The notes under the pieces are model-generated. The model was not told where the DNA came from and did no database searches. It worked only from the letters and a program-made list of their open reading frames with translations. From an uncultured Lachnoclostridium sp. (GTDB lineage Bacteria > Bacillota > Clostridia > Lachnospirales > Lachnospiraceae), in assembly GCA_930986645.1 (NCBI GenBank), contig CAKNJS010000015.1:1-51435 (forward strand): a DNA stretch of 51,435 bases, in the 5' to 3' direction. This document shows, piece after piece, positions 1-51,435 of the stretch. The stretch's first letter is position 1; each line of letters starts with the position of its first letter. The translations under genes and the position numbers were made by a program.

Positions 1-241
1 AGGCCCCGTCATCAGCGACAGGTGCTATCTTATCACCGCAGAATGGAATTGTCAATGCTTTTTCTGTTTTTTATTTATTTCAGACAATTCACGCAATTCC
101 AACTATTTTTATCTCCTTTCATGGCATTATTCACATGTGATGCCCCTCTTATTTTTTATACTCTCAGTCGTTAACAAAATCTTTCGTGCTTTTCATCTTT
201 TTTATATATAGAAACATGACATACAGCTGACATCTTTTCCA

Positions 242-272
242 TGATATAATAGCCACAAATAAACGAAAGGAG
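242..272 (+). promoter_or_regulatory. Extended -10 promoter and RBS of the WYL regulator
   Basis: A TATAAT hexamer at 245-250 is preceded by TG one base upstream (242-243), an extended -10. No good -35 lies 17 bases upstream, as is common for such promoters. AAAGGAG at about 266-272 precedes the ATG at 279. Bases 1-240 are AT-rich and hold no gene I can support. They include an 8-bp inverted repeat, GAATTGTC at 46-53 and GACAATTC at 83-90, of unknown meaning. Confidence 0.55.
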
Positions 273-278
273 CAGTTT

Positions 279-1253
279 ATGAAGATTGATCGGCTTATCG
301 GAATCCTGTCTATATTATTGCAAAAAGAGAATGTAACCGCCCCAGATCTTGCTAAGCATTTTGAAGTGTCTCGCAGAACCATTAACAGGGATATCGACGC
401 TTTGTGTCAGGCGGGAATCCCGATTGTAACAAAACAGGGCGTAAACGGAGGTATTTCTATTATGGATGGATTCAGGATTGACCGCACCCTGCTGACGAAT
501 TCGGAAATGAAAGATATTCTCGCGGGTCTCAGAAGTCTGGACAGTATTAATGGAACAAACCGTTACGGGCAGCTGATGGAAAAACTCTCCGCCGGTTCTT
601 CTGATTTTATGACAGGTGATCAGTCTATTCTGATCGATCTTTCTTCGTGGTATAAGGAGTCTCTGGCCCCGAAGATTGAGCTGATCCGCAGAGCCATTGA
701 CAACAGGTCGCTTCTTGAATTCCATTATTACTCTCCGAATGGCGAAAGCCGCCGGGTAATAGAGCCCTATTATCTGATCTTCTGCTGGTCAAGCTGGTAT
801 GTGTGGGGTTGGTGCCGCCAAAGAGAAGACTACCGCCTGTTCAAACTGAACCGTATGGAAGTACTTACGGCAGATGAAGATGAAAAATTTGAGAAGCGCA
901 CTGCCCCGTATCCGGATCTGAGCAATGAACGGATCTTTCCGGGCGGTATTCGCGTCAAAGCTCTCTTTGATAAAGAATGTAAATGGCGCCTGATTGAGGA
1001 ATTCGGCAGCGGATGTTTTGAAGAATTACAGAATGGACGGCTGCTCTTCCACGCCGATTACACCAGCAGAGATAATCTGATTTCATGGCTCCTGACATTC
1101 GGGGAAAAAGCCGAACTGCTTGAGCCGGAATTTCTGAGAGAAGAACTTGGAGAAACGATCCGCAAAATGTCTGATCTGTATACCAACGGCAACAAGCACG
1201 GGCATGATGAAAAATGTAATATCACAGACATCGGTAAAACAAAAACAAGTTAG
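279..1253 (+). CDS. YafY-type HTH and WYL-domain transcriptional regulator
   Basis: A 324-residue cytoplasmic DNA-binding regulator. Residues 1-55 form an HTH_11/DeoR-like winged helix (recognition helix near SRRTINRDID). Residues about 140-197 are a WYL domain, with the WY pair in SSWYVWGWC, and the rest matches the usual WCX tail. Length is normal for the family. WYL domains are thought to sense a ligand, often nucleic acid or nucleotide. It leads a run of four plus-strand genes (23 bp to the next), so it may regulate them or itself. The target is unknown. The start is set by AAAGGAG 7 bases upstream of the ATG. Confidence 0.9.
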   Translation: MKIDRLIGILSILLQKENVTAPDLAKHFEVSRRTINRDIDALCQAGIPIVTKQGVNGGISIMDGFRIDRTLLTNSEMKDILAGLRSLDSINGTNRYGQLMEKLSAGSSDFMTGDQSILIDLSSWYKESLAPKIELIRRAIDNRSLLEFHYYSPNGESRRVIEPYYLIFCWSSWYVWGWCRQREDYRLFKLNRMEVLTADEDEKFEKRTAPYPDLSNERIFPGGIRVKALFDKECKWRLIEEFGSGCFEELQNGRLLFHADYTSRDNLISWLLTFGEKAELLEPEFLREELGETIRKMSDLYTNGNKHGHDEKCNITDIGKTKTS

Positions 1254-1275
1254 CATATAGAAAAGGAGACGCAAC

Positions 1276-1905
1276 ATGAAATATACATGGATGGATGACT
1301 ATCTATTGAAGAAAAAGGGCGTAACAAAGGATCTGCAGCCTGTCTGGAACTGGATCCGGTATCATGTCGGAGGCAGGATGTTCGCTGCGATATGTCTTAA
1401 TCAGGAAAATAAGCCATACTATATCAACCTTAAGCTCGATCCGGTAAGAGGCGATTATATGCGAAGACTCTACACGGATATCATACCGGGATATTATTCA
1501 GACAAAGTCCATTGGAATTCCATCCGCCCGGACGGAGCCGTACCGGATGATCTGATGAAAGATATGCTGGACGAATCATACCGGCTGGTCCTCGAAAGCT
1601 TCAGCAGGCGCCGCCAGAGAGATATTCTCGGGATCACCTGCTGCGGAGCTGACTGTTCGGAATGCGGGTGTTACGGAAATATATGTAAAGGATGCAATGA
1701 GCTGTGCGGTAAAGTATTTCACGCGCCCAAAGGAAAAGCCTGTCCCATCTACCGCTGCGCGGTGAACCGGAAACATCTGACAAGCTGTGCAAAATGTGAG
1801 GAACTCCCCTGTACAATATGGCGTGAGACGAAGGATCCGCAGCTCACGGATGAAGAATTTGAAACCGATATCCAAAACCGCATCCGCAACCTCAGGGAAG
1901 TCTGA
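1276..1905 (+). CDS. MmcQ/YjbR-like domain fused to a cysteine-rich DUF3795 domain
   Basis: A 209-residue protein with two parts. Residues 1-110 look like the MmcQ/YjbR fold, shown by WNWIRYHVGGRMFA near the start, PGYYSDKVHWNSI in the middle and a DDLMKDMLDESYRLV helix. Residues 117-185 carry about a dozen cysteines (CCGADCSECGCYGNICKGC, then further C pairs), typical of DUF3795, presumably binding zinc or another metal. YjbR proteins are often called DNA-binding but the function is not established. AAAGGAGACGCAAC precedes the ATG. Probable operon with the WYL gene upstream and the GyrI-like gene 75 bp downstream. The role is unknown. Confidence 0.8.
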   Translation: MKYTWMDDYLLKKKGVTKDLQPVWNWIRYHVGGRMFAAICLNQENKPYYINLKLDPVRGDYMRRLYTDIIPGYYSDKVHWNSIRPDGAVPDDLMKDMLDESYRLVLESFSRRRQRDILGITCCGADCSECGCYGNICKGCNELCGKVFHAPKGKACPIYRCAVNRKHLTSCAKCEELPCTIWRETKDPQLTDEEFETDIQNRIRNLREV

Positions 1906-1916
1906 CAATAATCCGG

Positions 1917-1945
1917 AGGCCTTTCCTTAAAAAGGAAATCCGAAG
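1917..1945 (+). other. Intergenic hairpin between the YjbR-fusion and GyrI-like genes
   Basis: TTTCCTT (1922-1928) and AAGGAAA (1932-1938) form a 7-bp stem with a 3-base loop. No T-run follows, so it is not a convincing terminator. It could pause or stabilise the transcript. Low weight. Confidence 0.3.
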
Positions 1946-1980
1946 GTTCAAAAATAAACACGACCAGAAAGGAGCACCAT

Positions 1981-2616
1981 ATGGCATTCGATTACAAAAA
2001 GGAATATAAAGAATTTTATCTGCCGCCGAAAAAGCCCGGTATCGTAGACGTTCCGGAAATGAATTATGTAGCCGTAAGGGGAAAAGGGAATCCGAACGAA
2101 CCGGATGGAGAATACAAGACGGCAATGAGGCTGCTCTACGGGATTGCATTTACCATAAAAATGAGTTATAAAGGAAATCATAAGATCGAGGGATATTTTC
2201 CCTACGTAGTGCCGCCTCTGGAAGGGCTCTGGTATCAGGACGGTGCCGGGACAGACATCGACTACTCCCGTAAAGATGATTTCCGCTGGGTCTCCATGAT
2301 CCGGCTGCCGGAATTTGTCACCAGAGAAGTGTTTGACTGGGCAGTCCGGGAAGCGTCCGAGAAAAAGAAAACCGATTTCTCCAAAGCAGAATTCTTCACA
2401 TATCATGAAGGCTCATGCGCACAATGTATGCATATAGGGAGTTACGATGACGAACCGGAGATAATAAAAAACATAGAAGCCTTTCTCAAAGAGAAGGGGT
2501 ATAAAACAGATTTTTCCGGGCACCGTATGCACCACGAAATCTATCTGAGCGATCCCAGAAGGACTGCTCCCGAGAAACTGCGCACCGTGATCCGGCTGCC
2601 AATCGCAAAGGAATAA
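1981..2616 (+). CDS. GyrI-like small-molecule-binding domain protein
   Basis: A 211-residue soluble protein with the GyrI-like (SHS2/BacR effector-binding) pattern. It opens with an FDYKKEYKEFY segment, then VPEMNYVAVRGKGNPNE, the first strand that often reads YxxxxGxG in this family. It ends with a strand pair and HEIYLSDPRRT, as in standalone GyrI-like proteins. Such domains bind drugs or amphipathic ligands. No HTH is present, so it is the ligand-binding half alone. AAAGGAG lies 6 bases before the ATG. An imperfect 16-bp tandem repeat (ATCGCAAAGGAA twice) spans its stop codon. Confidence 0.8.
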   Translation: MAFDYKKEYKEFYLPPKKPGIVDVPEMNYVAVRGKGNPNEPDGEYKTAMRLLYGIAFTIKMSYKGNHKIEGYFPYVVPPLEGLWYQDGAGTDIDYSRKDDFRWVSMIRLPEFVTREVFDWAVREASEKKKTDFSKAEFFTYHEGSCAQCMHIGSYDDEPEIIKNIEAFLKEKGYKTDFSGHRMHHEIYLSDPRRTAPEKLRTVIRLPIAKE

Positions 2617-2633
2617 AATCGCAAAGGAACAAG
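2602..2633 (+). repeat. Short tandem repeat across the stop codon of the GyrI-like gene
   Basis: ATCGCAAAGGAA occurs at 2602-2613 and again at 2618-2629, a 16-bp period. The first copy supplies the last codons and the TAA; the second lies in the spacer. It looks like a small slippage duplication. Confidence 0.6.
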
Positions 2634-2653
2634 TTAGAGAGGAAAAGAGAATC

Positions 2654-2926
2654 ATGGAATTTACACACAAGGAAAATCAGATCGCATTATATTCAGAGAA
2701 AGGAGAAATGATCGCAGAAGTCACATTTCCCTATATTGATGAGGAAACCGTAGATATAAACCATACTTTTGTAGACGCTTCACTGCGCGGCCAGGGGATC
2801 GCCGGAAAACTGATGGAGGCGCTGGCAGAGGATCTGGAGCAGAGGAACTTAAAAGCCGTTCCCACCTGCTCCTACGCTGTAAAATGGTTTGAGAAACATG
2901 CTGAATATGCAACACTTTTAAAGTAA
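2654..2926 (+). CDS. Small GNAT-family N-acetyltransferase (YidJ/YjdJ type)
   Basis: A 90-residue single-domain GNAT of the short GCN5-related class. It shows a YIDEETVDINHTFVD strand, then LRGQGIAGKLMEALAED, which carries the acetyl-CoA pyrophosphate loop R/Q-x-x-G-x-G/A. A final strand, PTCSYAVKWFEKH, follows, where the C-x-x-x-x-F/Y-x-x-x-H ending is typical of this subfamily. The substrate is unknown. GAGAGG precedes the ATG. The gene ends 5 bp from the end of the convergent histidine phosphatase gene, with no terminator between them. Confidence 0.88.
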   Translation: MEFTHKENQIALYSEKGEMIAEVTFPYIDEETVDINHTFVDASLRGQGIAGKLMEALAEDLEQRNLKAVPTCSYAVKWFEKHAEYATLLK

Positions 2927-2931
2927 CGCCA

Positions 2932-3474
2932 TCAGTTGAATTCATATTTCTTCAGCTCACAGTTTTTGATCCCAAACCGGGCGAATTCTTCATTCGTCAT
3001 GTCCGTGAAATAGGACTGAACAGCTCTGGCGACACCATTGTGGGCGACCATGAGATAGACTTTCTCATCCGCTTCCTGTCTGACGTCATCTAACAGATTG
3101 TAGATTCTCTGACAGAAGCGGATCATGGACTCCCCGCCCTCATAGCTGTCGGCAAAACAGGTCTTGGCGTGCTGAAATTCTTCCCCGTTGCGCGGTGTGG
3201 ATTCATATTTTCCGAAATTCTGCTCCTTCAGTCTCGGCTCAACCCTCATAGGTACTCCCGTGATTTCCGAGATATGCTTCGCTGTGTCCGCCGCGCGCAT
3301 CAGGGGAGAACAGATGATTTCATCTATGTGAATGTCCTCCCGCAGTATTCGTCCGGCAAGCTCTTCCGCCTGATGATGCCCCTGCTCTGTCAGCTCAATA
3401 TCTGTAGCTCCGCATATCTTATTCTCTACATTCCATACAGTCTGTCCGTGACGTGTAAAATAAAAATATCCCAT
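2932..3474 (-). CDS. Histidine phosphatase family protein (phosphoglycerate-mutase-like)
   Basis: A 180-residue protein of the His-phosphatase (PGAM/CobC-like) superfamily. The catalytic RHG is at residues 8-10 in FTRHGQTVWN. A second conserved region, ICSPLMRAADTAK, and the late catalytic histidine in VAHNGVAR are present. The enzyme removes phosphate from a small metabolite; the substrate cannot be read from sequence. I start at the ATG at 3474: AAAGGAG sits just upstream, whereas a longer in-frame GTG at 3489 would overlap that ribosome site. Last gene of the minus-strand lipoprotein/two-component cluster. Confidence 0.9.
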   Translation of the reverse strand: MGYFYFTRHGQTVWNVENKICGATDIELTEQGHHQAEELAGRILREDIHIDEIICSPLMRAADTAKHISEITGVPMRVEPRLKEQNFGKYESTPRNGEEFQHAKTCFADSYEGGESMIRFCQRIYNLLDDVRQEADEKVYLMVAHNGVARAVQSYFTDMTNEEFARFGIKNCELKKYEFN

Positions 3475-3501
3475 GTCGTCTCCTTTCACAACTTTCTAAA
3501 T

Positions 3502-5208
3502 TTACTGATAGGAATTTCTCACATTTTCCGTCAGTTCTTCTCCCCCGCCAGCATACCACTCCTGTACAAAGATGTCAAAATAATCCACAGGCTCTTCTCC
3601 TGCAATGATCTTCAGGAAAGCAGAAGATTCCAGATCCTGCAGATTCTGCGGGATCTCACTTTCTGCCGCACTCAGGGGAATTGCCGGTTTCTCTCTGATC
3701 CCGGCATTATCCAGCACTTCCACCGCCTGTATTCTGGAGGCATATGCCGCCCATCCGTTGGCAGTGGTCAGATTGCCGTTCAGGAAAGAGCGGCAGGTAT
3801 TGTAATAAGATTTCTCTAGCCCGGAAAGCTCTGTCACACTTATTTCGCCATTCAGCGCTTTCTGCAGATTGTCACCGCATCGGTACAGAGCATCGATGTA
3901 ATCTACATTGATATTCATAGGCCTTGCAGTAGGATCCACATTAATCGAGAAGTAGTCATTTACCTCTGATGCGTAATGATCATCCTCATATCTGGAATAA
4001 TCAAAAATAGCGCTCACATATTTTCCGACGATCTCCGGATGCTCATATCCTTTCCGCACGACTACATACATCCATTCATCATACGACTCAAAAGTCTGCG
4101 GTTCGTCCGTCACATCCTCGGCGAAAAGATACGGCTTCCACTCGGCGCTGTTATCCGCGCTGTAAGACAGGATCAGCGGATTATTCGGCGCCCACCAGCG
4201 CCCGAAAGCAGCACCGCAGTATCCGTTTACGAGCAGCTCGTCGATATTATCTGTCTTGCGCAGAAGGAAACGGGAATCAAGCACTCCGTCCTGATACAGC
4301 TGATTCAGATATCTCAGAGCTTCTTTTGTCTCGGGAGTTACTGATCCGTATACTACATCCCCGCCATTGTCAAGAATCCATTTTCCCGGAGCAGAGCCAA
4401 ACTTGGTAAATATCCCGTCTACTCCGTAGGTCTCACTTGAACCTGCAATAAGCCCCGTGCTGCAGGCCAGCCCCACTGTTTTCCCGTCTCCGGCAATATC
4501 ATTGTCCACAAATGCTTTGATAATCTGCATTGCCTCATCCATCGTCCGGGGTTCTTCGAGCCCCAGTTTTCTGATCCAGTCGGCCCGAAGCCAGAGGAGC
4601 ATATGACCGTCATCGATAGCTGTATTGGGGAAGGCATAGAGCTTTCCGTCAAAGGTGGCAGAGCCCAGCAGATCATCGCCGTAACTGTCATACATTTCTT
4701 TAATCGCATCTGTTGTACACTCTTCATATACCTGAGTCAGGTCTTCTATAAGCCCGGCTTTTACCAGCCTCTCCAGATTATCCCTGCCGTTTACCACAAG
4801 CACGTCCGGAATTGACCTGTCGGCTATGCTCATCTCGAGGGCCTCCTCATAAGAGCCGCCCGCCTCAAGTTCAAATATATCCACATTCTGGATATTCAGA
4901 ACCTCTTTGAGATATCTCGTGTAAGCATTATCTTCATACGTGTCTCCGGCAGGCAGATTGGAATTATTGGCTCCCGCTATCTTTCCGAGAGTGTACTCGA
5001 CAGTATCCGGATATTTCCCCAGCGGCGTACGTGCCGCCTCATCCCACGCCTCCTGAACTGATTCAGGATCTGCCGTCCCTGTGTTTTCTGAACTTTTCCC
5101 TGTTTCTGCGGCATCACTGTTCAGTCCGGATACACTGCCGGAGCAGCCGGAAATAAGAAATATCAGCGCGGCAGCCAGAGCTGTAAACTGTAAAATTCGT
5201 CTTTTCAT
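3502..5208 (-). CDS. Large extracellular solute-binding lipoprotein (LplA/YtcQ type)
   Basis: About 568 residues. The N-terminus is a lipoprotein signal (MKRRILQF, hydrophobic stretch, LISGC with the lipid cysteine at residue 22), then a Ser/Thr-rich linker and a family-1 solute-binding fold. It resembles the 500-560-residue binding proteins found beside YesM/YesN pairs. The ATG at 5208 overlaps the kinase stop codon (ATGA), so the two are translationally coupled; a longer frame to 5325 would start deep inside the kinase gene. The cluster already encodes a normal-sized binding protein, so this one may present ligand to the kinase rather than feed a transporter (inference). Downstream is only a phosphatase gene. 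Confidence 0.85.
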   Translation of the reverse strand: MKRRILQFTALAAALIFLISGCSGSVSGLNSDAAETGKSSENTGTADPESVQEAWDEAARTPLGKYPDTVEYTLGKIAGANNSNLPAGDTYEDNAYTRYLKEVLNIQNVDIFELEAGGSYEEALEMSIADRSIPDVLVVNGRDNLERLVKAGLIEDLTQVYEECTTDAIKEMYDSYGDDLLGSATFDGKLYAFPNTAIDDGHMLLWLRADWIRKLGLEEPRTMDEAMQIIKAFVDNDIAGDGKTVGLACSTGLIAGSSETYGVDGIFTKFGSAPGKWILDNGGDVVYGSVTPETKEALRYLNQLYQDGVLDSRFLLRKTDNIDELLVNGYCGAAFGRWWAPNNPLILSYSADNSAEWKPYLFAEDVTDEPQTFESYDEWMYVVVRKGYEHPEIVGKYVSAIFDYSRYEDDHYASEVNDYFSINVDPTARPMNINVDYIDALYRCGDNLQKALNGEISVTELSGLEKSYYNTCRSFLNGNLTTANGWAAYASRIQAVEVLDNAGIREKPAIPLSAAESEIPQNLQDLESSAFLKIIAGEEPVDYFDIFVQEWYAGGGEELTENVRNSYQ

Positions 5209-6899
5209 TGTGTTTTCTTTCCTGCTTTCTTCGGAATTCGGATCTTCACTTCCGTCCCCTGCCCGGGACTGCTCGTCACTTGCATCGTTCCGGCTTTTCC
5301 ATACAGAACCTGTATCCTCTCGCACACATTTCTTATTCCATAGCCGGAAGACTGGTATGTAAGGATCTCATCCGCTTTTTCCTGCTCCATGCCGACGCCG
5401 TTGTCCCGCACTGTAAATATAAGGAAGTCACCGTCCTTGGCAGCCCCGACGTACAGACACTTTTCCTCGTTCTCCGACATGTCAAGGCCATGGTCGATAG
5501 CATTTTCCACAAGAGGCTGAAGGATCAGCTTGGGAATCTCATACCCGGATATTTCCTGATCAATCTCTTCTTTTACAGCAAAACTGTCATCGTGCATGAC
5601 CAGCTGTATTTTCAGATAAGCTCTTATATTGCTGATCTCATTTTCAACGGTTGTCATCGTCTCACCGCGGTTCAGGCTCGTCCGGTAATACGTCGACAAT
5701 GCCAGCGTCACCTGACTGATCTCATCCTCTCCTGCCTCAAGCGCTTTCCAGTTGATAATAGACAGAGAATTATAGAGAAAATGCGGATTAATCTGTGCCT
5801 GAAGCGCCTTCATCTCACTGTTCTGAAGTTTGATCTTCCCTTCATATACTTCCGAGATCAGATGGTTGATCTGATCCATCATCCGGCGGAAAGAGCGGAT
5901 GAGCACGCCTACTTCATCATTGGAATTGCTGGTAACCGTCACCTTGCGGAATCCCAGATGGATCTGGTTCATATTTTCTGTCAGGCGCTCCAGACAGGAG
6001 ACCATTCTCCTCGAGAACACATAGCCGACAAGCACCAGAAGGATAATGCAGATAATGACGATCGGAATGTTTCTGGCTATAAGGATCCATACAGATTCCG
6101 TTATCACTTCTGAGGGACGGTATATGTAAAATCTCCAACCAGTTCCATCCATACTCTGGACAGAATACGTGTAGTTCTCTGTAATATAGTCGACAGACTC
6201 CGGCTGTGCAGGCGTATATTTATCATCCATGGAATAACTGGAATATACCACATTGCCGCCTGCGTCCAGAATGATTCCTCCCGTATTATCGCGCAGCTGG
6301 CTTGTAAATGGCTCCAGCACAGCCTGATAATCCAGCGTCATAACAAGGACTGCCGTGACGTCGTCATCATAGAACTTCCTGCATGCCGTGATCTCCTGTC
6401 TGGCGCCGCGCCGCACCGACCACTGCAGCAGCGTGCTGTCATCCATGTCGGCATACCACGGCTGGTTCTCTGCCTCGGAAAGAGGCATCAGCGTATCTCC
6501 GTGCGCCACCTGAATACTCTCTGAATACAGTGTGATCTCTTTGATCTCCTTATGATAGATTTGGGGCATCTGCAGCAGCGGATCCGCCACATTGACATAT
6601 TCCAGATAAGCCTCGTAATCCGATTCCGGTTTTGTCGAGAGGATTGACCTGAGATCCTGAGAATAGGAGAGGTAGTCTACAAGGTTCTCGTAGATCATCT
6701 CCTGATTATCGATCGCCTCCACCGACTGCTCCAGTGTATTCTCCATACTGTCCACTTCATTTTCATGGAGAATACTCAGCATGCCGCTCTGCATATAGAT
6801 CACGATGATCACTACAGGGATCAGTCCGGCCGCAAGTACAAGCAGAGTAAGTTTATACCGGTATTTAAGATTCTTGAACTTCCTGTATAGATTCTTCAT
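5205..6899 (-). CDS. YesM-type sensor histidine kinase
   Basis: A 564-residue membrane kinase. TM1 is about residues 17-39 (LTLLVLAAGLIPVVIIVIY), followed by an extracytoplasmic dCache-like sensor to about 270, TM2 (IVIICIILLVLVGYVFS), HAMP, then a His_kinase domain with phospho-acceptor INPHFLYNSLSIINWK. An HATPase follows with DHGLDMSENE and DNGVGM. This is the standard YesM/LytS-like layout. Its start overlaps the 3' end of the regulator gene by 35 bp, and its stop overlaps the lipoprotein gene start. Together they probably sense a carbohydrate outside the cell and control the ABC genes upstream. Confidence 0.93.
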   Translation of the reverse strand: MKNLYRKFKNLKYRYKLTLLVLAAGLIPVVIIVIYMQSGMLSILHENEVDSMENTLEQSVEAIDNQEMIYENLVDYLSYSQDLRSILSTKPESDYEAYLEYVNVADPLLQMPQIYHKEIKEITLYSESIQVAHGDTLMPLSEAENQPWYADMDDSTLLQWSVRRGARQEITACRKFYDDDVTAVLVMTLDYQAVLEPFTSQLRDNTGGIILDAGGNVVYSSYSMDDKYTPAQPESVDYITENYTYSVQSMDGTGWRFYIYRPSEVITESVWILIARNIPIVIICIILLVLVGYVFSRRMVSCLERLTENMNQIHLGFRKVTVTSNSNDEVGVLIRSFRRMMDQINHLISEVYEGKIKLQNSEMKALQAQINPHFLYNSLSIINWKALEAGEDEISQVTLALSTYYRTSLNRGETMTTVENEISNIRAYLKIQLVMHDDSFAVKEEIDQEISGYEIPKLILQPLVENAIDHGLDMSENEEKCLYVGAAKDGDFLIFTVRDNGVGMEQEKADEILTYQSSGYGIRNVCERIQVLYGKAGTMQVTSSPGQGTEVKIRIPKKAGKKTQ

Positions 6900-8418
6900 C
6901 TGTAATTCCCTTTCTGCAGGACTCCGGCGAAGTCCCGAAGAACTCCCGGAAACTGCGGCAGAAGTACGAGCTGTTAGAAAAGCCTACTTCTTTGGCGATC
7001 TGAGCGATCTTCTTATTTGTATCCTCAAGAAGCGCTTTCGCCTTATTCATCCTCACTTCACGGACAAAGCGGTTCAGCGTAACTCCCGTCTCCTCCTTAA
7101 AGATCGTGCTGAGATATCCCGGAGACAGATATACCAGCGCGGCAAGTTTCTCCGGTCCCAGCTCCTTCTCTCCGTAATGATGGTATATATAATTTTTTAC
7201 AGTAGTTATCTCCCCGCGGAAGCCGTCCTGCTGCTCCTGTATATATCTTTCAAACTCCTCCACCGCTTCCGAGACAATATCGACCACATCATCGATCTTC
7301 CTGCCATGGTAAAGCCGATCCACCTTTTTCGAAAGGATCTTCTCATCCGCCGTATCCATCTGTTCGCAGATCTCTTTCAGGATACTGGAGAACACGAATT
7401 TGACATACATTTGCGAAAATTTCCCGTCCGCCCTGTATTTATGCTCCAATTTTCCGAAATCCAGCCTGAGATGCGCGAGGTCCTTGTATTTGATATCATT
7501 GCTGATCTGCTCCATGATCTCGGAATCTTCTCCGGCCGCATCCTGCATATTTTCTCCCGGTTCCCCGCTTAAAAATAAATGCCGGCCGGGCTGATAGAAC
7601 TGCTCTTCCAGAAGTTTCTCCAGTCTGCGGAACTCTTCCGGCATCTCTCTCCAGCTCTCCACCGGTTCACTGACCGCCAAATAACAGTCCGCATCAAACT
7701 GCTGCCAGAAGAACTGATGAAGTGTGTCTGCCAGGGACCTGTAATCCGTATACATCTCCGTAAACAGCAGGAGAGACTCATTGGAATTCAGATTGACATA
7801 ATAGAACTCCCTCTGGATCTGATCTTTCAGGGCTCCGGTGAAATGTTCCTCGTCTGTCTCAAAGAAGCCATTGGACGCACTCACCAGGATCATACGCCCA
7901 CACCGGCTGAGGATACAACTGCCGCCCGAAAGCAATTCTTCCAGTTTATCTGCGTTTTCCGTGTTCGATGTATAAAGATAATCAATAAAAAAATATTTCA
8001 TTAGATAGTCTTTCTGCCGTTCCCTCTGTTCTCTCTCGGCATGCCGTGCCCTGATATTTCCGATCACCCTCGAAAGCGTTTTTGAGAACTCTGCCGGATC
8101 CACCGGCTTCAGGACATAATCAACCACTCCATGGCGCAGGGCTTCCCTTGCATAAGAGAAATCATTATATCCGCTGAAAATGACAATCTCCATATCCCTG
8201 TCTGTTTCCCTTACATGACGGACAAGCTCCAGTCCGCTCATATAAGGCATCTTTACGTCCGAAAAAAGGATATCAACATGATTGGATGCAAGAACACCGA
8301 GCGCATCCTTTCCGTTTGCCGCCTCTAATATGCGGAATTCCTCTTTTTCCCGTTTCAGAAGAAATTTAATTCCGTTTCTCTCCAGTTTCTCATCATCTAC
8401 TATCAGAATTGTAAACAT
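6865..8418 (-). CDS. YesN-type response regulator with AraC DNA-binding domain
   Basis: About 517 residues. The receiver domain starts at MFTILIVDDEKLERNG, with the phospho-acceptor Asp in DILFSDVKMPYMSG and the Lys in VVDYVLKPVD. A long middle linker of about 250 residues follows. The last 100 residues form a double-HTH AraC domain (LAALVYLSPGYLSTIFKEET, then IAQIAKEVGFSNSSYFCRSF). I start at the ATG at 8418, preceded by AAAGGGAGGG; a longer frame to 8508 has no ribosome site. It pairs with the overlapping YesM kinase and is the likely activator of the sugar transport operon. Confidence 0.93.
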   Translation of the reverse strand: MFTILIVDDEKLERNGIKFLLKREKEEFRILEAANGKDALGVLASNHVDILFSDVKMPYMSGLELVRHVRETDRDMEIVIFSGYNDFSYAREALRHGVVDYVLKPVDPAEFSKTLSRVIGNIRARHAEREQRERQKDYLMKYFFIDYLYTSNTENADKLEELLSGGSCILSRCGRMILVSASNGFFETDEEHFTGALKDQIQREFYYVNLNSNESLLLFTEMYTDYRSLADTLHQFFWQQFDADCYLAVSEPVESWREMPEEFRRLEKLLEEQFYQPGRHLFLSGEPGENMQDAAGEDSEIMEQISNDIKYKDLAHLRLDFGKLEHKYRADGKFSQMYVKFVFSSILKEICEQMDTADEKILSKKVDRLYHGRKIDDVVDIVSEAVEEFERYIQEQQDGFRGEITTVKNYIYHHYGEKELGPEKLAALVYLSPGYLSTIFKEETGVTLNRFVREVRMNKAKALLEDTNKKIAQIAKEVGFSNSSYFCRSFREFFGTSPESCRKGITDEESIQEVQES

Positions 8419-8469
8419 TGTACCCTCCCTTTCAAAATGAATTATAGTATAACCGCTGGCGAAAATAAA

Positions 8470-8519
8470 GTATCTCTGCACTGCCTGGCGGACAATCCCG
8501 CCGTGCAATACAGAGATTA
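8470..8519 (-). terminator. Terminator after the sugar permease genes
   Basis: On the minus strand an imperfect long hairpin forms in three steps: ATCTCT with AGAGAT, GCAC with GTGC, and GGCGG with CCGCC. It is followed by a T-rich tail (ACTTTATTTTC). It lies between the end of the permease gene (8576) and the start of the response regulator (8418), separating the two transcripts. Confidence 0.7.
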
Positions 8520-8575
8520 CTCTTCACCGCTATAATCATATGTTCATAAAGCCAGACTCCGGAACCGCAGCTCTG

Positions 8576-9415
8576 TTATCCCTTCACAGCTCCTGCGACC
8601 ACACCTTCGATAATATATTTCTGACAGAAGAGATAGAAAATGATGATCGGCACGATCGCCAGCACGAGGGTTCCCATCATGGCTCCCATATCGACAGAGC
8701 CGTATCCGCCTTTCAGATATTGTACCGCCATGGGAACTGTCTTGTATTTTCTCTGGTCCAGCACAAGGGACGGAAGGAGATAATCATTCCAGATCCACAT
8801 TGCCTGAAGGATAGCGACTGTCACGCAGGTCGGTTTTGAAATCGGCATGACAACGCGGAAATATGTCTGGAGAGGCGTGCACCCGTCGATCATAGCCGCT
8901 TCTTCAATCTCCAGCGGAATGGATTTCATAAACCCTGTAAACATGAAGACGGAAAGACCTGCGCCAAAGCCCAGATATATCACGATAATTCCCCACGGGT
9001 TGCCCATGTGAAGCATATTCGAGATCTTGGAAAGTGTGTACATCTCCATCTGGAACGGTACTACCATGGCAAACAGGCATAATATATAAATTGTTTTTGT
9101 CACTTTTGTATTTACCCGGCTGATATACCATGCACACATGGAGCAGAACAGGATGATCGCCGCCACAGAGAACACCGTGATAAACACGCTCCATCCGAAT
9201 GCTTTGATAAGGTCGGTCTGTTCGATACCGCGGATGTAGTTCTCAAGTCGTACGAACATCTTGTCAGTCGGAAGAGCAAACGGCTCTTTGCTGATATATG
9301 CTTTCTTTTTAAATGAGTTGATAAATACAAGCACGATCGGATATATATACAGCAGACTGATAATCGTAAAAATAACTGTCAGTATCCATCCGTGTTTCGC
9401 CTTTCTCGCACTCAT
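8576..9415 (-). CDS. Carbohydrate ABC transporter permease, MalG/UgpE type
   Basis: A 279-residue inner-membrane permease with six predicted TM segments (first one ILTVIFTIISLLYIYPIVL). The cytoplasmic EAA loop reads EEAAMIDGCTPLQ, which contacts the shared MsmX-like ATPase. It is the second permease of a CUT1 sugar importer. It overlaps the previous permease by one base (ATG/TAA region at 9415), so co-translation is likely. No ATP-binding subunit is encoded here, which is normal for CUT1 systems that use a genomic MsmX/UgpC partner. Sugar unknown. Confidence 0.93.
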   Translation of the reverse strand: MSARKAKHGWILTVIFTIISLLYIYPIVLVFINSFKKKAYISKEPFALPTDKMFVRLENYIRGIEQTDLIKAFGWSVFITVFSVAAIILFCSMCAWYISRVNTKVTKTIYILCLFAMVVPFQMEMYTLSKISNMLHMGNPWGIIVIYLGFGAGLSVFMFTGFMKSIPLEIEEAAMIDGCTPLQTYFRVVMPISKPTCVTVAILQAMWIWNDYLLPSLVLDQRKYKTVPMAVQYLKGGYGSVDMGAMMGTLVLAIVPIIIFYLFCQKYIIEGVVAGAVKG

Positions 9416-10257
9416 TACTGCTGCACCTCCTTCGACCGTGTCAGTTTATTCTGGATCAATGCAATAATCGCTACCAATACAAAGAACTCCACGGCTTTTG
9501 CCTGACCTACGCCTTCCCAGCCGGCTCTTCCGTAGAAAGTATTGTAAATATTAAGAGCCAGCAGTTCTGACATCTTGGACGGGGCACCGTTTGTCAGCGC
9601 AAGATTCTGATCAAAAAGCTTAAATCCGTTTGTCAGTGTAAGGAACGTACATATCGTGATGGACGGCATTACCATCGGTATCGTCACATTTTTCAGAATC
9701 TGCCATGAACTTGCCCCGTCAATCTTCGCCGCTTCGATCAGTTCGCCCGGAATGTTCTGGATGCCTGAGATATAAATGATCATCATATATCCTACCTGCT
9801 GCCAGAGAACCAGAATCACAAGTCCCCAGAAACCATATACTTCCGAATATGTCAGAGTACGGTCAAAATATGCCAGAATACCGTTTAAGAGAAGCTGCCA
9901 TACATAGCCGAGAACGATACCTCCTATAAGATTCGGCATGAAGAATACTGTACGGAAGATATTGGTTCCTTTGATCCCCTTTGTCAGGAGCATTGCCACG
10001 GCAAACGCCAGTACATTGATAAGAAGCACGGTCACCACAGTGTAAAGGGCCGTGTACCAGAGAGAGTGGATAAACTCCGGGTCTCCAAGTGTTTTTACAT
10101 AATTGCCCAGACCGATGAATTCTGCGTCTGTTACTGTTGTAAATTTACAGAAAGAAAGATAAATTCCCAAGAGGAACGGGGCTATAAATCCGATTGCAAA
10201 CGCTATCATTGTAGGGAGTACAAAGACAGGAAAATATTTTTTGATTGCTTTCTGCAT
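9415..10257 (-). CDS. Carbohydrate ABC transporter permease, MalF/UgpA type
   Basis: A 280-residue membrane protein with six predicted TM segments, starting FPVFVLPTMIAFAIGFIAPF. The EAA loop reads LIEAAKIDGASSWQI. It forms the heterodimeric channel with the MalG-type permease, which starts at its last base. AAGGAG precedes the ATG. It is separated from the upstream binding-protein gene by a strong hairpin at 10276-10309, which probably lowers permease expression relative to the binding protein. Confidence 0.93.
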   Translation of the reverse strand: MQKAIKKYFPVFVLPTMIAFAIGFIAPFLLGIYLSFCKFTTVTDAEFIGLGNYVKTLGDPEFIHSLWYTALYTVVTVLLINVLAFAVAMLLTKGIKGTNIFRTVFFMPNLIGGIVLGYVWQLLLNGILAYFDRTLTYSEVYGFWGLVILVLWQQVGYMMIIYISGIQNIPGELIEAAKIDGASSWQILKNVTIPMVMPSITICTFLTLTNGFKLFDQNLALTNGAPSKMSELLALNIYNTFYGRAGWEGVGQAKAVEFFVLVAIIALIQNKLTRSKEVQQ

Positions 10258-10275
10258 TTCTTTTTCTCCTTCCTG

Positions 10276-10309
10276 ATAAGAGCCCCGTCATTCATGCCGG
10301 GGCTCTTAT
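10276..10309 (-). terminator. Intercistronic hairpin between binding protein and permeases
   Basis: A perfect 12-bp stem (ATAAGAGCCCCG at 10276-10287 with its complement at 10298-10309) and a 10-base loop. No long T-run follows on the minus strand. It acts as a partial terminator or a 3' stabiliser of the binding-protein message, as in malE-malF style operons (inference). Confidence 0.8.
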
Positions 10310-10366
10310 TTTCATATTTTTTAACTTTCAGGAATCCTGTCCGCCTGCCGGCAGGAACAAGGTCTG

Positions 10367-11713
10367 TCATTCGTTTGCAGCTGCATACTCTTTTGCCCAT
10401 CCGTCAACGAAAGCAGTCACTACACCGTTCCAGTCGCCTGTGCCCTGTGCATACTCAAGAAGCGCACTGCCCAGATTGTTCTTCCAGTTCTCAGACGGCA
10501 TCGTCGTAAAGTTCCAGCTCACCGGTATCTTGCCGGCTTCTGTATACTCCTCATTTGCCTGAACGAGCGGATTGCTCGGCAGATAGTCTGCAAATGTTGT
10601 AAACGGCGTTACGAATCCCATCTGATTTGCCAGCATGTCGCGTCCTTCATCGCTCTCCACAACCCATTTCAGGAAATCAAGTGTAGCCTGAATGTCTTCT
10701 TCCGATGCATTCTTATTTACGCACCAGTAGTTCTCGGAACCTGTGCAGAGCCCCTGTTCTTCCTCGCCGTCAACTCCGATGTAGATTGGCAGCATGCCAA
10801 GGTCATCATCAGCCACTTCATTGTCCTTGATATCGTTGTATGCCCATGTACCATTCTGATAGAATACCGCCTCACCGAGTGCGAACTCGCTTGTCGCGTC
10901 ATCGCCTGTCTTGGATGAGATCATGGACGGCTCACATGTAGCATTGTTAATATACAGATCCCAGATCTGTTTGTAGTTGTCAAGATATGTACCCTCGATC
11001 GCGTCTGTAGATGTAATGCCTCTGTCCTTATACTCGTAGTAGATCGGAAGGTTCGCAAGATGGGTCTTGAATCTCCAGTCTGAAGATGAATCCATGCCCG
11101 CGGATGTGAAGGCACCCTCTACTCCCAGATCATCCTTATGAGCCTGAATCTCTTCCGCTGCAGCCTTAAGCGCGTTGAAGTTATTCAGATCGTCGATAGA
11201 TTTTATCGTGGACCAGTCTGCATCAAAATAGTCATTTAACAGAGCTTTGTTGTAAATAAGACCGTATGTCTCGATTACATATGCGATGCCGAGTACCTGA
11301 TCGCCGTCTTTGAGTACGTAATCATCACTCTGAACATCCTTGTAGACATCACTGCCGGCAAGATCATAGCAGTAATCTTTCCATGTAGCCAGACCCACAG
11401 GTCCATTTACCTGAAACAGAGTAGGCGCTTCGTCCTTTGCCATCTCTGATTTGAGCTGTGACTCATATGTACCGGATGCTGCCGTCTGTACGTCTACCTG
11501 TACACCGGTTTCATCTGTGTAAGTCTTTGCCAGCTCTACCCACTGGTCAGCCTGCTCCGGTTTGAAGTTCAGGTAATACACCTTTCCCGTTCCGCCAGAA
11601 GAAGAACTTCCCGAACCTTCTTTGCCGTCCGATCCTGAACTGCCGCAACCGGTCACAAGACTTCCCGCCATCGCTGCCGCAAGCACAAGTGCAAGTAATC
11701 TTTTTCTTTTCAT
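10367..11713 (-). CDS. Extracellular sugar-binding lipoprotein of the ABC importer
   Basis: A 448-residue family-1 solute-binding protein. The signal is MKRKRLLALVLAAAMAGS, lipobox LVTGC with Cys at residue 23, then a Gly/Ser linker (GSSGSDGKEGSGSSSSGG). The body follows the MalE-like pattern (GTGKVYYLNFKPEQADQWVEL opening, ALGEAVFYQNGTW pocket strand). It delivers a carbohydrate to the two permeases encoded next. CAAAGGAGG precedes the ATG. First gene of the operon, behind a TATAAT at about 11770-11775 with a weak -35, as expected for an activator-dependent promoter. Confidence 0.93.
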   Translation of the reverse strand: MKRKRLLALVLAAAMAGSLVTGCGSSGSDGKEGSGSSSSGGTGKVYYLNFKPEQADQWVELAKTYTDETGVQVDVQTAASGTYESQLKSEMAKDEAPTLFQVNGPVGLATWKDYCYDLAGSDVYKDVQSDDYVLKDGDQVLGIAYVIETYGLIYNKALLNDYFDADWSTIKSIDDLNNFNALKAAAEEIQAHKDDLGVEGAFTSAGMDSSSDWRFKTHLANLPIYYEYKDRGITSTDAIEGTYLDNYKQIWDLYINNATCEPSMISSKTGDDATSEFALGEAVFYQNGTWAYNDIKDNEVADDDLGMLPIYIGVDGEEEQGLCTGSENYWCVNKNASEEDIQATLDFLKWVVESDEGRDMLANQMGFVTPFTTFADYLPSNPLVQANEEYTEAGKIPVSWNFTTMPSENWKNNLGSALLEYAQGTGDWNGVVTAFVDGWAKEYAAANE

Positions 11714-11783
11714 AAAACTCTTTCCTCCTTTGACCCATGAATAAAATGGCCGTTGTTTTTTGTTGGTCTTATTATAAGAAAAA

Positions 11784-11822
11784 ACACGTTTCCCGGATAT
11801 GATAAAATCCGAAGAAACGTGT
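11784..11822 (-). terminator. Strong terminator after the Rpn remnant
   Basis: On the minus strand ACACGTTTC pairs with GAAACGTGT, and inside it CGGAT pairs with ATCCG. TTTTTTC follows directly. It closes the YtrA-type operon and isolates the sugar-binding-protein promoter just downstream. Confidence 0.85.
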
Positions 11823-11829
11823 CACTATT

Positions 11830-12135
11830 TCAAGATATTATATTGTTTTCCTTTTTCCACTCTTCCGCCAATCTTATTGCTTCATCCGGTTCGCATCCGA
11901 TAAGACCGGATATTTCATTTTCTGACTTTCCATCATCTAACATATGTCCGACCACCTGCTTCAGGGTTTCATGACGCCCTGTTTCTATTCCGCGTTTTTC
12001 CGCACTTTTTATTTAAGTATTATAGTCCCGTACCGCTTTCTGCCTCAGTTCATACTCCATTCTTTTCTGCTTATCCAGACTCAGCCTTTTCAGTTCATTA
12101 TAGGCCTCCTCGATATATTCATCTTTCTTAGCCAT
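11830..12135 (-). pseudogene. C-terminal remnant of an Rpn-family PD-(D/E)XK nuclease/transposase
   Basis: Read from the ATG at 12135 the frame gives 40 residues (MAKKDEYIEEAYNELKRLSL, then a basic helix ending RDYNT). A TAA follows, and then the same frame continues IKSAEKRGIETGRHETLKQV to a TGA at 11830. This is the tail common to the Rpn/PDDEXK transposase family of Firmicutes: a helical EAYxEL segment, a K/R-EKRGxxxG stretch and a short acidic end. The catalytic domain is absent, and the internal TAA could be one C-to-T change from CAA. An AAAGGAG precedes the ATG, so the 40-residue peptide might still be made. Confidence 0.7.
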
Positions 12136-12159
12136 ATCTTCAAACTCCTTTCGGCGCAA

Positions 12160-12384
12160 CTAATTTCCGAATCTATCTTCTACCTTCACAAGATCTTCCC
12201 TGCTTTCCACCCACTCTTCCACATATCCGCATTCGCAGCATATATACTTGATCAGCGGAATCCTGTCCGCAAACACCACAGCAGATTTCAGATATATATT
12301 ATTTCCGTTGGCATATCTGCCGTTGTCCGGAATCCTTGCGATTCGTCTGGAACCGCACTTCGGGCATCTGCCTGAATTTTTCAT
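12160..12384 (-). CDS. Small zinc-ribbon protein
   Basis: 74 residues. One CPKCGSRR near the N-terminus and ICCECGY further on supply two CxxC pairs, a likely zinc ribbon. The rest has no recognised domain. The ATG directly follows the stop of the DUF4177 gene, so it is translated from the same message. Similar zinc-ribbon/DUF4177 pairs of unknown role are frequent in clostridia. Confidence 0.7.
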   Translation of the reverse strand: MKNSGRCPKCGSRRIARIPDNGRYANGNNIYLKSAVVFADRIPLIKYICCECGYVEEWVESREDLVKVEDRFGN

Positions 12385-12579
12385 TTATACCGCCTCTTTC
12401 TCAAAGATCAAATCCATTTTTCTTACACATCCGTTAATCTTCATCTCCGTCGGTATCGCTGTCACGAAACGATATCCCTGTGCTGCGTACTGATTGATGA
12501 TCTCCCGATGCTCGGATACATATGCGACAGCCAGCCCGTGCATTCTCCAGCGCACATTTACATGGATATATTCTTTCAT
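12385..12579 (-). CDS. DUF4177-like small protein
   Basis: 64 residues. MKEYIHVNV at the start, REIINQYAAQGYRFV in the centre and KMDLIFEKE at the end match the DUF4177 pattern. I start at the ATG at 12579, which has GAGGTGA 5 bases upstream; the longer frame begins at a GTG inside that site. It lies 10 bp after the ABC-2 permease and abuts the zinc-ribbon gene. Function unknown. Confidence 0.78.
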   Translation of the reverse strand: MKEYIHVNVRWRMHGLAVAYVSEHREIINQYAAQGYRFVTAIPTEMKINGCVRKMDLIFEKEAV

Positions 12580-12589
12580 AAGCATCACC

Positions 12590-13258
12590 TCAGAATTCTT
12601 TCTTCTCCATAATGTGACGGCTGCAGATATACGAGATCAGAAGAGCCACAACCGCTATGCCTGCACAAAGCGCGAGAATCCCATTGTTTCCCAGAGTATT
12701 GAAAAAGGCTGATACATTCCTGAGTATATTTTCCGGCACATACTGTGAAATCTTTGATACCCCGTACGCAACAGCCGCAATCAGAGCAAACATGATGATA
12801 TTGGCATATCTCGCTTTCTCAGAATCAAATCTAAGCCGAAGCGGCATCATAATGCTCATAAACACCCACGCGATACAAATGTACATCAGGTTACCCCCGA
12901 TCCATTCTCCGGCACCTGTTTCCGCGCCCTGTGCGATCATCAGGGCAGTCCCTATCGCCATGCCTACGCACCATGCAAATATGGAGATAAGAATACCAAA
13001 AATATACTTCTCATTAACATATTTCTTCCTTGTAACCGGAAGAGTCATAAGAAACAGATAACCGTTGTCGTACTCATCATAACTGATGGTAGACGCCACG
13101 AAGATAGAGAGAAAAATTGTTATATATGCCACTACAAAAAAAGGTTCTACATCTGATGAGACTACCCCCAGAAATAAGGCGGCCAGTATGAGCATGGCAA
13201 GCAGGAGCGCCCCCTGACTCCTCATCAATCTTATATCTTTTATCAGCAATCCTTTCAT
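12590..13258 (-). CDS. ABC-2 type transporter permease
   Basis: A 222-residue membrane protein with about six hydrophobic segments (ALLLAMLILAALFLGVV, FFVVAYITIFLSIFVAS, ILISIFAWCVGMAIGTAL and others), matching the ABC2_membrane family near PF13346. It partners the ATPase whose gene overlaps its start by 4 bp (13255-13258). Together with the GntR repressor this is the YtrA-like layout, an exporter often induced by cell-wall-active or peptide stress. The substrate is unknown. Confidence 0.85.
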   Translation of the reverse strand: MKGLLIKDIRLMRSQGALLLAMLILAALFLGVVSSDVEPFFVVAYITIFLSIFVASTISYDEYDNGYLFLMTLPVTRKKYVNEKYIFGILISIFAWCVGMAIGTALMIAQGAETGAGEWIGGNLMYICIAWVFMSIMMPLRLRFDSEKARYANIIMFALIAAVAYGVSKISQYVPENILRNVSAFFNTLGNNGILALCAGIAVVALLISYICSRHIMEKKEF

Positions 13259-14109
13259 AATCTCTCCCCTCCCGTCATCATCGTGATCGCTTCATCCAGT
13301 GATCCGTTCTCAACTACAATATCAGGATAATTTTCTCTATAATACCCTTTCTGGTCTGTCAGGCATTCATAGCCGAAAGGAGTTCTGCGGACTGACAGAA
13401 TGTGTTCTTTGTCCAGCCTTGCATACTGTTCGTCATCCGCCTTGATAAGACCGTACTCATTTAACAAGTTATCCATATCCTCATGCAGGATGATCTTCCC
13501 TTCATGAATAATGTAAATATCATCACACAGTCCTTCAAGATCCGATGAAATATGGGAACTTATGAGAATACTCCGCCCCTCATCCTCTTCCATATATTCA
13601 CGGAACAAATCCAGAATGCTTTCCCGTGCCGTTACATCCATACCCGTTGTCGGTTCATCAAGCAGAAGAAAATCGGCATTATGGGTAACTGCCGCCAGAA
13701 CTTTCAGTTTTGCTTTCATTCCTGTTGAAAATTCTTTGATATATTTATCCTGAGGGATACTGAACTTCCGGCACAGATTCAGAAATCTTTCCCGGTCAAA
13801 TCCCGGATACATTGCCGCCATCACAGGCACGATGTCCTTTACTTTCAGATAACCGCTGAATCCCGACTCCGCCAGCGTCACTCCGATCTTCTCTTTTTCA
13901 GCCTCTCTCAGCTCCGACGGCAGCTTTCCCATCAATGTGATATCACCGCTGTCATAACTGATGAGTCCCAGCACCGCTTTAAATGCAGTACTTTTTCCAG
14001 CACCGTTTTCTCCGACAAGTCCCGTGATACATCCACGTTCCACTTTCATAGAACAGTTCAGGGTGAAATCTTTATATTTCTTTACCAATCCGTTAATTTC
14101 CAGCATCAT
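13255..14109 (-). CDS. ABC transporter ATP-binding protein (YtrB/BcrA-like)
   Basis: 284 residues. Walker A is GENGAGKST, the signature is FSTGMKAKL in place of the usual LSGGQ, and Walker B is FLLLDEPTTGMD, all as in the BcrA/YtrB drug-export ATPases. The C-terminal 80 residues form a small extra domain. It begins right after the GntR stop and overlaps the permease gene at its end, so the three are co-translated. It energises the ABC-2 permease. Confidence 0.93.
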   Translation of the reverse strand: MMLEINGLVKKYKDFTLNCSMKVERGCITGLVGENGAGKSTAFKAVLGLISYDSGDITLMGKLPSELREAEKEKIGVTLAESGFSGYLKVKDIVPVMAAMYPGFDRERFLNLCRKFSIPQDKYIKEFSTGMKAKLKVLAAVTHNADFLLLDEPTTGMDVTARESILDLFREYMEEDEGRSILISSHISSDLEGLCDDIYIIHEGKIILHEDMDNLLNEYGLIKADDEQYARLDKEHILSVRRTPFGYECLTDQKGYYRENYPDIVVENGSLDEAITMMTGGERL

Positions 14110-14481
14110 CTAGTCCTCCATTATCAACTCAAATATCTCCCGGATCTCTTCATCTGTAAGACCGCATCTGCGTCCTTTCTGAACAGCGTTGTCAAGATCT
14201 GTCTCAACTTCCCTTCGCTGCTCTTCCCTCATCCTCTCTGTGTTCGTTGCTGCAACATAAGTGCCTTTGCCGTGAACCGTGACCGTGTATCCTTCCTGCT
14301 CAAGATTATCGTACGCTTTCTTTACCGTCAGGGCACTGATCTTCAGTTCTTTTGCAAGAGTCCGGACAGAGGGGAGTACATCATTTTCTTTCAGACCGCC
14401 GGCCGTGATCTGCGCTTTGATCTGATCCATGATCTGTTCATATATAGGTACCATTGATGAATTGTTGATTATAATCTTCAT
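14110..14481 (-). CDS. GntR-family (YtrA subfamily) repressor
   Basis: 123 residues. A winged helix spans about residues 10-75 (VPIYEQIMDQIKAQI, SVRTLAKELKISALTVKKAY, YTVTVHGKGTYVA). It is followed by only a short helical tail, the YtrA layout. It starts at the ATG at 14481 behind AGGAGG; a frame from 14532 would begin inside the operator. First gene of the operon and the probable autorepressor acting at the palindrome just upstream. Confidence 0.92.
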   Translation of the reverse strand: MKIIINNSSMVPIYEQIMDQIKAQITAGGLKENDVLPSVRTLAKELKISALTVKKAYDNLEQEGYTVTVHGKGTYVAATNTERMREEQRREVETDLDNAVQKGRRCGLTDEEIREIFELIMED

Positions 14482-14500
14482 ATGTGTCCTCCTCTTGATA

Positions 14501-14547
14501 AACAGTATATAACAGTATAAAACTGTTGTCAACTGTTATATACTGTT
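14501..14547 (-). promoter_or_regulatory. YtrA-type operator overlapping the operon promoter
   Basis: Perfect inverted repeat: AACAGTATATAACAGT at 14501-14516 and ACTGTTATATACTGTT at 14532-14547, 15 bases apart. On the minus strand a -35 TTGACA (14527-14532) and a -10 TATACT (14504-14509) are spaced by exactly 17 bases. So the promoter lies inside the palindrome, and a dimer bound to both arms would block RNA polymerase. This fits repression by the adjacent GntR protein (inference). Confidence 0.88.
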
Positions 14548-14565
14548 TATTTATAAAAATAAAAC

Positions 14566-14609
14566 AGGCAGCATACCGCAGCCGTATTTCCGGCTTCCAT
14601 ACACTGCCT
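14566..14609 (-). terminator. Terminator after the thioesterase gene
   Basis: On the minus strand AGGCAG pairs with CTGCCT, with an inner GCCG/CGGC pair, followed by TTTTATTTTT. It ends the clpC-side transcript before the YtrA-type promoter. Confidence 0.65.
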
Positions 14610-14662
14610 TCTTCATTCCCTGTACATAATTTGCTATATATCCCTTGCGTTTCACTGCAGGA

Positions 14663-15076
14663 TCAAAGCGCAAATTTCTGCATTACTTCGGAAAATTCCT
14701 TCATTTCTTTATTCATCATTACAGGTCTTCCATCCTTATTCAAGAAGCAATGCCTCGTCATCCCGCTTGCACTTAAAACACCGCCCTCCGACATATTATA
14801 AATGTCATATCTGAGTGTGAACTTAACCTTGCCGAAATCCTCTAGACTTACCACGATTTTTACCTCATCGTCAAATTTCACGCTCTTCTTATACTCACAT
14901 TCTGCGTGGAGCACCGGGCTTAAATACCCCATTTCCTCAAACCTGCGGTAAGGATATCCCAGCTGGTTCAGCAAATCAATCCGCGCCTCTTCCATCCAGC
15001 GGATGTAATTGGAATGATGGATGATCCCCATCTGGTCTGTCTCGTAATATCTTGCTTTTAACATATATGGTTTCAT
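14663..15076 (-). CDS. Acyl-CoA thioesterase, hot-dog fold (YbgC/FadM type)
   Basis: 137 residues of a single 4HBT domain. It opens with ARYYETDQMGIIHHSNYIRW, where the Asp and the HHSNY motif are the active-site region of YbgC-type enzymes. It hydrolyses acyl-CoA or acyl-ACP thioesters in the cytoplasm; the chain specificity is unknown. It starts 4 bp after the radA stop, so it is co-transcribed with radA. No lipid-metabolism gene is nearby. Confidence 0.92.
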   Translation of the reverse strand: MKPYMLKARYYETDQMGIIHHSNYIRWMEEARIDLLNQLGYPYRRFEEMGYLSPVLHAECEYKKSVKFDDEVKIVVSLEDFGKVKFTLRYDIYNMSEGGVLSASGMTRHCFLNKDGRPVMMNKEMKEFSEVMQKFAL

Positions 15077-15079
15077 ATT

Positions 15080-16456
15080 CTAAATCTCCTTTACTGCATC
15101 ACCGATATTTTTCACGCCCACCAGTTTGATCCCTTTTATTCCTTTTACCATCTTAAGTGAGACTTCCGGCAGGATGCATGTCTCAAATCCCAATTTTTTT
15201 GCCTCTGCCACACGCTGTTCCGGCATATTTACTGCACGTACCTCGCCGCTCAAACCGACTTCGCCGAACACGATGGTCTTCTCATCAATAGGCCGGTTTC
15301 GAAAGCTTGACACAATCGCCATCACGATCCCGAGATCAATAGCAGGTTCATTCATTCGAATACCGCCCGCGATATTTACATATGCATCAGAATTGCCCAG
15401 AGCCATCCCCAGCCTTTTCTCCAGAACCGCCATAAGCAGGTTGACACGGTTATAATCAGTTCCTGCCGCAGTTCTTCTCGGCATCCCGAAATTACTCTGG
15501 CAGACAAGAGCCTGAATCTCGATCAGGATCGGACGTGTCCCCTCGATAGAACATGCCACAACGGAACCAGACGCATTTTCCGGACGTCCGCTCAGCATAT
15601 ATTCCGACGGATTCTCTACTTCCACAAGACCTGTCTGCTGCATTTCAAAAACACCGATCTCATTGGTGGAACCAAATCGGTTCTTCACCGCCCGCAGAAT
15701 CCGATAGGAAGCATGCCGGTCCCCCTCAAAATATAAAACCGTATCCACCATATGTTCCAGCACTCTCGGGCCGGCAACAGTTCCTTCTTTCGTCACATGC
15801 CCCACAATAAAAATCGGAATGCATAGTCCCTTTGCCAGCTGCAGAAAAATATTAGTGGACTCCCTGACTTGAGAGACACTGCCCGGAGCTGAAGAGACAT
15901 CCTCACTGTACATAGTCTGTATAGAATCGATGACCACAAGCTGCGGACGCTCTTTTTCGATCACCCCGCGGATGATTTCCAGATTCGTCTCGCACAGAAG
16001 ATATAGATTTGATGAAAAATCCCCCATCCGGTTTGCACGAAGCTTGATCTGCGCCTGAGATTCCTCTCCGGAAATATACAGCACCTTCTTATCTTTCGAA
16101 AGCATACGGCAGACCTGAAGGAGCAGCGTAGATTTTCCGATTCCGGGATCTCCGCCCACCAGCACAAGTGATCCCGGCACGATTCCGCCGCCCAGCACGC
16201 GGTCCAGCTCATGGATCCCGGTTCTGCACCGCTCATCGTCGTCCGCATTCACGCTATTAAGCGGCACCACCTTCGCTTCCCTGACGGATTCCCTGACAGA
16301 ACGGGACGCCGCAGTAGTTCCTTTGGTAATTCCGCTGTCTATCTTTTCTTCTACAAATGTGTTCCACTCCCCGCATGCCGGACACTGTCCAAGCCATTTT
16401 GCCTCTTCATGCCCGCAGTTCTGGCAGAAGAACACGCTCTTTTTTGCTTTTGCCAT
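15080..16456 (-). CDS. radA: DNA repair protein RadA (Sms)
   Basis: 458 residues, the normal length. An N-terminal zinc finger (CQNCGHEEAKWLGQCPACG) is followed by the RecA-like ATPase with Walker A GGDPGIGKST. The RadA-specific KNRFGSTNEIGVFEM motif and a C-terminal Lon-protease-like domain also appear. It is a hexameric DnaB-like helicase promoting branch migration in recombination. In many Firmicutes radA lies close to clpC, as here, with one small gene between them. Confidence 0.97.
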   Translation of the reverse strand: MAKAKKSVFFCQNCGHEEAKWLGQCPACGEWNTFVEEKIDSGITKGTTAASRSVRESVREAKVVPLNSVNADDDERCRTGIHELDRVLGGGIVPGSLVLVGGDPGIGKSTLLLQVCRMLSKDKKVLYISGEESQAQIKLRANRMGDFSSNLYLLCETNLEIIRGVIEKERPQLVVIDSIQTMYSEDVSSAPGSVSQVRESTNIFLQLAKGLCIPIFIVGHVTKEGTVAGPRVLEHMVDTVLYFEGDRHASYRILRAVKNRFGSTNEIGVFEMQQTGLVEVENPSEYMLSGRPENASGSVVACSIEGTRPILIEIQALVCQSNFGMPRRTAAGTDYNRVNLLMAVLEKRLGMALGNSDAYVNIAGGIRMNEPAIDLGIVMAIVSSFRNRPIDEKTIVFGEVGLSGEVRAVNMPEQRVAEAKKLGFETCILPEVSLKMVKGIKGIKLVGVKNIGDAVKEI

Positions 16457-16510
16457 TTTAATTTTATATCCCCCAGCCGTAAATTAATCAGAAAACTTGA
16501 AAATATTTAA

Positions 16511-16541
16511 AACAGGGTGGATGAAACATCCGCCCTGCTGT
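16511..16541 (-). terminator. Terminator of the clpC-side small gene
   Basis: On the minus strand GGGCGGATG and CATCCACCC pair (one G-T) around a TTT loop, and TGTTTTAAATATTTT follows. It lies between the end of the 137-residue gene and radA, so radA may have its own promoter. Confidence 0.75.
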
Positions 16542-16611
16542 TTATCATTATACATTCCGGTCTTTTCAGGCCGCTCTTACCGTCCGCCTGTACAGCCGGC
16601 ATTTTTCCTTA

Positions 16612-17025
16612 TCAGCACTTTACCACTTTCACCGGCACATTCTGTCCTTCTGAAAGTTCCACGCTGACACTGAGTTTTCCGCTCAGATTAGTACTCATTT
16701 TTCCTGCCGATATTCCGTCAACAAATACTTCGTACTCGCTCTCCGGCTCAAGCTCAAGCGTGAACTGCACATCTCCGCCGGCGGAAACAGTAAATGACAC
16801 TTCATTCTCCGTCTCCTTAAAGTTCTCTACTGCACTTCCCGGCACAGACTCGTAGACAAACATTCCGTTCTTCTCGAGCTTCGTGATCTCTGCAAATGTT
16901 TTCACCTTATAAATATCACCCTCGAATTCGTAGTTGTCTTTCTTAGTCTTTGCACCGAGAGTGTAATCCCCAAAGCTGAGTGTTCCGTCGTTTTCTGCGC
17001 GCAATAATTCTTTTACCGCTGCCAT
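16612..17025 (-). CDS. Conserved clostridial protein of unknown function
   Basis: 137 residues, acidic, no signal peptide and no TM segment. The start MAAVKELLRAENDGTLSFGD and the ending KLSVSVELSEGQNVPVKVVK recall a small Lachnospiraceae family that databases often label endosialidase. I see no sialidase or endosialidase chaperone motif, so I do not accept that function. The second half looks all-beta. It lies between clpC (115 bp upstream) and radA, a context that suggests stress or housekeeping. AGGAGG precedes the ATG. Confidence 0.75.
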   Translation of the reverse strand: MAAVKELLRAENDGTLSFGDYTLGAKTKKDNYEFEGDIYKVKTFAEITKLEKNGMFVYESVPGSAVENFKETENEVSFTVSAGGDVQFTLELEPESEYEVFVDGISAGKMSTNLSGKLSVSVELSEGQNVPVKVVKC

Positions 17026-17140
17026 CTTGTGTTTCCTCCTAAGTATCTCGTTATAAGTATTTTTTCAATGCCTCCGGCATTACCGCTATCGCTATTATAA
17101 TATAAAGCGGTGTTTTTTTCTACCGGAACTTCTATGAAAT

Positions 17141-19573
17141 TTACTCAATAATAAACCGGATTTCTTTCTTCGATACTCCGGCCTCTACTCGATCGCCGGC
17201 TTTTACTTCGCCGTTCAATATCGCATCTGCCAGCTTATCTTCCAGCTCAGTCTGAAGGGCGCGCCGGAGCGGCCTTGCGCCGTATTTTGCATCGGTTCCT
17301 TTCTCCACGATCAGATTCTTAGCCGACTCGCGCAGCGTAAGATGTATATCAAGCTGATCCGCCAGACGTTTTGTGAAATCACGGCACAACAAGGTCACGA
17401 TCTTCTTCATATGCGTCTTGTCAAGAGCATGGAATACGATTGTCTCATCGATACGGTTTAAGAACTCCGGACGGAAAATCATCTTTACTTCATCCATCAC
17501 ATTCTGTTTCATCCGTTTATAATCGCCGGCCGGATCCTCCTTTGAAGCGAATCCCAGCTTCTTCGGCTCCACGATTGCCTTCGCACCGGCATTGGAAGTC
17601 ATGATAATAACTGTATTGGAAAAATCGACTTTTCTTCCCTGTGAATCAGTGATATGCCCGTCATCCAGCACCTGAAGTAAAATATTAAATACATCCGGAT
17701 GGGCTTTCTCTATCTCGTCAAACAGAACGACCGAGTACGGATGCGTCCTGACCTGATCGCTGAGCTGTCCGCCCTCCTCATGTCCCACATATCCCGGAGG
17801 CGAGCCGATCATCTTGGCAACAGAGTGTTTCTCCATATACTCCGACATATCCACGCGGATCATAGATTCCTCATTCCCAAACAGCGCTTCCGCCAATGCT
17901 TTGGACAGCTCTGTCTTTCCTACTCCCGTAGGTCCGAGGAAAAGAAATGATCCGATCGGTCTCCTTGGATCTTTTAACCCTACACGTCCTCTTTTAACTG
18001 CGCGTGCAACGGCACTGACAGCTTCTTCCTGACCGATAACCCGCTTATGAAGAACACTTTCCAGTTTCTTCAGCCGGTCTGCATCACTCTCCGCCAGTTT
18101 CTGTACAGGTACTTTCGTCCATGCAGATACAACTTCTGCAATATCTTCTTCCGTCACCGGAGGATGACTTGAAGATGTTTTCCTTCTAAACCGCTTCTTC
18201 AATTCCTCCAGTTTTTTTTCCACCTGTTCCTGTTCCTTTTGTACAAGAGATGCCTCAGTAAAATCTCCCCTGCGGATACTCTCTTCCTTCTGGCGGACAA
18301 GTTCTTTGAGCGAATCTTCCATCGCAGTCAGATTATCAGGTACTTTATAGCCTTTCAGACTTACCTTTGAGCACGCCTCATCCAGTACATCGATAGCTTT
18401 ATCCGGAAGATTACGGTCGGTAATATATCTCTCCGACATTTGTACTGCGGCTTCCAGAGCATTTTCAGTGATTTCTACTTTATGATGTGTCTCATATTTT
18501 TCTTTCAATCCCTTCAGGATCTCAAGACACTGCTCTTTCGTCGGTTCCTCCACAGACACCGGCTGAAAACGCCGCTCCAATGCCGCGTCCTTTTCAATAT
18601 ATTTGCGGTACTCTGCAATCGTTGTAGCGCCGATCAGCTGAAGTTCTCCTCTGGCAAGGGACGGCTTCAGAATACTGGATGCATCAATCGCCCCCTCTGC
18701 TCCTCCGGCTCCGATCATCGTGTGGATCTCATCTAGAAACAGAATCACATTTCCGCTTGACTCCACTTCGGCGATCAGCCCCTTCATTCGCTCTTCAAAC
18801 TCTCCCCGGTATTTTGAGCCGGCGATCAGTCCCGGCAGATCCAGCGTATAGATTCTTTTATCTTTCATTTTCTCCGGCACAACACCTGATGCAATCCGCT
18901 GCGCAAGTCCCTCTATGATTGCCGTTTTTCCTACTCCGGGCTCTCCGACCAGACAAGGATTATTCTTCGTGCGTCGGCTTAACACCTGCATAAGGCGGTG
19001 CATTTCTTCGTCCCTGCCCACAACCGGATCAAGCTTACCTTCTTCCGCCCGCTCCGTCATATCTGTACAGAACTGATCCATCATAGAATGGTTGTTCTTC
19101 GCATCCTCCTGAATCTCATCCTGATACTCCTTGGGATCCACCCCCGATGCCGTCATGATATCCTGAAAAATCTTCTGGAGATTAATATTCAGTGTAATAA
19201 GAATACGTGCCGCCACACAGTCTACATCCCGGATCATCGACAAAAGCAGATGCTCTGTTCCCACATCAGCTGTATGAAGCCTGTGCGCTTCTTTCTCACT
19301 GTTCTCAAGGATTTCCTGATACCGCGGGCTTTCCGCCGGTCTGCTCTTAACCGCTCCATCAGTCCGGGGCACGATCAGTTCATCCATGAGCTGATAGATC
19401 TTCTCTTCCTCAACTCCGTTTTTTGCAAGGATCTGTCCTGCAACTCCCGAATACTCCTGACACAGCCCAAGCAGAAGATGCTCTGTCCCGATATAGGGAT
19501 GCTGCATCTCCTTTGCTTTTTTCGCTGCATATTTAATGGCATTCTCAGCCTGCTTCGTATATGATATATGCAT
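17141..19573 (-). CDS. clpC: ATP-dependent Clp protease ATP-binding subunit ClpC
   Basis: 810 residues. Residues 1-150 hold the two Clp_N repeats. AAA module 1 has Walker [10 protein letters not shown] and Walker [14 protein letters not shown]-like middle segment ([20 protein letters not shown]) separates it from AAA module 2 with [20 protein letters not shown] and [15 protein letters not shown], then a D2-small domain. It unfolds proteins for ClpP in cytoplasmic quality control. Unusually, ctsR, mcsA and mcsB are missing upstream. A GntR-type regulator takes that place, 50 bp away on the same strand. Confidence 0.97.
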
Positions 19574-19623
19574 AAATTCCTCCTGCCTGCTTTTCTTAGT
19601 ACATTATGACTTAGAGCTTTTAC

Positions 19624-19992
19624 TCACTCATAATCATCAAAAATCTCATCCACCAGATCATGTACCTCCTGACGGGAAATATTCTTACAGCAGCCCCGGG
19701 CCAGCACGATTTTAAGTTCGCGTCTCATCTCCTCTAACTGCTCCATCTTGTCAATATCAAGTGCGATCACCGCCCCGCGCCTCTTATCAAGGCTGATATA
19801 TCCCTCTCTCTTCAGCACACTGTATGCCTTATTAACCGTATGCATATTTACTCCGATCGTATCTGCAAGCTGGCGCACTGATGGCAGAGAGTCTCCCTCA
19901 CGGATCACGGATGTCGCGATTCCCATAATAATCTGATTACAGAGCTGGATATAGATCGCTTCGTCACTGTTAAAATCAACTTCAATGATCAT
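19624..19992 (-). CDS. GntR-family regulator upstream of clpC
   Basis: 122 residues with an N-terminal winged helix (AIYIQLCNQIIMGIA, SVRQLADTIGVNMHTVNKAY, YISLDKRRGAVIAL) and a short helical end, YtrA-like. No sensory domain is visible. It starts at the ATG at 19992 after AAAGGAG. It reads into clpC across a 50-bp gap and so is the best candidate for its regulator, acting in the position CtsR usually holds (inference). A promoter and an imperfect palindrome lie directly upstream. Confidence 0.9.
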   Translation of the reverse strand: MIIEVDFNSDEAIYIQLCNQIIMGIATSVIREGDSLPSVRQLADTIGVNMHTVNKAYSVLKREGYISLDKRRGAVIALDIDKMEQLEEMRRELKIVLARGCCKNISRQEVHDLVDEIFDDYE

Positions 19993-20012
19993 AATAAGCT
20001 CCTTTCTCTGGC

Positions 20013-20052
20013 GTGTTATAGACATGATAGCACAGGCAGATCATCCTGACAA
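20013..20052 (-). promoter_or_regulatory. Promoter and candidate operator of the GntR-clpC operon
   Basis: On the minus strand -35 TTGTCA (20047-20052), a 17-base spacer and -10 TATCAT (20024-20029). GTGTTAT at 20013-20019 and ATAGCAC at 20027-20033 form an imperfect palindrome (one mismatch) overlapping the -10. This is consistent with autorepression by the GntR protein. Confidence 0.6.
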
Positions 20053-20113
20053 GAGGAATCCGATTGTTAAGTTTCCTGAAAAAAATATCTGCTTCGGCTT
20101 TTGTTAAATATTC

Positions 20114-22234
20114 CTATGACAGGCCGTCCAGTCCCGACAGGTCCGAGATATCTTTCCACGAAGGCTGAGCATTTTCAGCTTTAAACTGCTGGTCCAAACT
20201 GTCTCCCATGGTGATCCGGGATTCTGAAGGGGTGCTTTCCAGACTTCCATTACTTATCGTAATTCGGGATATATAAACCTCGCCTGTTCCACGGCTGAAT
20301 TCATATGTGAAAAGTCCTCTCCCGTCTGATGGAATATAAAGAGACATTGCCGAAAAATCCTCCCCTGCCGGCTGCATAGTAGTTCCGCCATTTTCTGACA
20401 GGGTGAAAACGCGGCAATCACGCACGTAGAACGGACCGTCAGCAAATCTTGCTCCGACAATCAGTTCCTCGTTTCCGTCTCCATCCATATCACTGAGGAA
20501 ATACTCATAACTTTCAGCGGAATCTCCCGCGATCGAGAACTCAAATCCAGGCTCATGTGCACTGATCGACTGAAGAACAGATATATATGCATCTTTTACA
20601 GTGCCGGCGCTCTGCGTTCTTTCCGCTGTCCGGGTCTGTCCGGCTTCCCCGCCTGTCTCCTCTGTCTGTAATCCCTGATCCACTTCTTCAATGCTTATGA
20701 TACGGTACAGATCGTTTTCTGCTGGCACAAGCACAGCTTTTTTATTGCTCCTGATGTCTTCACTTGCAGGATCTGCATAGTCACGTTCGAATGTATAATA
20801 AATAGTCATTTCATCTTCGGTATACTCCGCCGATGTAATATCGGCCGATGCCGTGTACCCTATCGTCACCGGAGAGTAAGCAATCATATTTCCGTCCACA
20901 TTTACGCCATACTCGGTATCAGTATCATTCTCCTCCGAATACTGGAAATCAGTGAAAGATGAAAGCAGGCGGTTTACGTCATCCAGAGAGAATGTAACCT
21001 GCCCATTATCGTTTGTTCCATAATATTCTACCGGTCCCTCTCCTCTTCCTTCACCTTCACACAATAAAGGTAGCAGGTACGGAAACTGTGTGGAGTTTTC
21101 AATTCCTCCTTCCGGTATCTCATCCGGTCCATAAGCCAGGACAAACTCCATCTCTTCCTTTGTAAGATTACCCTCAATCAGATTCGGATAGTCTGCATCC
21201 TGCACTTCTGTCACCATCTCTTCCGGAGTCTGTTCTTCCTGTTCCTCCTGAACAGGCTGTTCAGACTCCTTCTGAGGCTGCGTCTCTTCCCGCACCGGTT
21301 CCGGCTCCGAAGTGCTGCGGACAATCTGGTATGCCCCAAAAATCCCTCCGCCAATCACGCACGCTCCTATGATAATAGTTGCCGCTTTTCCTGCGGCTGT
21401 GTGAAGCACCCCGGTCTTTGCGGCTCCCGCTGCTGTATGTGCAGCAGTATGCGCCGTCGCCTTGGATGCTGTCTGAGAGGCTGCTTTTGACGCAGCTTCT
21501 GCTCCTTTTCCTGCCGCATCGGTTCCGGACGACATTTCTTCCATGATTTTGTGCTCCACAGCCTCTCCCGCCGATACGGCTGATCCGTCTGACCACATAT
21601 AAGACGCATCTGTGCGGAGCAGGTAAAGAAGCAGAGGCAGCGGAGCGATTCCGTAGAGCTTGTATCCTTTCTTCTGAAGTTCTTCCGCTCTTGCTTTCAG
21701 GTTCTTTCTTCCGTAATTCAGGCGGGATTTCACTGTATTTTCCGAGCAGTTCATCATCTCGGCGATCTCTCGGATAGGTATCCCTTCTATATGAAACAGC
21801 AGCACACACATCTTCTGCTCTTCTGACAGGGAATCCAGCATCTCATGTACCAGTTCTTTAGTCTCCTGTCTTGTGTATGCCAACTCTGGCTGTACTTCCT
21901 GATTTTCATCCTCGATCTGATACTCAAAATGCTCGTCTTCCTCGTTCACTGCCACGTCGGAAAACAACATGGGATTTCTTTTTTTGGATGCATTTATCGC
22001 TGTATTCGCAACAATCTTTCCGAACCATAACGAAAATAACTCCGGATCTTTCAGAGTATCAAGTTTAGTAAAAGCTCTTATATATGCATCTTGAAGTACG
22101 TCCTTTGCTGATTCTTCGTCTTTCGTATACTGGAGCGCCAGATAAAATTTGCTTTTATATGTCTTCTCGTACAGGAATGAAAAACCTCTCTCATCCCCTG
22201 CTTTTGCCATGCTTACTGCCTCTGTGTAATTCAT
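20114..22234 (-). CDS. ECF-type sigma factor fused to a TM segment and large extracytoplasmic domain
   Basis: 706 residues, far longer than the usual 160-200 for an ECF sigma. Sigma region 2 is about 15-80 (AKDVLQDAYIRAF) and region 4 about 125-180 (LSEEQKMCVLLFHIEGIPI, then CSENTVKSRLNYGRKNLK). Residues 235-285 are a low-complexity Ala/Thr/Lys linker (repeats like SKAAS, HTAAHTAAG). One TM segment, AATIIIGACVIGGGIFGAY, lies at 285-303. An acidic Pro/Glu/Gln-rich stalk follows, then about 350 residues that would lie outside the cell, including a DMDGDGNEE calcium-type motif near residue 625. No separate anti-sigma gene is adjacent, so the fused part may take that role (inference). GAGGAGG precedes the ATG. 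Confidence 0.9.
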   Translation of the reverse strand: MNYTEAVSMAKAGDERGFSFLYEKTYKSKFYLALQYTKDEESAKDVLQDAYIRAFTKLDTLKDPELFSLWFGKIVANTAINASKKRNPMLFSDVAVNEEDEHFEYQIEDENQEVQPELAYTRQETKELVHEMLDSLSEEQKMCVLLFHIEGIPIREIAEMMNCSENTVKSRLNYGRKNLKARAEELQKKGYKLYGIAPLPLLLYLLRTDASYMWSDGSAVSAGEAVEHKIMEEMSSGTDAAGKGAEAASKAASQTASKATAHTAAHTAAGAAKTGVLHTAAGKAATIIIGACVIGGGIFGAYQIVRSTSEPEPVREETQPQKESEQPVQEEQEEQTPEEMVTEVQDADYPNLIEGNLTKEEMEFVLAYGPDEIPEGGIENSTQFPYLLPLLCEGEGRGEGPVEYYGTNDNGQVTFSLDDVNRLLSSFTDFQYSEENDTDTEYGVNVDGNMIAYSPVTIGYTASADITSAEYTEDEMTIYYTFERDYADPASEDIRSNKKAVLVPAENDLYRIISIEEVDQGLQTEETGGEAGQTRTAERTQSAGTVKDAYISVLQSISAHEPGFEFSIAGDSAESYEYFLSDMDGDGNEELIVGARFADGPFYVRDCRVFTLSENGGTTMQPAGEDFSAMSLYIPSDGRGLFTYEFSRGTGEVYISRITISNGSLESTPSESRITMGDSLDQQFKAENAQPSWKDISDLSGLDGLS

Positions 22235-22379
22235 TTTTTCCTCCTCTTTTACCTATAAGCTCTTCATTTTGTAATGTACTTACTACACCCTCATACACTT
22301 TTGTATCTTCATCTGTTTCCTGTCCGAATCCTTTCATATCTTTTCTTATCAGGCAAATAAACCACTGAATAAAACTCAT
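22191..22379 (-). CDS. Possible leader ORF overlapping the sigma gene
   Basis: 62 residues, beginning MSFIQWFICLIRKDMKGFGQ. The ATG at 22379 has GAGGTGA 8 bases upstream, and both lie just after the ECF-like -10 at 22405-22411, so it would be the first frame on the sigma transcript. It overlaps the sigma gene by 44 bp. A competing shorter frame from an ATG at about 22383 encodes 24 residues (MDEFYSVVYLPDKKRYERIR start). Which is used, if either, cannot be decided from sequence. No domain recognised. Confidence 0.35.
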   Translation of the reverse strand: MSFIQWFICLIRKDMKGFGQETDEDTKVYEGVVSTLQNEELIGKRGGKNELHRGSKHGKSRG

Positions 22380-22404
22380 CCATCTTCTCACCTCACTTCT
22401 GATA

Positions 22405-22434
22405 CTAAGACAAGGTGAGGGATGAAAAAGTTTT
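22405..22434 (-). promoter_or_regulatory. ECF-like promoter of the sigma-factor gene
   Basis: On the minus strand AAAACTTTTT (22425-22434), then 13 bases, then GTCTTAG (22405-22411). The AAC-type -35 and GTC-type -10 resemble ECF consensus elements such as those of SigV/SigM. The same two elements with the same spacing occur upstream of the neighbouring operon, so the sigma factor probably drives both its own gene and that operon. Confidence 0.75.
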
Positions 22435-22462
22435 AAAAATTCAAATATTTATGCTGTTCCTC

Positions 22463-22815
22463 TTATTCCACCTGTTGCAGCTGTACCCCTTTAAACATAA
22501 GGTCAATATCCCCGCTTACAGGATCATAATCAAAAATAACCTCTTCAACATCGTCCTCTGTCTCTGCATCATCAGGGATCAGATAGATAACGCTTCTCTC
22601 CGAATCGATAGCATATCTTCCGGACAGTGTATACCCGCCCCTGCTCAGAGAAGAGGAATATTCCTCTTCACCTGTCCTCTGCTCAAAGGTGTCTCTGTAT
22701 ATGCCGGCGCACTGTTCTGGTATATTCCCCCCTTCGATACTGCCGCCGGTGCGCCGCACTCCCGGCAGAATCTGTCTCCATTCTCAAGTTCTGTACCGCA
22801 TTTCTTACAATACAT
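22463..22815 (-). pseudogene. Zinc-ribbon protein gene interrupted by a frameshift at a G6 run
   Basis: From the ATG at 22815 (AGGGAGGAG upstream) the frame encodes a zinc ribbon, MYCKKCGTELENGDRFCREC, then a short tail to a TGA at 22645 (56 residues). A second frame continues to a stop at 22463 with a coherent acidic domain (SGRYAIDSERSVIYLIPDD). The two frames overlap between 22645 and about 22759. Adding one G to the six-G run at 22727-22732 would join them into about 117 residues. It could be a mutation, a phase-variable tract, ribosomal slippage at G GGG GGA, or an assembly error. Third gene of the ECF-linked operon. Confidence 0.7.
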
Positions 22816-22856
22816 ATGAATCTCCTCCCTTTCGTCTGTCCGCTGCCTTGCAAAGC

Positions 22857-23348
22857 TCAGGCTTTACTGTTGTGCTTCAATATGAACGCGGCAAGCGCAG
22901 ACAGAAACATTGCACCTGCGCTTATTGTGAAGATCCAATATCCCGCGCCGCGTATCTGCATCTCCCCCATAGTGCATATATATATAAGCAGTACAGACAT
23001 CAATATATTCAGGGCCGAACATATAAGAGGCATCAGTCCGCCTTTACAGAGCGCTGATATAAAAGCACATACCGCAAGAAGTATCACTGCTGCCGGAATA
23101 AATAATATAATAGCAGATCCTCCATATTCATTCAATTGAGAAGCAATATTCCCTAATATAGACTTATCCTTTACAGGATTATAGAGTTCTGTTGCCTCCC
23201 CTATATCCGCTGCTCTGTCAAGCACATCTTCTGCAAGTTCTCCTATAAAACTTCCCGATCTTCCTGCCGAATCTGCGCTCCTGCGCAATGCATTCTCCGC
23301 AGTATTCGGTATAAAAAGTGAGATAATGAGCAGAAGTGCCGCTATCAT
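22857..23348 (-). CDS. Small membrane protein of the ECF-linked operon
   Basis: About 163 residues. Hydrophobic segments lie at the N-terminus (MIAALLLIISLFI), near the middle (AIILFIPAAVILLAVCAFIS), then LICSALNILMSVLLIYIC, and at the end (YWIFTISAGAMFLSALAAFI), so four TM segments. The loop after TM1 is about 60 residues and charged. The ATG overlaps the preceding stop codon by one base (a GTG one codon earlier is also possible), pointing to coupled translation. No known family recognised. Probably a stress-induced envelope protein, given its promoter. Confidence 0.72.
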   Translation of the reverse strand: MIAALLLIISLFIPNTAENALRRSADSAGRSGSFIGELAEDVLDRAADIGEATELYNPVKDKSILGNIASQLNEYGGSAIILFIPAAVILLAVCAFISALCKGGLMPLICSALNILMSVLLIYICTMGEMQIRGAGYWIFTISAGAMFLSALAAFILKHNSKA

Positions 23349-23794
23349 CACTCCCGCGTGACCGATATTATACTTTGTCTTCTGCTTAAATCTCTGCGGA
23401 TATCTGACTGCCGCCGTTCCTGCACCCGCTGTGTGATATCCGGCTGATCCTGCTGGCGTGCAAGATTTCTGGCTGCCTTTTCTTCCTGAGCTATTCTCCG
23501 CGCCTCTTCCTGTTCTGTTCTCAGATTTTCAATTTGTCCGGTAAATTTTTCAATCTCGCTTTGCAGTTCTTTTATTCTCTCAAGCTGAGGACCATATTCC
23601 GAATCCGTCTCTTGAAGATGATGCTCCACATAATCTCTTCCAATCTCAAGCGTAATCTTCTCAATTTCTTTTTCATTAAACTTAATGAGCTGATTCAGCT
23701 TGAGCGTGCCAGTCGTATGCGCAACCTTCTGCGACACGCCGGTTGACGCAACCGTATCCATTACCGTGTCTTTTACCCTGTTGAAAAAATCCAT
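23348..23794 (-). CDS. Coiled-coil protein, first gene of the ECF-linked operon
   Basis: 148 residues. The N-terminal 60 (MDFFNRVKDTVMDTVASTGV) are followed by a strongly heptad, charged coiled coil (LERIKELQSEIEKFTGQIEN to about residue 105) and an Arg/Gln-rich tail. No TM segment or signal peptide. I begin at the ATG at 23794: AGGAGGG is 7 bases upstream, and would be too close to the in-frame ATG at 23800. It resembles the small helical proteins often placed beside zinc-ribbon envelope-stress genes in clostridia, but I recognise no named family. Confidence 0.75.
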   Translation of the reverse strand: MDFFNRVKDTVMDTVASTGVSQKVAHTTGTLKLNQLIKFNEKEIEKITLEIGRDYVEHHLQETDSEYGPQLERIKELQSEIEKFTGQIENLRTEQEEARRIAQEEKAARNLARQQDQPDITQRVQERRQSDIRRDLSRRQSIISVTRE

Positions 23795-23847
23795 TTTCAT
23801 CCCTCCTGTTTTAAATGATCAAAGCTGTGTTTTTCACCTCTTCACAG

Positions 23848-23877
23848 CTAAGACAATACTACGGTGCAAAAAGTTTT
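23848..23877 (-). promoter_or_regulatory. Second ECF-like promoter, upstream of the coiled-coil operon
   Basis: AAAACTTTTT (23868-23877), 13 bases, GTCTTAG (23848-23854) on the minus strand, identical in both elements and in spacing to the promoter at 22405-22434. Predicted start is near 23840, about 45 bases before the first ATG. Confidence 0.75.
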
Positions 23878-23907
23878 ATAAAAACAAAAAATTTTTTAAT
23901 AAAAAAA

Positions 23908-23956
23908 AGAGAACGTTTTCCTTCCTGCGCATGGCATAAGGATGACCACGTTCTCT
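23908..23956 (-). terminator. Terminator of the pst-pho operon
   Basis: AGAGAACGT (23908-23916) pairs with ACGTTCTCT (23948-23956), with an inner TCCTT/AAGGA pair. Eight T follow on the minus strand. It closes the phoR end of the operon. Confidence 0.88.
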
Positions 23957-24016
23957 GATCTTCAGCTTTCTTTTCGATTGTTTCTTCCTATATTTTATTG
24001 TTCTTTCCGTCAGCTG

Positions 24017-25342
24017 TCAATGTATTTCCTTCGGGAACTGCATCTCGATCTTTGTCCCCCGTCCCGGCATGCTGTCCACTGTAACTTTCGCCCCGTGGAG
24101 AAGTGCGCCGTGTTTAACTATGGACAATCCCAGTCCTGTGCCGCCGCGTTCTTTTGAGTGACTCTTATCCACACGGTAAAAGCGCTCGAAAATACGCTCA
24201 TGGTGCTCTTTAGGAATGCCGATCCCGGTATCGGTCACAGTAACTTTGGGACCATCCAGTGTATTTCCGACCCAGACGGATACCCTGCCGTTATCAACAT
24301 TATATTTCACGGCGTTTTCGCACACGTTATAGATCATCTCATCCAAGATCTGTCGTATGCCGAAATATTTCACCGGCTCGCCGGCCACCTCCATGCGGAT
24401 ATTTTTCTGGGACGCCTGAGGCGAAAGACGGCTGATGATCTCACGGGTAAGTTCGTAGAGATCTACCTCTTCTTTCTCAAGTTCTACAGATTCTTCATCC
24501 AGCTTGGAGAGCTTGATGATATCTTCCACAAGAGTTATAAGACGGCGCGCCTCTTTGTAAATACGCTCGGAGAAGAGCGGAATATCCTCCGGGCGGACCA
24601 TGCCGTTTTTCATGATCTCTGCATAACCGGAAATGGAAGTAAGAGGCGTCTTCAGCTCATGGGAGACATTCGCGGAGAACTCTTTCCGCATATTTGCCAC
24701 AGCTTCTTTTTCCTTATTCTGCCGGTCCATGGCCTCAAGAAACGGGGTAAGCTCGTCATAAGTCTTATTCTCCAGCGGATGCTCCAGATCCAGCTCATAG
24801 ATCGGTCTGACCAGACGTTTTGTCTGCCATTTTGCCAGAAAATAAGCTAAAACCAGCATAATGGCGGCAAGGCCTGCCATAACCGGCAGATTGCCAAGAG
24901 CAGTCCGGATCAGACCATCCATTGATTTGGAGGCGCGAAGCACTGTCCCGTCATCCAAAAGGAGGGCATAATAATACATTTCCTGTCCGACAGTATCAGA
25001 CATCCTGACATCTTCACCCTCACCTGTCGCCAGAGCTTCTTTTACTTCTTTCCTGCCGCTGTGGTTCTCCAGAGTACTTCCGTCTCGCCGCGTATCGTAG
25101 AGGACATCCCCTTTCTCGTCGATCTGTGTCACGCGGGTCGTCCAGTCAACATCGTCCATCTCTTCAAGATACTGTGCGCCGGATATATTGATCGCAGCCC
25201 GGATATATTTTGCTTCCTGCCTGACCTCTGACTCAAGTATAGACAGATTCTGGTTATATAAGAGCAGAGTTAATATTATATAAGAAAGAAGCAGGGTGAC
25301 AGCAAGCACCATCACCATACTTCTCTGGATCTTTTTTCTCAT
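24017..25342 (-). CDS. phoR: Phosphate-sensing histidine kinase PhoR
   Basis: 441 residues. TM1 is about 10-30 (VMVLAVTLLLSYIILTLLL), an extracytoplasmic sensor of about 120 residues follows, TM2 is LPVMAGLAAIMLVLAYFLA, then a short linker, the HisKA box NVSHELKTPLTSISG and an HATPase with CENAVKYN, DTGIGIP and GGTGLGLSI. It phosphorylates PhoP when phosphate is scarce. It overlaps phoP by 4 bp (ATGA) and is the last gene of the pst operon, which is itself the likely PhoP target. Confidence 0.93.
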   Translation of the reverse strand: MRKKIQRSMVMVLAVTLLLSYIILTLLLYNQNLSILESEVRQEAKYIRAAINISGAQYLEEMDDVDWTTRVTQIDEKGDVLYDTRRDGSTLENHSGRKEVKEALATGEGEDVRMSDTVGQEMYYYALLLDDGTVLRASKSMDGLIRTALGNLPVMAGLAAIMLVLAYFLAKWQTKRLVRPIYELDLEHPLENKTYDELTPFLEAMDRQNKEKEAVANMRKEFSANVSHELKTPLTSISGYAEIMKNGMVRPEDIPLFSERIYKEARRLITLVEDIIKLSKLDEESVELEKEEVDLYELTREIISRLSPQASQKNIRMEVAGEPVKYFGIRQILDEMIYNVCENAVKYNVDNGRVSVWVGNTLDGPKVTVTDTGIGIPKEHHERIFERFYRVDKSHSKERGGTGLGLSIVKHGALLHGAKVTVDSMPGRGTKIEMQFPKEIH

Positions 25343-26013
25343 GCAGCTCCTCCGACACGGTAACCGACGCCGCGGACCGTCTGAATGATCTCGCCTTTTT
25401 CGCCAAGCTTCTGCCTAAGTGTCCTGATATGTACATCGACAGTTCTTGTCTCACCGTCGAAATCATACCCCCATATCTCTGTCAGAAGCTGGTCTCTGGT
25501 CAGAACGATTCCCTGATTGCGCATCAGCTTTTCCAGCAGTTCAAATTCTTTGAGTGTAAGGGAAACTGCTTTGCCGTCTACCGTTACTTCATGTTTTTTA
25601 ACATCCACGTGGACACCGGCCATCTCCATATCCATCCGGTCTTCTACCTTGCCGGTGCGCCGAAGCACCGCCTTGATACGTGAGACAAGCTCCATCATGC
25701 CGAAAGGTTTTGTTACATAGTCATCTGCTCCGGAGTCCAAACCGACTACCTTGTCGTACTCCGAACCTTTTGCAGTCACCATGATCACCGGGATACTCTT
25801 TGTCTTCGGTGAAGACTTCAGCTTCTTCAGCAGCTCGAGGCCGTCGTCCCCGGGGAGCATGATATCAAGCAAAATAAGCTCCGGCGTATCAAACGCCAGA
25901 GCCTCCATAAAAGCAGAACCGTCTGCAAACCCTCTGGCCTTAAGCCCGGTTGTCTCCAGTGTATATATTACAAGTTCGCGGATGTTGTCGTCGTCTTCCA
26001 CGCAATATATCAT
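25339..26013 (-). CDS. phoP: OmpR-family response regulator PhoP/PhoB
   Basis: 224 residues. The receiver has acidic DDD near the start, phospho-acceptor in ELILLDIMLPGDDG and Lys in DDYVTKPFG. The C-terminal winged helix contains LLEKLMRNQGIVLTRDQLL and GETRTVDVHIRTLRQKLG, the OmpR/PhoB type. It binds the Pho boxes predicted upstream of pstS and of the phosphonate operon. It lies 51 bp after phoU and is coupled to phoR by a 4-bp overlap. Confidence 0.93.
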   Translation of the reverse strand: MIYCVEDDDNIRELVIYTLETTGLKARGFADGSAFMEALAFDTPELILLDIMLPGDDGLELLKKLKSSPKTKSIPVIMVTAKGSEYDKVVGLDSGADDYVTKPFGMMELVSRIKAVLRRTGKVEDRMDMEMAGVHVDVKKHEVTVDGKAVSLTLKEFELLEKLMRNQGIVLTRDQLLTEIWGYDFDGETRTVDVHIRTLRQKLGEKGEIIQTVRGVGYRVGGAA

Positions 26014-26064
26014 CTTTTCAGTTCTCCTTCTTTTCTATCTTAATATAAGATCCTTATTTTGAAT

Positions 26065-26733
26065 TCAGCCTTCGTGAATGACTGCACTGTCTTTGTGTAC
26101 GCCTGTGATAGAGAATTCAACCCACTCGGCAATATTTGTCGCATGGTCTCCAATACGCTCAAGGTATTTAGTCACCATGATCAGATCGAATATCCTCTTT
26201 CCGTTTTCACCTTTTTCCTCTTTAATGAAGGCAATCATCTCGTCACGGACTTCGTCGAAGTACTGATCGATCTCATCATCGGCTTTCATGACGCTCTGCG
26301 CCAGTTCAAGGTCTCTGTTTACATATGCCGTCACACTGTCGCGGACCATCTTGCTGACTTCCGATGCCATTGTACCGATCACATGGATCTCCTCTGTTGC
26401 CGCAACGCCCTTGGAGGAAATGATAATCTCGGCGATATCAGATGTCTGGTCTCCGATACGTTCCATATCTGTGATCATCTTAAGCGCCGCTGAAATTCTT
26501 CTCAGATCCTTTGCAACCGGCTGCTGCTGCAGAAGAAGCTTCAGGCACAGTCTCTCGATATCCTTTTCACACTGATCGATCTCCTCATCCTCTGAAATGA
26601 TGATCTTTGCCTGTTCGATACTGCCGTCTTTGAGTGCCTGTGTTGCTTTTGAAATTGCTGTCTCGCAGAGTTCTCCCATATGTGTAAGCTGCTCTTCAAG
26701 AAGATGCAGCTGCTCATCAAACTTGTTACGCAT
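26065..26733 (-). CDS. phoU: Phosphate signalling protein PhoU
   Basis: 222 residues, all helical, with the two PhoU repeats and their metal-binding E/D-rich motifs (IISEDEEIDQCEKDIERLCL in the first, MKADDEIDQYFDEVRDEMIA in the second; ERIGDQ and ERIGDH mark each). It links the Pst transporter to the PhoR kinase and keeps signalling off when phosphate is plentiful. It follows pstB by 3 bp. Confidence 0.97.
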   Translation of the reverse strand: MRNKFDEQLHLLEEQLTHMGELCETAISKATQALKDGSIEQAKIIISEDEEIDQCEKDIERLCLKLLLQQQPVAKDLRRISAALKMITDMERIGDQTSDIAEIIISSKGVAATEEIHVIGTMASEVSKMVRDSVTAYVNRDLELAQSVMKADDEIDQYFDEVRDEMIAFIKEEKGENGKRIFDLIMVTKYLERIGDHATNIAEWVEFSITGVHKDSAVIHEG

Positions 26734-26736
26734 AAC

Positions 26737-27507
26737 TTAACCAAACCTCCCTGTGATATAATCCTCTGTTCTCTTATCTGCCGGTATTGAGAATAGTTTT
26801 TCCGTATCATTGTACTCGATCACTTCTCCAAGAAGGAAGAAGGCTGTATTATCGGACACACGAACCGCCTGCTGCATATTATGTGTAACCATGACTATAG
26901 TATAGTCTTTTTTCAATTCCATGGCAAGGTCTTCGATCTTTGATGTAGAGATCGGGTCAAGGGCGGATGTAGGCTCATCCATCAGGATGACTTCCGGCTC
27001 TACCGCAAGTGTTCTGGCGATACAGAGTCTCTGCTGCTGTCCGCCGGAAAGTCCCAGCGCACTTTTGTGAAGTCTGTCTTTGAGTTCGTCCCAGATTGCT
27101 GCCTGACGCAGACTTCTTTCAACGATCTCATCAAGTTTGGATTTCTTTTTAATGCCCTGAATACGCGGTCCGTAAGCCACATTATCATATACGCTCTTCG
27201 GGAACGGGTTCGGCTGCTGGAATACCATTCCCACTCTGTAGCGGAGTGTGATCTCATCCATGTCTTTATAGATGTCCTTGTTATCCAGCATAACAGTACC
27301 GTCGATCTTACAGTTTTCTACAAGATCATTCATTCGGTTCAGTGTTTTAAGGAATGTAGATTTTCCACATCCTGACGGTCCGATAAATGCCGTAATCTTA
27401 TGCGCCTCTATCTTCATATTGATATCTTTAAGTGCATGAAAATCCCCATAGTGCAGATTCAGATTACGGATATCAAATTTATATGAATTATTCTTATTCT
27501 CTTCCAT
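26737..27507 (-). CDS. pstB: Phosphate ABC transporter ATP-binding protein PstB
   Basis: 256 residues. Walker [10 protein letters not shown], signature [13 protein letters not shown] and Walker [14 protein letters not shown]. The PstB-specific [20 protein letters not shown] stretch confirms the subfamily. It hydrolyses ATP at the inner face of the PstA-PstC channel. Confidence 0.98.
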
Positions 27508-27534
27508 TTCTGTATCCTTTCTCTAAAATTGAGT

Positions 27535-28410
27535 TTACGCGCTTTCGCCTGCATTCTTTTTATTGATGTGCCGGCTCAGTGCATTTGCTCCGATACTGAA
27601 CAGCAGGACCAGAATCATCAGCACTGCCGCCGCAAGGTTGGCAAGATCCGAATCCTGACCGTTGATCTGCAGATCCCAGATCTGCAGCGACAGAGTCTGT
27701 GCAGGACGGAATATGTTCAGCGGACATGTGGGCGATGACAGATCCCAGTTATTCCAGCGGATATCCGATCCGGAACCTGTGGTATACAGAAGGGCTGCCG
27801 CTTCACCGAATCCTCTTCCTGCTGCCAGAATGACTCCCGTCATAATCCTCGGTACACATGCCGGAAGGAGCACATGGAAGATGGACTGCCAGCGGGTAGC
27901 GCCCAGTCCTAAACTGGCGTGCAGGTAGTCGTCAGGAAGACCATTGATCGCATCCTCTGTTGTCGTCGTAATGACAGGAATCGCCAGAATCGAAATCGAA
28001 AGCGCACCTGCCAGAAGACTCTTGCTCAGTCCGAAGAATACAAGGAATACCAGGTATCCGAACAGACCTACTACGATGGAGGGAAGGGAGGACAAAGTCT
28101 CAATACAGATCCTGAGGAACTTTGTCAGCAGACCTTTCTTTGCATACATGGAAAGATAGATCCCCGCCATCACACCGAGCGGAACGGAAAATACCAGAGA
28201 GATAAACACAAGATAGATCGTGTTGAACAGCTGGTTTCCGATGCTTCCTTTTCTTTCAAACAGGAACATCTCCTGAGATGCACCTGTAAAACCTTTAATG
28301 ATCACATATCCCGCAAACGCGATCAGCAGAACAAAAAAGAAGACCGCGATCAGATTGAATATGCCCGTCATCATGCCGTTAATGCCGCGCGCACGTTTAA
28401 TTCTGTTCAT
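27535..28410 (-). CDS. pstA: Phosphate ABC transporter permease PstA
   Basis: 291 residues, six TM segments, with the permease loop LHASLGLGATRWQSIFHVLL. The long periplasmic-side loop near the end (SDIRWNNWDLSSPTCPLNIF) is typical of PstA. It pairs with PstC, whose stop lies 3 bp before this start. Confidence 0.96.
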   Translation of the reverse strand: MNRIKRARGINGMMTGIFNLIAVFFFVLLIAFAGYVIIKGFTGASQEMFLFERKGSIGNQLFNTIYLVFISLVFSVPLGVMAGIYLSMYAKKGLLTKFLRICIETLSSLPSIVVGLFGYLVFLVFFGLSKSLLAGALSISILAIPVITTTTEDAINGLPDDYLHASLGLGATRWQSIFHVLLPACVPRIMTGVILAAGRGFGEAAALLYTTGSGSDIRWNNWDLSSPTCPLNIFRPAQTLSLQIWDLQINGQDSDLANLAAAVLMILVLLFSIGANALSRHINKKNAGESA

Positions 28411-28413
28411 AAA

Positions 28414-29313
28414 TTATGCCTCCTCTTTTGATCCTTTGTGAGAAACCAGATGGATCAGGAAAATGAACAGCAGTGAGAGCAGGAACAAAAGCAGTGCCAT
28501 TGTCCAAAGAGCTGTCTTCATCTCTCCGCCTTCCATCGCATTTCCCATCTGAGATGCGATCTCAGTCGTAAGTGTCTTTGTCGTTGACAGGATACTTGTC
28601 GGCAGGGCTGTCGTCTGTCCGATGACCATTGCCACCGCAAGCGCCTCGCCGAACGCTCTGGCAAGTCCAAGGATAATACCTGAGAATATGCCGGGCGCCG
28701 CCGCTGGGATCACTACGCGGTAAATGGACTGCCATCTCGTAGAGCCCAGTCCGTACGCCGCCATGCGGTAATCCTTCGGAACAGAGTGGATCGAATCCGC
28801 CGCCACATTGGTGATCGTAGGATAGATCATGACCGCAAGCACCAGCGCCGCAGCAAAAATGGAGTGTCCCACCTGTCTGTTAAATATTGTCTTGATCGCC
28901 GGAACCAGTACGGAAAGACCTACCCATCCATACACGACAGACGGGATACCGGCAAAGATCTCAACGATCGGACGGTAAAATTTCTCACCGAACTTCGGTG
29001 ATATTTCAATCATATAAATTGCCGAACCGACTGCAAACGGTGTCGAGATCAGCAGAGCCAGCCCACAGGTAGCCAGTGAACCGACAATAAATATCAGAGC
29101 TCCGACTGCTCCGCCGCCTTCCGGTCCGTCTGTGGGATCCCACTCTGCAGAACCGAGAAATTCCCACAGCGTATGATGGAAGGTGGTAAATGTACCTGAA
29201 CCTTTATACACAAGGAAAGCACCGATAGCGATGGTAAGCACGATAACAAACAGTCCGCCTGCTGTCATCAGTCCTCTCCAAGCGTATTCTTTTGCAAACA
29301 TGCCTTTTTTCAT
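28414..29313 (-). CDS. pstC: Phosphate ABC transporter permease PstC
   Basis: 299 residues with six TM segments. The loop MAAYGLGSTRWQSIYRVVIP is the permease-ATPase contact, and GIPSVVYGWVGLSVLVP is a hallmark of PstC. It lies behind an intercistronic hairpin that separates it from pstS, so less permease than binding protein is expected. Confidence 0.96.
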   Translation of the reverse strand: MKKGMFAKEYAWRGLMTAGGLFVIVLTIAIGAFLVYKGSGTFTTFHHTLWEFLGSAEWDPTDGPEGGGAVGALIFIVGSLATCGLALLISTPFAVGSAIYMIEISPKFGEKFYRPIVEIFAGIPSVVYGWVGLSVLVPAIKTIFNRQVGHSIFAAALVLAVMIYPTITNVAADSIHSVPKDYRMAAYGLGSTRWQSIYRVVIPAAAPGIFSGIILGLARAFGEALAVAMVIGQTTALPTSILSTTKTLTTEIASQMGNAMEGGEMKTALWTMALLLFLLSLLFIFLIHLVSHKGSKEEA

Positions 29314-29357
29314 ATTAAATTCTCCCGAATTCTTTAGCTTGTCTATTACTCACAGAA

Positions 29358-29392
29358 ACGGCGGGCACATTTCTGATAAGTACGCCCGCCGT
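29358..29392 (-). terminator. Intercistronic hairpin between pstS and pstC
   Basis: ACGGCGGGC (29358-29366) and GCCCGCCGT (29384-29392) form a 9-bp stem with a 17-base loop and no long T-run. A partial terminator or stabiliser that favours pstS, the same arrangement as in the sugar ABC operon at 10.3 kb. Confidence 0.8.
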
Positions 29393-29412
29393 ATAATGTC
29401 ATCTGCCAGTGA

Positions 29413-30321
29413 TTAGTGTTCTGTTACTGTCATTTTTGAAGAAACGCCGTATCCAAGACTTTCCATCTGTGTACCATAATCATCTGACATAATGTAGTCG
29501 AGGAATGCTTTTGTTACTTCATCCGGCTCGCCTTTTGTATACATATGCTCGAATGTCCATACCGGATATTCTCCGCTGTATGTATTTTCAAGAGTCGGCT
29601 CAACACCGTCGATTGCTACTGTAGCAACATCGTCGTTATCTACCAGATAGGAAAGTGCTACATATCCGATTGCTCCCTTTGTATCTGTTACATTTTTCAG
29701 AAGGACACCGGAATCATCTGTCTCCATGGAAGCGTTGGATGCTTCTTCATTTCCGTCAAGTGCATACGCCTGGAATGTAGCTCTTGTACCTGAAGACTCA
29801 GGACGTGTAACAAGTACGATATCCTCGTCCGGACCGCCTACATCTTTCCAGTTTGTCGTCTCACCTGTAAAGATGGAGATCAGCTGGTCTTTTGTAAGAT
29901 CTGTAACTCCTGCATCAGCTACATCTTTGTTTACGATCGGAGCCATTGTGATAACACATACCTGATGATCTACAAGCTCGCCTGCTGCGTCAGCATCCAG
30001 TTTATCCTCTGCCGGCACATCTGAGTTTCCGATCGTAACAGTTCCCTCAGATACCTGTTTCAGACCTTCTCCTGAACCGCCTGCATCTACTGTGATAGAT
30101 ACGTCCGGATGGGACTCAAGGAAAGAATCTGCCGCGTCGTCTACCAGCGGTTTCAGTGCAGAAGAACCTGCTGCTGTAATTGTACCGCTCAGATCTGATC
30201 CGCCGTCAGCTGCTGCATTGCTGTCTGCAGATGTGTCATTTGAGCTGCTTCCGCATCCAGCTGCCATAGCTGCTACCATGCTCACTGTTGCTAATACTGC
30301 GATAAACTTTTTCATTTTCAT
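29413..30321 (-). CDS. pstS: Phosphate-binding lipoprotein PstS
   Basis: 302 residues. Lipoprotein signal with lipobox MAAGC, a low-complexity Ser/Asp linker, then the PBP_like phosphate-binding fold. AAGSSALKPLVDDAA and the later RPESSGTRATFQAYAL and TKGAIGYVALSYL are the phosphate-contacting loops. It delivers inorganic phosphate to PstCA. First gene of the operon; AAGGAG precedes the start by about 10 bases. Confidence 0.96.
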   Translation of the reverse strand: MKMKKFIAVLATVSMVAAMAAGCGSSSNDTSADSNAAADGGSDLSGTITAAGSSALKPLVDDAADSFLESHPDVSITVDAGGSGEGLKQVSEGTVTIGNSDVPAEDKLDADAAGELVDHQVCVITMAPIVNKDVADAGVTDLTKDQLISIFTGETTNWKDVGGPDEDIVLVTRPESSGTRATFQAYALDGNEEASNASMETDDSGVLLKNVTDTKGAIGYVALSYLVDNDDVATVAIDGVEPTLENTYSGEYPVWTFEHMYTKGEPDEVTKAFLDYIMSDDYGTQMESLGYGVSSKMTVTEH

Positions 30322-30413
30322 TTTCGATAATCTCCTTTTTCAATTCAGATTATTATGTACTGCGCATCTTCTTCTGCGCTGCCGCGGTTCGTTCTCTCCC
30401 GTCGACGCTATTC

Positions 30414-30468
30414 ATCATAAAAGAGAAATGTAAAATGTAAAATCAAGTCTATGTTAAATCTATGTAAA
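30414..30468 (-). promoter_or_regulatory. Pho box and promoter of the pst-pho operon
   Basis: On the minus strand, hexamers spaced exactly 11 bp: TTTACA (30463-30468), TTAACA (30452-30457), TTGATT (30441-30446) and TTTTAC (30430-30435); further TTTACA copies lie at 30436-30441 and 30429-30434. TATGAT at 30414-30419 is a likely -10. This fits the Bacillus-type PhoP box of TT(A/T/C)ACA repeats. Confidence 0.8.
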
Positions 30469-30477
30469 GTCTCAAAA

Positions 30478-30513
30478 AGCCCTGATTTGTGCCGTTTTGT
30501 ACAAATCAGAGCT
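30478..30513 (-). terminator. Terminator of the phosphonate operon
   Basis: CTGATTTGT and ACAAATCAG pair (9 bp), extended by AGC/GCT after one mismatch, and TTTTTGAG follows on the minus strand. It lies right after phnX and just before the pst Pho box. Confidence 0.82.
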
Positions 30514-30556
30514 CTGAAATCCACTATTTTATCACTAAAATAACAATACTGTTTTA

Positions 30557-31330
30557 CTATCCGAGAAGGAACTCTCCTAAATCTTCTATAGTGTAAAATA
30601 CTTTATCTGCACCTGCCTCCAGAAATTTCTCCGAGACTTCCCTGCACTTTTCTTCCTTCTCTTCCGGAGAAAGCGCTTCGTACTCTTCCTGTGTCAAGCC
30701 CATTTCGGAGCTTCCGACTACGATGCCCGCGGACCATACGCCCGCATTCTTGCCTTCTTTGATATCTGAAATAGTGTCCCCCACTTTCAGGACACGGCGC
30801 ACCTTCTTGATGCCCAGCGCTTCGATGTTGCGGAAGATCATATAGGGGTAGGGACGGCCTTTCTGTCCGGCGGCATCCGGGCTGAACCACACGTCCGGCT
30901 CATATCCTTTCTCCTTCGCTGCCGGAACTACGATCTCCATCATCTTGTCATTGTAACCTGTAGTGGAGCCGATCCTGATGCCGTGTCTTCTCAGGCGATT
31001 TACTGTTTCAACCACACCCGGCTTCGGATCCGAATAAAGGTGAAGGATGCTCAAAAGCTTCTCCTCAAAGATCTGATACAGAGCCTGTGCCTCTTCCTCT
31101 CCCGGCTCTTTTCCGTACTTCTCTGTCCAGAGCGCTTTGATCCGGTCCATTTTCAGCATAGTGCGGATATGGTCGATCTTAAGCATACCCATGGGCTCAC
31201 GCACTTCCTCCATGATCGGCTCGATACCGTACTGCTTAAACACTTCTACGAATGCCTGAACCGGCGCCATGCATCCGAAATCCACTGTCGTTCCTGCCCA
31301 GTCAAAGATTACTGCCTTAATTTTCTTCAT
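30557..31330 (-). CDS. phnX: Phosphonoacetaldehyde hydrolase PhnX
   Basis: 257 residues of the HAD superfamily. The nucleophile motif is VIFDWAGTTVDFG. The Schiff-base lysine lies in PMGMLKIDHIRTM, the insert specific to PhnX, and VLKVGDTISDIKEG is the acidic motif IV. It splits phosphonoacetaldehyde into acetaldehyde and phosphate. I start at the ATG at 31330 (GGAGGAG upstream), which overlaps the phnW end by 14 bp. It completes the two-step use of 2-aminoethylphosphonate as a phosphorus source. Confidence 0.95.
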   Translation of the reverse strand: MKKIKAVIFDWAGTTVDFGCMAPVQAFVEVFKQYGIEPIMEEVREPMGMLKIDHIRTMLKMDRIKALWTEKYGKEPGEEEAQALYQIFEEKLLSILHLYSDPKPGVVETVNRLRRHGIRIGSTTGYNDKMMEIVVPAAKEKGYEPDVWFSPDAAGQKGRPYPYMIFRNIEALGIKKVRRVLKVGDTISDIKEGKNAGVWSAGIVVGSSEMGLTQEEYEALSPEEKEEKCREVSEKFLEAGADKVFYTIEDLGEFLLG

Positions 31331-32423
31331 GATTGTACTCCTCCAGAAATTCTTTAATGATCGCGCATACTTTCTCAATGTCTTCCGGATAGATCTCGCC
31401 GATATTTCCGATGCGGAATGTTTCGGCCTCCGTCACCTTGCCCGGATAGATCGCATATCCTCTGTCCTTGATGTACTCGTACATCTGTGAAAATGTAAAA
31501 CGGCACTCTTCCGGATAAAAGAAGGTCGTGATGATCGGACCCTGATGTGTGCTGTCTATGTACGGGCGGATACCCATTTCAGCCATCTTTTCGATAAGGA
31601 GACGGTTATTTTCCGTATAGCGTCTGTTTCTTGCCTCGATGCCGCCCTCTTCCTCCAGTTCTTTCATTGCCTGAGCAAATGCAAGCACTACGTGAGTCGG
31701 GGATGTAAAGCGCCATTTTCCATCTGCTTCCATGGTCTTCCACTGGTCATACAGGTCAAGGGACAGGCTTCTTGCTTTCCCCGCGCTTGCCTCCAGCAGA
31801 TCTCTCCTTGCAATGATGAAGGAAAATCCCGGCACTCCCTGAATGCATTTGTTGGCGCAGCTGATAATGAAATCAATGCCCCAGTCCTTCACCGGGATAT
31901 CCACACCGCCGAAGCTGCTCATCGCGTCCACGATAAAGACTCTGCCTTTTTCCTTTACGACTTTACCAACTGCCTCTATATCATTTAAGATACCGGAAGT
32001 CGTCTCGCTGTGCACCATAGATACATGTGTTATGGCCGGATCCGCGTCCAGCATCTCGCCGATCTTCTGTGCATTGGGCACTTTATTGTAATGCTCATTG
32101 TATACCTGATGCTTGATTCCCGCATGATCCGCGATGTCAGCCATACGCTCGCCGTATGCTCCGTTGGCGCAGATCAGAAGCTCGTCTCCGGATCCGATGA
32201 CGCTTGTGAGCACGGACTCTACTCCGAATGTTCCGCTTCCCTGCATCAGCACTGCCGTGTACTCGTCTTCAGACACATGAGCCAGCTTTAAAAGCCCTTT
32301 GCGGATCTCCTGTGTGATCTGTTTGTAATCGTCATCCCATGTGCAATGGTCAAACATCATCTGCTGTTTTACCGTGTCCGTTGTCGTCAGCGGTCCCGGT
32401 GTAAGAAGTTTATATGATTTCAT
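31317..32423 (-). CDS. phnW: 2-aminoethylphosphonate-pyruvate transaminase PhnW
   Basis: 368 residues, class V PLP aminotransferase. LLTPGPLTTTDTVKQQMMFD at the start, DAMSSFGGVDIP in the middle, and the PLP lysine in ISCANKCIQGVPGFSF. It transfers the amino group of 2-AEP to pyruvate, giving alanine and phosphonoacetaldehyde for PhnX. Start at the ATG at 32423 behind GAGAGGA; a longer frame to 32459 has no site. Operon with the transporter upstream. Confidence 0.96.
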   Translation of the reverse strand: MKSYKLLTPGPLTTTDTVKQQMMFDHCTWDDDYKQITQEIRKGLLKLAHVSEDEYTAVLMQGSGTFGVESVLTSVIGSGDELLICANGAYGERMADIADHAGIKHQVYNEHYNKVPNAQKIGEMLDADPAITHVSMVHSETTSGILNDIEAVGKVVKEKGRVFIVDAMSSFGGVDIPVKDWGIDFIISCANKCIQGVPGFSFIIARRDLLEASAGKARSLSLDLYDQWKTMEADGKWRFTSPTHVVLAFAQAMKELEEEGGIEARNRRYTENNRLLIEKMAEMGIRPYIDSTHQGPIITTFFYPEECRFTFSQMYEYIKDRGYAIYPGKVTEAETFRIGNIGEIYPEDIEKVCAIIKEFLEEYNHEEN

Positions 32424-32506
32424 CTGTATTTCCTCTCTTATCTCTATATATTGATGCATTCCTTATATTCGTGCGCCTCTGCGAGCAGCACAGGCTGAAC
32501 TGCATT

Positions 32507-33520
32507 TTACAGCCCAGCTTCCTCCTTGGCAGCTTCCGAGATTGCCTCATGCTTCTGCAGAAGATCAACCGTCAGTTTCTCCGGGAATACCTTCGGATTT
32601 GCAGACTTATTGGCTGCGTCTGTGGACTCTCCGTTGTACAGAGCGTTCGGATAATAGGACTGAAGCTCTTCCCTGCCATTTTCAATAATGCACTGTGCCA
32701 TCTCCATAGCAAGAGGATTTGTGTCATCGCCTTTATCCACAACTGCGACAGACTCTGTCAGGCTGAAGTTGCCCTCTGCCGGGTCGATATAATCGATTGG
32801 AAGTCCGTCTGCCTTGTCCGCAACTGCCTGCTGTCGAAGTCCGAATCCGACCGCGACCTCACCTGCCCGCACTTTCTTAAGCGGTGCGGAACCGGAATCC
32901 TCAAGGTGATCGCCTGCATTTTCATAGATGCCTGCGAGCACATCCTGCGCTCCGTCCTCACCGTACTCGGACACAAGCGCCTGAACAAGAAGCCATGCTG
33001 TAGAAGATGATGCAATATCAGTTACAGATACAAAGCCCTTGTATACCGGATCCGCAAGATCAGCGATAGACTCCGGCATCGGCAGGTTGTTCTCCTCCAT
33101 CATCTCTGTATTCACGATGATGGTTCCTTCCTGAGAAGTGATCGGCGCACAATATGGCTCGAACTCGTCAATCGTATCCACATCAAATGTCAGATCCTGA
33201 AACATATTATTCTGAGCCTGAGCGCTCTCTACATAGAACGTACTCATGGTCACCATGTCCGCCTCGATATCCTTCCCCTCAGCCAGCAGTTTGCCGCCAA
33301 GTTCAGAAGTACCGAATGTCTGGAACATATACTGTCCTTCATATCCGTTATTGTCCAGTGCATTCTCCATCGCCGTGATCGCTTCCTCATCCGCATTGGA
33401 ATAAATAATAATCTGGTCTCCGGATGATCCTGTATCACATCCTGTAAGTCCCATACCTGTCACGACAGCTGCCACCGCAAGTGTCAGTGACACTGCTCTT
33501 TTAAAACTCATCTTTTTCAT
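32507..33520 (-). CDS. 2-aminoethylphosphonate-type ABC solute-binding lipoprotein
   Basis: 337 residues. A hydrophobic signal with lipobox MGLTGC, then a periplasmic-binding fold of the iron/AEP type (IIIYSNADEEAITAMENALD opening and LADPVYKGFVSVTDIASSST). Family members bind ferric iron, thiamin or 2-AEP. The neighbours phnW and phnX argue for 2-AEP or a related phosphonate. A PhnS-like role is inferred; the ligand cannot be read directly. Confidence 0.85.
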   Translation of the reverse strand: MKKMSFKRAVSLTLAVAAVVTGMGLTGCDTGSSGDQIIIYSNADEEAITAMENALDNNGYEGQYMFQTFGTSELGGKLLAEGKDIEADMVTMSTFYVESAQAQNNMFQDLTFDVDTIDEFEPYCAPITSQEGTIIVNTEMMEENNLPMPESIADLADPVYKGFVSVTDIASSSTAWLLVQALVSEYGEDGAQDVLAGIYENAGDHLEDSGSAPLKKVRAGEVAVGFGLRQQAVADKADGLPIDYIDPAEGNFSLTESVAVVDKGDDTNPLAMEMAQCIIENGREELQSYYPNALYNGESTDAANKSANPKVFPEKLTVDLLQKHEAISEAAKEEAGL

Positions 33521-33544
33521 AACTGTAGATTCTCCTTTTATAAT

Positions 33545-35212
33545 TTACGCTGCCTTCTTGGCAGAGAATTGATATACCTTTGCTGTGTTCTGTCTGTTTT
33601 TGCTGGCCTTTGCAAGTCTGCGGAACACCGCTCTTGCGATCAGATTGGTAAACAGAATCAGAAGCGAAAGCACAAAAATCTCATTAAACTCATTAAAATA
33701 CTGTAATTCCTGAATCTTGGTCGTTATGACCATGGTTCTTGCACCTGCAATGAATACTACGGCGCTGACCGTTACCATTGCATTTACAAAATAGTAGCTG
33801 AACACTTCCAGCAGTGTCGACAGTGCGTTCGGCGTCACGACCCTGACAATCGTCTTCAGCCAGTTGTCTCCCATGAGCATAGCCGTTGTCTCCCATGATG
33901 CATTCATCTTAGAAAGGGAATTCTTCATCATCAGGTAGGGCGTTGAGAAGAAATGGACGATATTACATATAATAATGATCGGAAATGTATTCTGCAGCGG
34001 CGTGCCTGTGAACACAAACAGGTAGGAAAGACCGATGACCATACCCGGGATCGTATTTGTCACAAGGGCGATGCTGTCGATCACTTTCTTTAACTTCTCG
34101 TTCACCGTACTCCTTGCCGTGACCAGCGCTCCGCCGTAGGAAATCAGAGTGCCTGCAAGCGCCGTGATGACAGCGACCATCACCGAGTTCACATATACAC
34201 CGTACAGCTGTCTGTCTTCAAACACCGCCTGTACATGCTCCAGTGTAAAATTCATCCGGTAAGGCCACTCCTCGATAAAAGGAGCCGCAAACATAACCAC
34301 AAACATACTGAGCGTACACACGATAACAGCGCCGCTTAAGACCGCAAATACAGCGTCCCGCTTCACACCTTTCTTTAGTTCGATCGGCGAGATCTTGTTA
34401 TAGCGCACGTTATATTTCTCCAAAATATGAAGTACCGTGATACTTACTACGGACGGGATGATCATAACCAATGCAACTACTGCGCCATTCCCGAAATTCG
34501 GGATACTTCCCAGCATTTCCTCATAGAGGACGCTTGCCACAACTTCATACTGTCCGCCAACGGACGCCGGGATACCGAAATCCGTAAAGCAGAGGAAGAA
34601 AGTCTGGATAAACGATGTCGCAAGAGTTCCCAAGAGCGGGATTAAAATGGTCATACGAAAGGTCTGTAACGGTGAATCTCCCATCAGTCTTGACACGATC
34701 ATAAACCGCTTATCTATGTACCCCATGGCATTGTTGACCAGTGTAAATGCTATGGGAAGTGTGTAGACCACATATCCAAGCAGCAGCCCGTTAAATCCGT
34801 AAATATCAAAGAGCTGTCTTCCGAAAAGCTTCGTCAGAAGGCCCTGCTTTCCAAAGGAATAAATGATGGCAAATCCATAGGTGATCGTCGGGAGCAGCAT
34901 CGGCAGGATCGCCGCCTTGCTGATCAGCCATTTATAGCGCTTTCCCAGATTCGTATAGTGGATCGCGTACGCCAGAATAAATGCCAGCACTGTCGTGATC
35001 AGGGCACTGCACACCGAGATCACCATACTATGCCCCAGCGCTTTTAAAAAACCTCTTTCTGTGAGCACTTCTGCATAGTGTGCCAGAGAAGCCGCCTCGC
35101 CGTTTCCCGTAAATGATTTCATCACCACACTGATCATCGGTACTGCGAGAAATCCCGCGAAGAAGACCGCGATCAGTGCAAAGATCAGTTTAATCTCTCT
35201 GTTCTTTCTCAT
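33545..35212 (-). CDS. Fused two-domain phosphonate ABC permease
   Basis: About 555 residues with roughly twelve TM segments. Two BPD_transp_1 halves each carry a permease loop (SRLMGDSPLQTFRMTILIPL in the first, AMLMGDNWLKTIVRVVTPNA in the second). This is the FbpB/PotBC-like fusion; where phosphonate permeases are separate they are called PhnU and PhnV. Start at the ATG at 35212, with GAGGTGA 5 bases upstream, rather than the GTG nine bases earlier. It follows the ATPase gene by about 14 bp and precedes the binding protein. Confidence 0.9.
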   Translation of the reverse strand: MRKNREIKLIFALIAVFFAGFLAVPMISVVMKSFTGNGEAASLAHYAEVLTERGFLKALGHSMVISVCSALITTVLAFILAYAIHYTNLGKRYKWLISKAAILPMLLPTITYGFAIIYSFGKQGLLTKLFGRQLFDIYGFNGLLLGYVVYTLPIAFTLVNNAMGYIDKRFMIVSRLMGDSPLQTFRMTILIPLLGTLATSFIQTFFLCFTDFGIPASVGGQYEVVASVLYEEMLGSIPNFGNGAVVALVMIIPSVVSITVLHILEKYNVRYNKISPIELKKGVKRDAVFAVLSGAVIVCTLSMFVVMFAAPFIEEWPYRMNFTLEHVQAVFEDRQLYGVYVNSVMVAVITALAGTLISYGGALVTARSTVNEKLKKVIDSIALVTNTIPGMVIGLSYLFVFTGTPLQNTFPIIIICNIVHFFSTPYLMMKNSLSKMNASWETTAMLMGDNWLKTIVRVVTPNALSTLLEVFSYYFVNAMVTVSAVVFIAGARTMVITTKIQELQYFNEFNEIFVLSLLILFTNLIARAVFRRLAKASKNRQNTAKVYQFSAKKAA

Positions 35213-35225
35213 GGTTCTCACCTCT

Positions 35226-35996
35226 TCAGCAGACCTGCACCTGTTCTGCAGGCTGACCTGCGAACAAAGTGTAGATATTGTTCTTCTTGATCTCCAGCTG
35301 ATTCAGGATAAATTTCTTCACGAACCCGTTCTCCGGTCTTCTGATGATCTCCTCCGGTCTGCCGAACTGGGCGATCTTTCCTTCATTAATGATCATGACG
35401 CGGTTGGAAAGTGTCAGCGCCTCTTCCGGGTCATGCGTCACAATAATCGTCGTCAGATTGTACTCTCTGGCGATCGTCTTGATCCGATCCTTGATAGACT
35501 CTTTGATCACGCCGTCCAAAGCACTTAACGGCTCGTCGAGAAGCAGGATCTTCGGTTTCATGACCATCGTTCTTGCGAGTGCGGCTCTCTGTTTCTGTCC
35601 GCCGGAGAGCTGACCAATCCTCTTATTTAAATGCTCTTCAAGGCCGAGCAGATGAATCAGATCCTCCACCTCCTCTTTGGAAGAGATTTCCGGATTATTT
35701 CTCAGCCCGTATGTAATGTTCTGATAGACATTCAGATTAGGGAACAGTGCGTAATCCTGAAACACAATATTGAATCCTCTCTTTTCCATAGGAACGTCTG
35801 TAATGTCTTCTCCATTGTAGATAATCCGGCCGCCGTCCGAATCCACGATTCCGAGGATCAGGTTAAGAAGCGTTGTCTTGCCGCATCCGGACGGCCCTAA
35901 TATAGAAACGATCTCTCCGTCTTCGATATTCAGGCTGATGCCGGTGAGCACCGGCGTGCCGTCATAGCTCTTCTTTACATTTTTCAACTCAAGCAT
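35226..35996 (-). CDS. Phosphonate ABC transporter ATP-binding protein
   Basis: 256 residues. Walker A LGPSGCGKTT, signature LSGGQKQRAALAR, Walker B ILLLDEPLSALD, and a short C-terminal tail. It belongs to the spermidine/iron/phosphonate ATPase group (PhnT-like). The start is the ATG at 35996 behind GAGGAG; the longer frame to 36092 lacks a site. First gene of the 2-AEP operon and co-oriented with the RpiR gene upstream. Confidence 0.92.
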   Translation of the reverse strand: MLELKNVKKSYDGTPVLTGISLNIEDGEIVSILGPSGCGKTTLLNLILGIVDSDGGRIIYNGEDITDVPMEKRGFNIVFQDYALFPNLNVYQNITYGLRNNPEISSKEEVEDLIHLLGLEEHLNKRIGQLSGGQKQRAALARTMVMKPKILLLDEPLSALDGVIKESIKDRIKTIAREYNLTTIIVTHDPEEALTLSNRVMIINEGKIAQFGRPEEIIRRPENGFVKKFILNQLEIKKNNIYTLFAGQPAEQVQVC

Positions 35997-36097
35997 AATA
36001 CTTAACTCCTCTTCACTTTCAAATAAGTGTTTCCAAAAGCATTTCCGGCAGCCGCGCGCTCCGTTTTTACTCTGCTTTCCGACTGCCTGCACGTAAG

Positions 36098-36164
36098 ATT
36101 ATACCCGCGTCATTTTCGGCATTTCTATCAAGAAAAAATCAAGCCTCTGTAAAGGAAATGTAAA
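36098..36164 (-). promoter_or_regulatory. Pho-box-like repeats and -10 of the phosphonate operon
   Basis: On the minus strand four hexamers in exact 11-bp phase: TTTACA (36159-36164), TTTACA (36148-36153), TTGATT (36137-36142) and TTGATA (36126-36131). TATAAT follows at 36098-36103. The order and phase match the pst box (TTTACA, TTAACA, TTGATT). The repeats overlap the RpiR terminator stem at 36141-36178. The -10 lies 22 bases from the last hexamer, against 10 for pst. Confidence 0.72.
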
Positions 36165-36178
36165 CTTTACAGAGGCTT
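36141..36178 (-). terminator. Terminator of the RpiR gene
   Basis: A perfect 14-bp stem: AAGCCTCTGTAAAG (36141-36154) with CTTTACAGAGGCTT (36165-36178), a 10-base loop, then a T-rich tail (GATTTTTTCTT). It shares bases with the Pho-box hexamers of the next operon. Confidence 0.88.
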
Positions 36179-36244
36179 AACATACTTTAAGATGTAGGTT
36201 TTCTACCAAGTCATGCGGCTTTGCAAATGACACGTCTGAATTGC

Positions 36245-37135
36245 TCAGTGCTTCCGTCGATGGTCATATGCCTTTCCACGCACGACTTTCTCGCATTTAT
36301 TCAGTTGTTTTACATAATGTTCATAGTCCGAGGATATAAGTCCCATATAAATCATATCCACGATCAGGATCTGGGTGGATCTGGAGAAGATGGCATTGCC
36401 GTAGAAATGCTGCTCCTGACTGGGACAGATCAGAATATCCGCATATTTGCTGATCGTTGATTCCTTAAAATTCGTGATCGCAACCGTACAGGCGCCGGAA
36501 CCCTTGGCAGTCTTCATGGCGTCCACCGTATCCTTCGATTCCCCGGAATAGGAAATCCCCACAGCCACATCCTGCTCTGTCAGCTGTCCGGCTGTGATCT
36601 GCTGCAGATAGCAGTCTGTAAAGTGCCTGCAGGGGAGTCCTAAATACAGGAGTTTCGTCAGCAGATCCACCGCAGCCACTTCGGAATTCTCCACGCTGTA
36701 AATATCAATGATGCGTGCATTCCTGAGCGCTTCTATGACTCTTTTATATGTCTTTCCCGGGAAATTCTTAAGGGTTTCCTCCAGCATCCGCTCTGTCGTC
36801 ATCGTAATATTAACTGGTATCTCGTCCAGACCGGTCTTTTTATCCAGCGTATAGCCGTACATAAGCTGAGGCTGTCCGGCGTCTTCCGTCCGGTTTTCCG
36901 ACTTGGCGAGCTCGGCAACAAGCTGGTACCGGAAGTCCTTATAGCCGTCGTATCCCAGAGCTTTCAGCATCCGCAGCACCGTAGGCTGGCTGACGCCTGC
37001 AGCCTTCGCCAGACGGTCGAGGGGCATCTCCTGTATCCGCTCTATATTCTCCAGTACATAATCCGCGGCCTGTTTCTCCGATTTTCTCAGATCCGCATAT
37101 CCGGATTCGATCAGTGTTGTGATATTGTTCTTCAT
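36245..37135 (-). CDS. MurR/RpiR-family regulator with SIS domain
   Basis: 296 residues. Residues 1-77 form the RpiR helix-turn-helix (LDRLAKAAGVSQPTVLRMLK). Residues about 125-270 form a SIS domain (IIDIYSVENSEVAAVDLLTK, ISYSGESKDTVDAMK, AITNFKESTISKYADI) that normally senses a sugar phosphate. It sits just before the 2-AEP operon on the same strand and could regulate it or respond to another phosphorylated metabolite; no sugar genes adjoin it. A perfect palindrome lies in its leader. Confidence 0.92.
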   Translation of the reverse strand: MKNNITTLIESGYADLRKSEKQAADYVLENIERIQEMPLDRLAKAAGVSQPTVLRMLKALGYDGYKDFRYQLVAELAKSENRTEDAGQPQLMYGYTLDKKTGLDEIPVNITMTTERMLEETLKNFPGKTYKRVIEALRNARIIDIYSVENSEVAAVDLLTKLLYLGLPCRHFTDCYLQQITAGQLTEQDVAVGISYSGESKDTVDAMKTAKGSGACTVAITNFKESTISKYADILICPSQEQHFYGNAIFSRSTQILIVDMIYMGLISSDYEHYVKQLNKCEKVVRGKAYDHRRKH

Positions 37136-37191
37136 GGTCTGTTTGGCATTCTATAGATTATCATGTCTTACGTCTGCCGGGGCATCCGCGG

Positions 37192-37206
37192 TGTAGATAA
37201 TCTACA
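37192..37206 (-). promoter_or_regulatory. Palindromic candidate operator in the RpiR leader
   Basis: TGTAGATAATCTACA is a perfect 7+1+7 palindrome lying between the RpiR promoter and its start. Position and symmetry suggest autoregulation by the RpiR protein, but no consensus for this protein is known to me. Confidence 0.5.
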
Positions 37207-37254
37207 GAAATTTCTCCTTTTTCTTCTTCCGCTTATTTGAAAACATTATAACAG

Positions 37255-37263
37255 AGCGGAAAA
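37255..37263 (-). promoter_or_regulatory. Extended -10 promoter of the RpiR gene
   Basis: On the minus strand TATAAT (37255-37260) is preceded by TGT, giving a TG-N-TATAAT extended -10. No clear -35 is seen. It lies about 120 bp before the gene start. Confidence 0.5.
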
Positions 37264-37284
37264 GCCAGTGCGAAAGAGATTGTG

Positions 37285-38259
37285 TTAAATGTTTGTAAAA
37301 CACCAATCGCGATTCTCACAATACCACCGGATAGTTTTGCGTATTCCCTCCTCAAATCCGGTTTCCGGCTTCCAGCCTAATTCGGCGGTTATCTTAGACG
37401 GGTCGATAGCATACCTCATATCATGACCTTTCCGATCCTCTACAAATGTAATAAGACTTTCCGGCTTTCCAAGTTCTTTACATATGAGTCGGACAATATC
37501 AAGATTACTCTTCTCATTATGTCCTCCCACATTATAGATCTCGCCGTCTCTTCCCCTGTGAATGATCAGATCGATCGCACGGCAGTGATCCGCCACATAA
37601 AGCCAGTCTCTTACATTGATCCCCTTCCCGTATACAGGGAGCGGCTTGTCCTCAAGCGCATTAAGGATCATCAGCGGGATCAGTTTCTCCGGATACTGGA
37701 ACGGCCCGTAATTATTGGAACATCTGGAGATTGTTGCCGGCAGTCCGTAAGTCCTGCAGTATGCCTGCACCAGCAAGTCAGCCGAAGCCTTTGACGCACT
37801 GTAGGGGCTGCTGGCACGCAGAGGTGTTTCTTCATGAAATAACAGGTCCGGCCGGTCCAGAGGCAGATCCCCGTAGACTTCGTCTGTCGAGATCTGATGG
37901 AATCTCCGGATGCCGTATCTGCGGCATGCATCCATCAAAACTGCTGTTCCTGTAATATTAGTCTCCAGAAAAACAGAAGGATTCTCAATCGATCTGTCCA
38001 CGTGGCTCTCAGCGGCAAAATTAACGACAATATCCGGGTGTTCTTCTTCGAATACCTGATACACTGCCTCACGGCTGCAGATATCTGCTTTCACAAAGCG
38101 AAAATTTCTCCTGCCCATCACCGCCGGCAAATTTGACAAATTACCGGCATAAGTCAGCTTATCCACACATATGATGCGATAATACGGATATGCATCGAGC
38201 ATATATAATATAAAATTGCTTCCTATGAATCCGGCGCCTCCGGTAACGATGATTGTCAT
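37285..38259 (-). CDS. rfbB: dTDP-glucose 4,6-dehydratase RfbB
   Basis: 324 residues, SDR fold. The NAD motif is VTGGAGFIGSN, the catalytic Thr/Asp/Glu lie in STDEVYGDL, and the YxxxK is YSASK. It makes dTDP-4-keto-6-deoxyglucose for surface sugars such as rhamnose. The usual rfbA, rfbC and rfbD are not in the window, so it is isolated here. I start at the ATG at 38259 behind AAGGAG; a longer frame to 38304 has none. Confidence 0.95.
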   Translation of the reverse strand: MTIIVTGGAGFIGSNFILYMLDAYPYYRIICVDKLTYAGNLSNLPAVMGRRNFRFVKADICSREAVYQVFEEEHPDIVVNFAAESHVDRSIENPSVFLETNITGTAVLMDACRRYGIRRFHQISTDEVYGDLPLDRPDLLFHEETPLRASSPYSASKASADLLVQAYCRTYGLPATISRCSNNYGPFQYPEKLIPLMILNALEDKPLPVYGKGINVRDWLYVADHCRAIDLIIHRGRDGEIYNVGGHNEKSNLDIVRLICKELGKPESLITFVEDRKGHDMRYAIDPSKITAELGWKPETGFEEGIRKTIRWYCENRDWCFTNI

Positions 38260-38319
38260 GGCTGTTCTCCTTCTGTCAGATTTCTCTAATTTTATGATCA
38301 GCATAAATAATCGTGCTTT

Positions 38320-40387
38320 CTAAATCATCAATCCGATTTTTTTCCCGCATTTTGTGCAGAATTTTGCATGTTCACCTAACGGAGCACCACAATTACTGCA
38401 GAATTTTGGAACTATTCCGGGTGATGAAGCAGAACTGTTTTTTCTTATTGACACTGACTGTCTATTAATCTTATTGACAAGCTGCATGCCTTGTATATAT
38501 TCCCAAACCATATTTGCGAAAGTTTCCTGCATTTCTCCCTGAAGTTCAGACATCTCACATATAAATGAATAATCATCTACTGTTTTGAAAACAATTCCTC
38601 TCTTTTCTCCTATTGGTTCTACAGCAAAAATTTTATCTATCGGAATGGTAATGGTATTCTGAGTTCCTTTTTTCAAATAAATCATGTTTTCCCCTATAGC
38701 CATTCCTTCTTTTCCACTTCGCAAAATGGTTCCATCATATATCCACAGGATATTATCAGCAGATATATCGAAATTTTTTCTCACTTTTTCCTCAAGCTGT
38801 CTCCACTTATCATCCTGCCTGCCATAAGCATAAAAACTGAATCCGAGTCCGTTTTTATCTGACGTGTAACTCTTCAGAAATATATCCGCTATCGCATCTT
38901 TGTTTAAACAGTACTTACTTTTATCATAAATAAAATCCTCTAAATTAAGATTCTCTGTATGGTATAAAAGTACAGGGTAACCTGATAAGATGTCCGGATT
39001 TTTTATAACATAAACAAACTCATTAATCAAATCCACAAATTTCCCCTGTTCTTTTTTATTCAATGGGGCTGCCAGTTCAACAGATGTTCCATTCCTAAAC
39101 GAAATAATCAGCTTATCCGATAACAGCTTTTTTGATATTCCAACAGAGAAAATGATGTCAAAAGGCGCTTTATAATGTTCATTTCCAACTGTATAAAACA
39201 GCGAATCTGAAGTTACTGCAATTTCAGATTTCCCCTGCATCATAAATACCGGAAGCTCACTATAGCCGCTGATATTATATCGGCTGCAGAAATGGTCAGC
39301 ACAGGTTCTGTAATCCGGTGTATTCATAACTGTCTGCAGATTTTGCAGAGTAATGCCGTATTTTTCACACAGCTGGCCAAAAAGCTGAACTTCCCGGCTT
39401 ACTTCTGTCATTGCAATACAATATCTCCGTTCCTTCAGCTTTTCTCTGTATATCTCCCGGCTTTTGTCAGAAGTATTCAACAATAATGCTTTCTGCTCAA
39501 GCAGATCAACAGTATTCTTATCAAAATGATCAAAATCATTTCCAAGCCCTATAAGTTCCCTCATATCCAGTTCAAAAGATCTTCCAGCCAGCTTATCTTC
39601 TGCATTCTTCCTGATTCTGTCCGGATAGCCCTTTTCTTTAATCTGCTTTGCAGCACTGTTTATTTCATCACGATTTTTTTCTCCCAGATCTTCAGTAAGC
39701 TTCTCGAGCTGCTTATACCATGCATAATCCAAATTAATGCGAACTTTTTGAAGAAAGGGTCTTTTTAACTTTATATCACACTCCCAATTTTTCAACTTTG
39801 CATAAACAGCTGACAATTCTTCCGGATTTTTATCCGATATATTTTCTGTCAGCTGTTTCATCTCTTCATAATCGAGCTGCTCCCAGCGCCTGTTGATTTT
39901 TTTATAGTATTCTGCCTTTAATTCTTGTTTGCATTGCTCCAGATTTTCTCTTTGACATACCATTATTCTCTGACCTGCAGCTGCCCGCAGTTTTTCCATA
40001 GTATCCGGGGAATATGAGAAATATTGAAGATTGTCCAGAAATGCTTCCGCGTCTTTCAGTTCAGCTTCTTTTATCCATTCTGCATGAGCATTCCTTTCAA
40101 TGTTTTCCTGTCGTTCCATAGCTTCCAAAATTTTGTAAAGCATTGGAGCTGCAAGGATTTCCGGAAGTTCGTCAGATATCTCAACTTTCAACTGCAAAAG
40201 TTCTCTGTAATTCTTTTGCTCTATATACTTACAATATTCCTTATACTTGTTCTCCTTTTGGATAATTGCATCTTTTTCTTCAACGGAGTGAAAGACAATT
40301 CCTTTATAGGTTCGCTCCAGCTGTTCACGGACACTTCATTTCAGTTTCTACAATATACGGATTGTACTTTAAATATAATTCTGTCAT
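38320..40387 (-). pseudogene. Large zinc-ribbon protein with an apparent 5' frameshift
   Basis: The main frame runs from a stop at 40336-40338 to 38320 (about 670 residues) but has no ATG near its 5' end. Upstream, an ATG at 40387 with AGGGGA encodes MTELYLKYNPYIVETEMKCP and stops at 40325. Those 18 or so residues look like the true N-terminus, so one extra base (or two missing) near 40325-40345 probably split the gene. It is alpha-helical and charged in the first half, has two beta-rich PH-like stretches in the second, and ends in a double-CxxC zinc ribbon (CSNCGAP, CTKCGKK). Function unknown. Confidence 0.72.
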
Positions 40388-40427
40388 TTGCGCATCCCCT
40401 GTTTACTTATTTGCTTACAGCATGTAA

Positions 40428-40436
40428 ATTATACCA
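40428..40436 (-). promoter_or_regulatory. Extended -10 promoter of the frameshifted zinc-ribbon gene
   Basis: On the minus strand TATAAT (40428-40433) is preceded by TGG, an extended -10, 41 bases before the ATG at 40387. The rest of 40434-40629 is AT-rich and I see no gene in it. Confidence 0.5.
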
Positions 40437-40629
40437 TATTTTCGTCCATTTTGATCTAGTAATTTGTGTATTCTGTCTTTATAATGTCTGTCTAAAACTT
40501 GTCTTGTTATGCTGTTATTACTTCTATTGGCATAGATGCAAAACTGTTGTAATATAACAATAGCCGCCAAAATGCAGAATTACCTGCATATGACAGCTTC
40601 TTACTACAACAATAATAAGGTGGTTTTCT

Positions 40630-41134
40630 ATGCCCGGATATATTTTACACTTAACAGCAGCACATATGTTTCTGAATACTCTTCCGGAAAACAATCTGCT
40701 CCGGTGCCGTCCGGATATACAGAATAACTTTTATATCGGCAATCTCCTGCCTGATGCAGTCAGCAGCAAAACTGCTTCTCATTTCCGGGATCCGAAATAT
40801 CTGGACCGGATGATCATATGGCCGAGACCGGATGATCATATGGCCGAGACCGGAGGAATTCCGGAAGAAATACGCTTCCCGGATAAATGATCCTGTATAT
40901 CTCGGATACCATTTTCATCTGTATATTGACAGAGTATTTTTCAGCGATTACCTGCCCAAAGCCGTTGACTTTCTGGATAAAGACGGGCATCCGGCGGAAC
41001 TGCGCCGTGATGTCTGTTCTGTCCGGCTCAGAAAAAGCGGACAGATTATCACACCGGATCAATATCTGTCCGAAGAATATTATTATGGGGATTACACAAG
41101 GATGAATACATGGCTGTGTGAAAGATATACGTCT
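40630..41134 (+). pseudogene. Phospholipase-C-like hypothetical gene, frameshifted and truncated
   Basis: AAGGTGG precedes the ATG at 40630. The first part reads MPGYILHLTAAHMFL to YIGNLLPDAVSSKTASHFR, followed after a frame change by YLGYHFHLYIDRVFFSDYLP and YYYGDYTRMNTWL. Spaced His/Asp residues recall the zinc-dependent phospholipase C/S1-P1-like fold, but no family is certain. A 22-bp unit is present twice at 40809-40852; 22 is not a multiple of three, and deleting one copy restores the frame (PRPEEFRKKYASRINDP). The 3' part breaks off near 41120-41134, where an IS fragment begins. Confidence 0.72.
40809..40852 (+). repeat. 22-bp tandem duplication breaking the reading frame
   Basis: Two exact adjacent copies of 22 bases (40809-40830 and 40831-40852), each holding GATGATCATATGGCC; ACCG also precedes and ends the units. 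Because 22 = 7x3 + 1 the second copy shifts the frame, and removal of one copy joins the two halves of the gene. Confidence 0.92.
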
Positions 41135-41275
41135 TTGTTATTTGCGCTGCCAGTAATATTGATATACATAAAAACTCCTTTTCTTTTTATTATACCACAA
41201 CAAGCACAAACAAGCACTATTAATTTCAAAAATTTGACAAAAAAAGAGAGCCAAAATGGCTCAACCATGGGGATT
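41122..41275 (-). mobile_element. 5' end of an IS (probably IS1634-like)
   Basis: On the minus strand the first 16 or so codons of a transposase remain, from the ATG at 41169: MYINITGSANNKDVYL, which recalls the start of IS1634-type transposases in Lachnospiraceae. AAAGGAG precedes it, and an extended -10 TATAAT lies at 41189-41194. Further upstream GAGCC/GGCTC (41248-41262) plus a T-run form a terminator-like hairpin, often seen at IS ends. The rest of the element is lost. It joins the truncated gene at about 41120-41134, where the two sides share AGATATAC. Confidence 0.55.
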
Positions 41276-41302
41276 AATCATTATACTATTAATGAGAAAG
41301 TG

Positions 41303-41449
41303 TCAAAGACCCGTGTATGTCCAACCGGTATTATACGCGTTCATCGTCGTGTCTGTAAACAGATTCTGGCGATGAGAAGAAATCAAAAGGTACAGGAATC
41401 CAATAAAAAGAAGCACTGCTGTTATTTCTGAAATTCGTTTAATTTTCAT
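41303..41449 (-). pseudogene. Truncated membrane-anchored ORF
   Basis: 48 residues from the ATG at 41449. A basic start is followed by one TM segment (ITAVLLFIGFLYLLI) and an outside stretch ending MNAYNTGWTYTGL before a TGA. The GWTY end resembles the first strand of extracytoplasmic sensor domains, so this looks like the front of a larger gene cut off next to the IS fragment. Its start lies 21 bp after the nucleotidyltransferase stop. Confidence 0.5.
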
Positions 41450-41469
41450 GTCATAATATCCTCTGTTGT

Positions 41470-42687
41470 CTAGAGTATCTTATATTTTTTCAGCAGGCGG
41501 ATTCTCTGTCTGCTGACCGCAATGCTGTCTGATACCAGACCTCCTCCGTTGTCTCTGCTATAACGGAAAAACCGTCCCCATCGTCTGATCCAGCACACTG
41601 GCAGAAGCCATGGGCGATCGGCCAGTTCAGGATTCCGGGATACCATAAATTCCATGGGCGGAAAGCATGTCTGCAGAAGCACCATAAACCGGTTCCGTTT
41701 TTTTCCTCTGTCAATTGCAGCTGTTGTGATACTTGCTGCAGTCTGGTATGCCTGTTCCTTGCTTCCAAAGATACCGTTATCCATCAGATCTGCCAGCAGT
41801 TCTTCCGGACAATTTGGTCCGTATTTCGCCGGCAGGTCAAATCCGAGGTGCTGCCTGCCGATATAGAGCAGGTCACAGAAAAAGTGCTCAGCATGGACTT
41901 TCCTTAGATTGTCATATATATAATCCCAGCGAATTTCATCTCCGTATTTTTCATCATAAAGAAGGATGTCCAGTACCTGCCGGATTCCAAAACCGTTTGA
42001 TATCATGTGCTTAAAAGCATGAAGCACAAGAAACAAAAAATGATCTGTGTGTCCCATCGTCATAATTTCAGTCCCGTCTACTTCTATCCGCCGCTGATTT
42101 TCAAAAACAGATCGGAACATCTGGTTCATATCTCTTCGGATTCCCGATTCCTGTCCGATCGGATTCGTATGCACTTCGATATGAAGTCCGGCCGCGCCGC
42201 CTTCAAATGTAATCTCCTGAACTTCCTCCAGCTGCCGTTCTGTCATCTCCTTCCGCTCCGGTTCATACCCCTGACCCTTCAGTACTTTCCTGACTGTTTC
42301 AAACTCCACCGGACGTATCAGAATGTCCTCATCCCCCGAAGGCCGATGATCTTTAAGGTTTCCATACAATTCGCGGCAGACAACCCCTTTCATAACAAGA
42401 GGATATACCCCCGCATCAGCAAATGCCTTGTACAGTTCCAGAAACGCAGCTGTTCTCGAAGCCTGGGCGGCAACGGAAGCCACGATCTGCCTGATTGTCC
42501 GTCCATACACCGGTTCCTGAATAAACTCCGGATCACGGCAGAGCATCTCTCCGACAATCGGAAGGACACTCTGCTCCTGCGCCAGTTCCATGAGGCAGTC
42601 ATACTCCGCCGATTCATTGAGTGAAAGGGCTTCGTGATGTACTGCGCTCTTTAATATAGACAATAAATTTTCGCTCTGTTCTCTCAT
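41470..42687 (-). CDS. Nucleotidyltransferase family protein (PF14907 type)
   Basis: 405 residues. VMKGVVCRELYGNLKDHRPS and SGDEDILIRP are the nucleotide-binding/metal core of the NTP_transf_5 family, with LHIEVHTNP following. The C-terminal third is helical. Related genes are often found in polysaccharide clusters, in line with the LCP and Fkp genes encoded just upstream on this strand. The exact substrate is unknown. Confidence 0.82.
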   Translation of the reverse strand: MREQSENLLSILKSAVHHEALSLNESAEYDCLMELAQEQSVLPIVGEMLCRDPEFIQEPVYGRTIRQIVASVAAQASRTAAFLELYKAFADAGVYPLVMKGVVCRELYGNLKDHRPSGDEDILIRPVEFETVRKVLKGQGYEPERKEMTERQLEEVQEITFEGGAAGLHIEVHTNPIGQESGIRRDMNQMFRSVFENQRRIEVDGTEIMTMGHTDHFLFLVLHAFKHMISNGFGIRQVLDILLYDEKYGDEIRWDYIYDNLRKVHAEHFFCDLLYIGRQHLGFDLPAKYGPNCPEELLADLMDNGIFGSKEQAYQTAASITTAAIDRGKKRNRFMVLLQTCFPPMEFMVSRNPELADRPWLLPVCWIRRWGRFFRYSRDNGGGLVSDSIAVSRQRIRLLKKYKIL

Positions 42688-42742
42688 CTGTAATCTCCGG
42701 CTTTCTGTCCTGCTGCTTCCTGCTGCTTCCCACCTGCCATTT

Positions 42743-44212
42743 TCATTTTCCTGCCATTATCTCTTGCATCTTTGCACTGATTGCCTCTATGGAAGCTTCA
42801 TCCGGCCACATCACATACAGGATCTCCGAGCCGGAAGAGTAACAAGTCTGACTGTCACCTGTGCCGGTGGCCGCAACAGACTCGATCTCCCATGAACTGC
42901 CGTCAGAAAGCTGTCTGTTAATAAATTGCGCCATCTCACTGCGTGACATATTCGTCTCCACACTGTCGCTCACACTTGTAATAAGCTCGCTCGCATTTAC
43001 GAGGACAGCCGGGGACATCGCTTTCTCAAGAATCGCTTTGAGCACGGCTTCCTGATTCTTTCCTCTCTGATTGTCGCCGTCTTCAAATGTATATCTTTCC
43101 CTTGAAAACGCCAGCGCCTGCTCTCCGTTCATATGGTTCATTCCCTGCTGGAACTGATAACCTCTCGTCTCAAATGCATACTCAGAATAGACATCCACAC
43201 CGCCCAGTGCATCCACGATCTCTATCAGAGAAGTAAAGTTAACTCTTGCATAGTAGGTAATGTCAATGCCGTAGATACTCTCCAGAGTATTCATAGAAAC
43301 ATCTACGCCGTAGATCCCGGCGTGTGTCAGCTTGTCCCTCTTTTCCCCGGAAATTCCCGGCAGGGTCACGTAATAATCTCTCGGCGTAGTCGTCAGGAGA
43401 ATCTTATGCGTATTCGGGTTTACCGTCATTATGATATTTACATCGCTCCGGCTGTTCGTCGTAATCGGCCCGGCTACGTCAATTCCGCTGATATAAATAT
43501 TGAAAGGCTCCTCCACGTTCGTCTCTTCCTGTTTAAGAACCGTATTGATTCCAAACTGATAAAGGATCCTGACCTGATCAGAATATCCTTCGATCGCTTC
43601 CTCAATAATCCCGGTAAACGCCTCATTATACACAGCAGCGTCAATTTCTCCGGAAAGAAGAGCCTGCGCTTCTTCTCCAACTGTCTCATACTCCGCCGGG
43701 CTGATCTGTGAGCCAAGAGTCTCTTCGATATCTGCAAGCATTTTCTGTGTATTTTCTTGATCTTGAGATGTCTGTATCCCGAACTTATAGTCTGCAGCAT
43801 CCGTCAGAGACCGGGCAGGATCATCCGCCCGGACTACTACAACCATATTGTCAGTCTTGTAGGTCGCGCCTCCCACATCTGACATCATCTGATTAGTCCT
43901 TATCATAAAATAGGATCCTGCCGCGAGTGCTGCGCTGATCAGAACGCTGATCACAATGCCGGCAATATAAACTTTGTTTCGAACAAACTGAAGTCCCAGC
44001 AGAATTCCGAACAGCACAAGCATCATCAAATACAGCGCTGCCAGATATGTACCGGGGACAAATCCGCTGTACCATACAGCTGCTCCGAATACGATAGAAA
44101 GCAGCAGCTGTATCAGCACAACCACTTTACCGCCCCAGTGCCTCATCAGCATCTCTTTTACAGTATAGCGGTGCTTTCTTCGCCGTCGTCCGTGATTCCC
44201 GGATTTAGTCAT
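42743..44212 (-). CDS. LytR-CpsA-Psr (LCP) family ligase
   Basis: 489 residues. A basic N-terminus is followed by three TM segments (VVVLIQLLLSIVFGAAVWY, YLAALYLMMLVLFGILLGL, IAGIVISVLISAALAAGSYF). An extracytoplasmic stretch precedes the LCP domain (NIYISGIDVAGPITTNSRSD, LLTTTPRDYYVTLPG, YARVNFTSLIEIVDALGGVD, ALAFSRERYTFEDGDNQRGK). The Arg and Asp residues of those motifs bind the polyprenyl pyrophosphate. LCP enzymes attach teichoic-acid-like or capsular polymers to peptidoglycan. Start at the ATG at 44212 behind AGGAGG, after the Fkp stop. Confidence 0.93.
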   Translation of the reverse strand: MTKSGNHGRRRRKHRYTVKEMLMRHWGGKVVVLIQLLLSIVFGAAVWYSGFVPGTYLAALYLMMLVLFGILLGLQFVRNKVYIAGIVISVLISAALAAGSYFMIRTNQMMSDVGGATYKTDNMVVVVRADDPARSLTDAADYKFGIQTSQDQENTQKMLADIEETLGSQISPAEYETVGEEAQALLSGEIDAAVYNEAFTGIIEEAIEGYSDQVRILYQFGINTVLKQEETNVEEPFNIYISGIDVAGPITTNSRSDVNIIMTVNPNTHKILLTTTPRDYYVTLPGISGEKRDKLTHAGIYGVDVSMNTLESIYGIDITYYARVNFTSLIEIVDALGGVDVYSEYAFETRGYQFQQGMNHMNGEQALAFSRERYTFEDGDNQRGKNQEAVLKAILEKAMSPAVLVNASELITSVSDSVETNMSRSEMAQFINRQLSDGSSWEIESVAATGTGDSQTCYSSGSEILYVMWPDEASIEAISAKMQEIMAGK

Positions 44213-44276
44213 CACAATCAGCCTCCTTTTCATTTGTATTTGGCTTTTATCTGAATCATATTTCCACAGAGTTATC

Positions 44277-47200
44277 TTACAGCAGCAGCTCGCAATCCCA
44301 CACATCTACTCCGCTGTCCTGGAACACATGCCGAAGATGGTCGTGCAGCTGCTCCTTTGTCACACCTTTCTTCAGGATCACCTGAATAAAGCCACCCCCG
44401 CCGGCGCCGGAAATGAATTTCCCGTCCACCAGTTCTTCACACACCATAAGGATCTGATCGATACAAGTATTAGTTGTTCCGCTATCCAGCTGGCAGGACA
44501 GATTCCAGTGACGGTTCATGAGACGCGCGAACTCATCAATGTCTCCCTGTTCCAGTGCCAGCCTCATAAGTACTGCGACAGCTTTCATCTCATTGAGTGA
44601 ATGCAGAGACTCCGGACGGCTTCCGATATATCCGCCTACCACATCGCGGAGGAGATTACGGGCAAGTCTGCGCTGTCCCGTATAAATCAGAGCAAATCTG
44701 TCCTTCAGCTCCTGTTTCGCCTCTTCCGGCATCTCGACTTTCTCCACTCTCAGATGCTGATCGATTCCCGGTTTCGTTGTGATAAATTTGATTCCTTCAG
44801 TAAGTCCGCCTACCTGATCCTGCCAGCCTCCGCCTGTACTCATGATCTGTTCCATGCCGAGCACAACATCGTAAATCTCATCGTCTGTTCTGTCCAGTCC
44901 AAGGAATTTAAAAATACCTTTTACACAGGCTCCCGAGAGGATACTGCTTGTTCCAAGCCCTGAACCTTTCGGCACGCCATACACCTGGGTAGAAAGATAG
45001 ATGCCGCCTCCCAGCCTTCTGAGAATGTCCTGAAGATCTGCTTCTCCCTGAACCGGTATGATACCGCAGGCAATCAATGCCGCCTTATGAAGCGCAAAGG
45101 AATCATAAGGATTATGGCAGTTCTGAATCTCGGACGCATCCTCAATTGACGTATATACACCAATGTCTTTACTCTCAAACTCAACGTGCAGATCGTCCAG
45201 CTTTCTTACAGTAATCTGAACCGGATAAATTCCACGGAGTTTAATCGCCGCATTAAGAACAACACCTCCCTTTTCATTGCAGTGAGGCGGTGTATCCGTC
45301 CAGCCTCCTCCCCAGTTCACACGCACCGGGAGAGCAATATCGACCCTGTCCCTGCAAATATGATAACCGCTGCTGTCCGGAAGATTCTTCTTTGCCGAAT
45401 TATAAACTGCTCTTTGAATTGTACCAAAACATTCCGTTTCCAAAGCATCATACTGCATCATCTCATAACTTGTCCCCGTATGCTTCATATATCTGGATAA
45501 TGCATAGTAGATTCTTATTTTCAATGAGAAGTCTGCTTCCTGAGCATCCTGCTCAAGAATGTGGAATATTTCCTCCGAAATTCCTCTTTTTCCGAATATC
45601 TCGAGAGCGTCCTGATAGTAACTTCCCGTCTCAAGCGCCCATACAAATCTCTTCGTAAGCACCCGGTTCTCAAGCTCCCCTTCCCATCTATGAGCAGCAG
45701 CGATATCCGCTGAATTAAAACTGGAATACAGGCTCATTCTCTCGCTATCTTTCCACTTTCTGATCTCTTCAGGGGAAGCGGTTCCCTGCGTCATCCTGTA
45801 CAATACAGCCGCCGCGTCCAGCGCCGCCTCATGGCTGCCGCATACCGGATATAAGCGCGCAAACCAGAGATAAGACTCATCATCATCCCACAGATCAGAC
45901 GGCTCAATTCCATTCTTCGCCATCAGTTCTTCAAGCGAAGTACCAAGGAACTGCACGCTGCCGGGATATTCAGCCTTCGGATTATCTTCTGCCCCATATA
46001 TCCGGACAACATATCTTCCATCTGTCAGTTCTATGCCATGGAGTACCGTATCAGCCGGGACATGACGGTCGCACACCCGCACATGGGACAGCACCGCACC
46101 CGGTTCTATTACAGAATATCCGATCACGTATGCATTCTCTATATATGCACCCGCGCCAACTGCTGCGCGCCGTCCCACATAGGCATTGTGGGCCGCAAAG
46201 TTGTCTTCCGTAACAGCAGAATTGACCTGCATCTTCCAGTCAAGGAACTCATAGTCCTGCACATCCTGTGTCACAAGCTGACGCAGCTCCCTCGTTGTTC
46301 CGAAATGGATAAACTCTGCTGGAGAAAGACAAATCAGTTTCATAGTAAAACCGCTGATCGCGTTCCATATCTTAGTCCTGCATTCGTGGAGAGTATCATT
46401 CAGACTGCCCTCTGCTGCTTCATTATAAAAATCATCCAGTGTAGAATCACCCGCCAGAGGATACAGAAAATCACCGTAAAAACTGATCCGTGCCTCTTCA
46501 CTGCAGAACTGATGAAACTTCTCATCGTCGGGCTTGTTGTCCGTCGTAATCAGACCGTACAGCGCCTCCAGAAGCCTGCTGCCAAATATAACCGCTCCGG
46601 TGTCAAGATCTACATTACCTTCTTCGTTCACAGCGCCCATTTCCTGAAGATGCTCTTCTGTCTGCTTATGAAGAAAACATTTTACATAATCATTTCCGTC
46701 ATTTAAAAACACACCGTGATTCTTCCCGGTACTCACAGGCTCCTTAATCGAGATTGCTGCCGCCCCGTCAAACTGCGCGTCAATCTGAAGCGGATTAAAA
46801 AGAAGCAGAACATCTCCCGAAAGGACAAGCATTCCCTCCTGAATCCGCGACGGGACACCGGACATACCGATGATAAATTCATCAAAAAGCGTAGATCCCC
46901 GGCCATCCGGCAGTTCTCTCGGAACAGGTGAAAAAAGTTTGCCCGTTGCAGAGTACTGGGGCACTCTCTTACTGTCTCCGCCGGAATGAATCACAAGGAT
47001 CCGGCGGTTTTTAAACGGATTTGTCTCCTCCGGATGCTGCTCTCCTATGTATCTCATAACCTGAAAAGTTGCTCCGCCGGACCCCACCCGCTTTCCTTCC
47101 GGATCCGGAAGAACCGCATAATGTGTCTCGGCCGGAAGCAGGCCTTTCTCAAGGCGCTCATCGATCTGCGTCCGGTAAGCCGATGCCTGATCCTCATTCG

Positions 47201-47324
47201 AGGCCGTAAGGATAATATAATCCCATTTAATAAAATTCTTCTTTCTCAGACTTCTCTCATAATCTTCCCATGAATCCAGATACGACTGACGGAGGAACAG
47301 GTTCTTCATTTTCTTAAATCTCAT
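44277..47324 (-). CDS. fkp: Bifunctional L-fucokinase/GDP-fucose pyrophosphorylase Fkp
   Basis: 1015 residues, close to the Bacteroides Fkp (about 950). The N-terminal half is the fucose-1-phosphate guanylyltransferase (LVIHSGGDSKRVPQYSATGK segment, then a left-handed-helix-like stretch of VGRRAAVGAGAYIENAYVIG). The C-terminal third is a GHMP kinase with VRVNWGGGWTDTPPHCNEKG and GVPKGSGLGTSSILSG, and a late FISGAGGGGFI. It turns free L-fucose into GDP-fucose for surface glycans. It is best known from Bacteroides, so its presence in a Firmicute is notable. Start at the ATG at 47324 after AGGAG. Confidence 0.93.
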   Translation of the reverse strand: MRFKKMKNLFLRQSYLDSWEDYERSLRKKNFIKWDYIILTASNEDQASAYRTQIDERLEKGLLPAETHYAVLPDPEGKRVGSGGATFQVMRYIGEQHPEETNPFKNRRILVIHSGGDSKRVPQYSATGKLFSPVPRELPDGRGSTLFDEFIIGMSGVPSRIQEGMLVLSGDVLLLFNPLQIDAQFDGAAAISIKEPVSTGKNHGVFLNDGNDYVKCFLHKQTEEHLQEMGAVNEEGNVDLDTGAVIFGSRLLEALYGLITTDNKPDDEKFHQFCSEEARISFYGDFLYPLAGDSTLDDFYNEAAEGSLNDTLHECRTKIWNAISGFTMKLICLSPAEFIHFGTTRELRQLVTQDVQDYEFLDWKMQVNSAVTEDNFAAHNAYVGRRAAVGAGAYIENAYVIGYSVIEPGAVLSHVRVCDRHVPADTVLHGIELTDGRYVVRIYGAEDNPKAEYPGSVQFLGTSLEELMAKNGIEPSDLWDDDESYLWFARLYPVCGSHEAALDAAAVLYRMTQGTASPEEIRKWKDSERMSLYSSFNSADIAAAHRWEGELENRVLTKRFVWALETGSYYQDALEIFGKRGISEEIFHILEQDAQEADFSLKIRIYYALSRYMKHTGTSYEMMQYDALETECFGTIQRAVYNSAKKNLPDSSGYHICRDRVDIALPVRVNWGGGWTDTPPHCNEKGGVVLNAAIKLRGIYPVQITVRKLDDLHVEFESKDIGVYTSIEDASEIQNCHNPYDSFALHKAALIACGIIPVQGEADLQDILRRLGGGIYLSTQVYGVPKGSGLGTSSILSGACVKGIFKFLGLDRTDDEIYDVVLGMEQIMSTGGGWQDQVGGLTEGIKFITTKPGIDQHLRVEKVEMPEEAKQELKDRFALIYTGQRRLARNLLRDVVGGYIGSRPESLHSLNEMKAVAVLMRLALEQGDIDEFARLMNRHWNLSCQLDSGTTNTCIDQILMVCEELVDGKFISGAGGGGFIQVILKKGVTKEQLHDHLRHVFQDSGVDVWDCELLL

Positions 47325-47347
47325 GATGGTACTCCTATTTTTCGGCT

Positions 47348-47367
47348 GCCGGGTACAACGCCCCGGC
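47348..47367 (-). other. Leader hairpin of fkp
   Basis: GCCGGG (47348-47353) and CCCGGC (47362-47367) form a 6-bp GC stem. No T-run follows, so it is not a terminator. It lies between the small peptide gene and the fkp ribosome site and may affect translation. Confidence 0.35.
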
Positions 47368-47455
47368 GGTATTTCATTTTATATCCTGTCTGGTGTTTAT
47401 ATCTGTTTATACAAATATGTTATAAGATTATCACGCAGGTGAAAAATAATCAAGA

Positions 47456-47545
47456 TTACCTTTTCACCTGCACAATACAGGTAAGTACCATTCCGACAAC
47501 TGCTCCCAGCAGCAGACCGCCTGCAAAACTCAACAACATCCCCAT
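47456..47545 (-). CDS. 29-residue membrane peptide of the DUF3789 type
   Basis: From the ATG at 47545: MGMLLSFAGGLLLGAVVGMV followed by LTCIVQVKR. One TM segment with a GGxxxG-like pattern and a basic end, which matches the DUF3789 micropeptide style. GGGAGG lies about 10 bases upstream. It sits alone between the DUF262 genes and fkp. Function unknown. The stretch 47546-47793 is AT-rich and holds no other gene I can support. Confidence 0.6.
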   Translation of the reverse strand: MGMLLSFAGGLLLGAVVGMVLTCIVQVKR

Positions 47546-47793
47546 ATCAGTTCTGCCTCCCGTTTATTAAAAGCTTGCCCTTATTTCAATTACTATATAC
47601 ATTTTTTGTATTCACTATGATATATGTAATATGATAAAACTAATTGATTAGAAATAAGGATATAGACTTTTAGGGTAATAATGGTCAAACTGTGCCCGAA
47701 TCTTTCTCGATTTTATTGTCTGAATATACTGCCTGTTACTGTATGGGCAGACCTCAGCATTCTTTTTTCGCAGTATTCTAATCGCAGCAGTTT

Positions 47794-49860
47794 TTATAAT
47801 ATTTCAGTAAAATACTGTACAGTTTCTCTGACCGGTTCATCTGTCCGTGAAATAAATAAACTATTTTGTTTTTCATCGTCTACATAAAAACGTTCTTTAT
47901 AGAACATCACTATATATTTCTGCTCGACATAGAGCCGGTGCTGTGCTGAAGAACCTTTCTCATCATCCCATTCAGATGATATATTTATCCTGTCCATTTC
48001 TTCTTTCAATGCAGCCAAAAAAAGGTCAAAATTATATCCGTTCGCCCACTGGTTTCGAATGATATGCATCTCTCCGTTCAGACTGCGGATTCTGAGATGA
48101 CGGGGATTCATATATTTAAACAGGGAGGGATATCTGATAAAACACGACCTCCAGTCACGTCCGCTGATCTCTGCATTATCAATGATCTGCTGCAGCTGAG
48201 GCTCTATTTCCGCCTCAGCATCTATTACATCCAGAAATTCTTTTACAATGCTGCCACATTGGGAAAAAAGTCTTTTCAGCCCCGGTGTGTGCGCAGCTTC
48301 ATCCGGATCATCCACACACAATGTATGTGCGGCACTTACCGGAAGTGTATAATCGCCAAAAGTAAGCAGTGCTCTTCGCATCAGGTTCCCTGCGATCGGC
48401 CTTTTTTCACTAAAAAGGCTTTCTATCTTTCTCCAGCGGCATACAAATGACTTTCTATCGCAGCTCCTGTCAGAATTTCGGGCAGGATACAGCGCGCCTC
48501 TGATCTGTCCGCTGAAATACGGATTTGCTTCTGCTTTGTATATTGCTTCTGCAAATTGACTGTCCGATGAAATAATCCGCGCCTTAACTATTTCTTCCTC
48601 TACCTGTTCTCTGTCAAAGAAACTCACTACGGGATTGCCTTCAAAATAACTGTTAAGATCCATCCACCATGCAGAGAGTTCGTCAATACTTTTAATCGCA
48701 GACCTATATCTTACGGCATTATCAATCTCGGAATTAAAAGCAAGATTTTTCATAATTCTCATCCAGCTCTTCATGGAAGATACTTCCGCAGTTCCCCGGG
48801 CTCTGTATAAATACACAGTAACTGCATGGAAAAGCACACGCTCTCTATAGGTTGTATTTCCCAATGCGTCAAGGATCAATCTCTGTTCCTTGTGATACAC
48901 CTCTGACTTCTGACAGAGGAAATTCAGTGTATAAAACACACTGTAAAAGAAATCTTCGGATAGCTTTGTGTAATCTACCGAATTCTGCCATTTAATATCA
49001 TTTTCTATCATGCCATGGTTCATGAGGAAAATACCGAAAAAAGCATAAAACATGCTGTCGACTCTTTCAGGATCAAATCCGTCATCCCCGCTTTTTTCAC
49101 AAGCCTCGCCCCAGAACAGGTCTGTCCATTTACCGTCAAATAGCTGCTCAAACTCTTTGCTGAAATCCGAATCAAACGCTTTCAATCTGCCGATCAGACG
49201 CGCTTTGAAATTTTCAAACTCTGTCAGCGGTTTTCCCCTTGCATTCAGTTTGATATACAGACTGTCTTCCATTCCAAGATCCTCTATATTCAAAAACTGA
49301 AATTTCACTGGATCATGCTCTTTATCCAACAGGCATTTTTCCAGATCTTCTATATCTGAAAAATAGTCTTTTATAGCATCAAGCATAACAAGAGCCGATC
49401 TAACTGTAGGATCCTGATCCCACCCCGGCGCAAACCATGCCGCATCTTTAATCTGCTCTGACGGCCGGCTTCCCGCAGCCAGTACTTCTTCCCTGTTTTC
49501 AACCAGCAGCCTGAAGAAAATCTCTGATGAAATACGAGTTTCATAGGTAAACCGTTTCAGAAATTGCGTCTTGGCACCATCATCCCTAAATGCATATAGA
49601 TATAGAAGGAAAAGCGTCGTTAGTCTCTGCTGGCCGTCAATCGGAATAAACTTTCCATTCTTTGCTTTTCCATAAATAAAATTCAGATCAACAGATTCTC
49701 CGCCAAGCACTGCATTTCTTAAATCCGAAAGCAGATTGCTTCGCACGTTGTCAGTATGGACATCCTGTCTTCCCTGAGCATAATCACGCTGTATAATCGG
49801 TATTTCAACTGTATATTTTTCCAGTAATTCCACAAAATTGGAAGGATTCTGACCGTTCAT
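47794..49860 (-). CDS. DUF262-domain protein, second of a pair
   Basis: 688 residues. The N-terminal 220 form a DUF262 (ParB/Srx-like nucleotide-binding) domain. VEIPIIQRDYAQGR and FIPIDGQQRLTTLFLLYLYA are its two motifs; the IDGQQR loop is the NTP-binding core. The rest is helical and lacks the DUF1524/HNH end that its partner has. DUF262 proteins are parts of modification-dependent (GmrSD, SspE-like) restriction. Its start overlaps the stop of the partner gene by 4 bp (ATGA), so the two are made together, probably as a complex (inference). Confidence 0.88.
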   Translation of the reverse strand: MNGQNPSNFVELLEKYTVEIPIIQRDYAQGRQDVHTDNVRSNLLSDLRNAVLGGESVDLNFIYGKAKNGKFIPIDGQQRLTTLFLLYLYAFRDDGAKTQFLKRFTYETRISSEIFFRLLVENREEVLAAGSRPSEQIKDAAWFAPGWDQDPTVRSALVMLDAIKDYFSDIEDLEKCLLDKEHDPVKFQFLNIEDLGMEDSLYIKLNARGKPLTEFENFKARLIGRLKAFDSDFSKEFEQLFDGKWTDLFWGEACEKSGDDGFDPERVDSMFYAFFGIFLMNHGMIENDIKWQNSVDYTKLSEDFFYSVFYTLNFLCQKSEVYHKEQRLILDALGNTTYRERVLFHAVTVYLYRARGTAEVSSMKSWMRIMKNLAFNSEIDNAVRYRSAIKSIDELSAWWMDLNSYFEGNPVVSFFDREQVEEEIVKARIISSDSQFAEAIYKAEANPYFSGQIRGALYPARNSDRSCDRKSFVCRWRKIESLFSEKRPIAGNLMRRALLTFGDYTLPVSAAHTLCVDDPDEAAHTPGLKRLFSQCGSIVKEFLDVIDAEAEIEPQLQQIIDNAEISGRDWRSCFIRYPSLFKYMNPRHLRIRSLNGEMHIIRNQWANGYNFDLFLAALKEEMDRINISSEWDDEKGSSAQHRLYVEQKYIVMFYKERFYVDDEKQNSLFISRTDEPVRETVQYFTEIL

Positions 49861-51404
49861 TGCGCACCTCCTTTATTCCAGAACTGATCCAGTATTTCTG
49901 TAAGCTTTGCAATATAATCCCTTTTATCCGCCACATTCCAGAGCTCCATATCACCCGGAGAGGCAGAATAGACTTTCAAAAAAACATTTTTTGTACAAAG
50001 AGGAACAAATTGCCCCTTTGATTCCCTGTCAATAATTACGGCTCGTTTTTCTTGAAACGGGGCATTCTTATAACTCCGGTTAGTACTGGAGTCAAGCAGT
50101 GTTAAGTTGCCAAGGGAATCATCAGGCTCATCTGTATCATCCGCGGTTGCATGTATATGCTCGATATCCCATTTCTCCTTTTTATATATATCGAACGGGA
50201 ATCTGTACTGTTTTTCTCCTTTACACACAAGAGTAGCAATATTAAAGAGAAGAAGAACATGACGTATAGTCTTTCTTCCTGTTGAATCCTCAAGCGTGAG
50301 CATTCCCCAGTCGATTTTCCCCTTATCATCCTTGACAATCCCGCTTTTTATAAGCTTCGTCTGATCAAGCAGTATGGCCTTTGCTTCGCTTTTGCGCTTT
50401 CCGGCTGTCAAAGCTCGGATTTTGGCGGCATTTATGCCAGTACTGATCAGATAGCCGATGATATGGTATTTATCCAAATCTTCATACCATGAGCAGAATT
50501 CTGCGTAAATCTGTTCTACGTCATCCCACAATACATCAATAAACTTATTCCGGTCATCCGCAGCTTCCATCGCTGCACTGAAAACAAGAAATGAAAAATA
50601 TCCCTGCTTTTCCGATATATGATTTTCCAATGTATTACTGTTATATTCATCAGCCAAAAGATCGAATATCATGTCTATCCTTGTACCGCTTTCTTCGGAA
50701 TCGTTCAAGAAATACCAGAATCGTTCATTTTGGAGCCCCTGCTCAATACGGTCCCATGATGCTGCTATCCGGAGCTGCTTTCGCAGCATATCAGTCCCGA
50801 CGAAATTGTCTTTATTAAGCAGAAGCGCTTTGATCAGCTCCGCATTTGTAAGCGGGATTTTCCCCAGATTCACTTTCGTAAATATAGCGATCGGATCGCT
50901 GTCTGCCGGGATCTCATACCAGATAAAAAATACACTCTTTCTCATCTTTGTATTCAATTCCTGAACAGCTGCCGAACGGTCCGGCTGCTCATCCAGCCAT
51001 TGATCCATTGCTTTGTAAGCCTGTCCCATATAATAAAAATCTATATTGGAACGTTCATTCCATGTATCATCCGATAATTTCTGCAGGAAGTGCGCACTCT
51101 CTTCACGTGTCTGATAACTCAGTTCAAACGGTGGAACCGCAGAACGAATTTCCTGTTGGGCAATTTTCATAAATATGTAAATTGTAGTGAGCCTCTGCTG
51201 GCCGTCCACCACTTCATACGAACCGTCCTGCATTTTTTTGACTATCAATGGCTGCAGGCAGTACCGCCTATTTCCTTCATTTGAAAAATCAGAGATATCA
51301 TTTAGCAGGGCTCTGACATCAAACTCGGTCCACCGGTAACCTCTTTGATAGGATGGGACATAAAACCGGTGTGATTTTAGTTCACTGTTATGAAGTGACT
51401 TTTG
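49857..51404 (-). CDS. DUF262 and DUF1524 (HNH-like) protein, GmrSD/RloF type, 5' end incomplete
   Basis: At least 515 residues. FYVPSYQRGYRW and VVDGQQRLTTIY mark DUF262. WDIEHIHATADDT and LGNLTLLDSSTNRSYKN mark the C-terminal DUF1524 HNH-like nuclease, with His, Asn and His-type positions. The conserved FYVPSYQ motif is upstream of every possible ATG in frame, so the real start lies further out. A TGA at 51405-51407 closes the frame and no start codon is visible between. Either a frameshift lies near 51395-51410, or the gene is broken. This plus the second DUF262 gene suggests a two-gene type IV-like restriction or other phage-defence system. Confidence 0.8.
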   Translation of the reverse strand, partial: QKSLHNSELKSHRFYVPSYQRGYRWTEFDVRALLNDISDFSNEGNRRYCLQPLIVKKMQDGSYEVVDGQQRLTTIYIFMKIAQQEIRSAVPPFELSYQTREESAHFLQKLSDDTWNERSNIDFYYMGQAYKAMDQWLDEQPDRSAAVQELNTKMRKSVFFIWYEIPADSDPIAIFTKVNLGKIPLTNAELIKALLLNKDNFVGTDMLRKQLRIAASWDRIEQGLQNERFWYFLNDSEESGTRIDMIFDLLADEYNSNTLENHISEKQGYFSFLVFSAAMEAADDRNKFIDVLWDDVEQIYAEFCSWYEDLDKYHIIGYLISTGINAAKIRALTAGKRKSEAKAILLDQTKLIKSGIVKDDKGKIDWGMLTLEDSTGRKTIRHVLLLFNIATLVCKGEKQYRFPFDIYKKEKWDIEHIHATADDTDEPDDSLGNLTLLDSSTNRSYKNAPFQEKRAVIIDRESKGQFVPLCTKNVFLKVYSASPGDMELWNVADKRDYIAKLTEILDQFWNKGGAQ

Positions 51405-51435
51405 TCAAGAGGTAAACAAAGCATCCAACAAATTT

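Follow-up and report, generated by a model that had tools for sequence, protein, structure and literature searches.

Several ECF sigma factors have been described that are linked to the membrane or regulated by a membrane protein. In Actinobacteria, the groups ECF48, ECF52 and ECF53 combine a sigma factor with a membrane helix and an extracytoplasmic part, and proteolytic release is expected for them (PMC8999054, PMC5826349); for the ECF52 member SCO4117 of Streptomyces coelicolor, positive autoregulation has been suggested in the same reports. IutY of Pseudomonas putida (ECF243) likewise joins a sigma factor and a membrane part in one chain, for which cleavage by both Prc and RseP has been reported (PMC5411451). 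For Clostridium thermocellum, PMC12203970 describes the SigI/RsgI systems, where RseP cuts the membrane helix of RsgI, and PMC8999054 lists ECF262 and ECF288 (Ruminococcus albus, Blautia producta) as clostridial ECF sigma factors with regulatory extensions. Among the titles and abstract openings that we surveyed, no description of a clostridial family of sigma-membrane fusions was found; the main ECF classification lay outside this coverage, and an ECF number could already have been assigned to such a family.

Here we analyzed a stretch of 51,435 nucleotides (the window) from an uncultured Lachnoclostridium sp., in which an initial annotation had noted a sigma factor fused to a membrane anchor and a large extracytoplasmic domain. 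We report that the sigma factor and the membrane-anchored part lie in one polypeptide and that this arrangement is kept across many genera.

Results

The fusion gene occupies positions 20114 to 22234 on the minus strand, where all other features of the window described below lie as well. It starts with the ATG at 22232-22234 and encodes 706 residues without an internal stop, an open frame confirmed by full-length homologues; the plus strand over the same interval is full of stops. Both sigma regions noted initially were recovered above the curated Pfam cut-offs, namely region 2 at residues 21-86 (21977-22174; PF04542, Sigma70_r2, 2.2e-7) and region 4 at residues 127-179 (21698-21856; PF08281, Sigma70_r4_2, 9.4e-15). 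Region 3 is absent, as in group 4 (ECF) sigma factors, and TIGR02937 (sigma70-ECF, general) was the sole NCBIfam model above cut-off among the best 25 of 90 models. Behind residue 182 of the window protein, no Pfam family scored above its cut-off. The sigma part is followed by a conserved segment (residues 188-207, KKGYKLYGIAPLPLLLYLLR, 21614-21673), by a variable linker of low information content that is rich in Ala, Ser, Thr and Gly (residues 208-266, 21437-21613) and by a glycine-rich membrane helix (residues 285-305, 21320-21382). A hydropathy scan located the single membrane segment at residues 287-305 (mean hydropathy of 1.97), which is the same helix that had been placed at 285-303, and the acidic stalk reported along with it extends over residues 306-345 (21200-21319), with Asp and Glu accounting for 32% of the first 60 residues beyond the helix window. 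The remaining tail was divided by eye on alignments into domain A (residues ~346-530, 20645-21199; 17 orthologues aligned) and domain B (residues ~545-706, 20117-20602), which contains the motif DMDGDGNEE from residue 582 onward. Comparison of tail residues 359-706 with solved structures gave a best E value of 0.064, and a full-length AlphaFold2 model computed with four sequences in the alignment had a mean pLDDT of 36, too low to tell what the conserved segment behind the sigma part does.

The two nearest homologues were 88 and 86% identical to the window protein and aligned across all 706 residues, and seven further homologues shared 46-59% identity over at least 698 residues. The nearest named relatives place the window's genome close to Mediterraneibacter (Lachnospiraceae). 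Close orthologues were present in 8 of the 58 genus genomes, the window's genome included. The same fusion, which the initial annotation had proposed to look for in other Lachnospiraceae, was indeed found there, and 37 of 397 genomes drawn from the family had a match at an E value of ≤1e-25. For comparative purposes, we compiled 57 loci, comprising all 16 genus places, 40 of the 43 family places (E < ~1e-25) and the locus L033; the family places left out, G374:C70, G059:C56 and G369:C158, have frames of 595-769 aa. The loci yielded 56 sigma-matching frames longer than 300 aa, the window's among them, after a broken copy (L097) and two ordinary sigma genes adjoining fusions had been set aside; one of the 56, L090, ends at a contig border. 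All 56 carry a hydrophobic segment after the sigma part, followed by a tail of 89-659 residues, a count to be read with the threshold of ~1e-25 in mind, which excludes ordinary short ECF sigma factors by design and favours fusions. The initial annotation had named homologues split into two genes, and homologues lacking a membrane helix behind the sigma domain, as observations that would speak against it; neither was seen except for a split at L097 (G209:C11), where the fusion gene is broken over two frames with the small gene described below still ahead of it, and which looks like a natural decayed copy. With 56 of 56 frames fused under a search threshold that favoured fusions, a two-gene artefact was rejected. 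The genome of the window is a draft of 95 contigs, and an assembly error or a chance joining of two genes could be imagined on that account; however, the same joint recurs in 55 further frames at other loci, and we give this explanation practically no credence.

The fusion is not confined to one taxonomic family. In a search of 291 genomes of the class, at least 16 matches in 11 genomes covered the model as far as the helix part reaches; all 16 that were listed lie in frames of 396-796 aa, and they come from five further taxonomic families. Most of the other class-level matches listed lie in frames of ~200 aa and stop around model position 184-200, and the listed matches also include ECF sigma factors in long frames (G555, 1088 aa; G500, 886 aa). 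In a quick tree of 98 sigma parts, the distribution of fused and plain forms required 2 changes versus 27.8 in shuffles, the second change sitting on long branches and the plain sigma factors being by-catch of the search. A single origin of the fusion is likely.

Across the relatives, the sigma factor, the LY..APxP segment and the glycine-rich helix are kept and the tail is swapped. Over the 56 relatives, segment 190-206 (GYKLYGIAPLPLLLYLL, LY..APxP) carried 2.84 bits per position, sigma region 4 carried 2.76 and linker residues 211-265 carried 1.03. A lysine stands ahead of the helix in 50 of 56 relatives, and glycine is found at helix position 295 in 43 and at position 296 in 52 of them. The glycine fraction of the helix was 0.194, whereas 45 further proteins with a single helix encoded at these loci gave 0.086 (p ~1e-11, with relatives that are not independent). 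Since a second, weaker hydrophobic segment precedes the helix in 6 of 56 relatives, a membrane-dipping role for segment 190-206 is possible. An N-terminal zinc ribbon (CxxC...CxxC) lies ahead of the sigma part in 16 of the 56; HxxxCxxC, the signature of zinc-type anti-sigma factors, was found in none of the 56 within residues 180-330, and linker residues 181-284 of the window protein contain no Cys.

Judged by its composition, the glycine-rich helix would suit intramembrane cutting. Dimer packing is another known property of glycine-rich helices that contain GG, in keeping with a different scheme in which the sigma factor works while still tethered: the tail would signal through the conformation or clustering of the helix and so free regions 2 and 4, with transcription beginning at the membrane and no proteolysis. 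The linker of ~80 residues in the window protein would leave RNA polymerase room for such action, and no protease partner was found among the neighbours scanned beside the gene. Against this, IutY, the nearest studied one-chain relative in design, is cut (PMC5411451), and the truncated sigma part of SCO4117 stays active (PMC5826349). We therefore consider tethered action unlikely, if by no means far-fetched, and favour release by proteolysis.

The tails of the 56 relatives formed 28 similarity clusters, 23 of them singletons, and domain B is replaced or missing in L039, L084, L085, L041 and L033. A Pfam scan of 40 members (best 25 of 33 families) returned BspA-type leucine-rich repeats, SH3_3 and WG repeats in single members and DUF5640 in two. 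The member with the BspA-type match (3.7e-127) is probably L113, a protein of 999 aa whose tail comprises 659 residues. Domain A also occurs without a sigma factor, both in L098, a tail-only protein that is lipoprotein-like by eye (phmmer, 1.2e-36), and in L194, which has a signal-peptide-like start by eye (E value of 1.3e-7). These two occurrences, which are the strongest evidence on this point, together with the BspA-type, SH3_3 and WG-repeat matches in single relatives, indicate that the tail probably lies outside, in agreement with the large extracytoplasmic part that had been proposed. That domain A exists without a sigma factor, and that the promoter appears autoregulatory (see below), would also fit a constitutive separation of the two halves, the sigma factor being a plain regulator controlled through its expression and the tail a separate wall or surface protein. 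The fusion has nonetheless been kept while tails change behind a constant sigma-helix core, which suggests that the link matters, and we rate constitutive separation as quite improbable beside a functional connection of tail and sigma factor.

Calcium had been suggested as a ligand because of the DMDGDGNEE motif. A DxDxDG-like motif does recur in 12 of the 17 close orthologues, but it is present in only 18 of the 56 relatives, it lies where the tails are exchanged most, and the FG-GAP match of the window protein remained below cut-off (E value of 0.056). The motif thus hints at best faintly at calcium binding by the tail, and calcium sensing as a general function was not supported, given the count of 18 in 56. 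No Pfam match to a carbohydrate-binding module, a feature associated with ECF52/53, was found in the window protein.

AAC-type −35 and GTC-type −10 elements are typical of ECF promoters, and both are present ahead of the fusion gene. The window contains AAACTTTTT-N11-TTGTCTTA twice without mismatch, once at 22406-22433, ahead of the small gene and the sigma gene, and once at 23849-23876, ahead of neighbouring genes; 0.14 sites were expected in the window at up to three mismatches, for a pattern that was itself derived from those two sites. In a search of the 330 nt ahead of each sigma gene, AACTTTT-N13-TGTCT was detected for 10 of the 17 close orthologues and not for the other 7, a count that is not independent because L034-L036 are near-identical. 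Nine further sites lie nearby in the 17 orthologue loci, all nine on the strand of the sigma gene, and nine other spacers combined gave 2 sites versus the 10 and 9 at a spacer of 13. These nearby sites precede lipoprotein-like genes in five cases (judged by eye), a secreted coiled protein in two, the 150-aa gene in one and an apparently unrelated gene in one. An OmpA domain is carried by two of the promoter-linked lipoproteins (L035, L079) and by one adjoining a sister-clade fusion (L102). Upstream of the 39 other relatives, the same gap between AAC and GTCT, there with CGTCT, occurred in 7 cases versus 1 over eleven other gaps; TGTCT was not enriched in these 39, with none at the right gap and 3 at other gaps.

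Scanning the 58 genus genomes with a 27-base pattern gave 12 sites in 8 genomes, as against 11 scattered sites for the reversed control, so that only the position of the sites is informative: 8 of the 12 are at the fusion locus and belong to 5 of the 8 orthologue-bearing genomes. A control with a spacer one base longer gave 2 hits in the 58 genomes. The four sites away from the fusion locus are in the window's own genome, in G046 (an identical site), in G004 and in G001:C18, where no clear gene lies behind the site. The third site of the window's own genome has one mismatch (G000:C13:42558-42584, L157) and stands just before another ECF sigma gene, which is followed by one further gene; cross-talk between the sigma factors at this locus is possible.

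Behind the second promoter of the window, two genes are predicted targets. The first, of 150 aa (23348-23800), starts 48 nt behind the promoter, and the second, in the same direction, encodes a 164-aa protein with hydrophobic stretches judged by eye (22857-23351); for neither was a Pfam family above cut-off found. The matched promoters suggest that the fusion protein acts as a sigma factor, and the occurrence of the pattern upstream and nearby leads us to predict that it very probably drives its own operon and adjoining envelope genes.

Other features surround the locus. At 22463-22815, a short zinc-ribbon frame (22645-22815) overlaps a second frame behind it (22463-22759), which could be a continuation of the first; the pair may be a single gene in decay or two separate ones. 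Zinc-ribbon proteins of greater length occur near several other fusions (L085, L092, L102). A phosphate-type cluster at 24017-28410, with transporter genes, a PhoU-like protein, a response regulator and a histidine kinase, adjoins as well, and the kinase, regulator and PhoU genes lie on the same side of the fusion in L035 and L036.

A small gene of 62 codons (22191-22379) begins 26 nt behind the first promoter and overlaps the start of the sigma gene in another frame, its stop ending 44 nt inside the sigma gene. Homologous frames immediately precede the sigma gene in 14 of the 17 close orthologues (not in L040, L041 and L079) and in L089. They share the motif (F/I)xWFxxL(V/I)(R/K)xDMxE, and several of their stops overlap the sigma start. 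A model seeded with 13 of these 14 and L089 (L036 being a near-copy) hit 10 places in the 397 genomes, all directly ahead of a fusion, the broken copy included, 9 of the 10 having been seeds. The finds outside the seeds were L097 (4.6e-5) and L160 of another taxonomic family (5e-16), the latter being the one hit among ten class-level loci. The small frame scored 1.91 BLOSUM per codon, the two shifted frames 0.08 and 0.34, and it is free of stops where each shifted frame has stops in 14 of 14, a contrast that is partly by construction because the frame was picked for being open. Synonymous changes were not dominant, as exemplified by L034 versus L035 with 4 synonymous and 3 non-synonymous codons.

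Some members of the sister clade carry a different, two-helix-like small protein (five seeds). Further cases outside the seeds were L154 (1.9e-9), L108 (4.9e-3) and L042-L046 (1.8e-6 to 2.8e-3), the last with one lipoprotein-like gene in between; away from fusions, the model hit G186:C56, judged to be a chance match, and G065. At L042-L046, in five genus genomes, the small protein, the lipoprotein-like gene and a fusion of zinc ribbon, sigma factor and membrane part are thus arranged as one operon, and these genomes also carry orthologues of the other type elsewhere. When the two types of small protein were compared by hhalign, the E value was 0.0065 and the probability 6%, which is no more than suggestive of homology between them. 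A small gene of either type accompanies 27 of 57 fusions (the 56 and L154), and none was recognised in the other 30. SHOCT-like domains and DUF2089 have been predicted to keep proteins close to the inner face of the membrane (PMC11237479); one of ten sister-clade small proteins gave a weak match to SHOCT-like PF22746 (E value of 5.6e-4, 19.9 bits, below the curated cut-off of 27), and the small protein of the window had no domain match.

Discussion

The computation supports the layout of the fusion, its conservation, the matched promoters and the small gene. The reading that we find somewhat more convincing than its competitors taken together is that of a one-polypeptide transmembrane ECF sigma factor that would be silent when tethered and freed by proteolysis. 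The sigma part would reside in the cytoplasm, with the one glycine-rich helix as its anchor, and the exchangeable tail would be the sensor for a signal from outside the cell or from its wall. In the resting state, the sigma factor would be kept off RNA polymerase by its tether and the LY..APxP segment, probably with help from the co-encoded small protein. A signal received by the tail would lead to a cut outside and then to a cut inside the helix by a site-2 protease, and the freed sigma factor would turn to AACTTTT-N13-TGTCT promoters, both that of its own operon, as positive feedback, and those of adjoining genes that encode envelope proteins, lipoproteins among them. In this scheme, we infer how the sigma factor is silenced, what signal acts on it, that proteolysis takes place and what the small protein does.

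A one-chain switch is supported by the identical layout in 56 of 56 frames and by segment 190-206 being as conserved as region 4. The class-level matches that span the helix, all 16 listed being in frames of 396-796 aa, argue in the same direction, as do the glycine-rich helix, the site-2 protease gene and the promoters at a spacer of 13. The published accounts add that IutY is cut and that the same is expected of ECF48/52/53. Release would probably proceed by intramembrane proteolysis. The genome holds one site-2 (M50) protease gene, the presence of which says little because such a gene was found in all 14 of 14 control genomes. PMC12203970 reports that ClpXP degrades RsgI fragments ending in XAA, and one may speculate that the glycine-rich helix helps the freed sigma factor to escape ClpXP.

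As a bolder and more tentative proposal, which we would not yet back, the family might represent a new clostridial class of sigma switch with an ancient sigma-helix core and free exchange of sensors, silenced by the LY..APxP segment and a co-translated two-helix microprotein instead of an anti-sigma domain. The microprotein could then conceivably be a new kind of anti-sigma factor or a membrane adaptor, an idea that we hold equally loosely. If the one-chain switch is real, a single chain would reach from an outside signal to the promoter, which is about as simple as signalling across a membrane to a sigma factor can be, and it would operate with exchangeable sensors in many genera of gut Clostridia. 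The matched promoter offers a ready reporter, the modular tail invites sensor swaps, and the conserved segment and the small gene are concrete suspects for the silencing of the sigma factor.

Set against the systems described so far, the window protein resembles ECF48/52/53 in that one chain unites an ECF sigma factor, a helix and an extracytoplasmic domain, and it shares with ECF52/53 the placement of the helix and the presumably outside domain behind the sigma part. However, ECF48/52/53 have a zinc finger between sigma factor and membrane, whereas the window linker contains no Cys and HxxxCxxC occurs in 0 of 56 relatives; the family also differs in its tails, in the small co-encoded gene and in belonging to Clostridia rather than Actinobacteria. 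IutY likewise holds sigma factor and membrane part in one chain, but it comprises a fused anti-sigma factor for iron signalling, which works with an outer-membrane receptor, unlike the window protein, for which no FecR match was among the best 18 families at an E value of ≤0.1. SigI/RsgI share with the window family the clostridial host and the modular outside domains, yet there, sigma factor and membrane anti-sigma factor are two proteins instead of one chain. The extensions of ECF288, compared by description only, are reported to be Cys-rich (PMC8999054), in contrast to the window linker. Fusions of sigma factor and membrane segment are therefore already known from ECF48/52/53 and IutY, and the window family is a variant among them, to which the present analysis adds a family-wide layout with exchanged tails, matched promoters and a conserved small gene.
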